Positions 1 through 48,007 of a stretch of DNA of 48,007 bases are shown here, piece after piece (position 1 is the first letter of the stretch; each line of letters opens with the position of its first letter). The stretch is from Fidelibacterota bacterium (GTDB lineage: Bacteria; Fidelibacterota; Marinisomatia; Marinisomatales; SCKK01): the NCBI GenBank assembly GCA_004124475.1, contig SCKK01000025.1, forward strand, positions 1 through 48,007, read 5' to 3'. The notes below the pieces were generated by a model, which was given only the letters and a program-made list of their open reading frames with translations, searched no databases and had not been told where the DNA came from. Both the position numbers and the translations under genes were made by a program.

Positions 1-751
1 TCTTCTCAATGTCGCTATCCCCGGCGTACATCCGGATTAACCCGTACAGATCCTCCCCAATCTCAACCAGGCGCATCTGAGACCCCGACGGTTTCACCTC
101 CCCGAAATACCCCTCACTCTTTTCCTTCCTGCCTGCCGGACAGGCGGGGAAATAACGCCGCTGATACCGATCCGGTAAAGAGTCAAATTGTTCGCCATTA
201 TGCCGCTTCAAATTCTTCAGAAAACGTGTGATAACCCGTGACAGCAAACGCACACGCCCCAACCGTGCCATATTCGACCGGATATGCACCGAATCCAAAC
301 GCTGAAAACGGGTGTCGACATTAAATGCATCCGCTAAATGATCCGTAACTTGCTTGAATATATCCTGATCGATTCCTGTTTCAATCATTAAATGACGCAT
401 ACCCCACAACGTACGTTCGGCCATCATCTGATCATCAGGATCATAACTGTCCAGGGCATAATGCCATTGCTGATTAAATGCAACCTCATCTACCGCGCGC
501 TCATCCGTCATATCAAATATCTGCTGCAAAACTACAGCGCCCATCACTGTAATTAATTCTTTTGTTGGGCGTCCCATACGTTCCGAATAGTGTGCAGCAA
601 TCGTTTGGACAGGCAGGTTGGGTGTAATATAGCTGCGAAACACACCTGCCCAGCTGTTCTCAAGGCGTTTGACTTTTTTCTCCGACAAGACTCCGTGCCA
701 TGGTGGAGTAACATCAAATGTTAACTGATTTCGACTTTTTATGTACTGCAT
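1..751 (-). CDS. DDE transposase, IS1182-like (partial, runs off left edge)
   Basis: An open frame of 250 codons starts at ATG 749-751 and continues beyond base 1, so the C-terminal half is missing from the window. The N-terminus has the pattern of transposases with the DUF772 N-terminal domain: a segment ending in SERMGRPTKEL, then MAERTLWGMRHLMIETG, then RLDSVHIRSNMA, where the Asp is the likely first DDE residue. It would catalyse cut-and-paste movement of its own element. A GC-rich palindrome at about 129-150 lies in the frame and encodes a short stretch (FPACPAGRK) that looks inserted relative to the family. The element's right end probably lies near 760-805, but I cannot define the terminal repeat with the other end out of view. 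The family is secure; the IS1182 assignment less so. Confidence 0.8.
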   Translation of the reverse strand, partial: MQYIKSRNQLTFDVTPPWHGVLSEKKVKRLENSWAGVFRSYITPNLPVQTIAAHYSERMGRPTKELITVMGAVVLQQIFDMTDERAVDEVAFNQQWHYALDSYDPDDQMMAERTLWGMRHLMIETGIDQDIFKQVTDHLADAFNVDTRFQRLDSVHIRSNMARLGRVRLLSRVITRFLKNLKRHNGEQFDSLPDRYQRRYFPACPAGRKEKSEGYFGEVKPSGSQMRLVEIGEDLYGLIRMYAGDSDIEK

Positions 752-1319
752 TTTAAAATTCTGTATCTCCCTGTATTATAATAACTTAAGTTAACCATAA
801 TACAGAAATAATCCAAGAAAAATATCACTCATATACAATATTATCAGCTAATTATCATAATTAAACTTTTTGCGAGGTCATCATAATTAAGTCTTATAAA
901 TATCATTTTGTTTCTTATTCATTACCTTCACAGAAGGAGAAATTCGCTCAGTTAAATTAATCATGACCTTACGGGTTGTCAATTTGTTTCGATAATAGAA
1001 GTTCCCCCCAAATACACCCTATTTTACTGATATAATACTCATCAGACACAAAATAATTTAGCTTCTTCACTTTACTATCATAAGTCAGTCACGTCTGCAT
1101 CGTTTTCCGCAAGATGTTGTACATACTCCCTTCTCGACGAAAATAAGAATTCCCAAAGATGTCCTGACGACAATCCGCAGGATGCCGTGCATAATAAATC
1201 CGGTGATCTTTTTAAGATTCAAGTTGGGAAGGGTAAAAACGTCTCTCCTTTATATAGGAGATAATTATCTTCCATTATTCGCATTGTTTTTTCATGAAAA
1301 GATTATTAATCTCGTCGCA
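752..1319. other. Intergenic, IS right end and AT-rich spacer
   Basis: There is no convincing gene here. The first 50 bases probably hold the end of the transposon (two copies of a TAATACAG-like word near 775-805). The rest is AT-rich. The open frame of the following gene extends upstream to 1182, but that part lacks the character of a signal peptide or domain and is treated as non-coding. Confidence 0.4.
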
Positions 1320-2288
1320 ATGTTTAGTAAAAAATTTATATTTCTCATATTTCTGTTGCCAACTTTGGGACAGCCGGACGCTGAGAATGATATAAGTATC
1401 TCTTCCCTCATTTTTTTTGACGCCACCTATTCACCTGAATCATCATCGAAAATCTCCTCTTTTAATATCACTCGATCATATCTCAATTTCAGAAAAACAT
1501 TTTTCGATAATTTTCACACCCGAGTAACCATAGACGCAAGTAGAACTACTGGTGATCAACGCCAAACATTTTTTCTTAAATATGGCTATCTGGATTGGAA
1601 TACCTCCTTCGGATCATTTTTACTTGGAATGCAACCGACCAACTATTTCGGTCCAATTATTCCTACATGGGGATTACGGTTTATCGAAAAATACCCAACC
1701 GATAGAATAGGATTTGACCCGACATCTGACGTAGGTATTAGTTTTAAAAAACAAATTTTATCCGAATGGCTGGTACATGTAGCTATTTACAACGGCGGTG
1801 GTTATAAGAAGAGTGAAAATGATTCTCATAAAAGAACCTCATTTCTGCTCTCCTATGGTGAACAAAAACTAAATATAAATCCCGGATGGAATGGAGGGAT
1901 AATGTTTTCTCATGAACCTTATGATTATAACATAAAAGTTGCTTTAAAAAACCGTTTTTCTTTGTTTGGTGGGATAGCAACCGATCAATTAAGAATTGGA
2001 TTAGAATTTACTAAATTGAACGATAATGGTATAAATCGTACTCAAACATTTGTCTCTTTTTATGGAAATATTTTCACAAATCAATCAACAAGTGTCTTCA
2101 TTAGAGGAGATATTTTTGATCCCTCAACTGATGAAAAAAATGACAAAAAAAGTTATTTTATCGTGGGTTTCAATTACGAACCCAATCCGTCTGTTTCTAT
2201 ATCTCCAAACTTCAGGTATACATTATATGAACCCAATAATACAGCATCTGAATCATTGATAAAGCTCAATTTTCAGTTTAAGCTATAG
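1320..2288 (+). CDS. Outer-membrane beta-barrel (porin-like) protein
   Basis: This 322-residue protein starts at ATG 1320, where a signal peptide begins (MFSKKFIFLIFLLPTLGQ, with cleavage likely soon after). The open frame reaches back to 1182, but the signal peptide argues for the internal start. The mature part is rich in alternating aromatic/hydrophobic strands with Gly/Asn/Asp turns (for example FFLKYGYLDWNTSFGSFLLG), as in phosphate-selective porin O/P-like and other FCB porins. The last strand, SLIKLNFQFKL, has the alternating pattern of a barrel-closing strand. The substrate cannot be told. It stands alone, convergent with the phosphonate operon; a link to phosphonate or phosphate is not supported beyond proximity. 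Confidence 0.6.
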   Translation: MFSKKFIFLIFLLPTLGQPDAENDISISSLIFFDATYSPESSSKISSFNITRSYLNFRKTFFDNFHTRVTIDASRTTGDQRQTFFLKYGYLDWNTSFGSFLLGMQPTNYFGPIIPTWGLRFIEKYPTDRIGFDPTSDVGISFKKQILSEWLVHVAIYNGGGYKKSENDSHKRTSFLLSYGEQKLNINPGWNGGIMFSHEPYDYNIKVALKNRFSLFGGIATDQLRIGLEFTKLNDNGINRTQTFVSFYGNIFTNQSTSVFIRGDIFDPSTDEKNDKKSYFIVGFNYEPNPSVSISPNFRYTLYEPNNTASESLIKLNFQFKL

Positions 2289-2338
2289 GGGAACTGCTTT
2301 CGACTGAGAGCCAGTATAGCCCAGAAGAAAAATATTCG

Positions 2339-3460
2339 TTATTCCACTGAATTGAAGTGAGTACCCTCGTTATAAAGCCGCTCTATTTCTGCCTTTGTAC
2401 GTTCTGATGCTTTGCCGTCCAGCTTAAAAAAATAGGTGTCCCGTTCCCTTTTTGCTGCTTGAAACATCTCCTTCGTTGAGTTCAGGGCTTTTTCAATCCC
2501 TACTCTTAATTCATCAGGATTGCTGACATGGACAAAAGAATTCTTCAGAAATTTCCGATTATCATTTGTAAGAAGAAACTCGCCATCTGTATGTTTTAAA
2601 AATTCATGATCTAAATTGTAAATAACACCAATTTTCCCGGTCGCTAAAAACTCTGTCACTGCACCGGAAGCCTCAGACACAAGGGTATCTGCAGCATACA
2701 TTAATGGAAGGATGTTGTACTGATCTTTTGGTATAATTACATCGTGAGGATATTGAGGAAGCCGCTGTTCAAATATCTTATGCTGACTGTGACGAGCGAA
2801 CCTTCCTATCCAAGAATAATGATGTAATTTAATGATCAAGTTGAAATCTTTTGTGGCTTTAAAAATCGCGTCTTTTACATCATAAACACAAGTAGGTTTA
2901 TAAGTTGGGGCAAATAAGACCGTGAGCTTCGTAGTATCTAATCCAAGAGAAGTAAGAATTAACTCCCGGTCAAAATGATTATCCCAGAAATAGGGATCCA
3001 TTTTGGGATAGCCCACTTTGTAAATTTCTGAATTATACAGACAACCTGATTCTTTGAATTTCTTCTCAGAATAATCACCTTCTACAAAAACCATGTATTT
3101 ATGAGGACGGTGATTCTTCAATCGTCTGTAGATAACTGATTTAGTAAAAGTAATGCCATGCCACAAAAGGCATAACAATGTCTTTCCATAAAGATTTTCA
3201 TTAACTGTGTCGGGAACCACCACAATATCAAACTGCTCTTTTTCATCTGATACTCGATAGCCCTCTTTCTCAAACTGTTCCAAATAACTTCTCGATCGGT
3301 CCTTTGCAAATACCCCAAAAGTACGATTTACCTCGTGAGTAAGTGATAATGCCACATCATATTGGGGATCATTTTGAAACTGGTCAATAAGGGGGTCATA
3401 GGCTGCCTTATGATAGAGATAAAACATTTTGAATAATATTTTTGTTTTTTTCTTCAACAT
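2339..3460 (-). CDS. CDP-glycerol glycerophosphotransferase-like enzyme (2)
   Basis: A 373-residue protein related to the poly(glycerophosphate) glycerophosphotransferase family (GT-B fold, TagF/TagB-type). Family-like segments are LLWHGITFTKS (residues about 98-108), KVGYPKMDPYFWDN, VLFAPTYKPTCVYD, IIKLHHYS and YAADTLVSEASGAVTEFLATGK. The conserved His/Asp/Ser positions fit the acceptor and CDP-binding residues of the family. Such enzymes move a phospho-alcohol from a CDP carrier to a glycan. It lies 209 bp behind the preceding gene of the phosphonate operon, so the donor here may be a CMP-activated phosphonate (inference). No membrane segment is seen; it probably works at the inner face of the cytoplasmic membrane. 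A plain teichoic-like polymer role is the alternative. Confidence 0.7.
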   Translation of the reverse strand: MLKKKTKILFKMFYLYHKAAYDPLIDQFQNDPQYDVALSLTHEVNRTFGVFAKDRSRSYLEQFEKEGYRVSDEKEQFDIVVVPDTVNENLYGKTLLCLLWHGITFTKSVIYRRLKNHRPHKYMVFVEGDYSEKKFKESGCLYNSEIYKVGYPKMDPYFWDNHFDRELILTSLGLDTTKLTVLFAPTYKPTCVYDVKDAIFKATKDFNLIIKLHHYSWIGRFARHSQHKIFEQRLPQYPHDVIIPKDQYNILPLMYAADTLVSEASGAVTEFLATGKIGVIYNLDHEFLKHTDGEFLLTNDNRKFLKNSFVHVSNPDELRVGIEKALNSTKEMFQAAKRERDTYFFKLDGKASERTKAEIERLYNEGTHFNSVE

Positions 3461-3669
3461 GTACCCAAAGAATACAGTATTAAAAATTGATTAAAAAGCA
3501 AAAATACGATAGACAACAAGTGAAAGACAAGAGCATATGTTCCACCCCGATATGCTCTCCCGAAGTTTCGGGACTACGGAGCAGGCACATCACGTTTTAC
3601 GTTTCACATTCATTCTCTAGCTGCATGAATGGTTACTTATCTTTCAAATTCATAGACACTAAAATATCT

Positions 3670-4707
3670 TCATTGGATTATTTTTCTGATTTGCCACTTT
3701 CGAACCCAATTTCCCGGCTTATGTTTGAGGTTTTTATATTCACCAGTTTTCAAAACTTTTTCGATACAATCAATGATGCGAATAGATGATTCACCATCCT
3801 GATAAGGGTGCATTTCACTCAAATAATATTGGCGAATTGAGGAATATTCTACCGGGTCTGCCAAAGACCTTTCTATGGCACTACCCAACTCAGCAGGTGA
3901 AGTGATATTAATCCCTTTATCAATTCTGGCAATTGCATTGTACGTAATTATTGGTCTATCAAGCAACAGGAATTCATACGCAACAGATGAAGTATCAGTT
4001 ACAAGCAGGTCCGCTACCCGCATATACGAAAGAATATTCTGGCTATCAACCACCTGGAAGTTATCTCCTATTAGCTCTCGATAAGAATTCTGAATATCTC
4101 TGTCCATAAGGCTATGAAATTTAATTAGCCATTGGTAGCTACCATTATTAAGTGTTCTGATGGCGGGTAGGAGAGCTGTGGCGGATGTATATTTGGGTGG
4201 GAAGGTAGGAGCATAGAGAATAACCGGTTTCCCAGGGTTTAATCCTAACTTCTTTTTTAGCGCCCAATAATCCACCTTTATAGCTAATGGATCCAACTTT
4301 GGCCAACCTGTTTGGGAGACCAGAAACGTTTTATACCGTTTCGCAAGCGAGGTAAAGCGCTGTGTTGTAACCGGGCCAGGTGTACAATAGAGATCAAAGA
4401 AACCGGTAATTCGGTAAAATCCTTTCGTCTCCTCATCTAAACCGTGAAAAATCTGAACCTTCAAGCCTGGCCAGAAATCGGGCACTACGTTCACCGGGAC
4501 AATCACCGCGTCCGGATTAAACTCTAAAACTTCTTCTGTGGAACGTAATTGTTTTCCTGGAGGTAGATAATCCTTGGTTGTACTTGCCATGAACCAACAT
4601 ACATCGCCTGCTCCACGTCTCTCTACTGCCTTCTGAAATGGTTTTAGAATTGCTAAGGAGTAAGGTTTGGTAATAAACAAGAGGTAATTTAGAGCAGTAA
4701 AGTGCAT
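3670..4707 (-). CDS. CDP-glycerol glycerophosphotransferase-like enzyme (1)
   Basis: A protein of about 345 residues, related to but clearly different from the enzyme downstream. Landmarks are VQIFHGLDEETKGFYR, VSQTGWPKLDPLA, VILYAPTFPPKYTSA, WLIKFHSLMD and RVADLLVTDTSSVAYEFLLL, the usual order in this GT-B family. The TGA of the dehydrogenase gene is followed directly by GTG (4708-4710) and ATG (4705-4707), so either codon may start translation and the two genes are surely cotranslated. This tight coupling ties the transferase to phosphonate synthesis and suggests it uses a nucleotide-activated hydroxyethylphosphonate or a similar alcohol phosphate as donor. That substrate is inference; the family is clear. 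Confidence 0.7.
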   Translation of the reverse strand: MHFTALNYLLFITKPYSLAILKPFQKAVERRGAGDVCWFMASTTKDYLPPGKQLRSTEEVLEFNPDAVIVPVNVVPDFWPGLKVQIFHGLDEETKGFYRITGFFDLYCTPGPVTTQRFTSLAKRYKTFLVSQTGWPKLDPLAIKVDYWALKKKLGLNPGKPVILYAPTFPPKYTSATALLPAIRTLNNGSYQWLIKFHSLMDRDIQNSYRELIGDNFQVVDSQNILSYMRVADLLVTDTSSVAYEFLLLDRPIITYNAIARIDKGINITSPAELGSAIERSLADPVEYSSIRQYYLSEMHPYQDGESSIRIIDCIEKVLKTGEYKNLKHKPGNWVRKWQIRKIIQ

Positions 4708-4710
4708 CAC

Positions 4711-5808
4711 TCAGGAATAGATTTCATTCAGAATCCACCATACATGTTCCTCAGTCAACTCGACAATATTATTATCCATTCGACCCTTAGTAAATGACTG
4801 TGTTACCAATTCTTCCAATTGATTTTTCTGAACTCCCCAATCTTGCAGCGTATATTTAATCGCATTTGACGGAATCTCTTTAATACGACTTCTCAATTCA
4901 GGAAGTCCCTTCATATTCAGTTGTTTTAAGAGCTGACCTAATTCCCCTTCAATCTCACTATGATTGATCTCGAGGAGCGGTAATATTGCTAAAGATGAGG
5001 CAATTCCGTGGGGAACCTCAAAGTTAATCGTAAGAGGGTAACTGATGGAATGAGCCGCTGCTGTTTTCGTATTAGAAAAAGCTAAACCAGCGATATTCGC
5101 AGCTTTTAATAATTTCGATCTTACCTCTCTGTTTTTAAAATCATGTTTGAGTTTTTCAACATTTTCTAATATTAAACAAATAGCCTGAATCGCAAAGTCG
5201 GTGGATTTGGGATTTCTATTCTTGTTCCAAATTGCTTCAAAACTGTGACTTAAAGCGTCTAAGAGGGTTGATATAGAAATATCAAGAGGTAAACTTAACG
5301 TTAGGGATCCATCCAGTATGGCTACATCAGGATATAAATTAGTATGTGATAACGAATACTTTTTCTTCTCTTTTATATTCCAAATCGTCCCCCACATGGT
5401 TACTTCACTGCCAGTACCATGAGTAGTTGGCACAAAAATTGACGGGACTCTTTTGGGAAATGAATCAGTAAAACATAACACGTATTCGATCGTGTCTTTC
5501 CCTGTTCCCGAGGCAGCCAAGATAGTTTTGGCGGTGTCCATGACTGATCCGCCACCTATAGCAATCAGACCATCGAATACCACCCTTTTGCTAAAGTCGA
5601 TTGCGTCTTGGCAACTCTCAAATGTGGGATTCGGTACAATGTTGCTGAATATTGAATTGGGATTGAAAACAGTTGGAAGTTTCTGTCGTCTCAGATTACC
5701 GGGTGATGTAACAATAAGCGGTTCATGAATTCCGAGGCTCTCTTGAACTTCCTTGCACTTCTCTTGCCAACTGTCAGTCTCGACTACTTTCACAGGGTTA
5801 TGATACAT
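4711..5808 (-). CDS. phpC: Iron-type alcohol dehydrogenase, probable phosphonoacetaldehyde reductase
   Basis: A 365-residue group III (iron-dependent) alcohol dehydrogenase. The nucleotide-binding loop IGGGSVMDTAKT (residues about 101-112), the PTTHGTGSEVT segment, and metal-ligand regions DALSHSFEA and EVPHGIASS are all present. Members that sit beside pepM and ppd (PhpC of phosphinothricin and fosfomycin clusters) reduce phosphonoacetaldehyde to 2-hydroxyethylphosphonate with NAD(P)H. The gene follows ppd by 35 bp and abuts the first CDP-glycerol-type transferase. The context makes this substrate much more likely than a simple alcohol or glycerol. No aminotransferase (for aminoethylphosphonate) is seen nearby, which supports reduction rather than transamination. 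Confidence 0.75.
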   Translation of the reverse strand: MYHNPVKVVETDSWQEKCKEVQESLGIHEPLIVTSPGNLRRQKLPTVFNPNSIFSNIVPNPTFESCQDAIDFSKRVVFDGLIAIGGGSVMDTAKTILAASGTGKDTIEYVLCFTDSFPKRVPSIFVPTTHGTGSEVTMWGTIWNIKEKKKYSLSHTNLYPDVAILDGSLTLSLPLDISISTLLDALSHSFEAIWNKNRNPKSTDFAIQAICLILENVEKLKHDFKNREVRSKLLKAANIAGLAFSNTKTAAAHSISYPLTINFEVPHGIASSLAILPLLEINHSEIEGELGQLLKQLNMKGLPELRSRIKEIPSNAIKYTLQDWGVQKNQLEELVTQSFTKGRMDNNIVELTEEHVWWILNEIYS

Positions 5809-5843
5809 AGGTCTATCCGGAGGCGGAACTGAGGGAAGAATTT

Positions 5844-6974
5844 CTATTCCTTCAAGAATTCCATAAATGCTATCTTATTGTCAACTGGTTTGATTGTGGG
5901 TCTGCCCAGATCATCCCGGAAACCTGGCCTTACCTTGATCTCCAGAAAACACGGACCGTTGCTTTTTAAGAAATCTTCAAGTTGGCTTTTCAACTGTGAG
6001 CCATCTTCTACAGAAAAAACACTTCTGTAGCCGTTTGACTTTACGAGGTTGACCATATCAATGAACTTGGCCGAGGTTCCCTGCCCCCCCACAGATTCGT
6101 GGACGAAATTGTTGATCAGAACGTGAAAGAAGTTCGGAGGTTTCAGTTTCCCAACCGTTGAGAGGCTACCCATGTGCATGATGAGGGATCCATCGCCATC
6201 GATACAAATGACCTGCCGATTCGGTTGGGCAATGGAAATGCCATGAGCAATGGAGGAACAATGACCCATGGATCCCACGGTAAGAAAATCCCGAAAATGA
6301 GGTTCTCTATTTTTTCCCCTGATTTCGAAAATCTCCCTGGAAGTCAATCCTGTAGTAGAAACGATTATACAATCATCAGGCAACTGACTTAGAATTGTTT
6401 CTAGCGATTCTTCTCTTGTCATCAGACTATTGTCAATGATTGATTCTGGTATTCTGTATTTTTCAAATGTTCCTCTTTTTACCAGGAAAACAAATGGTCG
6501 ATTCTCCTTTATTGTCTGCTCGATGCCTGTGGTTATTTTCTGTTTGATATTTTTCTCATCTTTAGAAATAACCACATAAGGAATATCCATGGTTTCAAGA
6601 AGCTCAAGCTGAATCTTGCCTTGTTTCACATGTTGAGGCTCATCGGAGAAACCCGGCTCCCCTCTCCAGCCGATCATGATTAACATGGGTATTGAGTAGA
6701 CATCCGGATCACAGAGGGATAATAATGGATTAACAGCATTGCCTAATCCGGAGTTCTGCATATACACTAAGGGCAATTTGCCCGTCCCCAGGTGATAACC
6801 TGCAGCCATGGCTACCGCATTCCCTTCATTGGCGGTAATGACATGCCTTTCATTAGGAACTTTGTCATCCACACATAAACAGAACTCTTTCAAAAGTGAA
6901 TCGGGAACACCTGTGAAAAAAATTACATTGTGATCCGCAAGACAGGAGTAAAAGTCTACCGGTGAAATACCCAT
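5844..6974 (-). CDS. ppd: Phosphonopyruvate decarboxylase
   Basis: A 376-residue ThDP-dependent enzyme that decarboxylates phosphonopyruvate to phosphonoacetaldehyde and so pulls the unfavourable PEP mutase reaction forward. The N-terminal PYR domain holds FFTGVPDSLLKEFC and the activating Glu in ITANEGNAVAMAAGY (about residue 45). The C-terminal PP domain has the ThDP/Mg motif beginning GDGSLIMHMGSLST and ending in NN, about 25 residues downstream. The length fits Ppd/AepY rather than the 550-residue acetolactate synthase type. Its ATG overlaps the TAA of pepM by one base (TAATG), giving translational coupling. Confidence 0.9.
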   Translation of the reverse strand: MGISPVDFYSCLADHNVIFFTGVPDSLLKEFCLCVDDKVPNERHVITANEGNAVAMAAGYHLGTGKLPLVYMQNSGLGNAVNPLLSLCDPDVYSIPMLIMIGWRGEPGFSDEPQHVKQGKIQLELLETMDIPYVVISKDEKNIKQKITTGIEQTIKENRPFVFLVKRGTFEKYRIPESIIDNSLMTREESLETILSQLPDDCIIVSTTGLTSREIFEIRGKNREPHFRDFLTVGSMGHCSSIAHGISIAQPNRQVICIDGDGSLIMHMGSLSTVGKLKPPNFFHVLINNFVHESVGGQGTSAKFIDMVNLVKSNGYRSVFSVEDGSQLKSQLEDFLKSNGPCFLEIKVRPGFRDDLGRPTIKPVDNKIAFMEFLKE

Positions 6975-8017
6975 TAGTACTCTTCAGGAATCAGGGTAAG
7001 AATATCCTTGATAGGCATGCAATACTGTTCCGATGCCTCTTTACAGCGATTATGTTCCAGTATTGATTCTGCTGTTTTTACCATTGATGGGTAGGCGCTC
7101 CGGAGCTGGTGATTCCCATAGATCACAATGTTCACACCCATCTGTTTAAACTGGTCTTCCGTTATATGGGAGAATGTGGAGGGTACAACAACCAGGGAAA
7201 CTTTGTTTTCAAGAGCTCCATACTTTTCACAAAATTCGGTAATTTCAGCGCCATCTTTTTCCTTGCTGTGAATCATGATGCCATCAGCGCCTGCATTGAT
7301 ATAGGCCTTTGCTCTTGTCAGTGCATCCTCCATCCCATTTTTTAGTATTAAACTCTCAATCCGGGCAATAATCATAAAGTCATCTGTAATTAAAGATTTT
7401 TTCCCTTCCTGAATCTTCCTGCAAAAGTGTTCTATGGTATCCTGCTCCTGCATGACTTCTGTCCCAAATAAAGAGTTTCGTTTGCTCCCAATTTTATCCT
7501 CGATGATGATCGCAGAAACACCCATCCGTTCTAACGTTCTGACTCTAAACCGGAAGTGATCAATTTCCCCACCCGTATCGCCATCCACGATGATAGGTTT
7601 GGTGGTTACTTCCAAAATCTCATCGATGGTTTGAAACCGGGTTGAAAAATCTACTACCTCTGTATCAGGTTTACCTTTCGATGTGGAAACGGTTAAACTG
7701 CTCAACCAAATCCCATCAAACTCTCTCGTTGCACCATTTTTATCAATTTTGGTTTTTTCCACGATCAGCCCCGTAATCCCATTGTGGGCTTCCAAAATCC
7801 TCACTATTGGTTTCACATCGATTAGCCTTCTTAAGACTTTCAACCTTTCGTTTGGTGTTACGCCTCTCTCGGTTAATTCATTAATTAACTGTGTAGATGA
7901 GATACCTTCTGTATAATTCGGCTCGACCAATTTTCCGCCCCACTCATTCAGCGCATCAATAACTTTTCGGCGTATCTCTTTCTGTACGCCTGTCCTCCAA
8001 TCGTCACCGTGGACCAC
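6974..8017 (-). CDS. pepM: Phosphoenolpyruvate mutase, with stump of an N-terminal cytidylyltransferase
   Basis: PepM rearranges PEP to phosphonopyruvate, the first step of nearly all C-P bond synthesis. The mutase signature [10 protein letters not shown] (EDKxxxxxNS) is at residues 173-182 of the GTG-initiated product, and DGDTGG at 145-150 gives the metal-binding Asp residues. The isocitrate-lyase-like barrel from about residue 58 is complete. Residues 1-45 (VHGDDW..., then [10 protein letters not shown]) look like the end of a cytidylyltransferase domain, which many PepM proteins carry as an N-terminal fusion. The frame stays open upstream to 8107 and there meets IS110-derived sequence. 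GTG 8015-8017 is the only ordinary start in the residual frame, and it has no good ribosome-binding site, so expression is uncertain. Confidence 0.9.
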
Positions 8018-8107
8018 ATAATCTGGTTTTATTTTTCGTAGATTCGGAACATAATCTAAAACCTCTTGAGGTACGACCTCATCTACCCCCTTTATATTTT
8101 CGATAAA
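8018..8107 (-). pseudogene. Remnant of the PepM-fused cytidylyltransferase domain
   Basis: These 30 codons are in frame with pepM and close at a TGA (8108-8110). The translation includes [18 protein letters not shown] and IKPDYV, then joins VHGDDW in pepM. This is the pattern seen near the end of RfaE/TagD-like cytidylyltransferases (a Val-Asp-Glu-Val-Val strand, a Lys-Pro-Asp strand, GDDW). The HxGH-type CTP-binding motif expected about 100 residues earlier is absent, replaced by IS110 sequence. What is left cannot activate a phosphonate. Confidence 0.7.
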
Positions 8108-8110
8108 TCA

Positions 8111-8606
8111 TCTGCCCCTTCGGTATGACCCCCTGTTTCCGGTGTTAAGCCTTGAGCTTATTCTTGAATCGTGTCAACTGCTTGGTCACATCGTGGTAAG
8201 TAAGGACCAGGTTTTTGAACTCTTCTCGCTCAGGATCATGGGTGTGATGAACAGGGTGAATAAATTGACCCCGAAGGAGATGAACTAGCTTGGAGGCATC
8301 CAACAAATCATACTTTTGATCAGCTCCGTATATCAATCGGTTGTGCCATCGATCAGCCACCACGACCTGATCTACATAATACATCAGGTTGCGATACAAC
8401 CAACTGGCTAGCTCGCCTTCCTAGAATACCACCGCTAAGGGATTCCTTACTTTCTCAATTACTTCCACTATTTTTTCTAGTGACATGGGGAATGAGGATC
8501 GGTGAATCAAATAACCTTGCACATTGACAACTGTACACTCAATGAATCTACTATCAAGGTCCAAACTCATGTATTTCATGCCAGGGTCCTCCTGTTTTTC
8601 TATCAC
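8111..8606 (-). pseudogene. IS110-family transposase remnant (DEDD domain, two nonsense codons)
   Basis: One continuous reading frame begins at GTG 8606 and is broken by TAG at about 8421-8423 and TAA at 8145-8147. The pieces read in order MKYMSLDLDSRF, then RSSFPMSLEKIVEVIEKV, stop, EGELASWLYRNLMYYVDQV, VADRWHNRLIYGADQKYDLL, TKQLTRFKNKLKA, stop, HRKQGVIP. This is the N-terminal RuvC-like DEDD domain of IS110/IS1111 transposases. The C-terminal transposase_20 domain is missing and the sequence runs into the cut edge of pepM near 8105-8115. It is a dead fragment that marks the site where the pepM 5' end was lost. Confidence 0.8.
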
Positions 8607-8732
8607 GAAATATAACTTTCGTAAGGGACACCCGGCTTTTTATTCTACCAAACCCAATGGAAATAGTTGACCTTCTTTAGCTGTGTAATCTAACTGGATT
8701 ATTTATTATATTCTCGATCATCTGGTCAACAT

Positions 8733-9737
8733 ATGAGTAACCGCATTATCATTCGCGCACCGAATTGGATTGGAGACGCCGTGATGGCGGTTCCCATGAT
8801 TCAACAAACTCGTCGAACATTTCCAAGGGCACACCTGACAGTTCTTGCAAGAGATTGGGTCGCTCCTGTTTACAGTTACCTAGATGTGATTGACGACATT
8901 ATCTCTCTTTCAAGAAATCAGAAAGGAAACCTCTACTCCCAGAATACCTTGATTAATGAGCTGCGAGAAAAACAATATGATATGGGGTTCATATTACCAG
9001 ATTCTTTCTCTTCTGCTTGGATCCTCTTTCAATCAAAAATAAAACTACGGATTGGGTACAAAGGACAGCTCCGCGCTTGGATGCTCACTGAGCGCCTGGA
9101 CCTGGGCGTCGTTGAGAAAATGCACCGAACAGACAAATACCTTAAACTACTTGAGCCATATGCAACAAGAATTTCTTATGGCGTTTCGCCCCAGCTTTCG
9201 GTTAAAAAAGTGCAAAAGAATAGTCTTCCGGAAGGATGGGATATAGATCTAATTCACATAGGAGTAAACCCGTACTCAATTGCCCCTTCGAGAAGGTGGC
9301 CCATCCCTTATTGGAGAGAGTTAATACGCAGGCTGAGAGATCCCTTACTTCAATTTTTGATCTTTGGTAGTTCAGATAATCTGCTGAACTCTAAGGAACT
9401 GACAGATGGATTAGACGCAAATATTATTAATCTTACTGGAAAGCTTACGCTCAAAGAATCAATATCTTGCATATCCCAGTGTAATCTGTTTATCTCCAAT
9501 GACTCCGGCCCAATGCACATTGCAGACGGTGTGGGCGTCCCAACTATTGGTATTTTCGGTGCAGGCGACTGGACTCAAACTGGACTCCGTAGCCCACACT
9601 CAGAAAACCTGGCTTCTGCAGTCTATTGTAGTCCATGCAAGAAAAACTACTGTATCAATAAACATGAACCCCTACTCTGCTTATATAGCTTGACCGCTGA
9701 ACAGATTGCAGAAAAGGCATATAGTATTTTACTTTAG
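8733..9737 (+). CDS. waaF: ADP-heptose:LPS heptosyltransferase II
   Basis: A 334-residue GT9 protein. The N-terminal motif RAPNWIGDAVMAVPMI and the C-terminal nucleotide-sugar motif SNDSGPMHIADGVGVPTIG are diagnostic for WaaF. A Cys-rich tail (CSPCKKNYC...CL) is common in this group. It adds heptose to the inner LPS core at the inner face of the cytoplasmic membrane. It lies alone on the plus strand between the IS110 remnant and a convergent glycosyltransferase, whose 3' end overlaps it by 9 bp. Its presence supports a Gram-negative envelope with heptose-containing LPS. Confidence 0.88.
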   Translation: MSNRIIIRAPNWIGDAVMAVPMIQQTRRTFPRAHLTVLARDWVAPVYSYLDVIDDIISLSRNQKGNLYSQNTLINELREKQYDMGFILPDSFSSAWILFQSKIKLRIGYKGQLRAWMLTERLDLGVVEKMHRTDKYLKLLEPYATRISYGVSPQLSVKKVQKNSLPEGWDIDLIHIGVNPYSIAPSRRWPIPYWRELIRRLRDPLLQFLIFGSSDNLLNSKELTDGLDANIINLTGKLTLKESISCISQCNLFISNDSGPMHIADGVGVPTIGIFGAGDWTQTGLRSPHSENLASAVYCSPCKKNYCINKHEPLLCLYSLTAEQIAEKAYSILL

Positions 9738-10808
9738 CAAAGAATGATATACATAGATATTGCCTTCTACCATCCGATTCACATTCAGTTTTGCAGCAAC
9801 TTGCCTCGCATTTTTACCTATCTCTTGCCTCAACTGATCGTCACCCATTAGGTAAAGTATCGCCTTAGCGAGCTGTTCAGCATTCCCAGGCGGAAATAGC
9901 ATGCCGCTTTCACCGGGGTTTACAATTTCAGGAATTCCCCCCGTGTTACTGGCCACAACAGGAATCCCGAGACTCATGGCATCCAAAATGGAGGTACCGA
10001 GACCTTCATGACGTGATGAGGCAACATAGAGATCAAAACGACTTAAGAATGGGCCCAACTCTTTCTGAAATCCCGGGAAATGTATCTTTCCTTCAAGATT
10101 CATTTTTCTAGCATGCTTGATCATTTGACGTCTTTCAGGACCATCTCCTAACCCTATGAACGTAACATCAGATCGCTGAGCCAGTACGATCTCTGCTGCA
10201 CGTACAAACGTTCCATAATCCTTCTCAACTCTAAAGCTGGCAATAGTGCCCACAACAAACTGATACGGCGCAATATTATAATGCCGAGAAAGATCATTCC
10301 GATGAATATCCATAAAGCGGGATGGATCAACCCCAGAATATACAACTGGCAGGTTTTGGGGAGGCAGACCAGCATGCCGAAGAGTCCGTCTTATGGCACT
10401 AGAAATACAGATAATTGTGTCAGCTTTTCTATATTTATACAAATTTAGCCAGTTGGTTGAAATGGGAAAATTGACGCGACGAGTCACCACCAGTTTCACC
10501 TTGGGAAACAACAGTTTTACCCATAATCCTAGTCCGTGAGCATGGGAGGTATGAGCATGAACGATATCAAATGTCCCATGTCTGCAGAGCCGTGCAATCT
10601 TGGATACAGAATGGAGATCGTATTGACCAATGAGCGGCAGCGTATAGGATGGTATTCCTCGTGATCGCACATGGTTAAAGAGTTGCGAATCAGGCTTGCA
10701 GACCAGAGCGGTTCCATAACCGGTACAATGTAACCCACTAAGTAGAAAAGCAACCTGTTGTTGGCCTCCACGCCATTCTAGCCCTGTGTCAATATGTAAA
10801 ATCCTCAA
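9729..10808 (-). CDS. Glycosyltransferase family 4
   Basis: A 359-residue GT-B retaining glycosyltransferase. The N-terminal domain opens with LHIDTGLEWRGGQQQVAFLL; the C-terminal domain has VVGTIASFRVEKDYGTFV and the EX7E region SSRHEGLGTSILDAMSLGIP. PVVASNTGGIPEIV completes the donor site. GGQQQ is typical of enzymes acting on LPS core or O-chain sugars. The start ATG 10808 leads directly into the first beta strand. It sits head-to-head with nothing and converges on waaF. The sugar donor and acceptor cannot be told from sequence. Confidence 0.85.
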   Translation of the reverse strand: MRILHIDTGLEWRGGQQQVAFLLSGLHCTGYGTALVCKPDSQLFNHVRSRGIPSYTLPLIGQYDLHSVSKIARLCRHGTFDIVHAHTSHAHGLGLWVKLLFPKVKLVVTRRVNFPISTNWLNLYKYRKADTIICISSAIRRTLRHAGLPPQNLPVVYSGVDPSRFMDIHRNDLSRHYNIAPYQFVVGTIASFRVEKDYGTFVRAAEIVLAQRSDVTFIGLGDGPERRQMIKHARKMNLEGKIHFPGFQKELGPFLSRFDLYVASSRHEGLGTSILDAMSLGIPVVASNTGGIPEIVNPGESGMLFPPGNAEQLAKAILYLMGDDQLRQEIGKNARQVAAKLNVNRMVEGNIYVYHSLLK

Positions 10809-11036
10809 TTATTGACCCTCACTTTTTGATCAATCGATTACAAAAAGTACTACAAAACTATGCCTGGATAGAAACAAATATAATAACGCATTTCCAACAT
10901 CATCATTGTATTAAACTAACAGTCCTAAATTTCAACGGTAACAATCGATACCTGAAGCCAATAAAAAGCGACTGAAACTGAAAATTCATTGATATGTTGT
11001 TCTATTTTCCAGATTATTGCTGAACAACTGATTAAT

Positions 11037-11999
11037 CTAAACCCGGAGATTGCGAGAAACATATTGCATGAGAGCTTCAATACGTACCCTATAGGTGTGA
11101 TGTTCCAGCACATATCTCTGCCCGCTATAGGCAATGTTTTTTCGTTCTTCTTCGTGAGACAGATAGTACTGAATTTTCTCCAGACAATCATTATCATCTT
11201 GGAAAAACACTAGATGTTTCTGGTCTTTAAAATAGTCATCCATACCTTCATGGTATTTGTGTAACAAGAATCCTCCACTTCCCAATGTCAGCCAAACTCG
11301 GTTTGAGAAATAGTGTCTAACGCTTGAATAGGATTCCTCAGTTGGAGTTGCTAGAACAATCCTGGAGTTTTGACAGATACTCACATAATCTTTGTTGAAA
11401 ACCTTTTTATCTGGAACGATAAAACTATCCTGAAATCCTGCCCAGCCTGATCCCCAAACAGTTAACTGAAATTGCGTACCAATCTTCTTTAACAACCGGA
11501 TGCGTGCCTCTGCACCTCGATTATTCCCAATAAATGCAACATCTGTTGGTTTAATATTTTCTCGTGGTTTCATCTGTAAAATATGTTGCGTAAATGCTTG
11601 CGGGAGATGCCAGACATTTTTCACGCCCGCCGCTTCAAAACGCTTTGATAGCTCTGATGACACAGTCACAAATAGTCCGACCTGTTTAGCCCGCTCCAAC
11701 ACCATCGGATCTAGAGATTTTCTAATGTCAAAATACCACATGACCGTTAATACCTTGGCGGATATTCTACGAATAGAACTTACCGATAGTTTTGATGCTT
11801 TTGCGAAATACACCAGGTCTGGTTGAAGGAACGCGATCATTGATTTTAACAAGACTTGAACAGCGGATCTTCCCAGAAGCTGCGATAGTTTAACATCGTC
11901 GAAGACATAAACCTGGTGGTCATTCTCTTTCAGGGCTACTTTAACGAAGTATTCCGTCCGCGTCTTTTTTCGTCCGCGTCCGACTAATAGAATCTTCAC
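11037..11999 (-). CDS. CgeB-like glycosyltransferase
   Basis: A 320-residue protein resembling the CgeB/DUF3880 group of GT-B glycosyltransferases. Visible features are the first strand MKILLVGRGRKK, a middle strand VFVTVSSELSKRFEAAGV-like segment, TDVAFIGNNRGAEAR, and a C-terminal domain ending in HHTYRVRIEALM, typical of the spore-maturation/O-glycan relatives. The ATG overlaps the end of the upstream GT4 gene by 4 bp, so both are one transcript and are probably used in the same glycan assembly. The sugar is unknown. Confidence 0.7.
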   Translation of the reverse strand: MKILLVGRGRKKTRTEYFVKVALKENDHQVYVFDDVKLSQLLGRSAVQVLLKSMIAFLQPDLVYFAKASKLSVSSIRRISAKVLTVMWYFDIRKSLDPMVLERAKQVGLFVTVSSELSKRFEAAGVKNVWHLPQAFTQHILQMKPRENIKPTDVAFIGNNRGAEARIRLLKKIGTQFQLTVWGSGWAGFQDSFIVPDKKVFNKDYVSICQNSRIVLATPTEESYSSVRHYFSNRVWLTLGSGGFLLHKYHEGMDDYFKDQKHLVFFQDDNDCLEKIQYYLSHEEERKNIAYSGQRYVLEHHTYRVRIEALMQYVSRNLRV

Positions 12000-13168
12000 A
12001 CTCTTAACACACTATGGATATCATGAACTAGTTGTGGAGCAATCCGATCGTATCGGAACTTCGAGTTTACACGGTAGTGGCCCACCCTCCCCATTGCTTC
12101 AGCCATATTTTGATTATTGTACAAATGCAGAATTTTATCTGCAATTTCGTCAACACTGGATGGATCTTCGACAATGAGTCCTGTTTGCTCAGGAATGATC
12201 GCATCTGGAATACCCCCACTTCTTGATCCGATAACTGGCTTTCCAAAAGCGTTGGCTTCCAGAAATACGATGCCAAACCCTTCAACACTGGTAACTTCCG
12301 GTATCATTAGCGACACCATAACAAAAAGGTCACATTGTTGATATAAACGCTGCATCTCTTGGTCTGAAAAAAAACCTATAAAACTTACGATATCCTCTAC
12401 GCCTAATTTTCGAGCAATAGCTTTATATTCGGAAAGAGCGTACGGAGCAGAAGGATCCTTTCTACCCACAACTGTGTAATGGAGGGGCTTGATTTTATCA
12501 ACAAGCAAAGGAAGGGCTTCTATTACTTTGTCTACATTTTTTCTCGGAGCCAACCGACCAACTGAGAGCAAGTGGCATCCTCTGCTTTTGAATGGCGGAT
12601 ACAGCGGCAAATTCAGATATTCATTGCGAACTCCAGGGTTACAGATAACAATTGGCTTGCGCTCAACTCCAAGCTCGGTGGAGATTAGTTTGGCAGTAAA
12701 CTGGCTGTTGGCTATGAATCCACTCGCCTGATCAATTATCCGACTATAGAACCGTTTCTTTAATCGGTTTTGTCTGATCTTGAAGCAAACTTTGAGCAGA
12801 TCATCTCCATGAAAAAAGATAAAATACGGTAGGTTGGTTTTGTGGTGTATCCAATATGCCACGTAGGAAAAAGGTCGAAAATTTCCACAAAGGATAACGT
12901 CGATTTTTTCCCGATTAATTATCTGCAAAGCTTGTTTATACCACGTCCAATTGTTTGGAAAGCGCCGAACTTCCTCTTCTGTGACTCTTGAACGATATAC
13001 AGGAAAATCGAAGGTGCTATCTACCATGTTGTTGGGAACTTTCACTGTCAGCACACACATTGATTGTAGTGGAAATCCCCTTGCAAGACCAGTGTAGTGG
13101 TTTGTCATACCCCCTAGGTTGTTTGGGTAGAAATCGTTAGTAATAAGAAGAAATCTCAATTTGATCAA
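11996..13168 (-). CDS. Glycosyltransferase family 4
   Basis: A 390-residue GT-B enzyme: N-terminal LLITNDFYPNNLGGMTNHY, donor-domain LLSVGRLAPRKNVDKVIEAL, and VTSVEGFGIVFLEANAFGKP, which carries the EX7E motif, followed by VIGSRSGGIPDAI. No ATG is available at the front: TTG 13166-13168 or TTG 13157-13159 must serve, and the second gives the more usual N-terminus. It is the first gene of a two-gene unit with the CgeB-like enzyme (4-bp overlap). It likely builds a surface polysaccharide; donor unknown. Confidence 0.82.
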   Translation of the reverse strand: MIKLRFLLITNDFYPNNLGGMTNHYTGLARGFPLQSMCVLTVKVPNNMVDSTFDFPVYRSRVTEEEVRRFPNNWTWYKQALQIINREKIDVILCGNFRPFSYVAYWIHHKTNLPYFIFFHGDDLLKVCFKIRQNRLKKRFYSRIIDQASGFIANSQFTAKLISTELGVERKPIVICNPGVRNEYLNLPLYPPFKSRGCHLLSVGRLAPRKNVDKVIEALPLLVDKIKPLHYTVVGRKDPSAPYALSEYKAIARKLGVEDIVSFIGFFSDQEMQRLYQQCDLFVMVSLMIPEVTSVEGFGIVFLEANAFGKPVIGSRSGGIPDAIIPEQTGLIVEDPSSVDEIADKILHLYNNQNMAEAMGRVGHYRVNSKFRYDRIAPQLVHDIHSVLRV

Positions 13169-13224
13169 TTCTATGAGATATTATTAAGGTATTAACAATG
13201 CTTGCCTAGGTATGTGACCAAGTT

Positions 13225-14172
13225 CTATTTGTGTTCCAGAAGCACATAGTTCTTAAATGCCCAGGGGGGATTCTGAATATTGAACCAACTCTCGACCAGT
13301 GAGAGAAAGCGGTATTTTGCTTTTTCATGTTTGTGCTTCTTTCGAAAAAGATTAGGTTTCCCCGAATACTCCAGCTTATCCTCCCAGTTAAATTCTGCTA
13401 TTCTACTTTTCATTACCGCAGGATGAGCTTCTGAAAAACTGTCTACTTTGTCTAATGGTCCATAATCGAACTCTCTTGGCGATGTGTCATAAAACTCATC
13501 TGCATGCTGTTGACCCCAGTGGATTGTCTTAAATGCCTTGTTTTTCTTTTGCATGAGATGGGGTGGTCTCACCCACCCATAATGATAAATCTCTGCATCA
13601 ACCTTCGCTACTCTAAGCTTACGAGAGTCTTTCCTTTGACGAGGGTGGTTGTACTTTTCAAAGTATCGAAAGGATTGCGCACTCTCCCAAGAGTGGATTT
13701 GTGGCAGATTTCGTATTATTCGAATTTCATGGGGGTACCAGCCATGTCCCGTATGGTAGTGCCAGTAGTCACCCCAGAAATGCTTATATCGAAAGAGTAG
13801 GCCTTCCACTTCTGGATCATCTATCAACTCTTGGCAACGGTTCCTGATAACTGGTAAATATTTTTCATGCACCACTTCGTCAGCTTGAATATAGAAACAC
13901 CAGTCTCCGCGGCACGCATAAAGAGCAATATCAGTCTGAAGCGCGTTAATAATACCCCGTTGAAAATATTGTTCCTCCCACTCTGTATCGATGACAATGA
14001 TTTTCGGATCGCCCATTGCCATGATGTCTTCTCTTGTAGTATCATCAAAATCCCCTCTTCCAATAGCTACGAAAACTTCATCGCAGATGGGCAAGATCGA
14101 TTTGATTGCTTGAACCACCGGATAGTACAGCTTTGCGCCATTTCTCACAAAAGAGAATCCACTTATTATCAT
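13225..14172 (-). CDS. Family 2-like glycosyltransferase
   Basis: A 315-residue protein with a GT-A-like N-terminal half. It opens with IISGFSFVRNGAKLYYPVVQ and ILPICDEVFVAIGRGDFDDT, and has DWCFYIQADEVVHEKYL at about residues 91-107 where a DxD-type motif is expected; here it reads QADE. The C-terminal half is Trp/His/Tyr-rich and lacks membrane segments. Related genes are common in LPS and capsule clusters of environmental bacteria. It is separated by 56 bp from the downstream GT4 gene and may be its operon leader. Role: transfer of an unknown sugar. Confidence 0.7.
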   Translation of the reverse strand: MIISGFSFVRNGAKLYYPVVQAIKSILPICDEVFVAIGRGDFDDTTREDIMAMGDPKIIVIDTEWEEQYFQRGIINALQTDIALYACRGDWCFYIQADEVVHEKYLPVIRNRCQELIDDPEVEGLLFRYKHFWGDYWHYHTGHGWYPHEIRIIRNLPQIHSWESAQSFRYFEKYNHPRQRKDSRKLRVAKVDAEIYHYGWVRPPHLMQKKNKAFKTIHWGQQHADEFYDTSPREFDYGPLDKVDSFSEAHPAVMKSRIAEFNWEDKLEYSGKPNLFRKKHKHEKAKYRFLSLVESWFNIQNPPWAFKNYVLLEHK

Positions 14173-14543
14173 ATGCTCTTGATCAACTAGACTTCATTAT
14201 GTGAGTACCGTGAGCCGTGTTGTTTGCATATTTTCCGTACCGAGATCCTCACAAACATGATTTTGCTTTACTCTTTCGCACAAACAATAAAACCCGAATT
14301 TCGCTCACCAGCCCATAGTGCATTTTATTATGCCCTACAAGAGTAGGGAAAAGAAAGTGATAGGTTTGACCAATGTTCGAGATTTCCTAACGAATTTGTG
14401 TTGGCTGATAGGTCATCTTTATATTACCTTAACCTAAATTGAGCTATTCTTGTAGCATAAACATCCTGTTTGTGAAGGGAATTTCAGCTTCATACCGATC
14501 ACCTATTAAGTTTGAAAAGAATTTTGATTCATCCATGGTCTGA
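14173..14543. other. Divergent intergenic region
   Basis: These 371 bp separate divergent genes and must hold promoters for both. A 6-bp perfect stem CCCTAC/GTAGGG lies at 14333-14348 with a four-base loop. I see no gene or RNA structure that I can name. Confidence 0.35.
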
Positions 14544-15365
14544 ATGAAAAAACCTTTTAATTTACGCTTGAATGTAATGTTGAAGAATAGTCATTATCAA
14601 GGTTTGTACTCACTAAAATCTCATATATCCATTTTAAAGGATAGAGACTGGCTCCGCAAACATGCTGAGTCTGTGCTCAAAGATGGGGTAAATCTGGTTG
14701 TCGAGATATCCGGTGAGATCTTTGAGTTGAAGCGTAATATGGTGGTTAAACTTTTCGGTTGGCGAAACACACCATCTAAAATGCTCAGCCCGTTCATGCA
14801 CTCCCGAGCCACAAACTCATGGGACAATGCTCACTGGTTACTCAGGAATAAGATACAAACCCCACGTCCAATTTCTGTCTATACGCAACGCCAGTTTGGC
14901 ATCATCAAAGAAAATTTTTTCATTTGCGAGGCTATTCATCATCACAATAATGCTCGGGAAATAGTTCAGCATGACAACCTGGATCTTGGGACAAAGGTCC
15001 ACCTGGTAGAACTGCTCGCCAGTATTGTACAACGAATACATAATACGAAAATGACATATAACGATCTAAATCTGTCGAATTTTCTGGTTCAGGATTACAG
15101 ACCAGAAAAGATATTCCTCATCGATCAAAATAGGGCTAAACGCTGGCTTGTATTGCCTCGTTCAAGACGGATGAATGACATTGCCCGAATGAATCTCTGT
15201 ACTTGCAACACGCTGACAGATGATCATTTCTGTTTTCTTGAGGTTTTCCTACGCGCCTATTCGGGAGAGCGCTACAAAAGCGACAAGATTCTGCTGAAGA
15301 CATCAATGCGCAAAAGGTTCTTTCACAAAGAGCTTAAGAGCATAAGAAATAGACTATACAGGTAG
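14544..15365 (+). CDS. WaaP/KdkA-like LPS core kinase
   Basis: A 273-residue protein of the lipopolysaccharide kinase (Kdo/WaaP) family, which has a protein-kinase-like fold. The catalytic-loop equivalent is MTYNDLNLSNFLV (about residues 168-180), with the Asp and Asn in place; most relatives have His-Gly before Asp-Leu, here Tyr-Asn. The metal-binding segment is IFLIDQNRAKRW, with DQNR where DFD/DFG is usual. It likely phosphorylates a core or glycan sugar at the cytoplasmic side. It is the only plus-strand gene between minus-strand glycan genes and overlaps the convergent methyltransferase gene by 12 bp. The family is reasonably sure, the substrate is not. Confidence 0.7.
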   Translation: MKKPFNLRLNVMLKNSHYQGLYSLKSHISILKDRDWLRKHAESVLKDGVNLVVEISGEIFELKRNMVVKLFGWRNTPSKMLSPFMHSRATNSWDNAHWLLRNKIQTPRPISVYTQRQFGIIKENFFICEAIHHHNNAREIVQHDNLDLGTKVHLVELLASIVQRIHNTKMTYNDLNLSNFLVQDYRPEKIFLIDQNRAKRWLVLPRSRRMNDIARMNLCTCNTLTDDHFCFLEVFLRAYSGERYKSDKILLKTSMRKRFFHKELKSIRNRLYR

Positions 15366-16025
15366 TCTTGCCTTTGAATTGCTATGAAATTCTCTTGAAG
15401 GGGTAGTTCCAAGCTCAAGCAGGAAGATTGTCTGGGCATTAATTCCGCATAGAATTGGTTTTGTTTTAAGGATCCTGAAACCTGACCGTAATAACTCTCC
15501 TTCAATTGCCTCGCAACGATCCATTGTAATTGTCTTGAAATCCCGAAACTTTCGCACAAGTTTGTGAACTGGAGATGATGTATAAAGTGACACAATAGCC
15601 CAGTTAGAAACGACTCTCGCAATTTCTACGAAGGATGCCATACGCTCCTCAGGTGAGTGAATATGCTTAAACAATCGCATGCATAGCAGACCTTGAAATA
15701 CATTATCCTTAAATGGGAGCTTCGATATATTAGCACAAGCGCAATCTAGTATCCCATTGACACGCTGCTTGACTCTTAACAACATATTCACATTAATATC
15801 AGCCACGGTGACATCGAATCCCTTACTCAATAGTAGAGGTGTGAATCTGCCATAATCTGAGGGAACATCCAGCACATGGTCGTTTCCGCTGGATACAATT
15901 TTGCAAAAGCTCCATACAATACGTGATTCTCGGTAGTGAACTATTCTCTGATCCAGACCCCTATATCTGGTTCGTTCATATTTCAGAATTTGGTCGAGTG
16001 TACCAGCCGACTTATTCACTGCCAT
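15354..16025 (-). CDS. SAM-dependent methyltransferase, class I
   Basis: A 223-residue Rossmann-fold methyltransferase. Motif I is VLDVPSDYGRFTPLLLSKGF (about residues 45-64), followed by the acidic strand VTVADIN and a motif-IV-like stretch QGLLCMRLFKHI with the fold pattern of the UbiE/Methyltransf_11 group. The C-terminus is Phe/Leu-rich with a possible amphipathic helix. In this glycan cluster it may methylate a sugar or lipid carrier, but nothing in the sequence fixes the substrate. It ends inside the 3' end of the kinase gene on the other strand. Confidence 0.7.
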   Translation of the reverse strand: MAVNKSAGTLDQILKYERTRYRGLDQRIVHYRESRIVWSFCKIVSSGNDHVLDVPSDYGRFTPLLLSKGFDVTVADINVNMLLRVKQRVNGILDCACANISKLPFKDNVFQGLLCMRLFKHIHSPEERMASFVEIARVVSNWAIVSLYTSSPVHKLVRKFRDFKTITMDRCEAIEGELLRSGFRILKTKPILCGINAQTIFLLELGTTPSREFHSNSKARLPV

Positions 16026-16061
16026 CAGCCTATTCCTTAGACGAGGTTCTTTGAATCTATT

Positions 16062-16275
16062 TTACAAATGAAATCTTGTTGACTTCAGTGAATCCAGCAC
16101 TTGTATACTAGCAATGACCTCTGGAGCTATGTCATTATGCTGATATTCACCATGTTTCTCGACCAATTCCCGGTGGCTTCCCTCCTCGACGATTCTCCCC
16201 TCCTCAAGCACGATGATCTGTCCGTGTTGACAATGGTTGACAAGCGATGGGTAACAACGGGGACGGTCCGATTCC
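16062..16275 (-). pseudogene. 3' remnant of an ABC exporter ATPase gene
   Basis: On the minus strand one frame reads RTVPVVTHRLSTIVNTD (H-loop region of an ABC ATPase). After a frameshift near 16220 the next frame continues IIVLEEGRIVEEGSHRELVE, then KHGEYQHNDIAP, and ends at TAA 16062-16064. This is the last ~60 residues of an MsbA-type exporter, disrupted and lacking Walker A, signature and Walker B. It is not a copy of the intact exporter at 17403-19241, whose tail differs, so a second exporter once stood here. Confidence 0.75.
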
Positions 16276-16337
16276 CACTCCAGCCATACCAGTTCCCCTA
16301 GAAGGTTCGAATCTCTTTTAGCGCTATCATTTGAAGA

Positions 16338-17387
16338 TCATCCATAGAAACCGTCAAGAATCGAGTCAACAATGCGCCGGGACGAGTTACCATCCCCAAA
16401 TGGATTTTCACCGGACCATTCGGGATTGTCATTTACCCATCCAAAGTTCCTTTCTATCTCAGTTCCAACTAATTTGGCAAATCCGGCATCCACTCCTTCC
16501 GGTCGTTCCGTTGTATCTCTACAGACTAACACTTTTTTATGAAATGTTGCACACTCTTCCTGAATTCCTCCTGAATCGGTGATCACAAATTTAACTTCAC
16601 TTAGCAGTTTGAGAAAATCTTTATATTTCATAGGTGATGTAACAACCACATTCTTCAATAAATCTGAATGATGCTGAACCTTCGGGTTCGGGTGCATGGG
16701 AAAAATGAATTTAAGTTCAGGATGAGTGATAGCCAACCTCTCAATTTGTTCGTACATAGCAGCCATCTTTTCCCCAAAACTCTCCCTGCGGTGAAGTGTA
16801 ATCAAAACCTTATTTCCATATTTAATTGGAAAGTCAAATTTCATACAAGCATCTACTATGGTATTCCCCGTTAAGAACACATTTTTAACCCCCTCAGCCT
16901 TTAGGTTTTCGACTGCCTTGTCGGTTGGAGCCCAATGAATATTAGCCACTCTGGTAATGATCTGCCGGTTGATCTCTTCCGGAAAAGGAGATTGGGGATT
17001 GTATGTTCTCAAACCTGCTTCAATATGCCCCACGCGTACCTTCTCATAAAACGCCACTAACGCAATCGCTGCAACTGTTGATGTGTCCCCTTGTACAATA
17101 ACCAGATCAGGATTTTCCCTCCGCAACACCGGCGTAAATAAGTTTACGGTACGAGCCAGGATATCCGTTGGCGATTGACCTTTTTTCATGATACTCAGGT
17201 TATAATCAGGTTTGGGAATCAAGTTTGCTACATCCTGATACAACTCATTATGTTGCCCGGTAAACACACTTTTAAAAGGAATATTTTCACGGGACAGTTC
17301 ACGAAAAGTTGAAGACAATTTGATTACTTCAGGTCGAGTCCCATAGCAGACCAGAATCCGAGGTTTGGTGGTAAAATCGTTTTTCAT
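16338..17387 (-). CDS. wecB: UDP-N-acetylglucosamine 2-epimerase (non-hydrolysing)
   Basis: A 349-residue enzyme interconverting UDP-GlcNAc and UDP-ManNAc. Family motifs in order: CYGTRPEVIKLSS (residues about 14-26), FTGQHNELY, IVQGDTSTVAA, VGHIEAGLRT, FPEEINRQI, ITLHRRESFG, FPMHPNP and VITDSGGIQEE. All residues expected for substrate binding appear intact, and the length is slightly short of the usual 370. It supplies ManNAc-type precursors for surface polysaccharide. It lies 15 bp downstream of the ABC exporter gene, so both probably share a transcript. Confidence 0.9.
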   Translation of the reverse strand: MKNDFTTKPRILVCYGTRPEVIKLSSTFRELSRENIPFKSVFTGQHNELYQDVANLIPKPDYNLSIMKKGQSPTDILARTVNLFTPVLRRENPDLVIVQGDTSTVAAIALVAFYEKVRVGHIEAGLRTYNPQSPFPEEINRQIITRVANIHWAPTDKAVENLKAEGVKNVFLTGNTIVDACMKFDFPIKYGNKVLITLHRRESFGEKMAAMYEQIERLAITHPELKFIFPMHPNPKVQHHSDLLKNVVVTSPMKYKDFLKLLSEVKFVITDSGGIQEECATFHKKVLVCRDTTERPEGVDAGFAKLVGTEIERNFGWVNDNPEWSGENPFGDGNSSRRIVDSILDGFYG

Positions 17388-17402
17388 AAGGTACCAGTGG
17401 AA

Positions 17403-19241
17403 TTAGTGGGAAATCGTATTATACTCAAATTGAACATCATATAAATGTTTATATTCTCCATTTCTACTTATCAATTCTTCATGTGTACCCACCTCTGCGA
17501 TTTCACCATCCTTCAATACGATAATCTTATCGGCATTAACAATTGTAGACAGCCGATGGGCTATAACAAATACCGTCCTGTGTTTCATCAATCGATCGAT
17601 GGCATCATGTACTTTTTTTTCCGCTTTTGCATCCAGTGATGAAGTAGCTTCATCCAGTATCAAAATAGGGGGATTTTTCAATATTGCCCTTGCTATGGCA
17701 ATTCGTTGCCGTTGACCACCTGACAACTGAATACCACGGTCACCGATGACAGTATCAAATCCTGCTGGTTGTGACTCAATAAAGTCAAGGGCATTTGCCG
17801 CCTCAGCCGCTTCTTGAACCTCCTTGATCTGGGCGCCTGTCTTCCCATATGCAATATTGTCTAAAATGGTATCATTAAAAAGAATGGTCTCCTGTGGAAC
17901 GATCCCCATCAACTGTCTCAAGGAATGGATTTGAATTTTCTTAATATTCGTTCCATCTAAAATAACCGCTCCCTTTTTCACATCATAAAATCGTGGAATT
18001 AAGTCGGCTAATGTTGATTTCCCAGCGCCACTTTCCCCGACAACTGCCACCACTTTTCCTCTTTCTATAGTGAAGGAAATGTTAGATAAAACATCGCCCC
18101 CCTTCCCATCATACGAGAAAGAAACATTTTTAAATTGAATAGCCTCCTGGAACTCAAATACCTCTTTTGCGTCCTCAGAATCCGTGATAGTACGGGGTGT
18201 GTCCAGTAATGAAAATACACGTTCACCGGAGGCGAGAGCCGTCTGTATATCATTATTAACGGTGTTTAGGCTCTTAATCGGCCTGAGAATAGAAAATAAT
18301 AAAAATATAAACCGGATGAAGTCCTCAGGATCCATAGTTTGATATAATAAAACCTCCCTCCCCCCTATCCAGAGTAACAATACTCCCATGGATATCCCAA
18401 TGAATTCCGTCACAGGGCTTGAAAAATAGTGCAAACTGTGCTGTCTTCTTAGCAATCGGTAATGCTTTAACGTCTCTCCTTTGAATTGTCTTCTCTCGGA
18501 TCTTTCCATAACAAATGCTTTTATGATTCTAATAGAACTCAATTTTTCCTGTAGAATTGAGACGATACCGGAAATTTGCTTGGAAGATCTGAAGGCTCGC
18601 CTACGGATACTTTTCCCAACTATTGCAATAAACAATCCAGCAATAGGTATCAGGAGCATAGCAGCTAAGGAAAGTTTCCAGTTGATAAAAAATAATAGAC
18701 TAGAAAACACGAGAATGTTAATAGGTTCTACAATCAGTTTATGGAAACTTACTGATAATGATCGTCTGATAATCTGGACATCATTCAAAATAATTGAGGT
18801 TAATTCACCGGATTTAGTTTTATCAAAAAAGGACATGGAGAGAGAAGTAAGGTGGTCAAATAATTTATTACGTAAATCTCGAATAATTCGAAATTGCACC
18901 ACACTCATTAACATGTTTTTAATGTAGAGAAAGACATTCTTTAAAAAGAATATGGATAGGATGGATATACACAATGCTAACAAGGTATCGATGGGTGTAT
19001 CTTTAAGAATGAATTTATTGGTCCAAAGTTTAAGGGTTTGGTTCACCGTTAAATCAGTACTTGTTTCCAATTTGGTTTGGTTCTCTGTCAATGTATCAAA
19101 ATCCGTCAGGATATTGTTAATAAGGGACGCTGTTACCCAAATGGACAGACTGTTAAAGATTACATATATAATTGACGCAACCAGCGATAGTGATATCAAA
19201 TGCCAGTAAGGTTTTGCAAGATTTAGGATTCGACGGTACAC
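17403..19241 (-). CDS. MsbA-like ABC exporter (TMD-NBD half transporter)
   Basis: A 612-residue fused half-transporter. About six membrane helices fill residues 1-330; the ATPase follows with Walker A VVGESGAGKSTLAD, signature LSGGQRQRIAIARA, Walker B PILILDEATSSLD and H-loop FVIAHRLSTI. There is a larger than usual periplasmic loop between the first two helices (about residues 40-85). As a homodimer it would flip a lipid or lipid-linked glycan; lipid A-core is the most likely cargo in this context. The start is GTG 19239-19241. It precedes wecB. A peptide or drug exporter is the alternative. Confidence 0.85.
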   Translation of the reverse strand: MYRRILNLAKPYWHLISLSLVASIIYVIFNSLSIWVTASLINNILTDFDTLTENQTKLETSTDLTVNQTLKLWTNKFILKDTPIDTLLALCISILSIFFLKNVFLYIKNMLMSVVQFRIIRDLRNKLFDHLTSLSMSFFDKTKSGELTSIILNDVQIIRRSLSVSFHKLIVEPINILVFSSLLFFINWKLSLAAMLLIPIAGLFIAIVGKSIRRRAFRSSKQISGIVSILQEKLSSIRIIKAFVMERSERRQFKGETLKHYRLLRRQHSLHYFSSPVTEFIGISMGVLLLWIGGREVLLYQTMDPEDFIRFIFLLFSILRPIKSLNTVNNDIQTALASGERVFSLLDTPRTITDSEDAKEVFEFQEAIQFKNVSFSYDGKGGDVLSNISFTIERGKVVAVVGESGAGKSTLADLIPRFYDVKKGAVILDGTNIKKIQIHSLRQLMGIVPQETILFNDTILDNIAYGKTGAQIKEVQEAAEAANALDFIESQPAGFDTVIGDRGIQLSGGQRQRIAIARAILKNPPILILDEATSSLDAKAEKKVHDAIDRLMKHRTVFVIAHRLSTIVNADKIIVLKDGEIAEVGTHEELISRNGEYKHLYDVQFEYNTISH

Positions 19242-19514
19242 GGTTATATACGACCGAAATTAATACAGAGTTATCGGTTGGAAAATCATTTTTCGATGTG
19301 TGAAACTCGCCTCATAAAATGGGTTACTAACAAATAGAATGTACTGAGAAAAAAGATCACGGAAAAGTTCTGTAAAGGACAATACTACTATTTCTCAATT
19401 GGTTAACAAATCTATTACTTCATACGAAAGAATTTATTACTTTTATATAATCTGATTTACTCGTTGACTTTCCCCACATCTGGCAGAGTTGATGAATAAT
19501 TAAACATAATAACA

Positions 19515-19880
19515 ATGATAATTGGGAATAAACATATTATTGTAGTGGGCGATCGCGTATTAATCCGCCCAGATGAGCAAAGTGAAAAATCTCCGGCAGG
19601 ACTTTACCTTCCTCCTACTGTCCGAGAGAAAGAAGATGTCTGGAGCGGAACAGTCGTAGAAGTCGGTCCCGGTATCCCCATGTCTGAACCGACAAACATC
19701 GGGGAGGAACCGTGGAAAAATGAAGCAGGTAATGTGAAATATATCCCTTCACAAGCAGAAATAGGGGATTATGCCTTGTTTCTGAAAAAGGCTTCTGTTG
19801 AGATAAAATTTGAGCAAAAAAAATACTTAATTGTTCCTCAGGCAGCTATTCTTGTCCTTGTTCGAGACGAACTTGAATAA
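19515..19880 (+). CDS. groES: GroES-like co-chaperonin
   Basis: A 121-residue member of the Cpn10 family. The GroES core is visible as VVGDRVLIRPDEQSEKSPAG, then LPPTVREKEDVWSGTVVEVG, and IGDYALFLKKASVEIKFEQK, ending in a beta strand that closes the barrel. It is about 25 residues longer than standard GroES because of an insertion rich in Pro/Gly/Glu near residues 57-80, a form known as a stand-alone second GroES in FCB bacteria. No groEL gene lies beside it. It may therefore be a diverged paralogue rather than the main co-chaperonin. Confidence 0.78.
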   Translation: MIIGNKHIIVVGDRVLIRPDEQSEKSPAGLYLPPTVREKEDVWSGTVVEVGPGIPMSEPTNIGEEPWKNEAGNVKYIPSQAEIGDYALFLKKASVEIKFEQKKYLIVPQAAILVLVRDELE

Positions 19881-19954
19881 ATTCCTTAATTTTATACTGT
19901 TGGTTATGTTCCTGTAATTAACTGTTGACTATTCCCTCTTTACGCTCTCCCTTC

Positions 19955-19990
19955 GACCCCCCGCCCGACAAGTCGGGGTCGGGGGGGCAG
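19955..19990. repeat. GC-rich palindrome downstream of groES
   Basis: CCCGAC-AA-GTCGGG (19964-19977) forms a perfect 6-bp stem, flanked by C-run and G-run arms that lengthen it imperfectly. There is no T-run, so it is not a standard terminator. It resembles the other short GC-rich palindromes dispersed in this window. Confidence 0.5.
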
Positions 19991-20029
19991 AACTACAGGG
20001 CAGGCTATTCCCACTTCACTTTTCCCCGT

Positions 20030-20686
20030 TTAATTATCTAATAGAAAGTAAAACGATATCGCCATCAATATCAGGATGACACCCAAAATGTGTTTCTCAT
20101 AATGTTCTAAAAAGTGGAACTTGATCGATTCCAATCCACGTCTGCCGGATTCAACCATTAATGATATACCAAGAATCGTAACCACAAAGTATGTAATACT
20201 TACAACCGCAATTCCTTTCCATCCTGCGAAGCTGGCGTTGAAAAAATAGGATTCTATCTCAATGCAAGGGGAAAAAAACATAGCGACAGAAATTGAAAAT
20301 ATAGCAGCTACCCCCGTTTTATTCAACGTATTGTCAAACTTTTTATGATGATGATGTGTTTTATTTCGATCCGCCAGCTGGCGGATACCCAGCAGAAGGT
20401 AAATGATTCCAAAGACCAGAATTACAGCAGGAGCAATAATCTTCATTACTTCCAGGTTTGTTTCCGTAAGTCGAATTCCCAACATACCAACAACAATGCC
20501 GATAATCAAAGTACTGACCGAATGTGAAACTCCTGTAATTACAGCGATTTGTCTGATCTTGGATTTTTGCCAACCTTGACTCCTTCCCATGATAACCACC
20601 GGCATCCAATGGTTGGGAAGAACAATATGCATCAGGCTTAAAATCAGACTTCCGATAAATAAATTTAGTAGAATTCCGTCATCCAT
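20030..20686 (-). CDS. NicO/UreH-like membrane protein, putative metal transporter
   Basis: A 218-residue protein with about six membrane helices. The first helix carries LSLMHIVLPNHWMPVV and the second ITGVSHSVSTLIIG; His-rich helix motifs of this spacing are typical of NicO/RcnA/UreH-type nickel-cobalt transporters. A loop with HHHHKK (about residues 115-120) could bind metal, and a later SPCIEIES segment is conserved-looking. The start ATG 20686 fits the first helix. An 18-bp perfect palindrome (20369-20386) lies within the frame at the loop before HHHH. Substrate unproven; a TauE/DsbD-like role cannot be excluded. Confidence 0.55.
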   Translation of the reverse strand: MDDGILLNLFIGSLILSLMHIVLPNHWMPVVIMGRSQGWQKSKIRQIAVITGVSHSVSTLIIGIVVGMLGIRLTETNLEVMKIIAPAVILVFGIIYLLLGIRQLADRNKTHHHHKKFDNTLNKTGVAAIFSISVAMFFSPCIEIESYFFNASFAGWKGIAVVSITYFVVTILGISLMVESGRRGLESIKFHFLEHYEKHILGVILILMAISFYFLLDN

Positions 20687-21019
20687 AATTATTACAAAAA
20701 ATTAATACTATGTGATCATATTTAATATGTTAATGTCCATAATACGATAGAATGATTGTAAAAAGGTTCCAGGTTTAGGCCATTTATCAAGTGATATTTC
20801 CTAGTTTCATTAAAACCATTACAATTACCCTCATCAGTATTTCCCGCGGAGAATTCTCCGGAGCAAGTGTTTAGGTGTTTGTGTGTTCAAATGAATTCAC
20901 AACGGAAGAACATGAATACTTTAATTCCGAATCTTCGGGAAACACTCAAACACCTGAATACACCACCTATTTACATACTGTTAAGGAAACTCTGTGTTAG
21001 AAACCAGAATCTCAACAAC
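20687..21019. other. Intergenic with inverted repeats
   Basis: No gene is supported. A perfect 14-bp palindrome CGGAGAATTCTCCG lies at 20847-20860. An imperfect inverted repeat pairs 20867-20888 with 20939-20961 around a 50-bp loop. Short repeats of the word AAACACCT occur in both arms. Function unknown; they may be mobile palindromic units. Confidence 0.45.
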
Positions 21020-21829
21020 CTACCTATTCCCCTCCGCCCTTTTTCTACTTAATTTGGGTACCCCAAACCATCTATACACCGCATCCCCAAATCGGGGAGT
21101 TATTTGACCTATTGCAAGAAGTGGCTTTATGGGTCCCTTATTGACGATAATTTCTGCTTTCCCCTGCTGAACCGCCTTGAGTACAGCATCTGCAACATCC
21201 TGCGGACTTGAAGTGCCCACCAACAGAGGCGCCTTTACGTGAATCCCAGCAAACATCCCAGCCGTATCAATATATCCGGGACAAATCACTGAAATGCCCA
21301 CTTTTGTTCCTCTTAATTCCTGCCTCAAACCGTCCGTCCACATAATCATCCCCGCCTTACTTGCAGAATAAATGCTATTGTATCCCATGCCCTTTTTCCC
21401 TGCCAGGGATGCTAGGTTAACTATGTATCCTCCCCGATCTAACATAGTAGGCAGTAGAAGTCGGGTCAATTCCATGGGGGCATGCAGGTTTGTCTTTAAA
21501 ATGGATGAAAGTTCTTCCGCATCGTTATTCTGATAGTAGTTATAAATTAAAATTCCCGCATTATTTACCAAAATATCAATGTCGCCTGCGAGAGATTGCA
21601 CCTGTTCCACTAATTCACTCAGGTGATCAATTTGCATCAAATCAAATGAGACCGAGTGACAAATTCCCCCCTCCGTTTCAATCTCCTCTTTTGTCCGGTT
21701 CAAACCCTCTTCGGATCGGGCAACCCCAACAATAGTAACACCTTCGCGTGCTAAAGTCCTTGAGATATAAGGACCAATACCCTGGGAATTCCCTGTTACT
21801 AACGCAACTTTTCCACTTAAATTTTCCAC
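21020..21829 (-). CDS. Short-chain dehydrogenase/reductase
   Basis: A 269-residue classical SDR. NAD(P)-binding motif VTGNSQGIGPYISR (residues about 10-23), the structural motif LVNNAGILIYN, and the catalytic Ser...YSASKAGMI (YxxxK) are all present. The C-terminal tail after about residue 230 is basic and may contact a substrate or membrane. Relatives include 3-oxoacyl reductases and steroid or retinol-type dehydrogenases, so no substrate can be given. It stands alone between two intergenic regions rich in palindromes. Confidence 0.85.
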   Translation of the reverse strand: MENLSGKVALVTGNSQGIGPYISRTLAREGVTIVGVARSEEGLNRTKEEIETEGGICHSVSFDLMQIDHLSELVEQVQSLAGDIDILVNNAGILIYNYYQNNDAEELSSILKTNLHAPMELTRLLLPTMLDRGGYIVNLASLAGKKGMGYNSIYSASKAGMIMWTDGLRQELRGTKVGISVICPGYIDTAGMFAGIHVKAPLLVGTSSPQDVADAVLKAVQQGKAEIIVNKGPIKPLLAIGQITPRFGDAVYRWFGVPKLSRKRAEGNR

Positions 21830-22091
21830 GGTTTACTCTCCAATTTTGATCAATATTTAATTCAACGTGTAATTATAATATGTCCAACCAAAAACAAGTT
21901 CCCATCGAGGCCTTTCCCGAACCTTCGGAATGAAATGTGAAAATTCACGCATCATCTATACACCGTTTTTGTATTCCCATAGGATTCGTCAGCCGACGGA
22001 TTGCTTGTCCAGGTTAGGTGTAACCAAGCTATAAGGAATCAATAAAATCAACTCTAATTTAAGCCAACGAAATCAGATTCTGTTGCCATTC

Positions 22092-23894
22092 TCACGATTG
22101 GGAAAACGGCCAGAATAGAGGTATAAAAATGATTGCGAGTATCCAAAGTATGAGAGCTAACGGTAATCCAGCTTTTATGTAATCAGTAAATTTATACCCC
22201 CCTGGACCATAAACCATCAAATTGGTCTGGTAACCTACTGGAGTAACAAACGAGGCTGAAGCAGCAAAACAAATTGCGAAAATAAAGGGACGAGGGTTCA
22301 ACCCCAATTGAGATGCAGTTGCCAGAGCAATAGGAGTCATAATGATCGCTGTAGCAGCATTCGACGATACTTCAGTCAGAGTCATGGTAAGCAGGTAAAT
22401 CAAAGATAAGAAAGCAAGCGGGTGAACCGACTCAGGAAAAAAATGAACAAATTCGTAAAGAGATCTTCCAATCCAATCTGCCGTACCACTAGACTGTATA
22501 GCATGTCCCAGGGGTATCAAAGCTGCAATAAGAATAATGACCTGCCAATGGATGGATTGGTATGCCTCATTGGGTGTTATTACACGAAATATGAGAATAA
22601 TAACGGCGCCAAACAAGGCTCCTTTATAGATTGGCAATATTCCAAAAGCAGCAAGACTAACTGCGCTTAAAATAACTAAAATACCTAACCACCAAAACCG
22701 TTGTTTTATTAACGGTTTCTCAATTTCCTGAGTTAACAGGAAATCGCCACTCTTTGCTAATTCCCCTATCTTTTCACGCGGACCATATATTAACAAAGCA
22801 TCGAAAGATCTTAGTATAACGTGAGCAATTTTTTTCCGAAGAATTGTACCTTCACGACGTATAGCCAAAACAAAACTCCCAAACCGTCTTCGAAAATTCG
22901 CTTCCAAGATACTCTTTCCAATCAGTTCCGACTTCTCTGTCACAAGGCATTCAACCAGTACGTTATCCTTCTGCTCCAATTCCTTCTGAGTCAATTTTTC
23001 ATCCGTTAACAGGGTAATCTTTTCTATCTCTTTCATACGTAAAAAATCATCTAAAGCCCCCCGCACAAAGAGTATATCATCAGTTTTTAAAACAGTGTTT
23101 CGAATATTTGTCGTTATCAGATTCCCTTCACGAAGGATATCAAGAACCATCACATCATAATTCTGGTTGATCCCCCTTTCTAAACAGGTTTTACCAACCA
23201 TTGGGGATTTAGGTGTAATTCTTATTTCAGTTAAAAAGCCACCCATGTGATAACTTTTGGTTAAACTGGAAGTCACTGTTCTAGATGGCAATATTTTATA
23301 AACAACTGCGAGAATATATACGATACCTACAGATAACTTGATTGCCCCAAACTTAGCAAATTCAAACATACCCAAAGCTGGCTCGTTTGTCTCCTGAATC
23401 AGGATTGAATTCACCAGCAAATTGGTTGAAGTCCCTACTAATGTCAAAGTACCCCCCAAGATAGCCGCATAACTGAGAGGGATTAACACCTTGGACGGAC
23501 TTATTTTATATTTATCCGCCATCCTGATAGTGATGGGTATAAATATTGCCACAATGGCTGTATTATTCACTACCGCAGACGCCAGTGCAATGGAAATTAA
23601 ATATACAGTAAGTCCTAACCCTAAAGAGCGGCTTACTAATTTGTTCAAAAACAGAACGACATACTCCAATACACCCGATTTCTGTAAAGAGTAACTCAGG
23701 ACAAATAAAGCAGCAATGGTGATGACGGCAGGGTTTGAAAATCCGGAGAAACTCTCTTCCAGGGTCGTCAAACCTGTTAGCAATAGTATACTGAGAATGA
23801 CCAATGCAATCACGTCGATTGGCAATGCTTCCGTCACAAAAAGTACAAATGTTATAAGGATCAACACGAGTACAGCTGCAATGGCAAGGGTCAT
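22092..23894 (-). CDS. SLC13-type permease with two TrkA-C (RCK) domains
   Basis: A 600-residue transporter of the DASS/ion-transporter superfamily. Two blocks of membrane helices (residues about 1-185 and 395-600) flank a cytoplasmic region with two TrkA_C modules at about 210-290 and 300-380, the first containing TEIRITPKSPMVGKTCLERG. The repeated helical-hairpin motifs NNTAIVAIFIPIT and SSNAATAIIMTPIA are the SNT/ST substrate-binding loops of the superfamily. Likely cargo is a divalent anion such as sulfate or a dicarboxylate, coupled to Na+. The product is typical in length for the SLC13 permeases that carry TrkA_C domains. No partner gene is adjacent. Confidence 0.85.
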   Translation of the reverse strand: MTLAIAAVLVLILITFVLFVTEALPIDVIALVILSILLLTGLTTLEESFSGFSNPAVITIAALFVLSYSLQKSGVLEYVVLFLNKLVSRSLGLGLTVYLISIALASAVVNNTAIVAIFIPITIRMADKYKISPSKVLIPLSYAAILGGTLTLVGTSTNLLVNSILIQETNEPALGMFEFAKFGAIKLSVGIVYILAVVYKILPSRTVTSSLTKSYHMGGFLTEIRITPKSPMVGKTCLERGINQNYDVMVLDILREGNLITTNIRNTVLKTDDILFVRGALDDFLRMKEIEKITLLTDEKLTQKELEQKDNVLVECLVTEKSELIGKSILEANFRRRFGSFVLAIRREGTILRKKIAHVILRSFDALLIYGPREKIGELAKSGDFLLTQEIEKPLIKQRFWWLGILVILSAVSLAAFGILPIYKGALFGAVIILIFRVITPNEAYQSIHWQVIILIAALIPLGHAIQSSGTADWIGRSLYEFVHFFPESVHPLAFLSLIYLLTMTLTEVSSNAATAIIMTPIALATASQLGLNPRPFIFAICFAASASFVTPVGYQTNLMVYGPGGYKFTDYIKAGLPLALILWILAIIFIPLFWPFSQS

Positions 23895-24039
23895 GATAAC
23901 GAAAGATTACAACAAGCTAAACATGAGTGCAAGTAAATCAGGATTGAGATTTTATTAAAATTCAATCTCCTGATTGGGGTTATCGAGGGGTTGTATTACT
24001 TCTTTTCACGTTTTAGAGATTCACACAAGATTTCCACCA

Positions 24040-24891
24040 CTATTTATCCAATTTCCCATTCTGATAATCCAAAAACGCCTGCCTGACCTCGCCGGAAGTA
24101 TTCATTACAAAAGGACCTCCTCTTGAAACAGGTTCTTCCAACCGGGTACCTGCAAGAAAAAGAAATTTTACTCCAATATCAGTCGCAGTGACAAAAATGT
24201 TTTCACCATTATCCAAGACTAACATTTCCCCCGTCATACCTCGATGTATTTCATTACCAGCGCCAAACTCGGCACTCCCTTCATAAACATAACAGAATGT
24301 GTTCATTTCCTGTGGTATTGGGTAAACAAACTTAGACTCAGAAGACAGATGCACATCAAAAAATATAATAGGAAATCGGGTCTGAGCGGGTCCTTTCTGA
24401 CCGTCAAACTCCCCCGAAATAATTCTGACCATTATGCCATCTCGTTCTACCTCAGGAATTTTCTCTGACGGAATAGCCTGGTAATTAGGCTCTACCATTT
24501 TTAATTTGGCAGGAAGATTCACCCATAGTTGGAAACCCCAAAGCAATCCTTCTTCCATTTCCGGCATTTCACTATGGATAATCCCCCGCCCAGCGGTCAT
24601 CCACTGAACTGAGCCCGGTGTGAGTAAACCCTCATTCCCTTTTGAATCCTTATGCCTGAATTTGCCATGTATTAAATAAGTGACCGTTTCAAATCCACGG
24701 TGAGGATGAGAGGGAAAACCAGCAATATAATCATCCGGATTATCACTATAAAATTCATCTAATAGCAGAAAGGGATCCAAATAATTTAGCTCAGGGCTCC
24801 CCAATATTCGCTTGAGATTTACTCCTGCTCCATCGGTTGTGGTAACCCCTCTAACAACTTTACTGACTATTCTTATTGTTCTGTTTGCCAT
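24040..24891 (-). CDS. Pirin family protein
   Basis: A 283-residue bicupin. The N-terminal cupin holds the iron-ligand motif FPSHPHRGFETVTYLI and the following WMTAGRGIIHSEMPE, with His and Glu ligands intact. The C-terminal cupin carries ISGEFDGQKGP and a Pirin_C pattern to the end. Bacterial pirins include quercetin 2,3-dioxygenases and regulators of central metabolism (one inhibits pyruvate dehydrogenase). The gene is divergent from the AlsS-like/SSADH operon, with a 222-bp shared upstream region, which could mean common control. Confidence 0.88.
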   Translation of the reverse strand: MANRTIRIVSKVVRGVTTTDGAGVNLKRILGSPELNYLDPFLLLDEFYSDNPDDYIAGFPSHPHRGFETVTYLIHGKFRHKDSKGNEGLLTPGSVQWMTAGRGIIHSEMPEMEEGLLWGFQLWVNLPAKLKMVEPNYQAIPSEKIPEVERDGIMVRIISGEFDGQKGPAQTRFPIIFFDVHLSSESKFVYPIPQEMNTFCYVYEGSAEFGAGNEIHRGMTGEMLVLDNGENIFVTATDIGVKFLFLAGTRLEEPVSRGGPFVMNTSGEVRQAFLDYQNGKLDK

Positions 24892-25113
24892 GAAAATTCC
24901 GCCTTCCTATATTATGGAAAAAATTCATATTGTCTGAAAATAATAGATATCAATCTTCATTTCACTATCATCCTTTCGAATAATCTTCGTTGACAACAAG
25001 TTACACATTTTTGTAATTTAGAGTTGTCGTTTACATGTCGCTATGGTAACTAATCTATTCACCAATTTAATCCCATTACTTCATATTAATATCCAAGTTT
25101 ATAATAAAAGGCC

Positions 25114-26769
25114 TTGTTAAAAATTAAAGCTTCCGACCTATTTGTTAAGTGCCTTGAGAATGAAGGTGTTAAATACATCTTCGGTGTTCCGGGAGAAGAA
25201 AACGAAGATTTATTATTCTCACTGAAAGACTCCACTATTGAATTCATTCCAACTCGCCACGAGCAGGGCGCAGCATTTATTGCCAATGTATGGGGACGAT
25301 TAACGGGTAAGGCGGGCGTATGTCTTTCTACCCTTGGACCAGGCGCAACAAATCTGATTACCGGGGTTGCTGATGCAAACTTGGACAAATCACCCGTTGT
25401 GGCTATCACGGGACAGGGAGGTCTCGCAAGATTACATCACGAAAGCCACCAGTATGTGGATATTGTGAATATGTTCAAGCCCATCACAAAATGGAACACT
25501 GCCATTATCGATCCAAACGCAATTACAGAAGTTGTCCGGAAAGCCTTCAAGTTGGCAGAGCAGGAAAAACCCGGTGCCACTCATATTGAGCTGTCTGAAG
25601 ACGTCTCAAAGCAAATAGTGAAGGATAAACTTCAACCGATTCTTCCCAAAAGGGTTCGACGGCCTGGACCTGATTACAAAGCCATTAATGGTACAATTGA
25701 ACTACTTAAGAAAGCAAAACGTCCGTTAATTATTGCCGGAAACGGAGCCATCAGAAAACTCGCCAGTAAACACTTAACAAAACTCACACGAATATATAAT
25801 ATTCCCGTAGTTTCTACCTTCATGGGAAAAGGAGCTGTTTCAGATAGAATGAACCAGTCGCTCTTTAGTATTGGACTTGGCTTTAAAGACTATGTCATGG
25901 AAGCTATTGAAAAAGCAGACCTGATTCTCACTGTAGGTTACGATATTGCCGAATATGCACCGGAAAAATGGAATCCTAAAGCTGACAACAAAATCGTTCA
26001 TATAGATTTCCTGCCTGCTGAAGTCTATACGCACTACAACCCTAATATTGAGATCGTGGGTGATATTTCAGGGACACTTTGGGAACTGAATTGCAAACTT
26101 GTTAATGAAAATCTCCATTTTGATACCGATTGGTACAAACCTATTCGAACCAGAATCTTGGAAGATATTGCCAGTTACAATCTTAAAGAATCAGATACTC
26201 CCACAATACCAGGCACCCTAAACATACTCAGAGAAATACTGAATGATGATGGATTAATCATCAGTGATGTGGGAAGCCACAAAATGTGGATCGCAAGAAA
26301 TTTCCCGACCTGCTGTCCAAATGGTGTAATCATCAGTAATGGATTAGCCAGCATGGGTATATCTCTTCCCGGTGCCATTGCAGCATCCCTCATCGATCCC
26401 CAACGACAGGTTGTGGCAATTATGGGGGACGGAGGATTTTTGATGAATTCCCAGGAATTGGAAACAGCCAAGCGACTTAAAGTTGGTTTCACTATCATTA
26501 TTTTTAATGACAATGACTACGGACTGATCAGTTGGAAGCAACGAATGTCAAGGAATCGATCGGTAAGCACCCAAATCAGTAATCCGGACTTTATCCTCTA
26601 CGCAGAAAGTTTCGGGATCAAAAGCTTTCGTTCTAAAAATGTATCTGACCTGCAAAAACATTTGAAAACCGCCATCAATTCTAAAGAATTATATATCATT
26701 GAAATTCCTATTGACACACGGGTTAATGACCAACTTATAAAAAAACTGAAAAATTATTGGGGGGAATAA
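25114..26769 (+). CDS. AlsS-like ThDP enzyme, probable 2-oxoglutarate decarboxylase
   Basis: A 551-residue ThDP enzyme. The catalytic Glu is residue 50 in TRHEQGAAFIANVWGR, and the ThDP/Mg motif begins GDGGFLMNSQELETAKR at about 438 and ends in NDND. The front, CLENEGVKYIFGVPGEEN, is that of the acetolactate synthase-like 2-oxoglutarate decarboxylases. In Synechococcus such an enzyme acts with succinate-semialdehyde dehydrogenase to bypass 2-oxoglutarate dehydrogenase. Here the SSADH gene follows after 2 bp, and no IlvN small subunit is present, favouring that role over acetolactate synthesis (inference from context). The start is TTG 25114; no ATG is available, and AAAAGG stands just upstream. 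Confidence 0.7.
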   Translation: MLKIKASDLFVKCLENEGVKYIFGVPGEENEDLLFSLKDSTIEFIPTRHEQGAAFIANVWGRLTGKAGVCLSTLGPGATNLITGVADANLDKSPVVAITGQGGLARLHHESHQYVDIVNMFKPITKWNTAIIDPNAITEVVRKAFKLAEQEKPGATHIELSEDVSKQIVKDKLQPILPKRVRRPGPDYKAINGTIELLKKAKRPLIIAGNGAIRKLASKHLTKLTRIYNIPVVSTFMGKGAVSDRMNQSLFSIGLGFKDYVMEAIEKADLILTVGYDIAEYAPEKWNPKADNKIVHIDFLPAEVYTHYNPNIEIVGDISGTLWELNCKLVNENLHFDTDWYKPIRTRILEDIASYNLKESDTPTIPGTLNILREILNDDGLIISDVGSHKMWIARNFPTCCPNGVIISNGLASMGISLPGAIAASLIDPQRQVVAIMGDGGFLMNSQELETAKRLKVGFTIIIFNDNDYGLISWKQRMSRNRSVSTQISNPDFILYAESFGIKSFRSKNVSDLQKHLKTAINSKELYIIEIPIDTRVNDQLIKKLKNYWGE

Positions 26770-26771
26770 AC

Positions 26772-28139
26772 ATGTCAATCACAGCAATCAATCCGGCAAC
26801 GGGTGAACTGATCAAAGAGTACCCGGAGCTGACACCTGACGAGGTTCAGGAGGCAATCAATAAGTCAAACCTGGCATTTCAATCCTGGAGAAAGGTAAAA
26901 GTTTACGACAGAGCTAAGTTGATGAAGAAAGCAGCTCAGGTATTAAGAGACAAAGCAAATGAGTACGGAGAATTAATGGCTCTCGAAATGGGGAAACCCA
27001 TTAAAGAAGGACGAGCAGAAGTAGAAAAGTGTGCGTGGGTGTGTGATTATTATGCTGAAAATACTGAGAAATTTCTGCAACATGAATTTATATCGACGGA
27101 TGCCAGTAAAAGTTTTGTGACATTTCAGCCATTGGGCGTCATACTGGCGGTGATGCCCTGGAACTTTCCTTTCTGGCAGGTTTTTCGGTTTGCAGCGCCT
27201 TCCCTCATGGCAGGTAACAGCGGTATATTAAAACATGCGTCAAATGTGCCGGGCTGCGCTCTTGCAATTGAAGAAGTATTCAAAGAAGCAGGATTTCCTG
27301 AATACGTTTTCAAATCTTTACTGATTGGGAGCAGACAAGTGAATGCTGTTATCGAGAATCCACATGTAAAGGCAATCACCCTCACAGGAAGCACTCCAGC
27401 CGGAAGGGCAGTAGCCGGTAAAGCGGGCGAATTGCTGAAAAAAACGGTTTTGGAATTAGGTGGCAGCGATCCGTATATCATTCTTGAGGATGCGGATCTG
27501 GAAGCGGCTGTCACTGCCTGTGTTACCAGCCGACTCATTAATGCGGGTCAAAGTTGCATAGCTGCAAAACGGTTCATTGTAGTGAAATCCCTACTTCCCC
27601 AGTTCGAGGAACTTTATTATGAACGAATGAAGTCAGCTAAGATGGGTGATCCCATGGATGAAAGCACGGAAGTTGGACCTCAAGCCCGGCACGACCTGAG
27701 AGATGAACTTCATGAACAGGTGAAAAAAAGTATCGACATGGGCGCTACATGCTTATTGGGGGGCAAAATTCCTCCCGGGGAAGGCGCTTTCTATCCGCCC
27801 ACCATTCTTACCGGTGTGAAAAAAGGAATGCCCGCCTACGATGAGGAATTGTTTGGTCCGGTGGCAGCTATCATTCCTGTAAGTGATGAAGAAGAAGCTA
27901 TTCATGTTGCAAACGATTCTATTTTCGGGCTTGGAGCAGCCGTTTTCACTGGTGATGAATCAAAAGGTGAAAGAATCGCTACAGAGCAGTTGGAAGCAGG
28001 ATGCTGTTTCGTGAATGCATTTGTCCGGTCAGATCCAAGACTCCCTTTTGGGGGCATCAAAGAAAGTGGTTATGGGAGAGAACTTTCCCACTATGGGATT
28101 AAAGAATTTGTCAATGTCAAAACTGTCTATATTGGGTAA
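26772..28139 (+). CDS. Succinate-semialdehyde dehydrogenase, NAD(P)+
   Basis: A 455-residue aldehyde dehydrogenase of the short Sad/YneI-type group. Catalytic Cys262 lies in NAGQSCIAAKRFIV and the general base Glu228 in TVLELGGSDPYIIL; the C-terminus GGIKESGYGRELSHYGIKEF is characteristic. It oxidises succinic semialdehyde to succinate. ATG 26772, with GGGGGAA six bases upstream, is a better start than an upstream in-frame TTG at 26757, which would overlap the previous stop. Only 2 bp separate it from the ThDP enzyme gene, so the two are cotranslated and should act in sequence. Confidence 0.85.
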   Translation: MSITAINPATGELIKEYPELTPDEVQEAINKSNLAFQSWRKVKVYDRAKLMKKAAQVLRDKANEYGELMALEMGKPIKEGRAEVEKCAWVCDYYAENTEKFLQHEFISTDASKSFVTFQPLGVILAVMPWNFPFWQVFRFAAPSLMAGNSGILKHASNVPGCALAIEEVFKEAGFPEYVFKSLLIGSRQVNAVIENPHVKAITLTGSTPAGRAVAGKAGELLKKTVLELGGSDPYIILEDADLEAAVTACVTSRLINAGQSCIAAKRFIVVKSLLPQFEELYYERMKSAKMGDPMDESTEVGPQARHDLRDELHEQVKKSIDMGATCLLGGKIPPGEGAFYPPTILTGVKKGMPAYDEELFGPVAAIIPVSDEEEAIHVANDSIFGLGAAVFTGDESKGERIATEQLEAGCCFVNAFVRSDPRLPFGGIKESGYGRELSHYGIKEFVNVKTVYIG

Positions 28140-28527
28140 GTACTCTTAATTGCTCTTTTAACCCATATTGTGCATTAGCCATCCCGCCACTGCGGGAACA
28201 CGGATTCACCCTGTGGAATAGTGTTCCGCAATTCCACAGGGTAGACACTGATTTATCAATAAATTTGAAGAACGGTTGAAGAATTTTCCCCCACCAATCG
28301 CCGAGGATCTTAACTAAATGTTTTTCTGTGGATTCGATGTTCTCAGTGGTTTCAAATGCATTACAGGGTGTCCAAAGGATTCTGTGGACTGTGCACAAAT
28401 CTGGGTCAGGGACAAATTTAGGTTGCAGATTGCCTTGTAATTCCATAACATTTTCTGTAAGTTTATTAAAACTAAGTTAGGCTTGCACTTTTGTTGATTC
28501 TATGGTTTATATTTCTTAGCTTCATTT
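28140..28527. other. Intergenic with hairpin and doubtful ORF
   Basis: Between the SSADH gene and hicA I find one minus-strand frame (28117-28446, 109 codons). Its first 60 codons look codon-like (for example FVPDPDLCTVHRILWTPC), but I recognise no family, and its last part runs through a hairpin and into the SSADH 3' end. I keep it as unproven. It may be the eroded end of a larger gene. Confidence 0.3.
28208..28242. terminator. Hairpin downstream of SSADH
   Basis: ACCCTGTGGAAT (28208-28219) pairs perfectly with ATTCCACAGGGT (28231-28242) around an 11-base loop. It is 70 bp beyond the SSADH stop codon and is a strong stem, but has no T-run. It may be a processing or termination site, or a mobile palindrome; a similar word occurs near 42370-42410. 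Confidence 0.4.
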
Positions 28528-28713
28528 GTGAAAGTCAGGAAAGTTATTAAAATAATTGAAGATAATGGTTGGTATTTGGTGAGAACGCGTGGAAATCATC
28601 GTCAGTACAAACATCCAATCAAGAAAGGACTTGTAACCATTCCCTGAAAACCAAACGATGAACTTGCATCGGGAACATTTAATAACATTCTTAAACAATC
28701 GGGATTGAAATAA
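28528..28713 (+). pseudogene. hicA: HicA-type mRNA interferase with in-frame TGA
   Basis: A 61-residue HicA frame starts at GTG 28528. It reads KVRKVIKIIEDNGWYLVRTR, then GNHRQYKHPIKKGLVTIP, then TGA at 28645-28647 (codon 40), then KPNDELASGTFNNILKQSGL. In relatives a Gly codon stands at the stop position, so one base change (GGA to TGA) explains it. The catalytic His of the double-stranded-RNA-binding-like fold is present (NHRQY). The toxin is therefore truncated and probably inactive, unless the base is a sequencing error. It precedes hicB by 2 bp. Confidence 0.85.
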
Positions 28714-28715
28714 TA

Positions 28716-28928
28716 ATGGATTACTTAATCATTGTAGAGAAAACAGAAACAGGGTATTCGTCATATTCACCAGATATCCTTGGCTGCGTATCAACTGGAA
28801 GAACCCGGAAAGAAGTTGAAAAAAATATGCTTGAAGCTATTGAATTTCATCTTGATGGTCTTCGTATAGAAGGTTATGAAATTCCAAAATCACACAGCTA
28901 TGCCACCTACGCCAAAGTGCCCACCTAA
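28716..28928 (+). CDS. hicB: HicB antitoxin
   Basis: A 70-residue antitoxin of the type II HicAB module. The HicB N-terminal partial RNase H-like fold is seen in YLIIVEKTETGYSSYSPDI, then LGCVSTGRTRKEVEKNMLEA, and IEFHLDGLRIEGYEIP. No C-terminal DNA-binding domain is attached, so it belongs to the short HicB form that relies on toxin-antitoxin complexes. It follows the broken hicA after 2 bp. With the toxin disabled it may persist as an orphan. Confidence 0.88.
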   Translation: MDYLIIVEKTETGYSSYSPDILGCVSTGRTRKEVEKNMLEAIEFHLDGLRIEGYEIPKSHSYATYAKVPT

Positions 28929-28984
28929 CCCCCAACCAACCTGACGTGTGCGTAGCATCCTGTGGAAAACAGCAGTAGCGTCCC

Positions 28985-29020
28985 TCTACACTTCCATCTA
29001 CACTTCCATCTACACTTCGT
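28985..29020. repeat. 12-bp tandem repeat
   Basis: The unit CTACACTTCCAT is repeated at 28985 and 28997, with a third partial unit from 29009. An ORF laid over it (28948-29142) translates to the repetitive TSIYTSIYTS and is not regarded as a gene. Confidence 0.7.
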
Positions 29021-29154
29021 TACGATGGACAGGTCATTACGAGGGACAAGTTAATTCAATGATTGAAAGTTTAACAATCGTAAATATGAAAAGGGAAAGT
29101 ACTGTGAGGAAAAAGTTTTACGCAGGTTATTTCATCTGTTAGAATGCAAAATAG

Positions 29155-30738
29155 ATGATTATTGAGAAACCTACCCAGAATAATTTGAAGAGATTTTACT
29201 TAAAACTCTCCCTTCTGTTATTTCTTCTCACTAACTGTGAAGAACCGACAGAAGAAGACACAACTCCACCCACAGTAACCATCACATCTCCTCAAGACGG
29301 TTCAACTGTGTCAGAGATAGTCACCATTACTTGTATGTCTTATGACAATGAAGGAGTTGAAAAAGTTGAGTTGTGGGTGGAGGGAGTTTCTACCGGTATT
29401 ATTGATGAAACTGAACCATATTCATTTGAGTGGAACACTATTAGTTATGAGGATGGTTCTTATACAATTATTGTTCGTTCTTACGAGGCAAGTGGAAATA
29501 CTACAGACAGTGATCCGATTACTTTGATAGTAGATAATTCAGGGTCATATCCTACTCCTGTGGAGTTATATCCAATAAGTTATCAGGATGGTTCATTTAC
29601 TATTTTTTGGTCACAAAATATTGATGATAATTTTTCTTCCTATAAATTATATGAATCATTGTCGGATGCTATGATCGGTGATTCTTTGGTTTTTGAGACT
29701 GATGTTAAAACGGATACCTCATTTGTTCTGACAGGAATTGTTGAGAATGAAATAAGGTATTACCAAGTAATAAACGAAGGTTATTGGGGATTAGAAACAA
29801 AAAGTAATATTGTATTTGGTCATTCACATCATTGGTTTGTAAAGACTTTCGGTGGAAGTGAAGATGATGATGGCCGTTCTGTTCAACAGACCACTGATGG
29901 TGGATATATTATTGTAGGTACATCGTTAATTAAAATAGATTCAAATGGAAATGAGGAATGGATAAATCAAAGTATTTTCGGTCGGTCCGTTCAACAGACC
30001 GCAGATGGTGGATATATCATTACTGGTTATACATTTTCTTTTGGGAATGGTGGTCAAGATATCTGGTTAATCAAGACAGATTTACAAGGGAATGAAGAAT
30101 GGAATAAGACCTTCGGGGGAAGTGATGATGATAAAGCCTTTTCTGTTCAACAGACTACAGATGGTGGATATATCATTACTGGTTGGACACGTTCTTTCGG
30201 AAATGGGGGGTGGGATGTCTTGTTAATTAAGACAGATTCAGAGGGAAATGAAGAATGGAGTAAGACCTTCGGGGGAAGTGCCTGGGAACAGGGTCTTTCT
30301 GTTCAGAAAACCGAGAATGATGGATATATCATTACTGGTTGGACAGATTCATTTGGGATTGGAAATGGCGATGTTTGGTTAATTAAAACAGACTCCAATG
30401 GAAATGAGCAATGGAATAAAACCTTCGGGGATAGCTATGGTGATGTTGGTAATTCCGTTCAACAAACCACAGATGGGGGATATATTATTACAGGGTATAT
30501 ATATTCTTCTGGGAATAGTAAAAATGATGTTTGGTTAATTAAAACAGATTCAGAAGGAAATGAAGAATGGAATAAAACTTTCGGAGGGAGTGGTCATGAA
30601 ATGGGTAATTCCGTTCAACAGACCACAGATGGGGGATACATTATTACTGGTTCTACAAATTCTTTTGGGAATGGTAGAAGGGATGTCTGGCTAATCAAGA
30701 CAGATTCACAAGGAAACACAGAACCATACGGTGAATAG
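29155..30738 (+). CDS. Surface lipoprotein with Ig-like domain and 52-residue propeller-like repeats
   Basis: A 527-residue protein starting at ATG 29155. The signal peptide ends in LLFLLTNC with lipobox Cys28, so it should be lipid-anchored. An Ig-like domain follows ([20 protein letters not shown], residues 41-60), then a fibronectin-like region (about 135-215). From about residue 235 there are six repeats built on [16 protein letters not shown] and [20 protein letters not shown]. The DNA period is 156 bp (starts near 29989, 30145, 30301, 30457, 30613); the first unit is shortened to 108 bp. No type IX sorting domain is seen. Likely a secreted or surface adhesion-type protein; ligand unknown. 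Confidence 0.72.
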
Positions 30739-31030
30739 AAATGCTATTGTATGGGAGGGTTCTAACCCGCAGTCCACTAGGCGCCATCCGCAGCATCCTT
30801 CGGAAAAGCCCCGAAGGATCGGGGTAAACTGTGAAGCGCCTGCCGGATAGGCAGGTGATTTCGGAAGTTTGCTCCGCAGGAGCTCCTTCGACCCGTAGGG
30901 TCTCCTTTGGAGGAGGAATTAAACGAAGGTGAGTAGCCTTTTCAGAAGTTCAGATGTCCGAGTTTCGGCGCAGGTGACTTTCCCCTTTGGGAAACACTTT
31001 TTAACCCAGACTTGACCAATAAAAGGAAGA
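30739..31030. repeat. GC-rich palindrome cluster
   Basis: This spacer holds several short palindromes: CCGAAGGATCGGGG near 30811, CCTGCCGGATAGGCAGG near 30839-30856, and GGAGCTCC-like and CCGTAGGG-like words to 30910. No gene is supported. It is likely a cluster of mobile palindromic units between two gene ends. Confidence 0.45.
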
Positions 31031-31909
31031 CTAATCCCTTTTATCTCCGATTGAAACCTTTAACTTCTCCCTGTATTCCACCACGACACGTACATAGTTA
31101 GTCGAGGGGTTATAAGCCATTAATGCCTTCCAATTATTTGAATTTTTTGAATAGTCCTCTGAAGTATCATCATATCCATGTCTTTTTAAATAGTTTGCCA
31201 CACTTGCCAGAACATCAGGCCAATGAAATGGGTCTTTCACACCATCTTTGTCAAAGTCAACAGCATAATGATTATGACTTGAAGGGATAAACTGTCCATA
31301 CCCAAATGCCCCTGCATAAGAACCATACAGCGTTAACGGACGGGTATTATTGTTGTAACAAAACATCAAATATTCGCTCATTTCTTTTTCAGCCCATTTT
31401 TCCTTCCTTGGGATTTGATGTATAATGGTGTGCAACACATTAAATACTGCATATTGTTTAGCATTGTTGCCAAACAGAGATTCAATACCCACAATGCTAA
31501 CAATTACGAAAGGATCTACACCAAAACTATCTGATACAGTCTGTATTAATGAACCATAATCCCTTAAGAATTTCTCTCCATTTTTAATCCTGTTGTCGGT
31601 AATAAATATTTTCCGATATCTTTCATAAGGGAGGTGCTCAGCAGGATTAATAAAGCGGTTGGTTACTTCATTTTCAATTTTTATTCCCGGGTCATCGAAT
31701 ATCTTTTGAACATAATCCGGTGGAATTCCTTCAAGTCGCAAGTTTGAAACCACCTGACTGTACACCTTTCTTGCCAGATCGTTTTGAGAAATAGACTCAA
31801 CCAACTGCTTTTCAATACCCATAGACCAATCATTGACACCGAGAGTCTGAGCGATCAAATAGGTGATTAAAATAGAGACAAATAGGGTGTTATGAAGATA
31901 TTTTTTCAT
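31031..31909 (-). CDS. mltB: MltB-like lytic murein transglycosylase
   Basis: A 292-residue SLT_2-type transglycosylase that cleaves the MurNAc-GlcNAc bond, forming 1,6-anhydroMurNAc. The catalytic Glu is in VGIESLFGNNAKQY (about residues 142-155), and GAFGYGQFIPSSHNHYAVDF with the Ca-binding-like DFDKDGVKD follow, as in MltB. A hydrophobic N-terminus MKKYLHNTLFVSILITYLIA fits a signal peptide without lipobox, so it is periplasmic. ATG 31909 is preferred to GTG 31918. The start region overlaps the truncated fur gene. No peptidoglycan-binding domain is attached. Confidence 0.82.
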   Translation of the reverse strand: MKKYLHNTLFVSILITYLIAQTLGVNDWSMGIEKQLVESISQNDLARKVYSQVVSNLRLEGIPPDYVQKIFDDPGIKIENEVTNRFINPAEHLPYERYRKIFITDNRIKNGEKFLRDYGSLIQTVSDSFGVDPFVIVSIVGIESLFGNNAKQYAVFNVLHTIIHQIPRKEKWAEKEMSEYLMFCYNNNTRPLTLYGSYAGAFGYGQFIPSSHNHYAVDFDKDGVKDPFHWPDVLASVANYLKRHGYDDTSEDYSKNSNNWKALMAYNPSTNYVRVVVEYREKLKVSIGDKRD

Positions 31910-32066
31910 TTTTCCCACTATTTTTTAACGCAATAAAAATATCTTCTGCGTCCCGATGTCTCTCGTTGGAACAGACCTCTTTAAAAAGAATTAGTCTTTG
32001 CGGCGTCACCATGAGGTCTTCAGTACTTAGTGCTTTCTTAAATTCCTCGATTCCTTTGTTTTTCAT
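31890..32066 (-). pseudogene. Truncated Fur-family regulator (N-terminal half)
   Basis: A 58-codon frame from ATG 32066 reads MKNKGIEEFKKALSTEDLMV, then TPQRLILFKEVCSNERHRDA, EDIFIALKNSGK, and then non-homologous residues before TAA at 31890. TPQR...HxxAEDIFxxLK is the winged-helix start of Fur/PerR proteins. The recognition helix, the metal-binding HHHxH segment and the dimerisation domain are absent, so it is not a working regulator. It overlaps the start of the mltB gene, which suggests a deletion fused the two. Confidence 0.75.
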
Positions 32067-32140
32067 GACCGTTTAATTGAGAATGAGTCTTGATTAAAAT
32101 ATAAAAGATATTCTGATTAAATAATAAAATTGAGTTCTTA

Positions 32141-34318
32141 TTAGAGCTTTTTCAGATTGGCATACTTGGCAATCAATTTCTTTCGAACATTACCTTGGAA
32201 AATCACCGATATCTTCTGGTGTTCTCCGGCGCCATCTGTCCCTAATATCATCCCTTTCCCAAAGAGTTTGTGTTCTACCTTATCACCCCGTTGAAAGTCA
32301 TTGAAAGCGGTTACTGTTCTAACTTGTTTTAGAATAAAGGAATCAGATCTTTTATCCCTCACAGTACGGGTGATGATAGCCGAATGGAAGGTTATTCTTT
32401 CTAATAATTCTTCAGGAATTTCACGAATGAATCGAGACACTCTTCCAAAGTCGGAGGCTCCTGTAAAACGACGACGATTAGAAGCATAATGCAGATAAAC
32501 CTTCTCTTTTGCTCGCGTAATTCCGACATAAAAAAGTCGTCTTTCCTCCTCAAGACGGAGAGCATCATCAAGACTTTGGGATATGGGAAATAATCCTTCT
32601 TCCAATCCAGCGATGAATACTACCGGAAATTCCAACCCTTTAGCAGCGTGTAATGTCATAAGGGTAACTCTATTTGTCTTATCTGCCCACGTATCAATAT
32701 CAGTTATAAGCGATACCTCTTCCAAAAACTCCCGTAACCCTGCTCCCCTATTCCGTTTACAAAAATCATGAATACTGTTTTGAAGCTCTTCGATATTTCT
32801 CAACCTATCCGTCGCCTCTGCAGTTGCTTGATCTTTATAGAATCGAATCAAACCCAATTCATCGATCAAAATACCGACCAATTCAGAAGCATTGAATTTA
32901 TCCTTCAATTCCTGGTACTTTTTTATGATCTGGTAGAATTCAATAAGTCCGGTAGCTTGCTTACCCTTAAATTCCATATCATCAGGATTTTTTAAAGCTT
33001 CCAATAAAGGGATTTTTTTCTTAGCTGCATATTCCTCACATCGATCGATGGTTTTTATTCCGATACCTCTTGCCGGAAAATTTATTACTCTTTTTAAGCT
33101 GACCGTATCCATTGGATTAACGATAAGTTGCAAATAGGCGAGCAGATCTTTGACCTCTTTTCGTTCATAAAACTTAAGTCCACCTACAATATGATAAGCG
33201 ATTGACCTCCGGCGAAGGGCATCTTCCAATGCTCGACTTTGCGCATTCGTACGATAAAGAATAACAAAGTCCTTAAACTTCCGCTTTTTCTGTAGAATTT
33301 CCTTTTCGAGAAGCTCCAATATCCCCTCTGACTCTTCCTGTTCGTCAAAGGTCTCCATTAGGCCCAACATCTCACCATCTTGACTTTTTGTCCACAGTTT
33401 CTTGGGAGAGCGGTAATTGTTATTTCGAACAACTGCTGAGGCAGCAGATAGTATGGTTTGGGTCGAACGATAGTTCTGTTCGAGTTTAAATATCTCACAG
33501 CCCGGAAATGCAGACTTAAATTCCAAGATATTAGAAATATCTGCACCACGCCAACTATATATCGATTGATCGTCATCTCCAACTGCGAAAATCTGGTGAT
33601 GTTTAGCTGACAGCATCTTTACAAAAAGAAATTGAGGTTTATTCGTGTCCTGGAACTCATCCACAAGTACATACTGAAACCTCTCCTGGTATTTCCCTAG
33701 AATCTCTTTATCCTTTTTGAACAATTTGATGGGAAGCTGTAGCAAGTCATCAAAGTCGAGGGCATTATTTAATTTCAGTGATTTGTTATAAATAGGAAAT
33801 ATCTTAACAACAGCATTATCCAATGGTGTTATGCAATTTTTTGACAGTTTGTTTACCGTTTCCATTCGATTCTTTAAAGCGCTGATACGATTTCGTATTG
33901 CAGAAGCAGAAATATCTTTAGAAACTTCTAATTTTCTGATAATCGATTTAATTAGGGTTGTCTGATCATCCACATCATATATGGCAAAATTAGAAGAAAA
34001 TCCCAGGGAATGGATTTCCTCCCTTAGAATTTTTGCACAGATAGAGTGGAAAGTACCAATATTCAAATTCAGAGATTTAACACCTAAAAGCTTTAATACA
34101 CGGGCTTTCATCTCTTTTGCAGCTTTATTCGTAAATGTAACTGCTAAAATGTTTTCCGGTTTGATACCCTTTTCTTTGATAAGATAAACGATTTTCCGGG
34201 TCAACACTCTTGTCTTTCCACTTCCTGCACCGGCAAAAACAAGAATCGGTTTATCCGATAATTCTACAGCCTGACGCTGAACGTCATTTAATTCCCATTG
34301 AGTCAATGATTTCATCAT
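32141..34318 (-). CDS. pcrA: UvrD/PcrA-type DNA helicase
   Basis: A 725-residue superfamily 1A 3'-5' helicase. Motifs in order: Q-motif region LNDVQRQAV, Walker A FAGAGSGKTRVLTRKI (residues about 29-44), motif Ia FTNKAAKEMK, motif II LVDEFQDTN, motif III GDDDQSIYSWRGA, motif IV EQNYRST, motif V TLHAAKGLEFPVVF and motif VI RRLFYVGITRAKE. The C-terminal tail has the Tudor-like region FQRGDKVEHKLFGKG of PcrA, which contacts RNA polymerase. It acts in repair and in clearing stalled replication or transcription. Only 2 bp separate its start from the end of mltG upstream. Confidence 0.93.
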   Translation of the reverse strand: MMKSLTQWELNDVQRQAVELSDKPILVFAGAGSGKTRVLTRKIVYLIKEKGIKPENILAVTFTNKAAKEMKARVLKLLGVKSLNLNIGTFHSICAKILREEIHSLGFSSNFAIYDVDDQTTLIKSIIRKLEVSKDISASAIRNRISALKNRMETVNKLSKNCITPLDNAVVKIFPIYNKSLKLNNALDFDDLLQLPIKLFKKDKEILGKYQERFQYVLVDEFQDTNKPQFLFVKMLSAKHHQIFAVGDDDQSIYSWRGADISNILEFKSAFPGCEIFKLEQNYRSTQTILSAASAVVRNNNYRSPKKLWTKSQDGEMLGLMETFDEQEESEGILELLEKEILQKKRKFKDFVILYRTNAQSRALEDALRRRSIAYHIVGGLKFYERKEVKDLLAYLQLIVNPMDTVSLKRVINFPARGIGIKTIDRCEEYAAKKKIPLLEALKNPDDMEFKGKQATGLIEFYQIIKKYQELKDKFNASELVGILIDELGLIRFYKDQATAEATDRLRNIEELQNSIHDFCKRNRGAGLREFLEEVSLITDIDTWADKTNRVTLMTLHAAKGLEFPVVFIAGLEEGLFPISQSLDDALRLEEERRLFYVGITRAKEKVYLHYASNRRRFTGASDFGRVSRFIREIPEELLERITFHSAIITRTVRDKRSDSFILKQVRTVTAFNDFQRGDKVEHKLFGKGMILGTDGAGEHQKISVIFQGNVRKKLIAKYANLKKL

Positions 34319-34320
34319 AA

Positions 34321-35370
34321 CTATTGTAACTTTTTTCCCCTCTCCCGTTTATACTTTTGTCTAATTTTCTGAAAATCCCGTTTAGCTTTCGAATGATCTT
34401 TTTCCGTTCGTGTAAATGTGTGATACCCATCCCCTTTAGCAACGAAATAGAGGAAATCTGACTCCACAGGATTAAGTGCGGCTAATATTGATTCTTTACC
34501 AGGATTATTAATAGGACCCGGAGGTAACCCTAGGTATAAATAAGTGTTGTACTGCGAATCAATTTTCAAATCTTTGATTAACAGACGCCGAGGACCACCC
34601 TCAATAATATATTGTATAGTTGGGTCTGCCTGGAGTTTCATCCCCAGATGGAGACGGTTGTGATAAACTGCACTTATTCCTGGCCTTTCGGAATGATAAA
34701 TGGCTTCACCCTCAATGATGGATGCAAGGGTCAATATTTCTAACTCTGTAAAACCAAAATCTGTGGCCTGGGATTTCAGAGAATCCGTAAACAGGTTTCT
34801 ATATTGCTTTATCATGGTTATAATAATATTTTCCTCGGATTCTCCTTCATTAAAATAGTAAGTCTCCGGAAACAGAAACCCTTCCAGTGATTCCAAATCC
34901 AACCCCAATTGGGAACGAACGAACCGTTTGTTATGACATAATAGAACAAATTTCTCCTTATCAATACCTAACCGTTTATGAAATAATTCAGCTATCTCCT
35001 CAATCCGGAGACCCTCAGGAATTGTGACACGTCCCAACACTGGACTCCCGTTTACAAGTTGATGTATGATATAATAATTAGAGCGGGTATCTGTCAAGGA
35101 GAAAACACCTGCCTGGATTGATTTTTCATACCCCATCAGTCGGGTCGCCAAAATAAAAGAGCTCTGATCACTAATAACCTCCTCTGATGCAAGGGTCTTT
35201 GCAACATCCACCAACGATGCCCCCTTCGCTACCTCAATCTTTACCGGAAATGGCTGTTCCTTCTGAGGCCAGAATACAACAAGCCAATAAAAAGCCAGAC
35301 CAGTAAATATGGCGATGGTTAAAACAAATCCTGCAGCTCTATCAAGCCTGTAATTATATAATTTTAACAT
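34321..35370 (-). CDS. mltG: Endolytic murein transglycosylase MltG
   Basis: A 349-residue YceG-family protein. One N-terminal membrane helix (about residues 14-34) is followed by a LysM-like subdomain (IEVAKGASLVDVAKTLASEE) and the catalytic domain with TLASIIEGEAIYHSERPGIS, where the Glu of ASIIEGE is the catalytic residue; LHLGMKLQADPTIQYI and YNTYLYLGLPPGPI complete the family signature. It cuts nascent glycan strands outside the cytoplasmic membrane and so ends their polymerisation. It leads a two-gene unit with pcrA. Confidence 0.93.
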   Translation of the reverse strand: MLKLYNYRLDRAAGFVLTIAIFTGLAFYWLVVFWPQKEQPFPVKIEVAKGASLVDVAKTLASEEVISDQSSFILATRLMGYEKSIQAGVFSLTDTRSNYYIIHQLVNGSPVLGRVTIPEGLRIEEIAELFHKRLGIDKEKFVLLCHNKRFVRSQLGLDLESLEGFLFPETYYFNEGESEENIIITMIKQYRNLFTDSLKSQATDFGFTELEILTLASIIEGEAIYHSERPGISAVYHNRLHLGMKLQADPTIQYIIEGGPRRLLIKDLKIDSQYNTYLYLGLPPGPINNPGKESILAALNPVESDFLYFVAKGDGYHTFTRTEKDHSKAKRDFQKIRQKYKRERGKKLQ

Positions 35371-35479
35371 GGTTTGAGGGAGGCAAATTTAGACCTATTT
35401 AGATAATAAAAACAAACTAATTTCCGACGGTAATTTGCCTTTGAATTCTGAATACCCCCGTTTTATATTCTCCCCCGCT

Positions 35480-35728
35480 ATGGCTAAAAAAGCACGAAAA
35501 ACAGAGATACATTTATTCGAAGGCTGGACGTTTACAAAAACGAATTACCAGATTTTTGGAGTCGGGCTTCTGGTTATCATATCTGCTTATATCATCATGG
35601 CAATGGGTGAAGTCTACAGTTTTCAAGCCTTAACCATAGCGCCGATTCTTTTGTTTATCGGATACCTGGTCATCCTCCCCATATCGTTGTTATACAGGGA
35701 GAAAAAAACCTTTAAAAAGGATCAGTAG
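35480..35728 (+). CDS. DUF3098 family membrane protein
   Basis: An 82-residue protein with two membrane helices (about residues 22-43 and 51-72), ending in a basic tail. The start MAKKARKTEIH at ATG 35480 fits the family; the frame extends upstream to a TTG at 35435, which would add an unlikely leader. DUF3098 proteins are largely restricted to Bacteroidota and relatives and have no known function. Often they lie near cell-division ftsX-type genes; here the neighbours are mltG and tRNA-Asp. Confidence 0.75.
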   Translation: MAKKARKTEIHLFEGWTFTKTNYQIFGVGLLVIISAYIIMAMGEVYSFQALTIAPILLFIGYLVILPISLLYREKKTFKKDQ

Positions 35729-35805
35729 CCAAGGCACAGAAAATCGACCTTCCGGAAATTAAATTTGGGAAGGATTATGGTTTTTGACAAATTCAAAAAA
35801 TTATT

Positions 35806-35879
35806 GGGATCGTAGTTCAGTTGGATAGAACACCAGCCTGTCGAGCTGGGGGTCGCGAGTTCGAGTCTCGTCGATCCCG
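35806..35879 (+). tRNA. tRNA-Asp (anticodon GTC)
   Basis: A 74-base tRNA. The acceptor stem GGGATCG (35806-35812) pairs with CGATCCC (35872-35878), with discriminator G35879. The D arm (GTAGTTCAGTTGGATAGAAC) and the T arm GCGAG-TTCGAGT-CTCGT are typical. The anticodon loop CTGTCGA gives GTC, read as GAC/GAT (Asp). CCA is not encoded. The 3' half of the acceptor stem is repeated downstream. Confidence 0.95.
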
Positions 35880-36163
35880 CTGAAAACCAAAACCCTACCG
35901 CATGGTGGGGTTCTTTGTTTTCAGCGGGGAAGTAAAAGACTTTAGTAGTCTCGCCTGCCCGCCGCAGCGAAGCGCAGGAGGGTCGATCCCGCTGAAAACC
36001 AAAACCCTACCGCATGGTGGGGTTCTTTGTTTTCATTGGGGAAGTAAAAGACTTTAGTAGTCTCGCCTGCCCGCCGCAGCGAAGCACAGGAGGGTCGATC
36101 CCGCTGAAAACCCTACCGCATGGTGGGGTTTCTTGTTTTCATTGGAGAAGCAAGAGACTTGGT
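35870..36163. repeat. Tandem 112-bp repeat of tRNA-Asp 3' end plus terminator
   Basis: The word GTCGATCCCGCTGAAAACC occurs at 35870 (inside the tRNA), 35982 and 36094, a period of 112 bp. Each unit contains the tRNA acceptor 3' arm, a terminator hairpin, a spacer with AAGTAAAAGAC, and a GC-rich palindromic piece CGCCTGCCCGCCGCAGCGAAG. The third unit lacks six bases in the CCAAAA stretch and is interrupted after GAGACTTGGT at about 36163. Confidence 0.85.
35891..35921 (+). terminator. Rho-independent terminator of tRNA-Asp
   Basis: AACCCTACC-GCAT-GGTGGGGTT forms a stem with one mismatched pair, followed by CTTTGTTTT. It is 11 bp beyond the tRNA 3' end. Copies recur at 36003-36033, 36109-36140 and 36795-36826. 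Confidence 0.85.
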
Positions 36164-36735
36164 GGGTGTACATTTGATATTACCTATTAATTAGCTGGAA
36201 AATCCTATGAATCACTCTAAATTTTTTACAATCTATGACAAAACACTATTATCAACTAATAATATTGTCACCAATTAAGGATGATAAGCTTAATAAACAA
36301 TAATTATAACTTTTTGCAACCGGGTTGAAAACTATCTAAGCAGCCGAGGAATTTTCGTCCCGATTTAATGGGTTGTGGCTTTTAAGTTTATCTTTACCTA
36401 CAGTAATCAGTTTAATTCAACCCCTCCAGGGTTGGGGTATTTTCCAGATTCAATTCTATTCACATTTAACCCCTTTGGGGTTTTGAAACTAGACCATAAT
36501 CCTAAAATCCCAGTAAAGCGATCATTTCAAAATCCGAAATTAGCAATTGCCCAACATCCTGTTATCCAACTGGCGAATTCTATTCCTTCCCTATAGGGGA
36601 AGAATGTGAATAGAAAAGAAAGTATGAGCTATCCGACCCTGAAGGGGTCGAATAATAACACCCCTTGAAATACAGTTTTTTCCGAATGGAATTTTCCTAA
36701 GTTCCAAACGTAATATCAGGAGTACACCCGACTTG
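36164..36735. other. Insert splitting the tRNA repeat array, hairpin-rich
   Basis: No gene is supported. Several hairpins of the AACCCCTTTGGGGTT type occur near 36419, 36469 and 36638. An ORF across them (36375-36596) is made of hairpin translations and is rejected. The stretch separates the third and fourth repeat units, so it was inserted after the array formed or is where a deletion began. Confidence 0.4.
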
Positions 36736-36870
36736 GTTTGTTTCGCCTGCCCGCCGCAGCGAAGCACAGGAGGGTCGATCCCGCTGAAAACCAAAACCCT
36801 GTCGCATGGTGGGGTTTCTTGTTTTCATTGGAGAAGCAAGAGACTTGGTTTGTCTCGCCTGCCCGCCGAG
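36736..36870. repeat. Fourth copy of the tRNA-Asp 3' end/terminator repeat
   Basis: A CGCCTGCCCGCCGCAGCGAAG piece at about 36744 leads into GTCGATCCCGCTGAAAACC at 36774 and a further terminator copy (36795-36826), here with CCCTGTCGCATGGTGGGG. A partial fifth GC piece begins near 36856. The copy is in the same orientation as the others. Confidence 0.75.
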
Positions 36871-37130
36871 ATTGGTCAGGCGTTGCAGATAGGAAAGAAT
36901 TCATTTTGAAAAAATGTTGGTGATTTATATTCCACCCTTTCAGGGTTTTAGCTTGTATTGTATAAATAGCTATAATCATCACATCCTTTCATGATTTACC
37001 TTTTTCCCGAATATAAAGTATTGAGAGGATTACCTGATAACCATAGTGCCAGTACAGGCAGGATGGAGGATTTACAAACCAGCGGAGAATTTCACCATTC
37101 ACGTTTTGAAGTGAGAAATGATAGTAATTA
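36871..37130. other. Intergenic, no gene seen
   Basis: AT-rich sequence with one CCCTTTCAGGG hairpin near 36936. It ends at the 3' end of the minus-strand speE gene. I see no coding or RNA feature. Confidence 0.35.
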
Positions 37131-38675
37131 TTAATAGATATCCCAATTCCCCTTTAAATAATATTGATATAATCTAGGATTTATAAGTGTATTTACTTCA
37201 ATTTCAGATTTATCTGAAAAAATGGGTTTTCCGAAGGAAAGGATTAAATTCATAGCTTCATTGTTAATCCAACGAGTTTCGATATTATTGAAATCAATTT
37301 TTAACAACTTAGCTTTTAATTGCAATTTAGGAATTGACTTAGAGCCTAGTACCCAACCCCACTCACCCATTGTAAGTACTTGATTATGTAGGGGGAGCGT
37401 CTGAAAACCTGCGGCTGTCATCGTTTTTTCAATACACTGAAAGGCTTGTGTCGCATAATATGGGCTTCCAGCTTGAGTGACTATAAGTCCCCTTGGTCGA
37501 AGAAGCCGATAACATAATTGATAAAATTCAAGCGAGTATAACCGCCCTAATTCTACGGTTTTGGGATCAGGTAAATCCGCAATTATAATGTCAAAATAAT
37601 CTTGCGAATCATTTAAAAATTGATATGCATCTCTATTAACGATATTAACCTTAGGGTGATTAAGAGCATTTTGATTTACTTCGGTTAAAATAGGGTGTGT
37701 TTGCCCTAACGTTGTCATAGCTGGATCAATATCCACTACAGTGATTTGTTGAACTTCTCTATACTTAAGAACCTCACGCACAGCACAACCATCTCCACCA
37801 CCAAGGATTAAGACACTGTGAGGAAGTTCTGAAAGCTGCATAACCGGATGAACTAGCGGTTCATGATATAACCACTCATCAAGCGTGCTGAGCTGTTGAT
37901 TCCCGTCAATGAACAGCCAATAATTGTTTTTCCATTGTGTAATCACGATCTTTTGATAACGGGATTGTTCTGAATACACAATTTTGTCTTTATATTTAAC
38001 CTGTTCGCCGTAAAGGATAATAGGTTTCGAATAAATGAATCCTGCTACCAATAAAATAGAAATACCAAAAGCCATTCCACTTATTAAACTCGACCCTTGT
38101 ATTTGAAAAGGTTTTCTTAATTTTAGGAACACAGCCACGGCAACGATAAAATTGATGGATCCTAGGATAAAGGGGGTGTAAGCCAATCCCAGATAAGGCA
38201 AACCGACAAACGCAAAAAACAATCCACCGACAAAACTGCCATAATAGTCTTTCTCCATGACTGTTGCGATGTTCACCTTGAGTTCTTCAAAAGTATCATT
38301 AAGACGGATTACTAATGGAATTTCCATTCCAATAAGAATCCCAATCATAATAGCCAAGAGGTAAATAAAAAATCCAGTCGCGCTCGAAAATACCGACAAG
38401 TAATAGACAGAAATCGCGGAAAATGATGTAAGAATTGAAAGTGAAAATTCGATTAACAGAAAATTTTTTAGGAGCTGAACTTCAAAATACTTACTGATTC
38501 GACTTCCCATTCCCATAGAAAACAACATGATAGATATGATCATCGTCCATTGGAATACGGAATTGCCTAAAAAATAGGTCGCTAATGTAGCAAGAATATA
38601 TTCCGCTACGATTCCGGAAAGACCCGTTGCAAATAGAGCGTATTTCAGAATATTGGATTTCTTATGGAACGACAT
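37131..38675 (-). CDS. speE: Membrane-bound spermidine synthase (polyamine aminopropyltransferase)
   Basis: A 514-residue protein: about seven membrane helices in residues 11-215, then a spermidine-synthase domain. That domain retains YHE (270-272), the SAM-site LILGGGDGCAVREVL (GGGDG 292-296), the acidic DID (315-317) and DLPDP (367-371), the positions that bind decarboxylated SAM and the amine. It likely transfers aminopropyl groups from decarboxylated SAM, perhaps at the membrane. It is the last gene of the minus-strand pspA cluster. The membrane anchor sets it apart from ordinary SpeE, and its true acceptor could be something other than putrescine. Confidence 0.85.
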   Translation of the reverse strand: MSFHKKSNILKYALFATGLSGIVAEYILATLATYFLGNSVFQWTMIISIMLFSMGMGSRISKYFEVQLLKNFLLIEFSLSILTSFSAISVYYLSVFSSATGFFIYLLAIMIGILIGMEIPLVIRLNDTFEELKVNIATVMEKDYYGSFVGGLFFAFVGLPYLGLAYTPFILGSINFIVAVAVFLKLRKPFQIQGSSLISGMAFGISILLVAGFIYSKPIILYGEQVKYKDKIVYSEQSRYQKIVITQWKNNYWLFIDGNQQLSTLDEWLYHEPLVHPVMQLSELPHSVLILGGGDGCAVREVLKYREVQQITVVDIDPAMTTLGQTHPILTEVNQNALNHPKVNIVNRDAYQFLNDSQDYFDIIIADLPDPKTVELGRLYSLEFYQLCYRLLRPRGLIVTQAGSPYYATQAFQCIEKTMTAAGFQTLPLHNQVLTMGEWGWVLGSKSIPKLQLKAKLLKIDFNNIETRWINNEAMNLILSFGKPIFSDKSEIEVNTLINPRLYQYYLKGNWDIY

Positions 38676-38734
38676 TGTTCCTTATAGATTGCTACTTATT
38701 TCAGGAAAAAATTAAAACAATAACGGTTTATAGT

Positions 38735-39580
38735 TCATAAGCTCCATGTAATAAACATCGAGCTTCCGATATAGGCAAAGGCTTCAATAATCGCTGCACC
38801 GTGGTTTGGTTTCTCTTGATTAATTATTTCATCAGTTAACTTTCGACCTGGAAGTAAAATTTTATCTGCTAATAACCTGACAATTGGTAAAAATATTAAA
38901 CCGATAATCAGAGGTAACCAGATATCATTAAGAGTATCTATCCAGTTGAAAAAATCACCCATGAGCGCTGCCCGAATGATATTACCAATAGCTATTAGTG
39001 CACCAGCAAACCCGATCCCCACAGCTACATTGTCTTGTTCAATATGTTCATGAATGTCATAGGGCGTCATCAGGTTATAGATGATTGATACGATAACCAT
39101 AACCACAAGTCCGATGATCCAGTAACCAACGGCAGTAAAAATACTCCCACCTTCGCCAGAAACAGCACTAAAAATAATGAGTCCGGATGAAATGCAAATA
39201 GCTGCTTCGACGACACCGGTACCAGCATTTTGATCATCGATAATTTCCTTGGTTACACTGAATTTCCGTAAGATGAATCGGTCATTTACGAAAATGGAAA
39301 AATTAAGTAAAATAATTGATAGTATACCATAGATCAGAATATCTGTTAAGTCCTCGATTAATCCTTCTGATTGTCCTATTATTGAGCCGCCTATTACGAT
39401 GACAAGTCCAATAAAATACCCAGTATATGAAAGAGCAAATGCAAAATTATCTTTTTCGACCAGTTCACTATTTATATCAAAGTTTGGATGAAATAAACGG
39501 TAGGCAATTTTACCAATGTAGAACAGGAAAAAACTGATTATTAAATAGACGACCAGAGTTAAGATTTTATCTAGAGACAT
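38735..39580 (-). CDS. Membrane protein with two DUF350 domains (YjfL-like)
   Basis: A 281-residue protein with about eight membrane helices in two similar halves. The half-repeat is visible as KDNFAFALSYTGYFIGLVIV (residues about 43-62) and QDNVAVGIGFAGALIAIGNI (about 182-201); each half continues with a NxAxA-type helix. This is the DUF350 duplication seen in E. coli YjfL. Its function is not known. In clusters with PspA-family genes it is a steady partner, and the small helices suggest a membrane channel or sensor (inference). It lies 59 bp upstream of speE. Confidence 0.8.
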   Translation of the reverse strand: MSLDKILTLVVYLIISFFLFYIGKIAYRLFHPNFDINSELVEKDNFAFALSYTGYFIGLVIVIGGSIIGQSEGLIEDLTDILIYGILSIILLNFSIFVNDRFILRKFSVTKEIIDDQNAGTGVVEAAICISSGLIIFSAVSGEGGSIFTAVGYWIIGLVVMVIVSIIYNLMTPYDIHEHIEQDNVAVGIGFAGALIAIGNIIRAALMGDFFNWIDTLNDIWLPLIIGLIFLPIVRLLADKILLPGRKLTDEIINQEKPNHGAAIIEAFAYIGSSMFITWSL

Positions 39581-39664
39581 AGCTTTTCCTAAAACTAATT
39601 GAGAGATTAATAGTGAATCATGTGGTTTTTAATTTAAATCCACGATAGGCTATTCGACGCCTTA

Positions 39665-40396
39665 CTATTTCCCAAAACCACCACTTCTTGAACGCAAGCC
39701 AGAACCGGTTTTGTATCTTCCTGCTGAACGATTCACCCGATTAGTAACCCTTTGCTTGAAATTTGAAGATTTTTGTCTGATACCACTCATTTTTCGCTGG
39801 AAGGAAGAAGAACGGCTATTTTTATTCACATGGCCGTAGGTTCCATACGTGGGCCTACCACCCACAGTGGGGCCATAATAAGGACGACGATAGCGATAGT
39901 TATTATAATAACCGTTATAATAACGTCCATTTACTGGATGAGCAAACAGATTAAACATGGTACTCATAAAAGCAAATTGACCGTAAAACGCCCAAAAGGA
40001 GGTCCCATCATTACGTTTGCGCCACTGCCCGTATTTTTCATTCCCTATGTAGTTAGAAAAGCCCGCGGGTGCAGGGGTTTTATGAATTTTCCCATCGGCG
40101 GTTTTAGAAACCAATTCCATTCCCACATTATTTTCGTTTTTCCAGAAGAAATTTTTACTAACCTGATACCGCTCTGTGACCTTTTGTTCAGGAACACCAT
40201 TTTTTTCAGTAATGATTTTATATTGGTGCATATGACGCTTGACAAAAGTTCCCTGAACATCCATATCATAAAGAATAACAGTATAGGTTGGCTCAGCTTC
40301 AAAGTCGCGAATAAATTGATCTAAAGGTGACTCTACGTAATTCCCTTTACAGGAAAAAAGAATTAAAGCAAGTACACAGATAACTATTTTTTTCAT
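39665..40396 (-). CDS. Putative lipoprotein with Arg/Tyr/Gly-rich tail
   Basis: A 243-residue protein with signal peptide MKKIVICVLALILFSC, lipobox Cys16. Residues 20-140 form a compact domain (for example EAEPTYTVILYDMDVQGTFV); after residue 150 it is low-complexity, rich in Tyr/Asn/Arg/Gly and then in Ser/Arg (NRVNRSAGRYKTGSGLRSRS), giving a strongly basic C-terminus of some 60 residues. I recognise no family. Its ATG overlaps the TAA of the DUF4178 gene by one base. It probably sits in the envelope as the outer component of the pspA/DUF350 cluster. Confidence 0.7.
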   Translation of the reverse strand: MKKIVICVLALILFSCKGNYVESPLDQFIRDFEAEPTYTVILYDMDVQGTFVKRHMHQYKIITEKNGVPEQKVTERYQVSKNFFWKNENNVGMELVSKTADGKIHKTPAPAGFSNYIGNEKYGQWRKRNDGTSFWAFYGQFAFMSTMFNLFAHPVNGRYYNGYYNNYRYRRPYYGPTVGGRPTYGTYGHVNKNSRSSSFQRKMSGIRQKSSNFKQRVTNRVNRSAGRYKTGSGLRSRSGGFGK

Positions 40397-40932
40397 TATC
40401 CTTCCCCGGGTAAAATATTTGAAAATTCACTTTCTCTCACTATACGACCGTATCTGGCTTCGAATTCATCATCTCCCCATTGTTCGATCGTTAGGACGTA
40501 TTCGTTTGATTCATCCTTGTATTCCCAACTGATAAATTCTTCCCAATTTTTATTTCTCACATCACGAAAATAGCCGGGATCTTCGGAATCGCGGGAAAAG
40601 GTTTTTCCATCATATGCCAATTTATTGGGTGGTTTTTCATTGGAGTTTATGTGATCCGCTAAATCATCATAGAGTGAGTGAAACTTGATCTTGCGAGAAA
40701 TCGAATACACTAATTCATCATCCTCATCGATATTGAGGTAAACTGTATCGTCACTAGACTTAAGTTGAAATTCCTTGCTGAAACATTCGTTTCCCCAGTC
40801 ATATTCGTAGGCGCGGACTACCTCCCAGGTATATAGATCGAAATCCAGTACAAACCCAACTTGTAGATCGGAAAGGACAAGATTAGTAGGATCGTATGGT
40901 AATGTTTTCTTCTTTTTCCATCCAAATATCAA
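40396..40932 (-). CDS. DUF4178 domain protein
   Basis: A 178-residue soluble protein. LSDLQVGFVLDFDLYTWEVV near the start and the later WEEFISWEYKDESNEYVLTI are typical of DUF4178, a beta-rich domain usually found with PspA, SpeD/SpeE-like genes and DUF350 proteins. No catalytic residues are known. The run of acidic residues (SSDDTVYLNIDEDDELV) is striking. Translation is coupled to the downstream lipoprotein gene (TAATG overlap), and it follows pspA after 73 bp. Confidence 0.8.
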   Translation of the reverse strand: MIFGWKKKKTLPYDPTNLVLSDLQVGFVLDFDLYTWEVVRAYEYDWGNECFSKEFQLKSSDDTVYLNIDEDDELVYSISRKIKFHSLYDDLADHINSNEKPPNKLAYDGKTFSRDSEDPGYFRDVRNKNWEEFISWEYKDESNEYVLTIEQWGDDEFEARYGRIVRESEFSNILPGEG

Positions 40933-41005
40933 CTGTGATTCCCTTCAAAAGTGGTATTGGATGTATATTAGTTGAAATTTGCGCCCAGTACTATTGTTTT
41001 GCAAA

Positions 41006-41704
41006 CTATTTTTTTAATTTTGATTTGAACTCAGCAAGTAGCAGGTCACCGGTTGTATCATTGCTGCTCAGAGCGCGATCAATTTCGGAATCCAGATTAT
41101 TAGTAAGACCTTCCATTTCACCATAAGCTTCAGCGAGGGATTCATCCTCATCAATCTTTTGTTTCATACGCTCAAGCATATTAATGGTGCTACTTGAGTC
41201 GATACCAGAAAGCTGTTTATTGATCTTTTTCATCGATTGCGCGGTTCTTGCCCGAGCCTTCAAAGTAATGAGCTCATTCTCTTGATTTGAAATTGTCCTC
41301 TGTAACTTTTCTACCTGAACCGTCAACTTACCAACCAGTTCAGTTTGTTTTTCAGCGTTTACTGATGCTGTATTGGCCTTTTTAAGGGCATCATCTTTTT
41401 TCAATAATGCTTCTTTAGCTAAACGCTCACCTTCTTCCCGTGAAATAGAGCCCTCTTCCACTTTTTGTAAAAGTAAAACAGTTTTCCGCTCCCAATCCTC
41501 AGCTTGTTCTGTGTATTTTTTCTTATCCCGCCCCATTCCAATTCCCTGGGCTTTCACTTGGGCGAGAGCTTTCATGGTTTCGGACAGATCTTTTTTCAAA
41601 TCCCGAATCGCCTGTTCAAACATTTTAATGGGATTTTCAATTTTATCAATGAGGTCGTGAGCTTCTGCCTGCGTCACTTTAAATAATCTTGAAAAAATAC
41701 TCAT
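41006..41704 (-). CDS. pspA: PspA/IM30 family membrane-stress protein
   Basis: A 232-residue coiled-coil protein of the PspA/Vipp1 (ESCRT-III-like) family. It opens MSIFSRLFKVTQAEAHDLID, which contains the amphipathic helix, then has the family pattern PIKMFEQAIRDLKKDLSETM and MKALAQVKAQ. The rest (to about residue 190) is heptad-rich Glu/Lys/Ala. It binds stressed or leaky cytoplasmic membrane and forms rods or rings. It is the second gene of the cluster, 11 bp after the YbjN-like gene. No pspF or pspBC is present, so regulation differs from that in enterobacteria. Confidence 0.9.
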   Translation of the reverse strand: MSIFSRLFKVTQAEAHDLIDKIENPIKMFEQAIRDLKKDLSETMKALAQVKAQGIGMGRDKKKYTEQAEDWERKTVLLLQKVEEGSISREEGERLAKEALLKKDDALKKANTASVNAEKQTELVGKLTVQVEKLQRTISNQENELITLKARARTAQSMKKINKQLSGIDSSSTINMLERMKQKIDEDESLAEAYGEMEGLTNNLDSEIDRALSSNDTTGDLLLAEFKSKLKK

Positions 41705-41715
41705 GGTCTTCCCTT

Positions 41716-42108
41716 TTATTTACATATTTCAATCAATTCGTTACCATACTCAGCCATGGCTAATCCTAGCGCTGAAAGTGTTCCCTCCACTTCGTTCTCA
41801 TCCAGATTTTCCAGTTGTAAGGTATCGCGAAATAACAGCCGGTTTTCCTCAGAATCCAATACAAAGGCGCCATGCACTAGTTCACGATTAATTTGCATAA
41901 GCCTTTTATATGTCTCTTTCGAATCATTTTTGATAATACCGATGAATTGTTCGAATATCAGAATTGGATCTTCGCAATCAACTACTAAGTTCAATACACC
42001 ATTATTTTCATTCGCAACAACAACGATTTCGTCATCAGGATCTTCCGATATAATATCATAGCCTAGATTAACAATATAGGACTTGGTCAATTCAAATTTA
42101 TTTTCCAT
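41716..42108 (-). CDS. YbjN-like (secretion-chaperone-fold) protein
   Basis: A 130-residue acidic protein, first of the minus-strand cluster. The pattern ELVHGAFVLDSEENRLLFRD followed by TLQLENLDENEVEGTLSALG is that of the YbjN/CesT-like fold used by small chaperone-like proteins. E. coli's yjf operon has a small protein (YjfI, DUF2170) in the same first position before the PspA paralogue YjfJ; this may be its functional counterpart (inference). It probably binds PspA or another cluster member. Confidence 0.65.
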   Translation of the reverse strand: MENKFELTKSYIVNLGYDIISEDPDDEIVVVANENNGVLNLVVDCEDPILIFEQFIGIIKNDSKETYKRLMQINRELVHGAFVLDSEENRLLFRDTLQLENLDENEVEGTLSALGLAMAEYGNELIEICK

Positions 42109-42622
42109 AAGCTCTCCTATTTTTGTTAAAGTTAAAAGTATAGCATGAATTTGGAGTCATAGTTTACTTTAATTATACTAATATTTTGTTTAATTTAATA
42201 GTCAGAAATGTAAGCAAATGAGAATAATTAATCATCAATACAGATTGTATAAAGTCTGTATTAGGTTACCTGACTTCTAACCTGGATTATTCGCCGCCAA
42301 GACATTTGGTTAAGATTACTCACCGAACAAATCGGCACAACTAATGGATTATGAAGACTTTGTGTCCCTGCCCTATGAAATAGGGTTCCCTCTGGGAATT
42401 TCACAGGGTAAATGCCTTAGCCTGCCCCGTAGGGAGGAACGACCGTATCGGGGTGGCTGGTGAATAGATCAGGCTAATACTATCAAATAATAATACAGTT
42501 TCATAAACGATACAGTAATATACTCATGTTTCGCAGGTACATTTCGTTACGATTTCCACGCCTGACTGGGCGCCAGATCGGGCAGGTATGTTGAAGGGTA
42601 TGCGAAACTTAAGTAATATACT
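42109..42622. promoter_or_regulatory. Divergent regulatory region of the pspA/speE and speD/K+ channel genes
   Basis: These 514 bp lie between divergent gene sets and must contain both promoters. The AT-rich first 130 bases after ybjN are the likely promoter area. Beyond them GC-rich palindromic pieces (near 42370-42410 and 42555-42590) resemble dispersed repeats found elsewhere. I cannot identify an operator or sigma-factor site. Confidence 0.4.
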
Positions 42623-43675
42623 ATGAAACCAACCGGTACTCAACATTCCGTTGAATTCCAACGATGTATGTCATCAATCCTAAAGAATGCTACTCTATTA
42701 GAGACCATACTTCGTGAAGGATTGAATCATGCCAATTTGAGTCATGTGCGGACGATTAGTCATCAATTTACGCCTGTAGGTGTAACAGTTTTAGCCATCG
42801 TTCGCGAGTCACACGTTGCTATCCATACCTACCCTGAAACAGCCCACGTATCCATTGATATTTTCACTTGTTCGGATTCCCAAAAGCATCTCCGATTGCT
42901 GGAATATCTGCAAGAACGCTTTCAACCCCAATCTGTTCATACGGTAGAATTACAACGCGGTATTCCTCTTGCGGTTAAAAATAAAAGTTGGTATACGGCT
43001 TCATCAAGTGAAGGATTTGCTGTACGATACGATGTGAGCCATGTTATTGCTCAACAAAAATCTGATTTTCACCTAATTGATATTATACAAAATCCTGCTT
43101 TCGGTAAAATGCTGTTTTTGGATAAACGGTTGCAAATTGCTGAAAAAGATATCCCCTATTTTAAAAAGTTAACGGGGACTTCGATTTTGAAACCCAATAT
43201 AAAGTATCATAAAATAGCCATTAATGGTGTAACGATGATTGGGTTGATTCCGGAGCTTACAAAAGCTGCAGAAACGGTTTATATAATCGATCACGACCAA
43301 GCGGTAATCGACCTGGTAAACCAATATTTGTTCCCAAATATTATAGACCAGCCCGGCGTTGAGTTGATATTTGGTAACTTCAATGAAAGCACAAAACACG
43401 TTGGAGAATTTGATGTAGTATTTTCTACCGCAAACTTACCCGTTATGCCGGATACACAATTGTTGAAAAACAGCGCGCTTGAAACATTATTCCTTTCAAT
43501 TTCAGAGAAAATGGTAGATGATGGAAAGATGGTATTTTTCGTAGGCAGTATTACCGGTCACTCAAAACAACTGATTGAACAGATAGCAGCAAACTATTTT
43601 TCAGAAGTCGAATTAATTACCACTTACATCCCATCTTTTATTGAAAGACAATTGTTTTGTATCGCCAAAAAATAA
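42623..43675 (+). CDS. speD: SpeD (S-adenosylmethionine decarboxylase) fused to degenerate spermidine-synthase-like domain
   Basis: A 350-residue fusion. Residues 1-115 are a class 1b AdoMet decarboxylase: ESHVAIHTYPETAHVSIDIF puts Glu62-Ser63 at the self-cleavage site that makes the pyruvoyl group, His68 and Cys83 at the positions used in the Thermotoga enzyme. From 120 on it follows the SpeE fold (GKMLFLDKRLQIAEKDIPYF, 161-180), but GGGDG is replaced by INGVTMI (200-206) and the D..DP motif by STANLP, so aminopropyl transfer is probably lost. It would supply decarboxylated SAM to the membrane SpeE. The K+ channel gene follows after 13 bp. Confidence 0.85.
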   Translation: MKPTGTQHSVEFQRCMSSILKNATLLETILREGLNHANLSHVRTISHQFTPVGVTVLAIVRESHVAIHTYPETAHVSIDIFTCSDSQKHLRLLEYLQERFQPQSVHTVELQRGIPLAVKNKSWYTASSSEGFAVRYDVSHVIAQQKSDFHLIDIIQNPAFGKMLFLDKRLQIAEKDIPYFKKLTGTSILKPNIKYHKIAINGVTMIGLIPELTKAAETVYIIDHDQAVIDLVNQYLFPNIIDQPGVELIFGNFNESTKHVGEFDVVFSTANLPVMPDTQLLKNSALETLFLSISEKMVDDGKMVFFVGSITGHSKQLIEQIAANYFSEVELITTYIPSFIERQLFCIAKK

Positions 43676-43688
43676 ACGAAAGCACATC

Positions 43689-44708
43689 ATGATCTTCATG
43701 CTTCGAAAAATTGCGTATTTCTTCCAAAAACGAAGTATAATCATTATCTTGTACTTATTAGGTTTATTTCTGGTTACTTCGGTCCTCATGCCTATTCTTG
43801 AAGGTCATGACTCGCCAATAGGCAACGTTTTTGATAATGCCTGGTGGTTTATCGTTACGATAACGACAGTCGGTTATGGTGATATAACCCCCCAAAGCAT
43901 TGGCGGGAAAATTCTTGCAATTATCGTTATGCTTAGTGGAATCGGTTTTGCAGCCGGATTGATTACCTATATTTCAACCACGATTGTTGATAAACAAAGA
44001 AAATCACAAAAAGGAGTTAACAAATTGAAAGTAAAAAACCATATCGTCATATTAGGATATAATCAAAACGATTTTTTTTCATTAGTCCAAGAAATACTGG
44101 CCGATACTCATCGTAAGAGCCGAGCGATTGTCCTATGCACTAATTCTCTTGATGAGAATCCATTACCAAATGAAATACAATTTGTGAAAGGCATTATTCA
44201 TTCAGATCAAGTCCTGGAAAAAGCGAATATACCGGCAGCTAATAGTGTAATCATTCACGGAAAAAATGATCAGGAGAATATTTTGGCAACATTGGCAGTA
44301 TTTAACGTCAATAAAAAGGCTCATATTGTCACCTATATTGAAAATCCTGAAAACGTGAAACACATCAAGCGGATTGACCCAAATACCTCGGTAGTGAATC
44401 CGGATTTCGTGCCATTAATAGTTCAGGAAATGCAGGATAGGGGTACTTTAAATGTCATTAATGAACTATTACGTAATGATACAGGGAATGAAATATATCG
44501 TGTAGATATCCCTGCAATCGATCAACGATGGAAGTTCCGTCAACTATATATTGAATTTAAAGACAAATATCATGCTACTATCATTGGGGTAAAAAATGAG
44601 AAATTAGTTTTAAATCCAAATCCTGATCTAGAAATCAGCGGTGGAACTTCTTTATTTATAATCGCTATAGACCGACCGCACCAGATCGATTGGGGAAAAA
44701 TTGAGTGA
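43689..44708 (+). CDS. Two-helix potassium channel with RCK/TrkA-N domain
   Basis: A 339-residue Kch-type channel. TM1 is about residues 15-36, the pore loop ends in the filter ITTVGYGDITP, and TM2 is LAIIVMLSGIGFAAGLITYI. A cytoplasmic RCK domain (VKNHIVILGYNQNDFFSLVQ) follows; the nucleotide-binding Gly-x-Gly is altered (GYNQND), so NAD or nucleotide binding may be weak. TrkA_C-like residues end the protein. ATG 43689 gives a sensible start; the frame reaches upstream into speD. Polyamines block K+ channels from inside, so the pairing with speD is suggestive. Confidence 0.85.
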   Translation: MIFMLRKIAYFFQKRSIIIILYLLGLFLVTSVLMPILEGHDSPIGNVFDNAWWFIVTITTVGYGDITPQSIGGKILAIIVMLSGIGFAAGLITYISTTIVDKQRKSQKGVNKLKVKNHIVILGYNQNDFFSLVQEILADTHRKSRAIVLCTNSLDENPLPNEIQFVKGIIHSDQVLEKANIPAANSVIIHGKNDQENILATLAVFNVNKKAHIVTYIENPENVKHIKRIDPNTSVVNPDFVPLIVQEMQDRGTLNVINELLRNDTGNEIYRVDIPAIDQRWKFRQLYIEFKDKYHATIIGVKNEKLVLNPNPDLEISGGTSLFIIAIDRPHQIDWGKIE

Positions 44709-44715
44709 CTTATTC

Positions 44716-44847
44716 TTATATTAGTCTATAATAATCAAACCACTCAACAAGTCTTTGTTTCTGTGATTTTAATGATCCTTCCGGGGTGTCTGGATGTCTT
44801 GTGGAAATACGAAGATAGAAAGCAACCATTATTAACCTTTTTGCCAT
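44716..44847 (-). pseudogene. N-terminal fragment of a serine recombinase
   Basis: A 43-codon frame from ATG 44847 to TAA 44716 contains MVAFYLRISTRHPDTPEGSL and KSQKQRLVEW. YxRxST...SLxxQ...L is the start of resolvase/invertase-type serine recombinases, including the catalytic Ser. The rest of the catalytic domain and the DNA-binding domain are missing. It is a remnant next to the restriction-modification-like genes. Confidence 0.55.
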
Positions 44848-45182
44848 AAAGGAATTGATAAACAAAGTTTGATCTAAATAAGCCTAAGCTTCAGTCTACC
44901 TGAAATTTCCACCAACGGACTTATAATACCCTGTGTCACGATGAGAGATTTCAAAAGTGTGCACTAATTGTGCTGTGTTTTTGTCTACTTATGTCTATTA
45001 CTGTCGTATTAAAATCAAATATTGGGTAAGCCGGGACAAATAGTCAAATCCCTGAAATAACGGACAGAAAACCCGTAGTTCTTGCTGATGTATTTTCGGA
45101 AGACTCCTGAATGATCGTAATTCAGGTGCCGGTTAAAGACCTTATTGTAACCCATACAAAATTTTCTGAAATGTTGTTGAAA
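44848..45182. other. Intergenic, no gene seen
   Basis: About 335 bp of unremarkable sequence between the recombinase remnant and the 3' end of the DNA methyltransferase gene. I see no ORF with family features and no strong hairpin. Confidence 0.35.
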
Positions 45183-47294
45183 TCAATATTCTTTTACTTC
45201 TTTTTTTGTTTTCTCTTTTTGACCTGTCAAGTCAATAATCACCTCATCACCAGCAATGTTTCGTATTTTCATTCGTAAAGGTTTCTTTTTGGATATGATT
45301 TTAGCGGCCCAGAAATTCTTGGTTTTCTTTCCGTCTTCAACGATGTAACCAAGTTTGTCAATTTTGATTTCCCGGTCGCTATGCCAAAGGCCTTCTGTAT
45401 TTGTACAATCCAAACTGATGAACTCGATAAGTTCCAGTCCAACATTACTTATTTCGATGGGAACAAACTTTTTCTTTTTCTTCTTTGACTTTTTTTCGTT
45501 CTCATCTTCATTAACTTCGTTCAATGGCTGCAACTGCCCTTTTTGGTTGTATTCGTCAATCTTTTGACGAAGGCGGTCGCTGATGAATTGGGTCAATTCA
45601 ATTATAAATTCTCCCTTGTTCTCGGTTAGATTGTATTCCGCATAGTCGTCCACCACTGTTTCTGCAAGCAATTGTTTGAGGTCGCGCAGTTCGATGGCGA
45701 TTTCCGACATGTTGTTGTCCTTGATGAACTTCAGGATGGCTTTTTCATCATCCATGTCGATATAATTGACAACGGTTTTCTGCACGTTCTCCAATGCTGG
45801 GAGTTCTTGGTTCACAATGCGGTTTATGATGGGAATGTCCAGCACTTTTTGAGTATGGTCGGTTAGGTCAGGAACGTAAACCGGAATCGTGCCCAACTTG
45901 CTGTCACTGATGGAGCCAAACCAATATTTGGAAAGCCCGTTTATCTTTTGCTGCAAGCCGGGAATAAGCTTTGCCAACTTATCCATTGTTTGCACAGGGT
46001 TACGAAACAGGTTAACACCGTCTTTGATTTCCAAAATGTCAAACTCTACACCTGCTGAAACCAATCGGTCTCTTGTGGTTTGGATGCTGTTGATGCCAAC
46101 ATCCACATGAATAAAGTTACGCCTCAAATCATGGGCTACTTTAGCCGTTACACCACTGCCACCAAAGAAATCAGCTATAATCATTCTTTCCTTGGTTCGT
46201 TCATCTCTAAACTCCTTGCTATGCCCGTACACTATTCGTGTTAGCAAGGATTCTGGTTTTTGCGTTGAATAATCTAATCTTTCTTTAGCTACTGGATTAA
46301 TTACGAAGATGTCCGTCCACAAATTGGAAATCGGCTGTCCTTTATATTCATCTAAATAGATTTTTCTATAAATCCTATTTCCCTTTTTAGGAAAGTACAA
46401 TTTTCCCTCTTTGTCCCATTTTTTCATAACATCTATTTCTATTGACCATCCATTTGGGGGTGCGGTATATCCTTTGTAATCATAAACCAAGTTTTCCCGG
46501 TAATTGGGGCTAACTATTGGTGACGTCATATAAACCCTTCCATCCTTGTCTTTATTGGTAAATCGTTCTTTGATATATTTTTGGACTTCAGGGGTATCCT
46601 TCACATAGGTTTGATTAAAAACCATTTCCTCACCAATTGAATACCAAAAAATATGGTCGGTGGCTACGTCATACTGTTCTGAAGGATTAGAACTACCACC
46701 CTTCCTTTTCCAAATTATCTCATTATGAAAATTATCTTCCCCAAATACTTCATCCATAAGCACTTTAGCATAGTTCCCGATATGCCAATCCAAATGAACA
46801 TATATACTTGCCGTTGGGGTCATTATACTTTTAATAGCGAAAAGGTTCTCATACAACCAATTCAAGTATGCCTCTTTATTCCAGATATCGCCATACATTT
46901 TTTCTTCAAATGCCTGTAGTTCATTTATATCCAGCGTTTCCTCCGATTTTTTAATGGCATCGGCTACTTTGGGGTTTCTGCGAATATAAATTTTTTTGGC
47001 ATAGTCGGCTCCGCTGGCAAAGGGCGGGTCTATATAAACCAGATCCACATAAATGCCCTGTTCCTTGAGGTAGGCACAGGCGGAGATGCACTCGCCTCTT
47101 ATGACCATGTTTTTCGGGTTGTCGCCAACGCTTTCCACCTTTTCCAATTCATAGTAGGGCATGCCCTTCTCTATCTTATAGTAAACCTTGTTGTTGTCCC
47201 AGTATTTCAGTGCCCGATGGGTGCGCACAAAGTTGTTGAGGATGGCTTGACCCTCAACGGTGTCCGGGTAATAGGGTATGTATTTTACCGGCAT
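45183..47294 (-). CDS. Beta-class adenine-specific DNA methyltransferase (Mod-like)
   Basis: A 703-residue N6-adenine DNA methyltransferase. The catalytic motif IV DLVYIDPPFASGADY (DPPF at residues 89-92) comes first, and the SAM motif I IADFFGGSGVTAKVAHDL at about 372-390 comes later, the order of the beta class used by type III Mod subunits. The C-terminal 250 residues hold a Lys-rich stretch (KKSKKKKKKF) and a beta-rich end, likely target recognition or partner contact. No Res-type endonuclease is in the window; it may lie beyond the right edge or be lost. The start ATG 47294 lies one base after the end of the rhuM C-terminal frame. Confidence 0.88.
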   Translation of the reverse strand: MPVKYIPYYPDTVEGQAILNNFVRTHRALKYWDNNKVYYKIEKGMPYYELEKVESVGDNPKNMVIRGECISACAYLKEQGIYVDLVYIDPPFASGADYAKKIYIRRNPKVADAIKKSEETLDINELQAFEEKMYGDIWNKEAYLNWLYENLFAIKSIMTPTASIYVHLDWHIGNYAKVLMDEVFGEDNFHNEIIWKRKGGSSNPSEQYDVATDHIFWYSIGEEMVFNQTYVKDTPEVQKYIKERFTNKDKDGRVYMTSPIVSPNYRENLVYDYKGYTAPPNGWSIEIDVMKKWDKEGKLYFPKKGNRIYRKIYLDEYKGQPISNLWTDIFVINPVAKERLDYSTQKPESLLTRIVYGHSKEFRDERTKERMIIADFFGGSGVTAKVAHDLRRNFIHVDVGINSIQTTRDRLVSAGVEFDILEIKDGVNLFRNPVQTMDKLAKLIPGLQQKINGLSKYWFGSISDSKLGTIPVYVPDLTDHTQKVLDIPIINRIVNQELPALENVQKTVVNYIDMDDEKAILKFIKDNNMSEIAIELRDLKQLLAETVVDDYAEYNLTENKGEFIIELTQFISDRLRQKIDEYNQKGQLQPLNEVNEDENEKKSKKKKKKFVPIEISNVGLELIEFISLDCTNTEGLWHSDREIKIDKLGYIVEDGKKTKNFWAAKIISKKKPLRMKIRNIAGDEVIIDLTGQKEKTKKEVKEY

Positions 47295-47295
47295 A

Positions 47296-47743
47296 TTATT
47301 TCTCTTTTAATCGTTTTACTACTCTGTCAAAATCTGAAATAAATGTTTTGTCCTGTTTGATTCTGAAATCTGTCTTTGTCAATTGCAAAACCTTTAAGGA
47401 TATAATTTTTTAACTTATCCGTAGCCCAGGTTCTGAACTGTGTGCCTCTAACGGTGTTCACACGGTAGCCAACGGCAATAATTGCTTCGAGAGAGTAATG
47501 CTTTGTTGTGTATTTATTTCCATCCGAAGCAGTTATTAAGAAAACCTTAATAACTGAATTTTCATCAATTTCCTTTGTCAGAAATATATTCCGCAGGTGC
47601 ATATTTACGTTTGCAACGGTAGTTTCAAAGAGTTTCGCCATCAGTTTTTGGGTAAGCCAGAACTTTTCATCCGAAAACAAAACACCGATTTTTATTTTCC
47701 CGTCTTCAGTCTGGTATATTGTGATTTGATTATTAATTTCCAT
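47296..47743 (-). pseudogene. RhuM-family gene, internally deleted
   Basis: The first frame (ATG 47743 to 47327, 138 codons) is the RhuM N-terminal domain: MEINNQITIYQTEDGKIKIG, then FWLTQKLMAKLFETTVANVN, SLEAIIAVGYRVNTVRGTQF and TWATDKLKNYILKGFAIDKD. The family is normally about 330 residues. Just after KGFAIDKD the homology shifts frame and resumes with FRIKQDKTFISDFDRVVKRL KEK ending at TAA 47296-47298, which looks like the C-terminal end of RhuM. About 170 middle codons are thus missing. RhuM genes often ride with restriction or mobile islands. Confidence 0.72.
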
Positions 47744-47949
47744 TATTGAAAAATCTCGTTATTGGTGTTGAAAAAGTTCCTTATTTTTTGTTTCAGTTTG
47801 GTCAGGTTTTTCGGCACCCCATCGCTATCTTGCAAATAAAGGAAATCGAACCGTTCGTATCCGAATTTTTCATTGTTGAGTTTCACTACTGTCCCGCTTA
47901 GCGGATTGAGGAGTTCTGTAACTTCAAATATATAGTGATTTAAGTATGA
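47743..47949 (-). pseudogene. C-terminal fragment of an unidentified protein
   Basis: A 67-codon open frame without a start codon, bounded upstream by a stop near 47950, includes YIFEVTELLNPLSGTVVKLN and NEKFGYERFDFLYLQDSDGV and ends at TAA 47743-47745, overlapping the rhuM ATG by one base. The coupling suggests it was the end of the gene before rhuM in the same operon. I cannot name the family. It is probably the tail of a larger gene broken by a deletion. Confidence 0.45.
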
Positions 47950-48007
47950 TTAATAGATTTTTCGATTTGAACTTACTAATCCCTTTACAGTATGATCTCT
48001 CATATCA

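Follow-up and report, generated by a model that had tools for sequence, protein, structure and literature searches.

A membrane aminopropyltransferase locus of a Fidelibacterota bacterium and the candidate modification of C-terminal lysines on its membrane-anchored partners

PspA-type membrane-stress proteins have been linked before to polyamine enzymes in a class of bacterial operons, and the question addressed here is which target in this class is aminopropylated. Among the closest described systems are the CesT/Tir-PspA operons that form group 2 in Ravi et al. 2024 (PMC11237479), with AAN56744-AAN56747 as an example; that paper places a K+ channel in its ligase group, and its main text does not mention a C-terminal lysine. 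The yjfIJKLMC operon of E. coli encodes a DUF2170 protein, PspA, DUF2491, DUF350, a DUF1190 protein, and a ligase annotated 'peptide--spermidine ligase'. Li et al. 2019 (Biochem J) reportedly described clusters of AdoMetDC, an MFS-SpdSyn fusion, and DUF350, for which non-putrescine aminopropylation was proposed and no acceptor was named. Fusions of AdoMetDC with an aminopropyltransferase, with both activities functional, are known from Ca. Pelagibacter (PMC11107197), and aminopropylated lysines are known from silaffins (PMC3820600).

We analyzed a window of 48,007 nucleotides (contig SCKK01000025.1), in which a preliminary description had placed six minus-strand genes facing two plus-strand genes. 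All eight ORFs were confirmed at these positions and on these strands by an ORF check and by Pfam and NCBIfam family matches, as follows.

37131..38675, minus strand: mSpeE, membrane aminopropyltransferase with an N-terminal transmembrane domain and an intact spermidine-synthase domain (Spermine_synth 4e-38; NF002956)
38735..39580, minus strand: DUF350 membrane protein with two repeats (PF03994 9e-58, two stretches)
39665..40396, minus strand: Arg/Ser/Gly-rich lipoprotein ending in ...RSRSGGFGK, the proposed acceptor (lipobox LFSC, Cys16)
39668..39703, minus strand: codons of the last 12 lipoprotein residues, including the C-terminal Gly-Lys (sequence; tail rule)
40396..40932, minus strand: DUF4178 protein, beta-rich, no apparent signal sequence (PF13785 8e-18; AF2 pLDDT 92.8)
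41006..41704, minus strand: PspA/IM30 (YjfJ-like) membrane-remodelling protein (PF04012, PspA_IM30, 7e-40)
41716..42108, minus strand: CesT/Tir-type chaperone-like protein (PF22550, CesT_Tir_1, 1e-46; YbjN 3e-8)
42109..42622, no strand: gap of 514 bp between the divergent arms (sequence)
42623..43675, plus strand: AdoMet decarboxylase fused to a catalytically dead SpeE domain (PF02675, AdoMet_dc, 1e-29; Spermine_synt_N; weak Spermine_synth)
43689..44708, plus strand: RCK-type K+ channel with a TVGYGD filter (PF07885, Ion_trans_2, 3e-14; RCK/TrkA_N PF02254 3e-9)

The K+ channel ORF was listed at 43641-44708 on the plus strand with a TTG start, but because that start overlaps speD, the ATG at 43689 is the likelier one. 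The gene next to PspA had been called YbjN-like, and a weak YbjN match exists; however, CesT/Tir-type is the better name given the much stronger CesT_Tir_1 match. The lipoprotein matched no Pfam family, and the Pfam/NCBIfam search identified no ATP-grasp (GspS-like) ligase among the eight encoded proteins. A function for DUF4178 was also sought through its fold, yet the good AF2 model had no PDB match at E<=0.001.

The set had been presented as one with no defined function known. It is not undescribed, since Ravi et al. 2024 already published its six-gene arm as their 'second major group' of PspA operons (group 2), and the suggested polyamine or aminopropyl product tied to membrane stress is likewise the published reading of this operon class (PMC11237479). 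All six parts of group 2 recur in the window: CesT/Tir, PspA, DUF4178, a lipoprotein, a two-repeat DUF350 protein, and a TM-anchored (7TM) spermidine-synthase domain. The lipobox protein of the window corresponds to the Ctha_1186-type lipoprotein in position. Unlike group 2, the window adds a divergent arm with the SpeD-dead-SpeE fusion and the K+ channel. The earlier analogy to the E. coli yjfI-J-K-L-M-C genes is apt, with PspA, DUF350, and a polyamine enzyme in both; an exported Gly/Ser/Arg-rich partner likewise stands beside the polyamine enzyme (YjfC, YgiC) in yjfIJKLMC/ygiBC. In contrast, the E. coli loci encode an ATP-grasp ligase where the window has an aminopropyltransferase and SpeD, DUF2491 where it has DUF4178, and a DUF1190 partner ending in GG where it has a lipoprotein ending in GK. 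AdoMetDC, the membrane SpdSyn fusion, and DUF350 are the same as in the clusters attributed to Li et al. 2019, to which the window adds an acceptor candidate, the C-terminal Lys of the partner.

Alignment of the SpeD half of the fusion to 1TLU over ESH, IHT, and FTC identified that the self-cleavage Ser and the active-site His and Cys are kept. In the fused SpeE half, INGVTMIG stands in place of the GGGDGG loop and STANLP in place of DSTDP; judged by these residues it is catalytically dead, and a second active synthase was rejected for the loss of its catalytic motifs. The Ca. Pelagibacter fusions similarly join an N-terminal class 1b AdoMetDC to an aminopropyltransferase domain, but the transferase half in the window is without catalytic motifs. 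What is new here, as read from the motifs, is a dead SpeE domain on a SpeD with an intact active site, while mSpeE keeps all of its own motifs. That the pseudo-SpeE is a docking partner for mSpeE is kept here purely as speculation, since an outward-facing catalytic domain of mSpeE would rule it out.

mSpeE scored 558 bits against NCBIfam NF002956 ('polyamine aminopropyltransferase'), above the cut-off. Across 49 homologues, Q241, D266-E267, Y270-H271-E272, G292, G294-D295-G296, D317, D349, D367, and D370 are invariant, and the GGGDG loop (one Gly near-invariant) and catalytic Asp pair are kept. Hydropathy gave seven segments in the N-terminal domain, of which the AF2 secondary structure (model pLDDT 92.5) merges TM5 and TM6. 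The catalytic half resembles soluble aminopropyltransferases in a fold search; the origin of the TM domain was also sought in this way, and among the matches listed the SpeE half alone matched. Hydropathy and positive-inside counts place the catalytic domain outside, a tentative assignment given the TM5/TM6 merger; such a position would fit a tail substrate but conflict with a cytosolic donor. Searches of the genome identified neither a soluble SpeE encoded on its own nor a PF02784 Orn/Arg decarboxylase.

Across phyla, loci with mSpeE and DUF350 also code for a protein that is membrane-anchored or has a lipobox and that ends in -GK or -HK, ...SGGFGK in the window. Among the lipoprotein homologues of the discovery and Pseudomonadota sets, all 33 that were counted terminate in GK. 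In held-out loci, with DUF4178 fusions admitted, the [GH]K rule was obeyed in 29/32 (18/21 in Pseudomonadota and 11/11 in Bacillota), and the terminal Lys was present in 32/32 by inspection, including the 3 Pseudomonadota tails outside [GH]K. With the rule fixed before those loci were examined, a Lys-ending candidate was found in 12 of the 15 unseen Pseudomonadota loci that had any candidate. The ending occurred in 6/1017, 0/45, and 0/16 control TM ORFs (pooled 6/1,078). Without their last 12 residues, the tail proteins formed 16 clusters, 6 of them with at least 7 members; at the sequence level they are several unrelated families sharing one ending.

The ending tracks the amine chemistry of the operon. 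Of loci that are not phylogenetically independent, 29/31 with -HK had an exported-looking FAD amine oxidase and 64/66 with -GK had none (2 GK loci with the oxidase), and the DUF1190 partners of peptide-spermidine ligases (by RefSeq names) mostly end in -GG. The lysine tail of the lipoprotein, which like the dead SpeE half of the fusion is absent from the preliminary description, offers the strongest hint at what the product may be. The C-terminal Lys rule and its co-variation with chemistry are new here; no prior description of the rule was found in the literature, where subscription papers were mostly outside coverage and an earlier notice is possible.

We propose, with a probability of about 0.42, that the eight genes together make up a single envelope-stress module in which mSpeE aminopropylates the C-terminal Lys of the operon's tail protein. 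It is just as tentatively that we extend this to a widespread bacterial C-terminal-lysine aminopropylation, in which membrane SpeE and SpeD would act on a dedicated membrane-anchored tail protein. SpeD of the plus arm would decarboxylate AdoMet to dcAdoMet, the aminopropyl donor, and mSpeE would move the aminopropyl group to the terminal Lys instead of free putrescine, so that a flexible, basic tail tethered to the membrane would end in a spermidine-like side chain. The membrane platform would consist of DUF350 together with the mSpeE transmembrane domain, and its role may be either donor transfer or tail presentation; CesT/Tir, PspA, and DUF4178 would handle membrane remodelling from the cytoplasm. 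The RCK K+ channel is a possible effector, either sensing the polycationic tail or being blocked by it, and in the HK subtype the modified tail would be a substrate of the exported amine oxidase.

The side chain of Lys carries the same butylamine group on which spermidine synthases act when their substrate is putrescine. Diatom silaffins carry aminopropyl units on lysines of secreted proteins (PMC3820600), the same kind of modification as proposed here, but they are eukaryotic, the lysines are internal, the context is silica biology, and the likeness is chemical, without shown homology. The invariant mSpeE catalytic residues, kept SpeD site, lack of soluble SpeE and PF02784 in the genome, linked parts across phyla, tail rule, HK/GK split, and GG-ended DUF1190 partners argue for tail aminopropylation. 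Against it stand the predicted outside catalytic domain, the NCBIfam name, the phylogenetic non-independence of the loci, and the 10/29 relatives in which PF02675 AdoMetDC was undetectable (including three Nitrospinota and three Campylobacterota genomes), with a class-2 AdoMetDC found in one of the ten.

A near-universal Lys end on unrelated partners, varying with enzyme type, makes the question testable by mass spectrometry. If tail aminopropylation is true, bacteria put polyamine-like tails on proteins as diatoms do, a new bacterial protein modification, and DUF350/DUF4178 neighbourhoods in many phyla gain a function. Two unrelated enzymes, a ligase and a transferase, would then converge on the same kind of product, with the GG-tailed DUF1190 system as counterpart, and mSpeE would be a candidate enzyme family for comparison with silaffin-type lysine modification.

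Alternatively, mSpeE may be a membrane-bound synthase of a free polyamine such as spermidine, with a soluble polycation acting on membranes or channels and the tail protein only structural. The name of NF002956, the fully conserved active site, and the polyamine monitoring proposed by Ravi et al. (PMC11237479) agree with this reading, which we nevertheless find doubtful: it leaves the C-terminal Lys rule and the amine-oxidase co-variation unexplained, and the genome is without PF02784 decarboxylases. Further, as Li et al. 2019 are said to have reported, such fusions do not substitute for spermidine synthase and their host bacteria are without spermidine.

The terminal Lys could be a recognition element instead of an acceptor. 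DUF350, PspA/SPFH, or a protease would then read the [GH]K end as a motif for recognition or export, and mSpeE would never modify it. Recognition tags typically take the form of a short conserved C-terminus shared by unrelated proteins, and at least 2 held-out tails end in IK; we consider this reading unlikely, however, as the ending shifts along with the operon's amine chemistry. Still less probable is the aminopropylation by mSpeE of a lipid head group (e.g. phosphatidylethanolamine) to give cationic lipids in an MprF-like manner, with the Lys tail as lipid sensor or anchor. mSpeE is membrane-embedded, and its linked genes include PspA and DUF350, joined in relatives by SPFH, but none of its constant partners is a lipid enzyme or a flippase, and the GK/HK/GG switch is left unexplained.

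Tail aminopropylation as proposed here spans both arms, which the preliminary description had treated as one linked set. The arms do belong together, because several Bacteroidota carry speD, the K+ channel, and the core genes in a single run on the same strand, and the neighbourhood survey of DUF4178/DUF350 with speD/speE identified the same parts recurring jointly in other phyla, so their co-occurrence is beyond chance and random neighbourhoods are ruled out. The 514-bp gap, and the difference between the SpeD fusion and the stand-alone SpeD of relatives, might suggest that the speD-fusion/channel pair adjoins the known six-gene operon without being related to it. This is very improbable and largely refuted by the survey: within 8 kb, SpeD was present in 35/70 and a K+ channel in 15/70 discovery loci, 7/11 held-out loci of Bacillota had the channel, several Bacteroidota have the single-strand layout, and the sibling species has the same divergent layout as the window. 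Within Fidelibacterota, the set was found in only 2 species of 1 genus, which makes horizontal acquisition probable. The CesT/Tir and PspA genes (PF22550 and PF04012) are adjacent in the window. By tblastn, no DUF4178 relatives were found on plasmids; DUF4178 genes adjoining mSpeE do occur on plasmids.

All eight genes called in the preliminary description were recovered in place, and family searches agreed with its labels apart from that of the first minus-arm gene (130 aa), described there as YbjN-like, which matched CesT_Tir_1 at 1e-46 versus YbjN at 3e-8 and is best read from these matches as encoding a CesT/Tir-type protein. The remaining minus-arm genes encode PspA, DUF4178, a lipoprotein, DUF350, and a membrane aminopropyltransferase (mSpeE), and the plus arm encodes a SpeD fusion and a K+ channel, which probably starts at 43689 and keeps both the TVGYGD filter and the RCK domain. 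The predicted model of the DUF4178 protein is confident and beta-rich, with no match among PDB structures. The lipoprotein has the lipobox LFSC (Cys16) and matched no family in a Pfam search.

37131-38675 (-), mSpeE, an N-terminal TM domain followed by a spermidine-synthase domain
39665-40396 (-), lipoprotein, ending ...SGGFGK

Li et al. 2019 reportedly described bacteria that lack spermidine and carry functional AdoMet decarboxylases (AdoMetDCs) in linkage with DUF350 and an MFS-SpdSyn fusion, and this fusion is said to have failed to complement a spermidine synthase mutant. Ravi et al. 2024 (PMC11237479), who refer to Li et al. 2019 for AdoMetDC linkages, describe a "second major group" among CesT/Tir-PspA operons, in which CesT/Tir and PspA are joined by DUF4178, a novel lipoprotein, DUF350 with 8TM, and a protein whose 7TM domain precedes its spermidine-synthase domain. 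These six components correspond one to one with our minus arm, so the cluster type is already published. The additions to the known class are a fused SpeE domain that should be dead, the divergent layout, and, above all, a C-terminal Lys rule, none of which was found in the accessible literature.

The mSpeE alignment was scanned against bacterial and archaeal genomes, yielding 80 loci, whose genes were labelled using profiles built up from the proteins of the window. This neighborhood survey, proposed as a test in the preliminary description, returned non-random neighborhoods, with the parts co-occurring in several phyla. In Bacteroidota, L020 and L022 carry CesT-PspA-DUF4178-lipoprotein-DUF350-mSpeE-SpeD-channel as a single same-strand run (with one additional small gene ahead of the channel in L022), and L024 and L025 have this run without the CesT-PspA pair. 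Nitrospinota loci have module parts in rearranged order, and loci further removed have TelA (L017, L059) or SPFH (L018) where the cytoplasmic scaffold would be; small J-domain (DnaJ) proteins of ~120 aa occur in the neighborhoods of L026, L032, L034, L036, and L041. Among the 70 discovery loci having DUF350, SpeD lay within 8 kb in 35 and a K+ channel in 15; 7 of 11 held-out Bacillota loci had the channel. Within the window's phylum, DUF4178 was found in 2/245 genomes (the window's and one congener) and full-length mSpeE in 2/244, with two more mSpeE matches covering the SpeE half only. The sibling-species locus has an identical gene layout, and the module looks horizontally acquired because it is confined within the phylum to these two genomes.

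Exported proteins of several families encoded near mSpeE or DUF350 end in -GK or -HK, a pattern first seen by inspection. These tail proteins include window-type lipoproteins (240-290 aa), versions of 540-580 aa, DUF4247 proteins (Bacillota), anchored peptides (76-80 and 48-68 aa), and C-terminal extensions of DUF4178 with a TM segment preceding the tail; without their last 12 residues, 98 tail proteins formed 16 sequence clusters, six with at least 7 members. The first rule, an unlabelled same-strand ORF adjoining DUF350 or mSpeE with an N-terminal hydrophobic segment and a hydrophilic tail, was fixed and then run on loci never inspected. Of 21 held-out Pseudomonadota loci with DUF350, 15 had any candidate, and 12 of these 15 had one ending in Lys; under the same filter, 3 of 151 genes of 150 aa or longer from other parts of the discovery loci ended in [GH]K. 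A second tally, widened to DUF4178 fusions after the first held-out result was known, gave [GH]K in 18/21 Pseudomonadota and 11/11 Bacillota held-out loci, so that Pseudomonadota are tested most cleanly by the 12/15 result, and the final rule by the Bacillota set. The three exceptions end in HGGK (L174) or RIK (L158, L161), making all 32/32 Lys-ending by inspection, and control TM ORFs elsewhere gave 6/1017, 0/45, and 0/16. In the discovery set, 60/70 loci passed automatically; several of the 10 failures were truncated contigs or filter-missed tail proteins (L033, L035, L037, L051, L085, L090), L014 has a 64-aa protein ending in RVK, and L015, L023, and L058 are unexplained or cut off. Nominal probabilities for the rule overstate its significance, as the loci are phylogenetically non-independent.

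The ending also co-varied with enzyme chemistry. An FAD-dependent amine oxidase (PF01593) neighbored 29 -HK tails and was missing beside 2, whereas 2 -GK tails had it and 64 did not (nominal Fisher 5e-20, kinship of loci ignored). A twin-arginine-like motif lies within 75 residues of the N-terminus in 27/35 oxidases, many with a lipobox following and some with uncertain starts; the motif suggests that the oxidase is probably exported via Tat, and its amine substrate is thus probably outside the cytoplasm. A ~348-aa multi-TM protein without a Pfam match lies 3' of the oxidase in 19 HK-type loci (for example, L060:13144-14190 (+)) and is a constant partner of this subtype. In the sister system, YgiC and YjfC are annotated in RefSeq as peptide--spermidine ligases (Pederick et al. 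2023, as cited in PMC12270671 and PMC12568646). Their DUF1190 neighbors YgiB and YjfM end in ...SMGG and ...HWGG, and GG ends the protein in 18/27 DUF1190 loci, the remainder being mostly GS or SS. Given mostly GG with these ligases as against GK or HK with aminopropyltransferases, the last residue of the exported tail suits each enzyme's possible substrate, a C-terminal Gly carboxylate for the ligase and a Lys butylamine for the aminopropyltransferase.

The simplest reading is aminopropylation of the terminal Lys by SpeD and mSpeE. SpeD would produce decarboxylated AdoMet (dcAdoMet), and mSpeE would move its aminopropyl group onto the epsilon-amine of the C-terminal Lys, leaving a tail that is anchored in the membrane and spermidine-like at its tip; this tail may bind anionic envelope components, or block or gate the RCK channel, within a PspA-dependent membrane-stress response. 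We tentatively put at roughly 0.4 the probability that the chemistry at work modifies a protein in a way so far unreported for bacteria.

In an alignment to 1TLU, the AdoMet decarboxylase residues for self-cleavage (Ser, in ESH) and of the active site (His, in IHT; Cys, in FTC) are all preserved in the N-terminal half of the SpeD fusion. Its C-terminal half can be aligned with spermidine synthases across the tetramerization domain and a large part of the catalytic domain and should be catalytically dead, because INGVTMIG replaces the GGGDGG loop and STANLP the catalytic DSTDP. Human spermine synthase has the mirror arrangement, a degenerate AdoMetDC-like half and a live synthase half. In contrast to the window fusion, whose transferase half lost its motifs, both halves are active in Ca. 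Pelagibacter AdoMetDC-aminopropyltransferase fusions (PMC11107197). SpeD stands alone in related Bacteroidota loci. Across 49 homologues, the dcAdoMet-binding and catalytic positions of mSpeE show no variation or almost none. Its AF2 model is confident (pLDDT 92.5), and the catalytic half of the model matches soluble aminopropyltransferases, the top matches including archaeal and Thermus enzymes as well as thermospermine synthase.

Two further homologues were identified on other contigs of the window's genome.

L113:5995-6381 (-), contig 54, second AdoMet_dc homologue of 128 aa (PF02675, 4e-14)
L114:4805-8206 (-), contig 15, 1,133-aa many-TM protein with a spermidine-synthase-like domain

The first has TSN in place of the cleavage-site ESH, adjoins a 456-aa gene without assigned function, and may be a neofunctionalized SpeD, a kind of paralogue described in PMC10407285. 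The second, a multi-membrane fusion, is the sole other Spermine_synth match in this genome, which has no stand-alone soluble SpeE; by eye, its adjoining gene resembles a cyclopropane-fatty-acid synthase. PF02784 ornithine/arginine decarboxylase was found in 13/14 control genomes and not in the window's, which, judged by gene content, is without the classical polyamine pathway.

Hydropathy and positive-inside counts for mSpeE gave seven TM segments with N-in (mean K+R of 2.5, 3.0, and 3.6 in loops 2-3, 4-5, and 6-7; 0, 0.2, and 0.5 in the others), a topology that would place the catalytic domain outside, sharing a side with the lipoprotein tail and separated from cytosolic dcAdoMet. Contrary to this reading, the AF2 secondary structure fuses TM5 and TM6 into a single helix, which would put the domain inside. 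PF02675 AdoMetDC was undetected in 10/29 genomes checked, including 3/3 Nitrospinota and 3/3 Campylobacterota; 1 of the 10 had a class-2 AdoMetDC, and several of the 10 are incomplete MAGs. Loci with mSpeE in genomes without a detectable AdoMet decarboxylase include L036, L038, and L040 (Nitrospinota) and L053, L056, and L070 (Campylobacterota).

Several further features of the window were noted, the gene-like ones by eye.

45183-47743 (-), DNA methyltransferase-like gene (703 aa) and RhuM-like gene
2-751 (-), transposase-like ORF extending past the contig's left end
36720-36890 and 42400-42470, intergenic GC-rich, repeat-like stretches, e.g., CGCCTGCCCGCC

The methyltransferase-like and RhuM-like genes would fit a horizontally acquired region, and the repeat-like stretches lie near the minus-arm end (36720-36890) and the inter-arm region (42400-42470).
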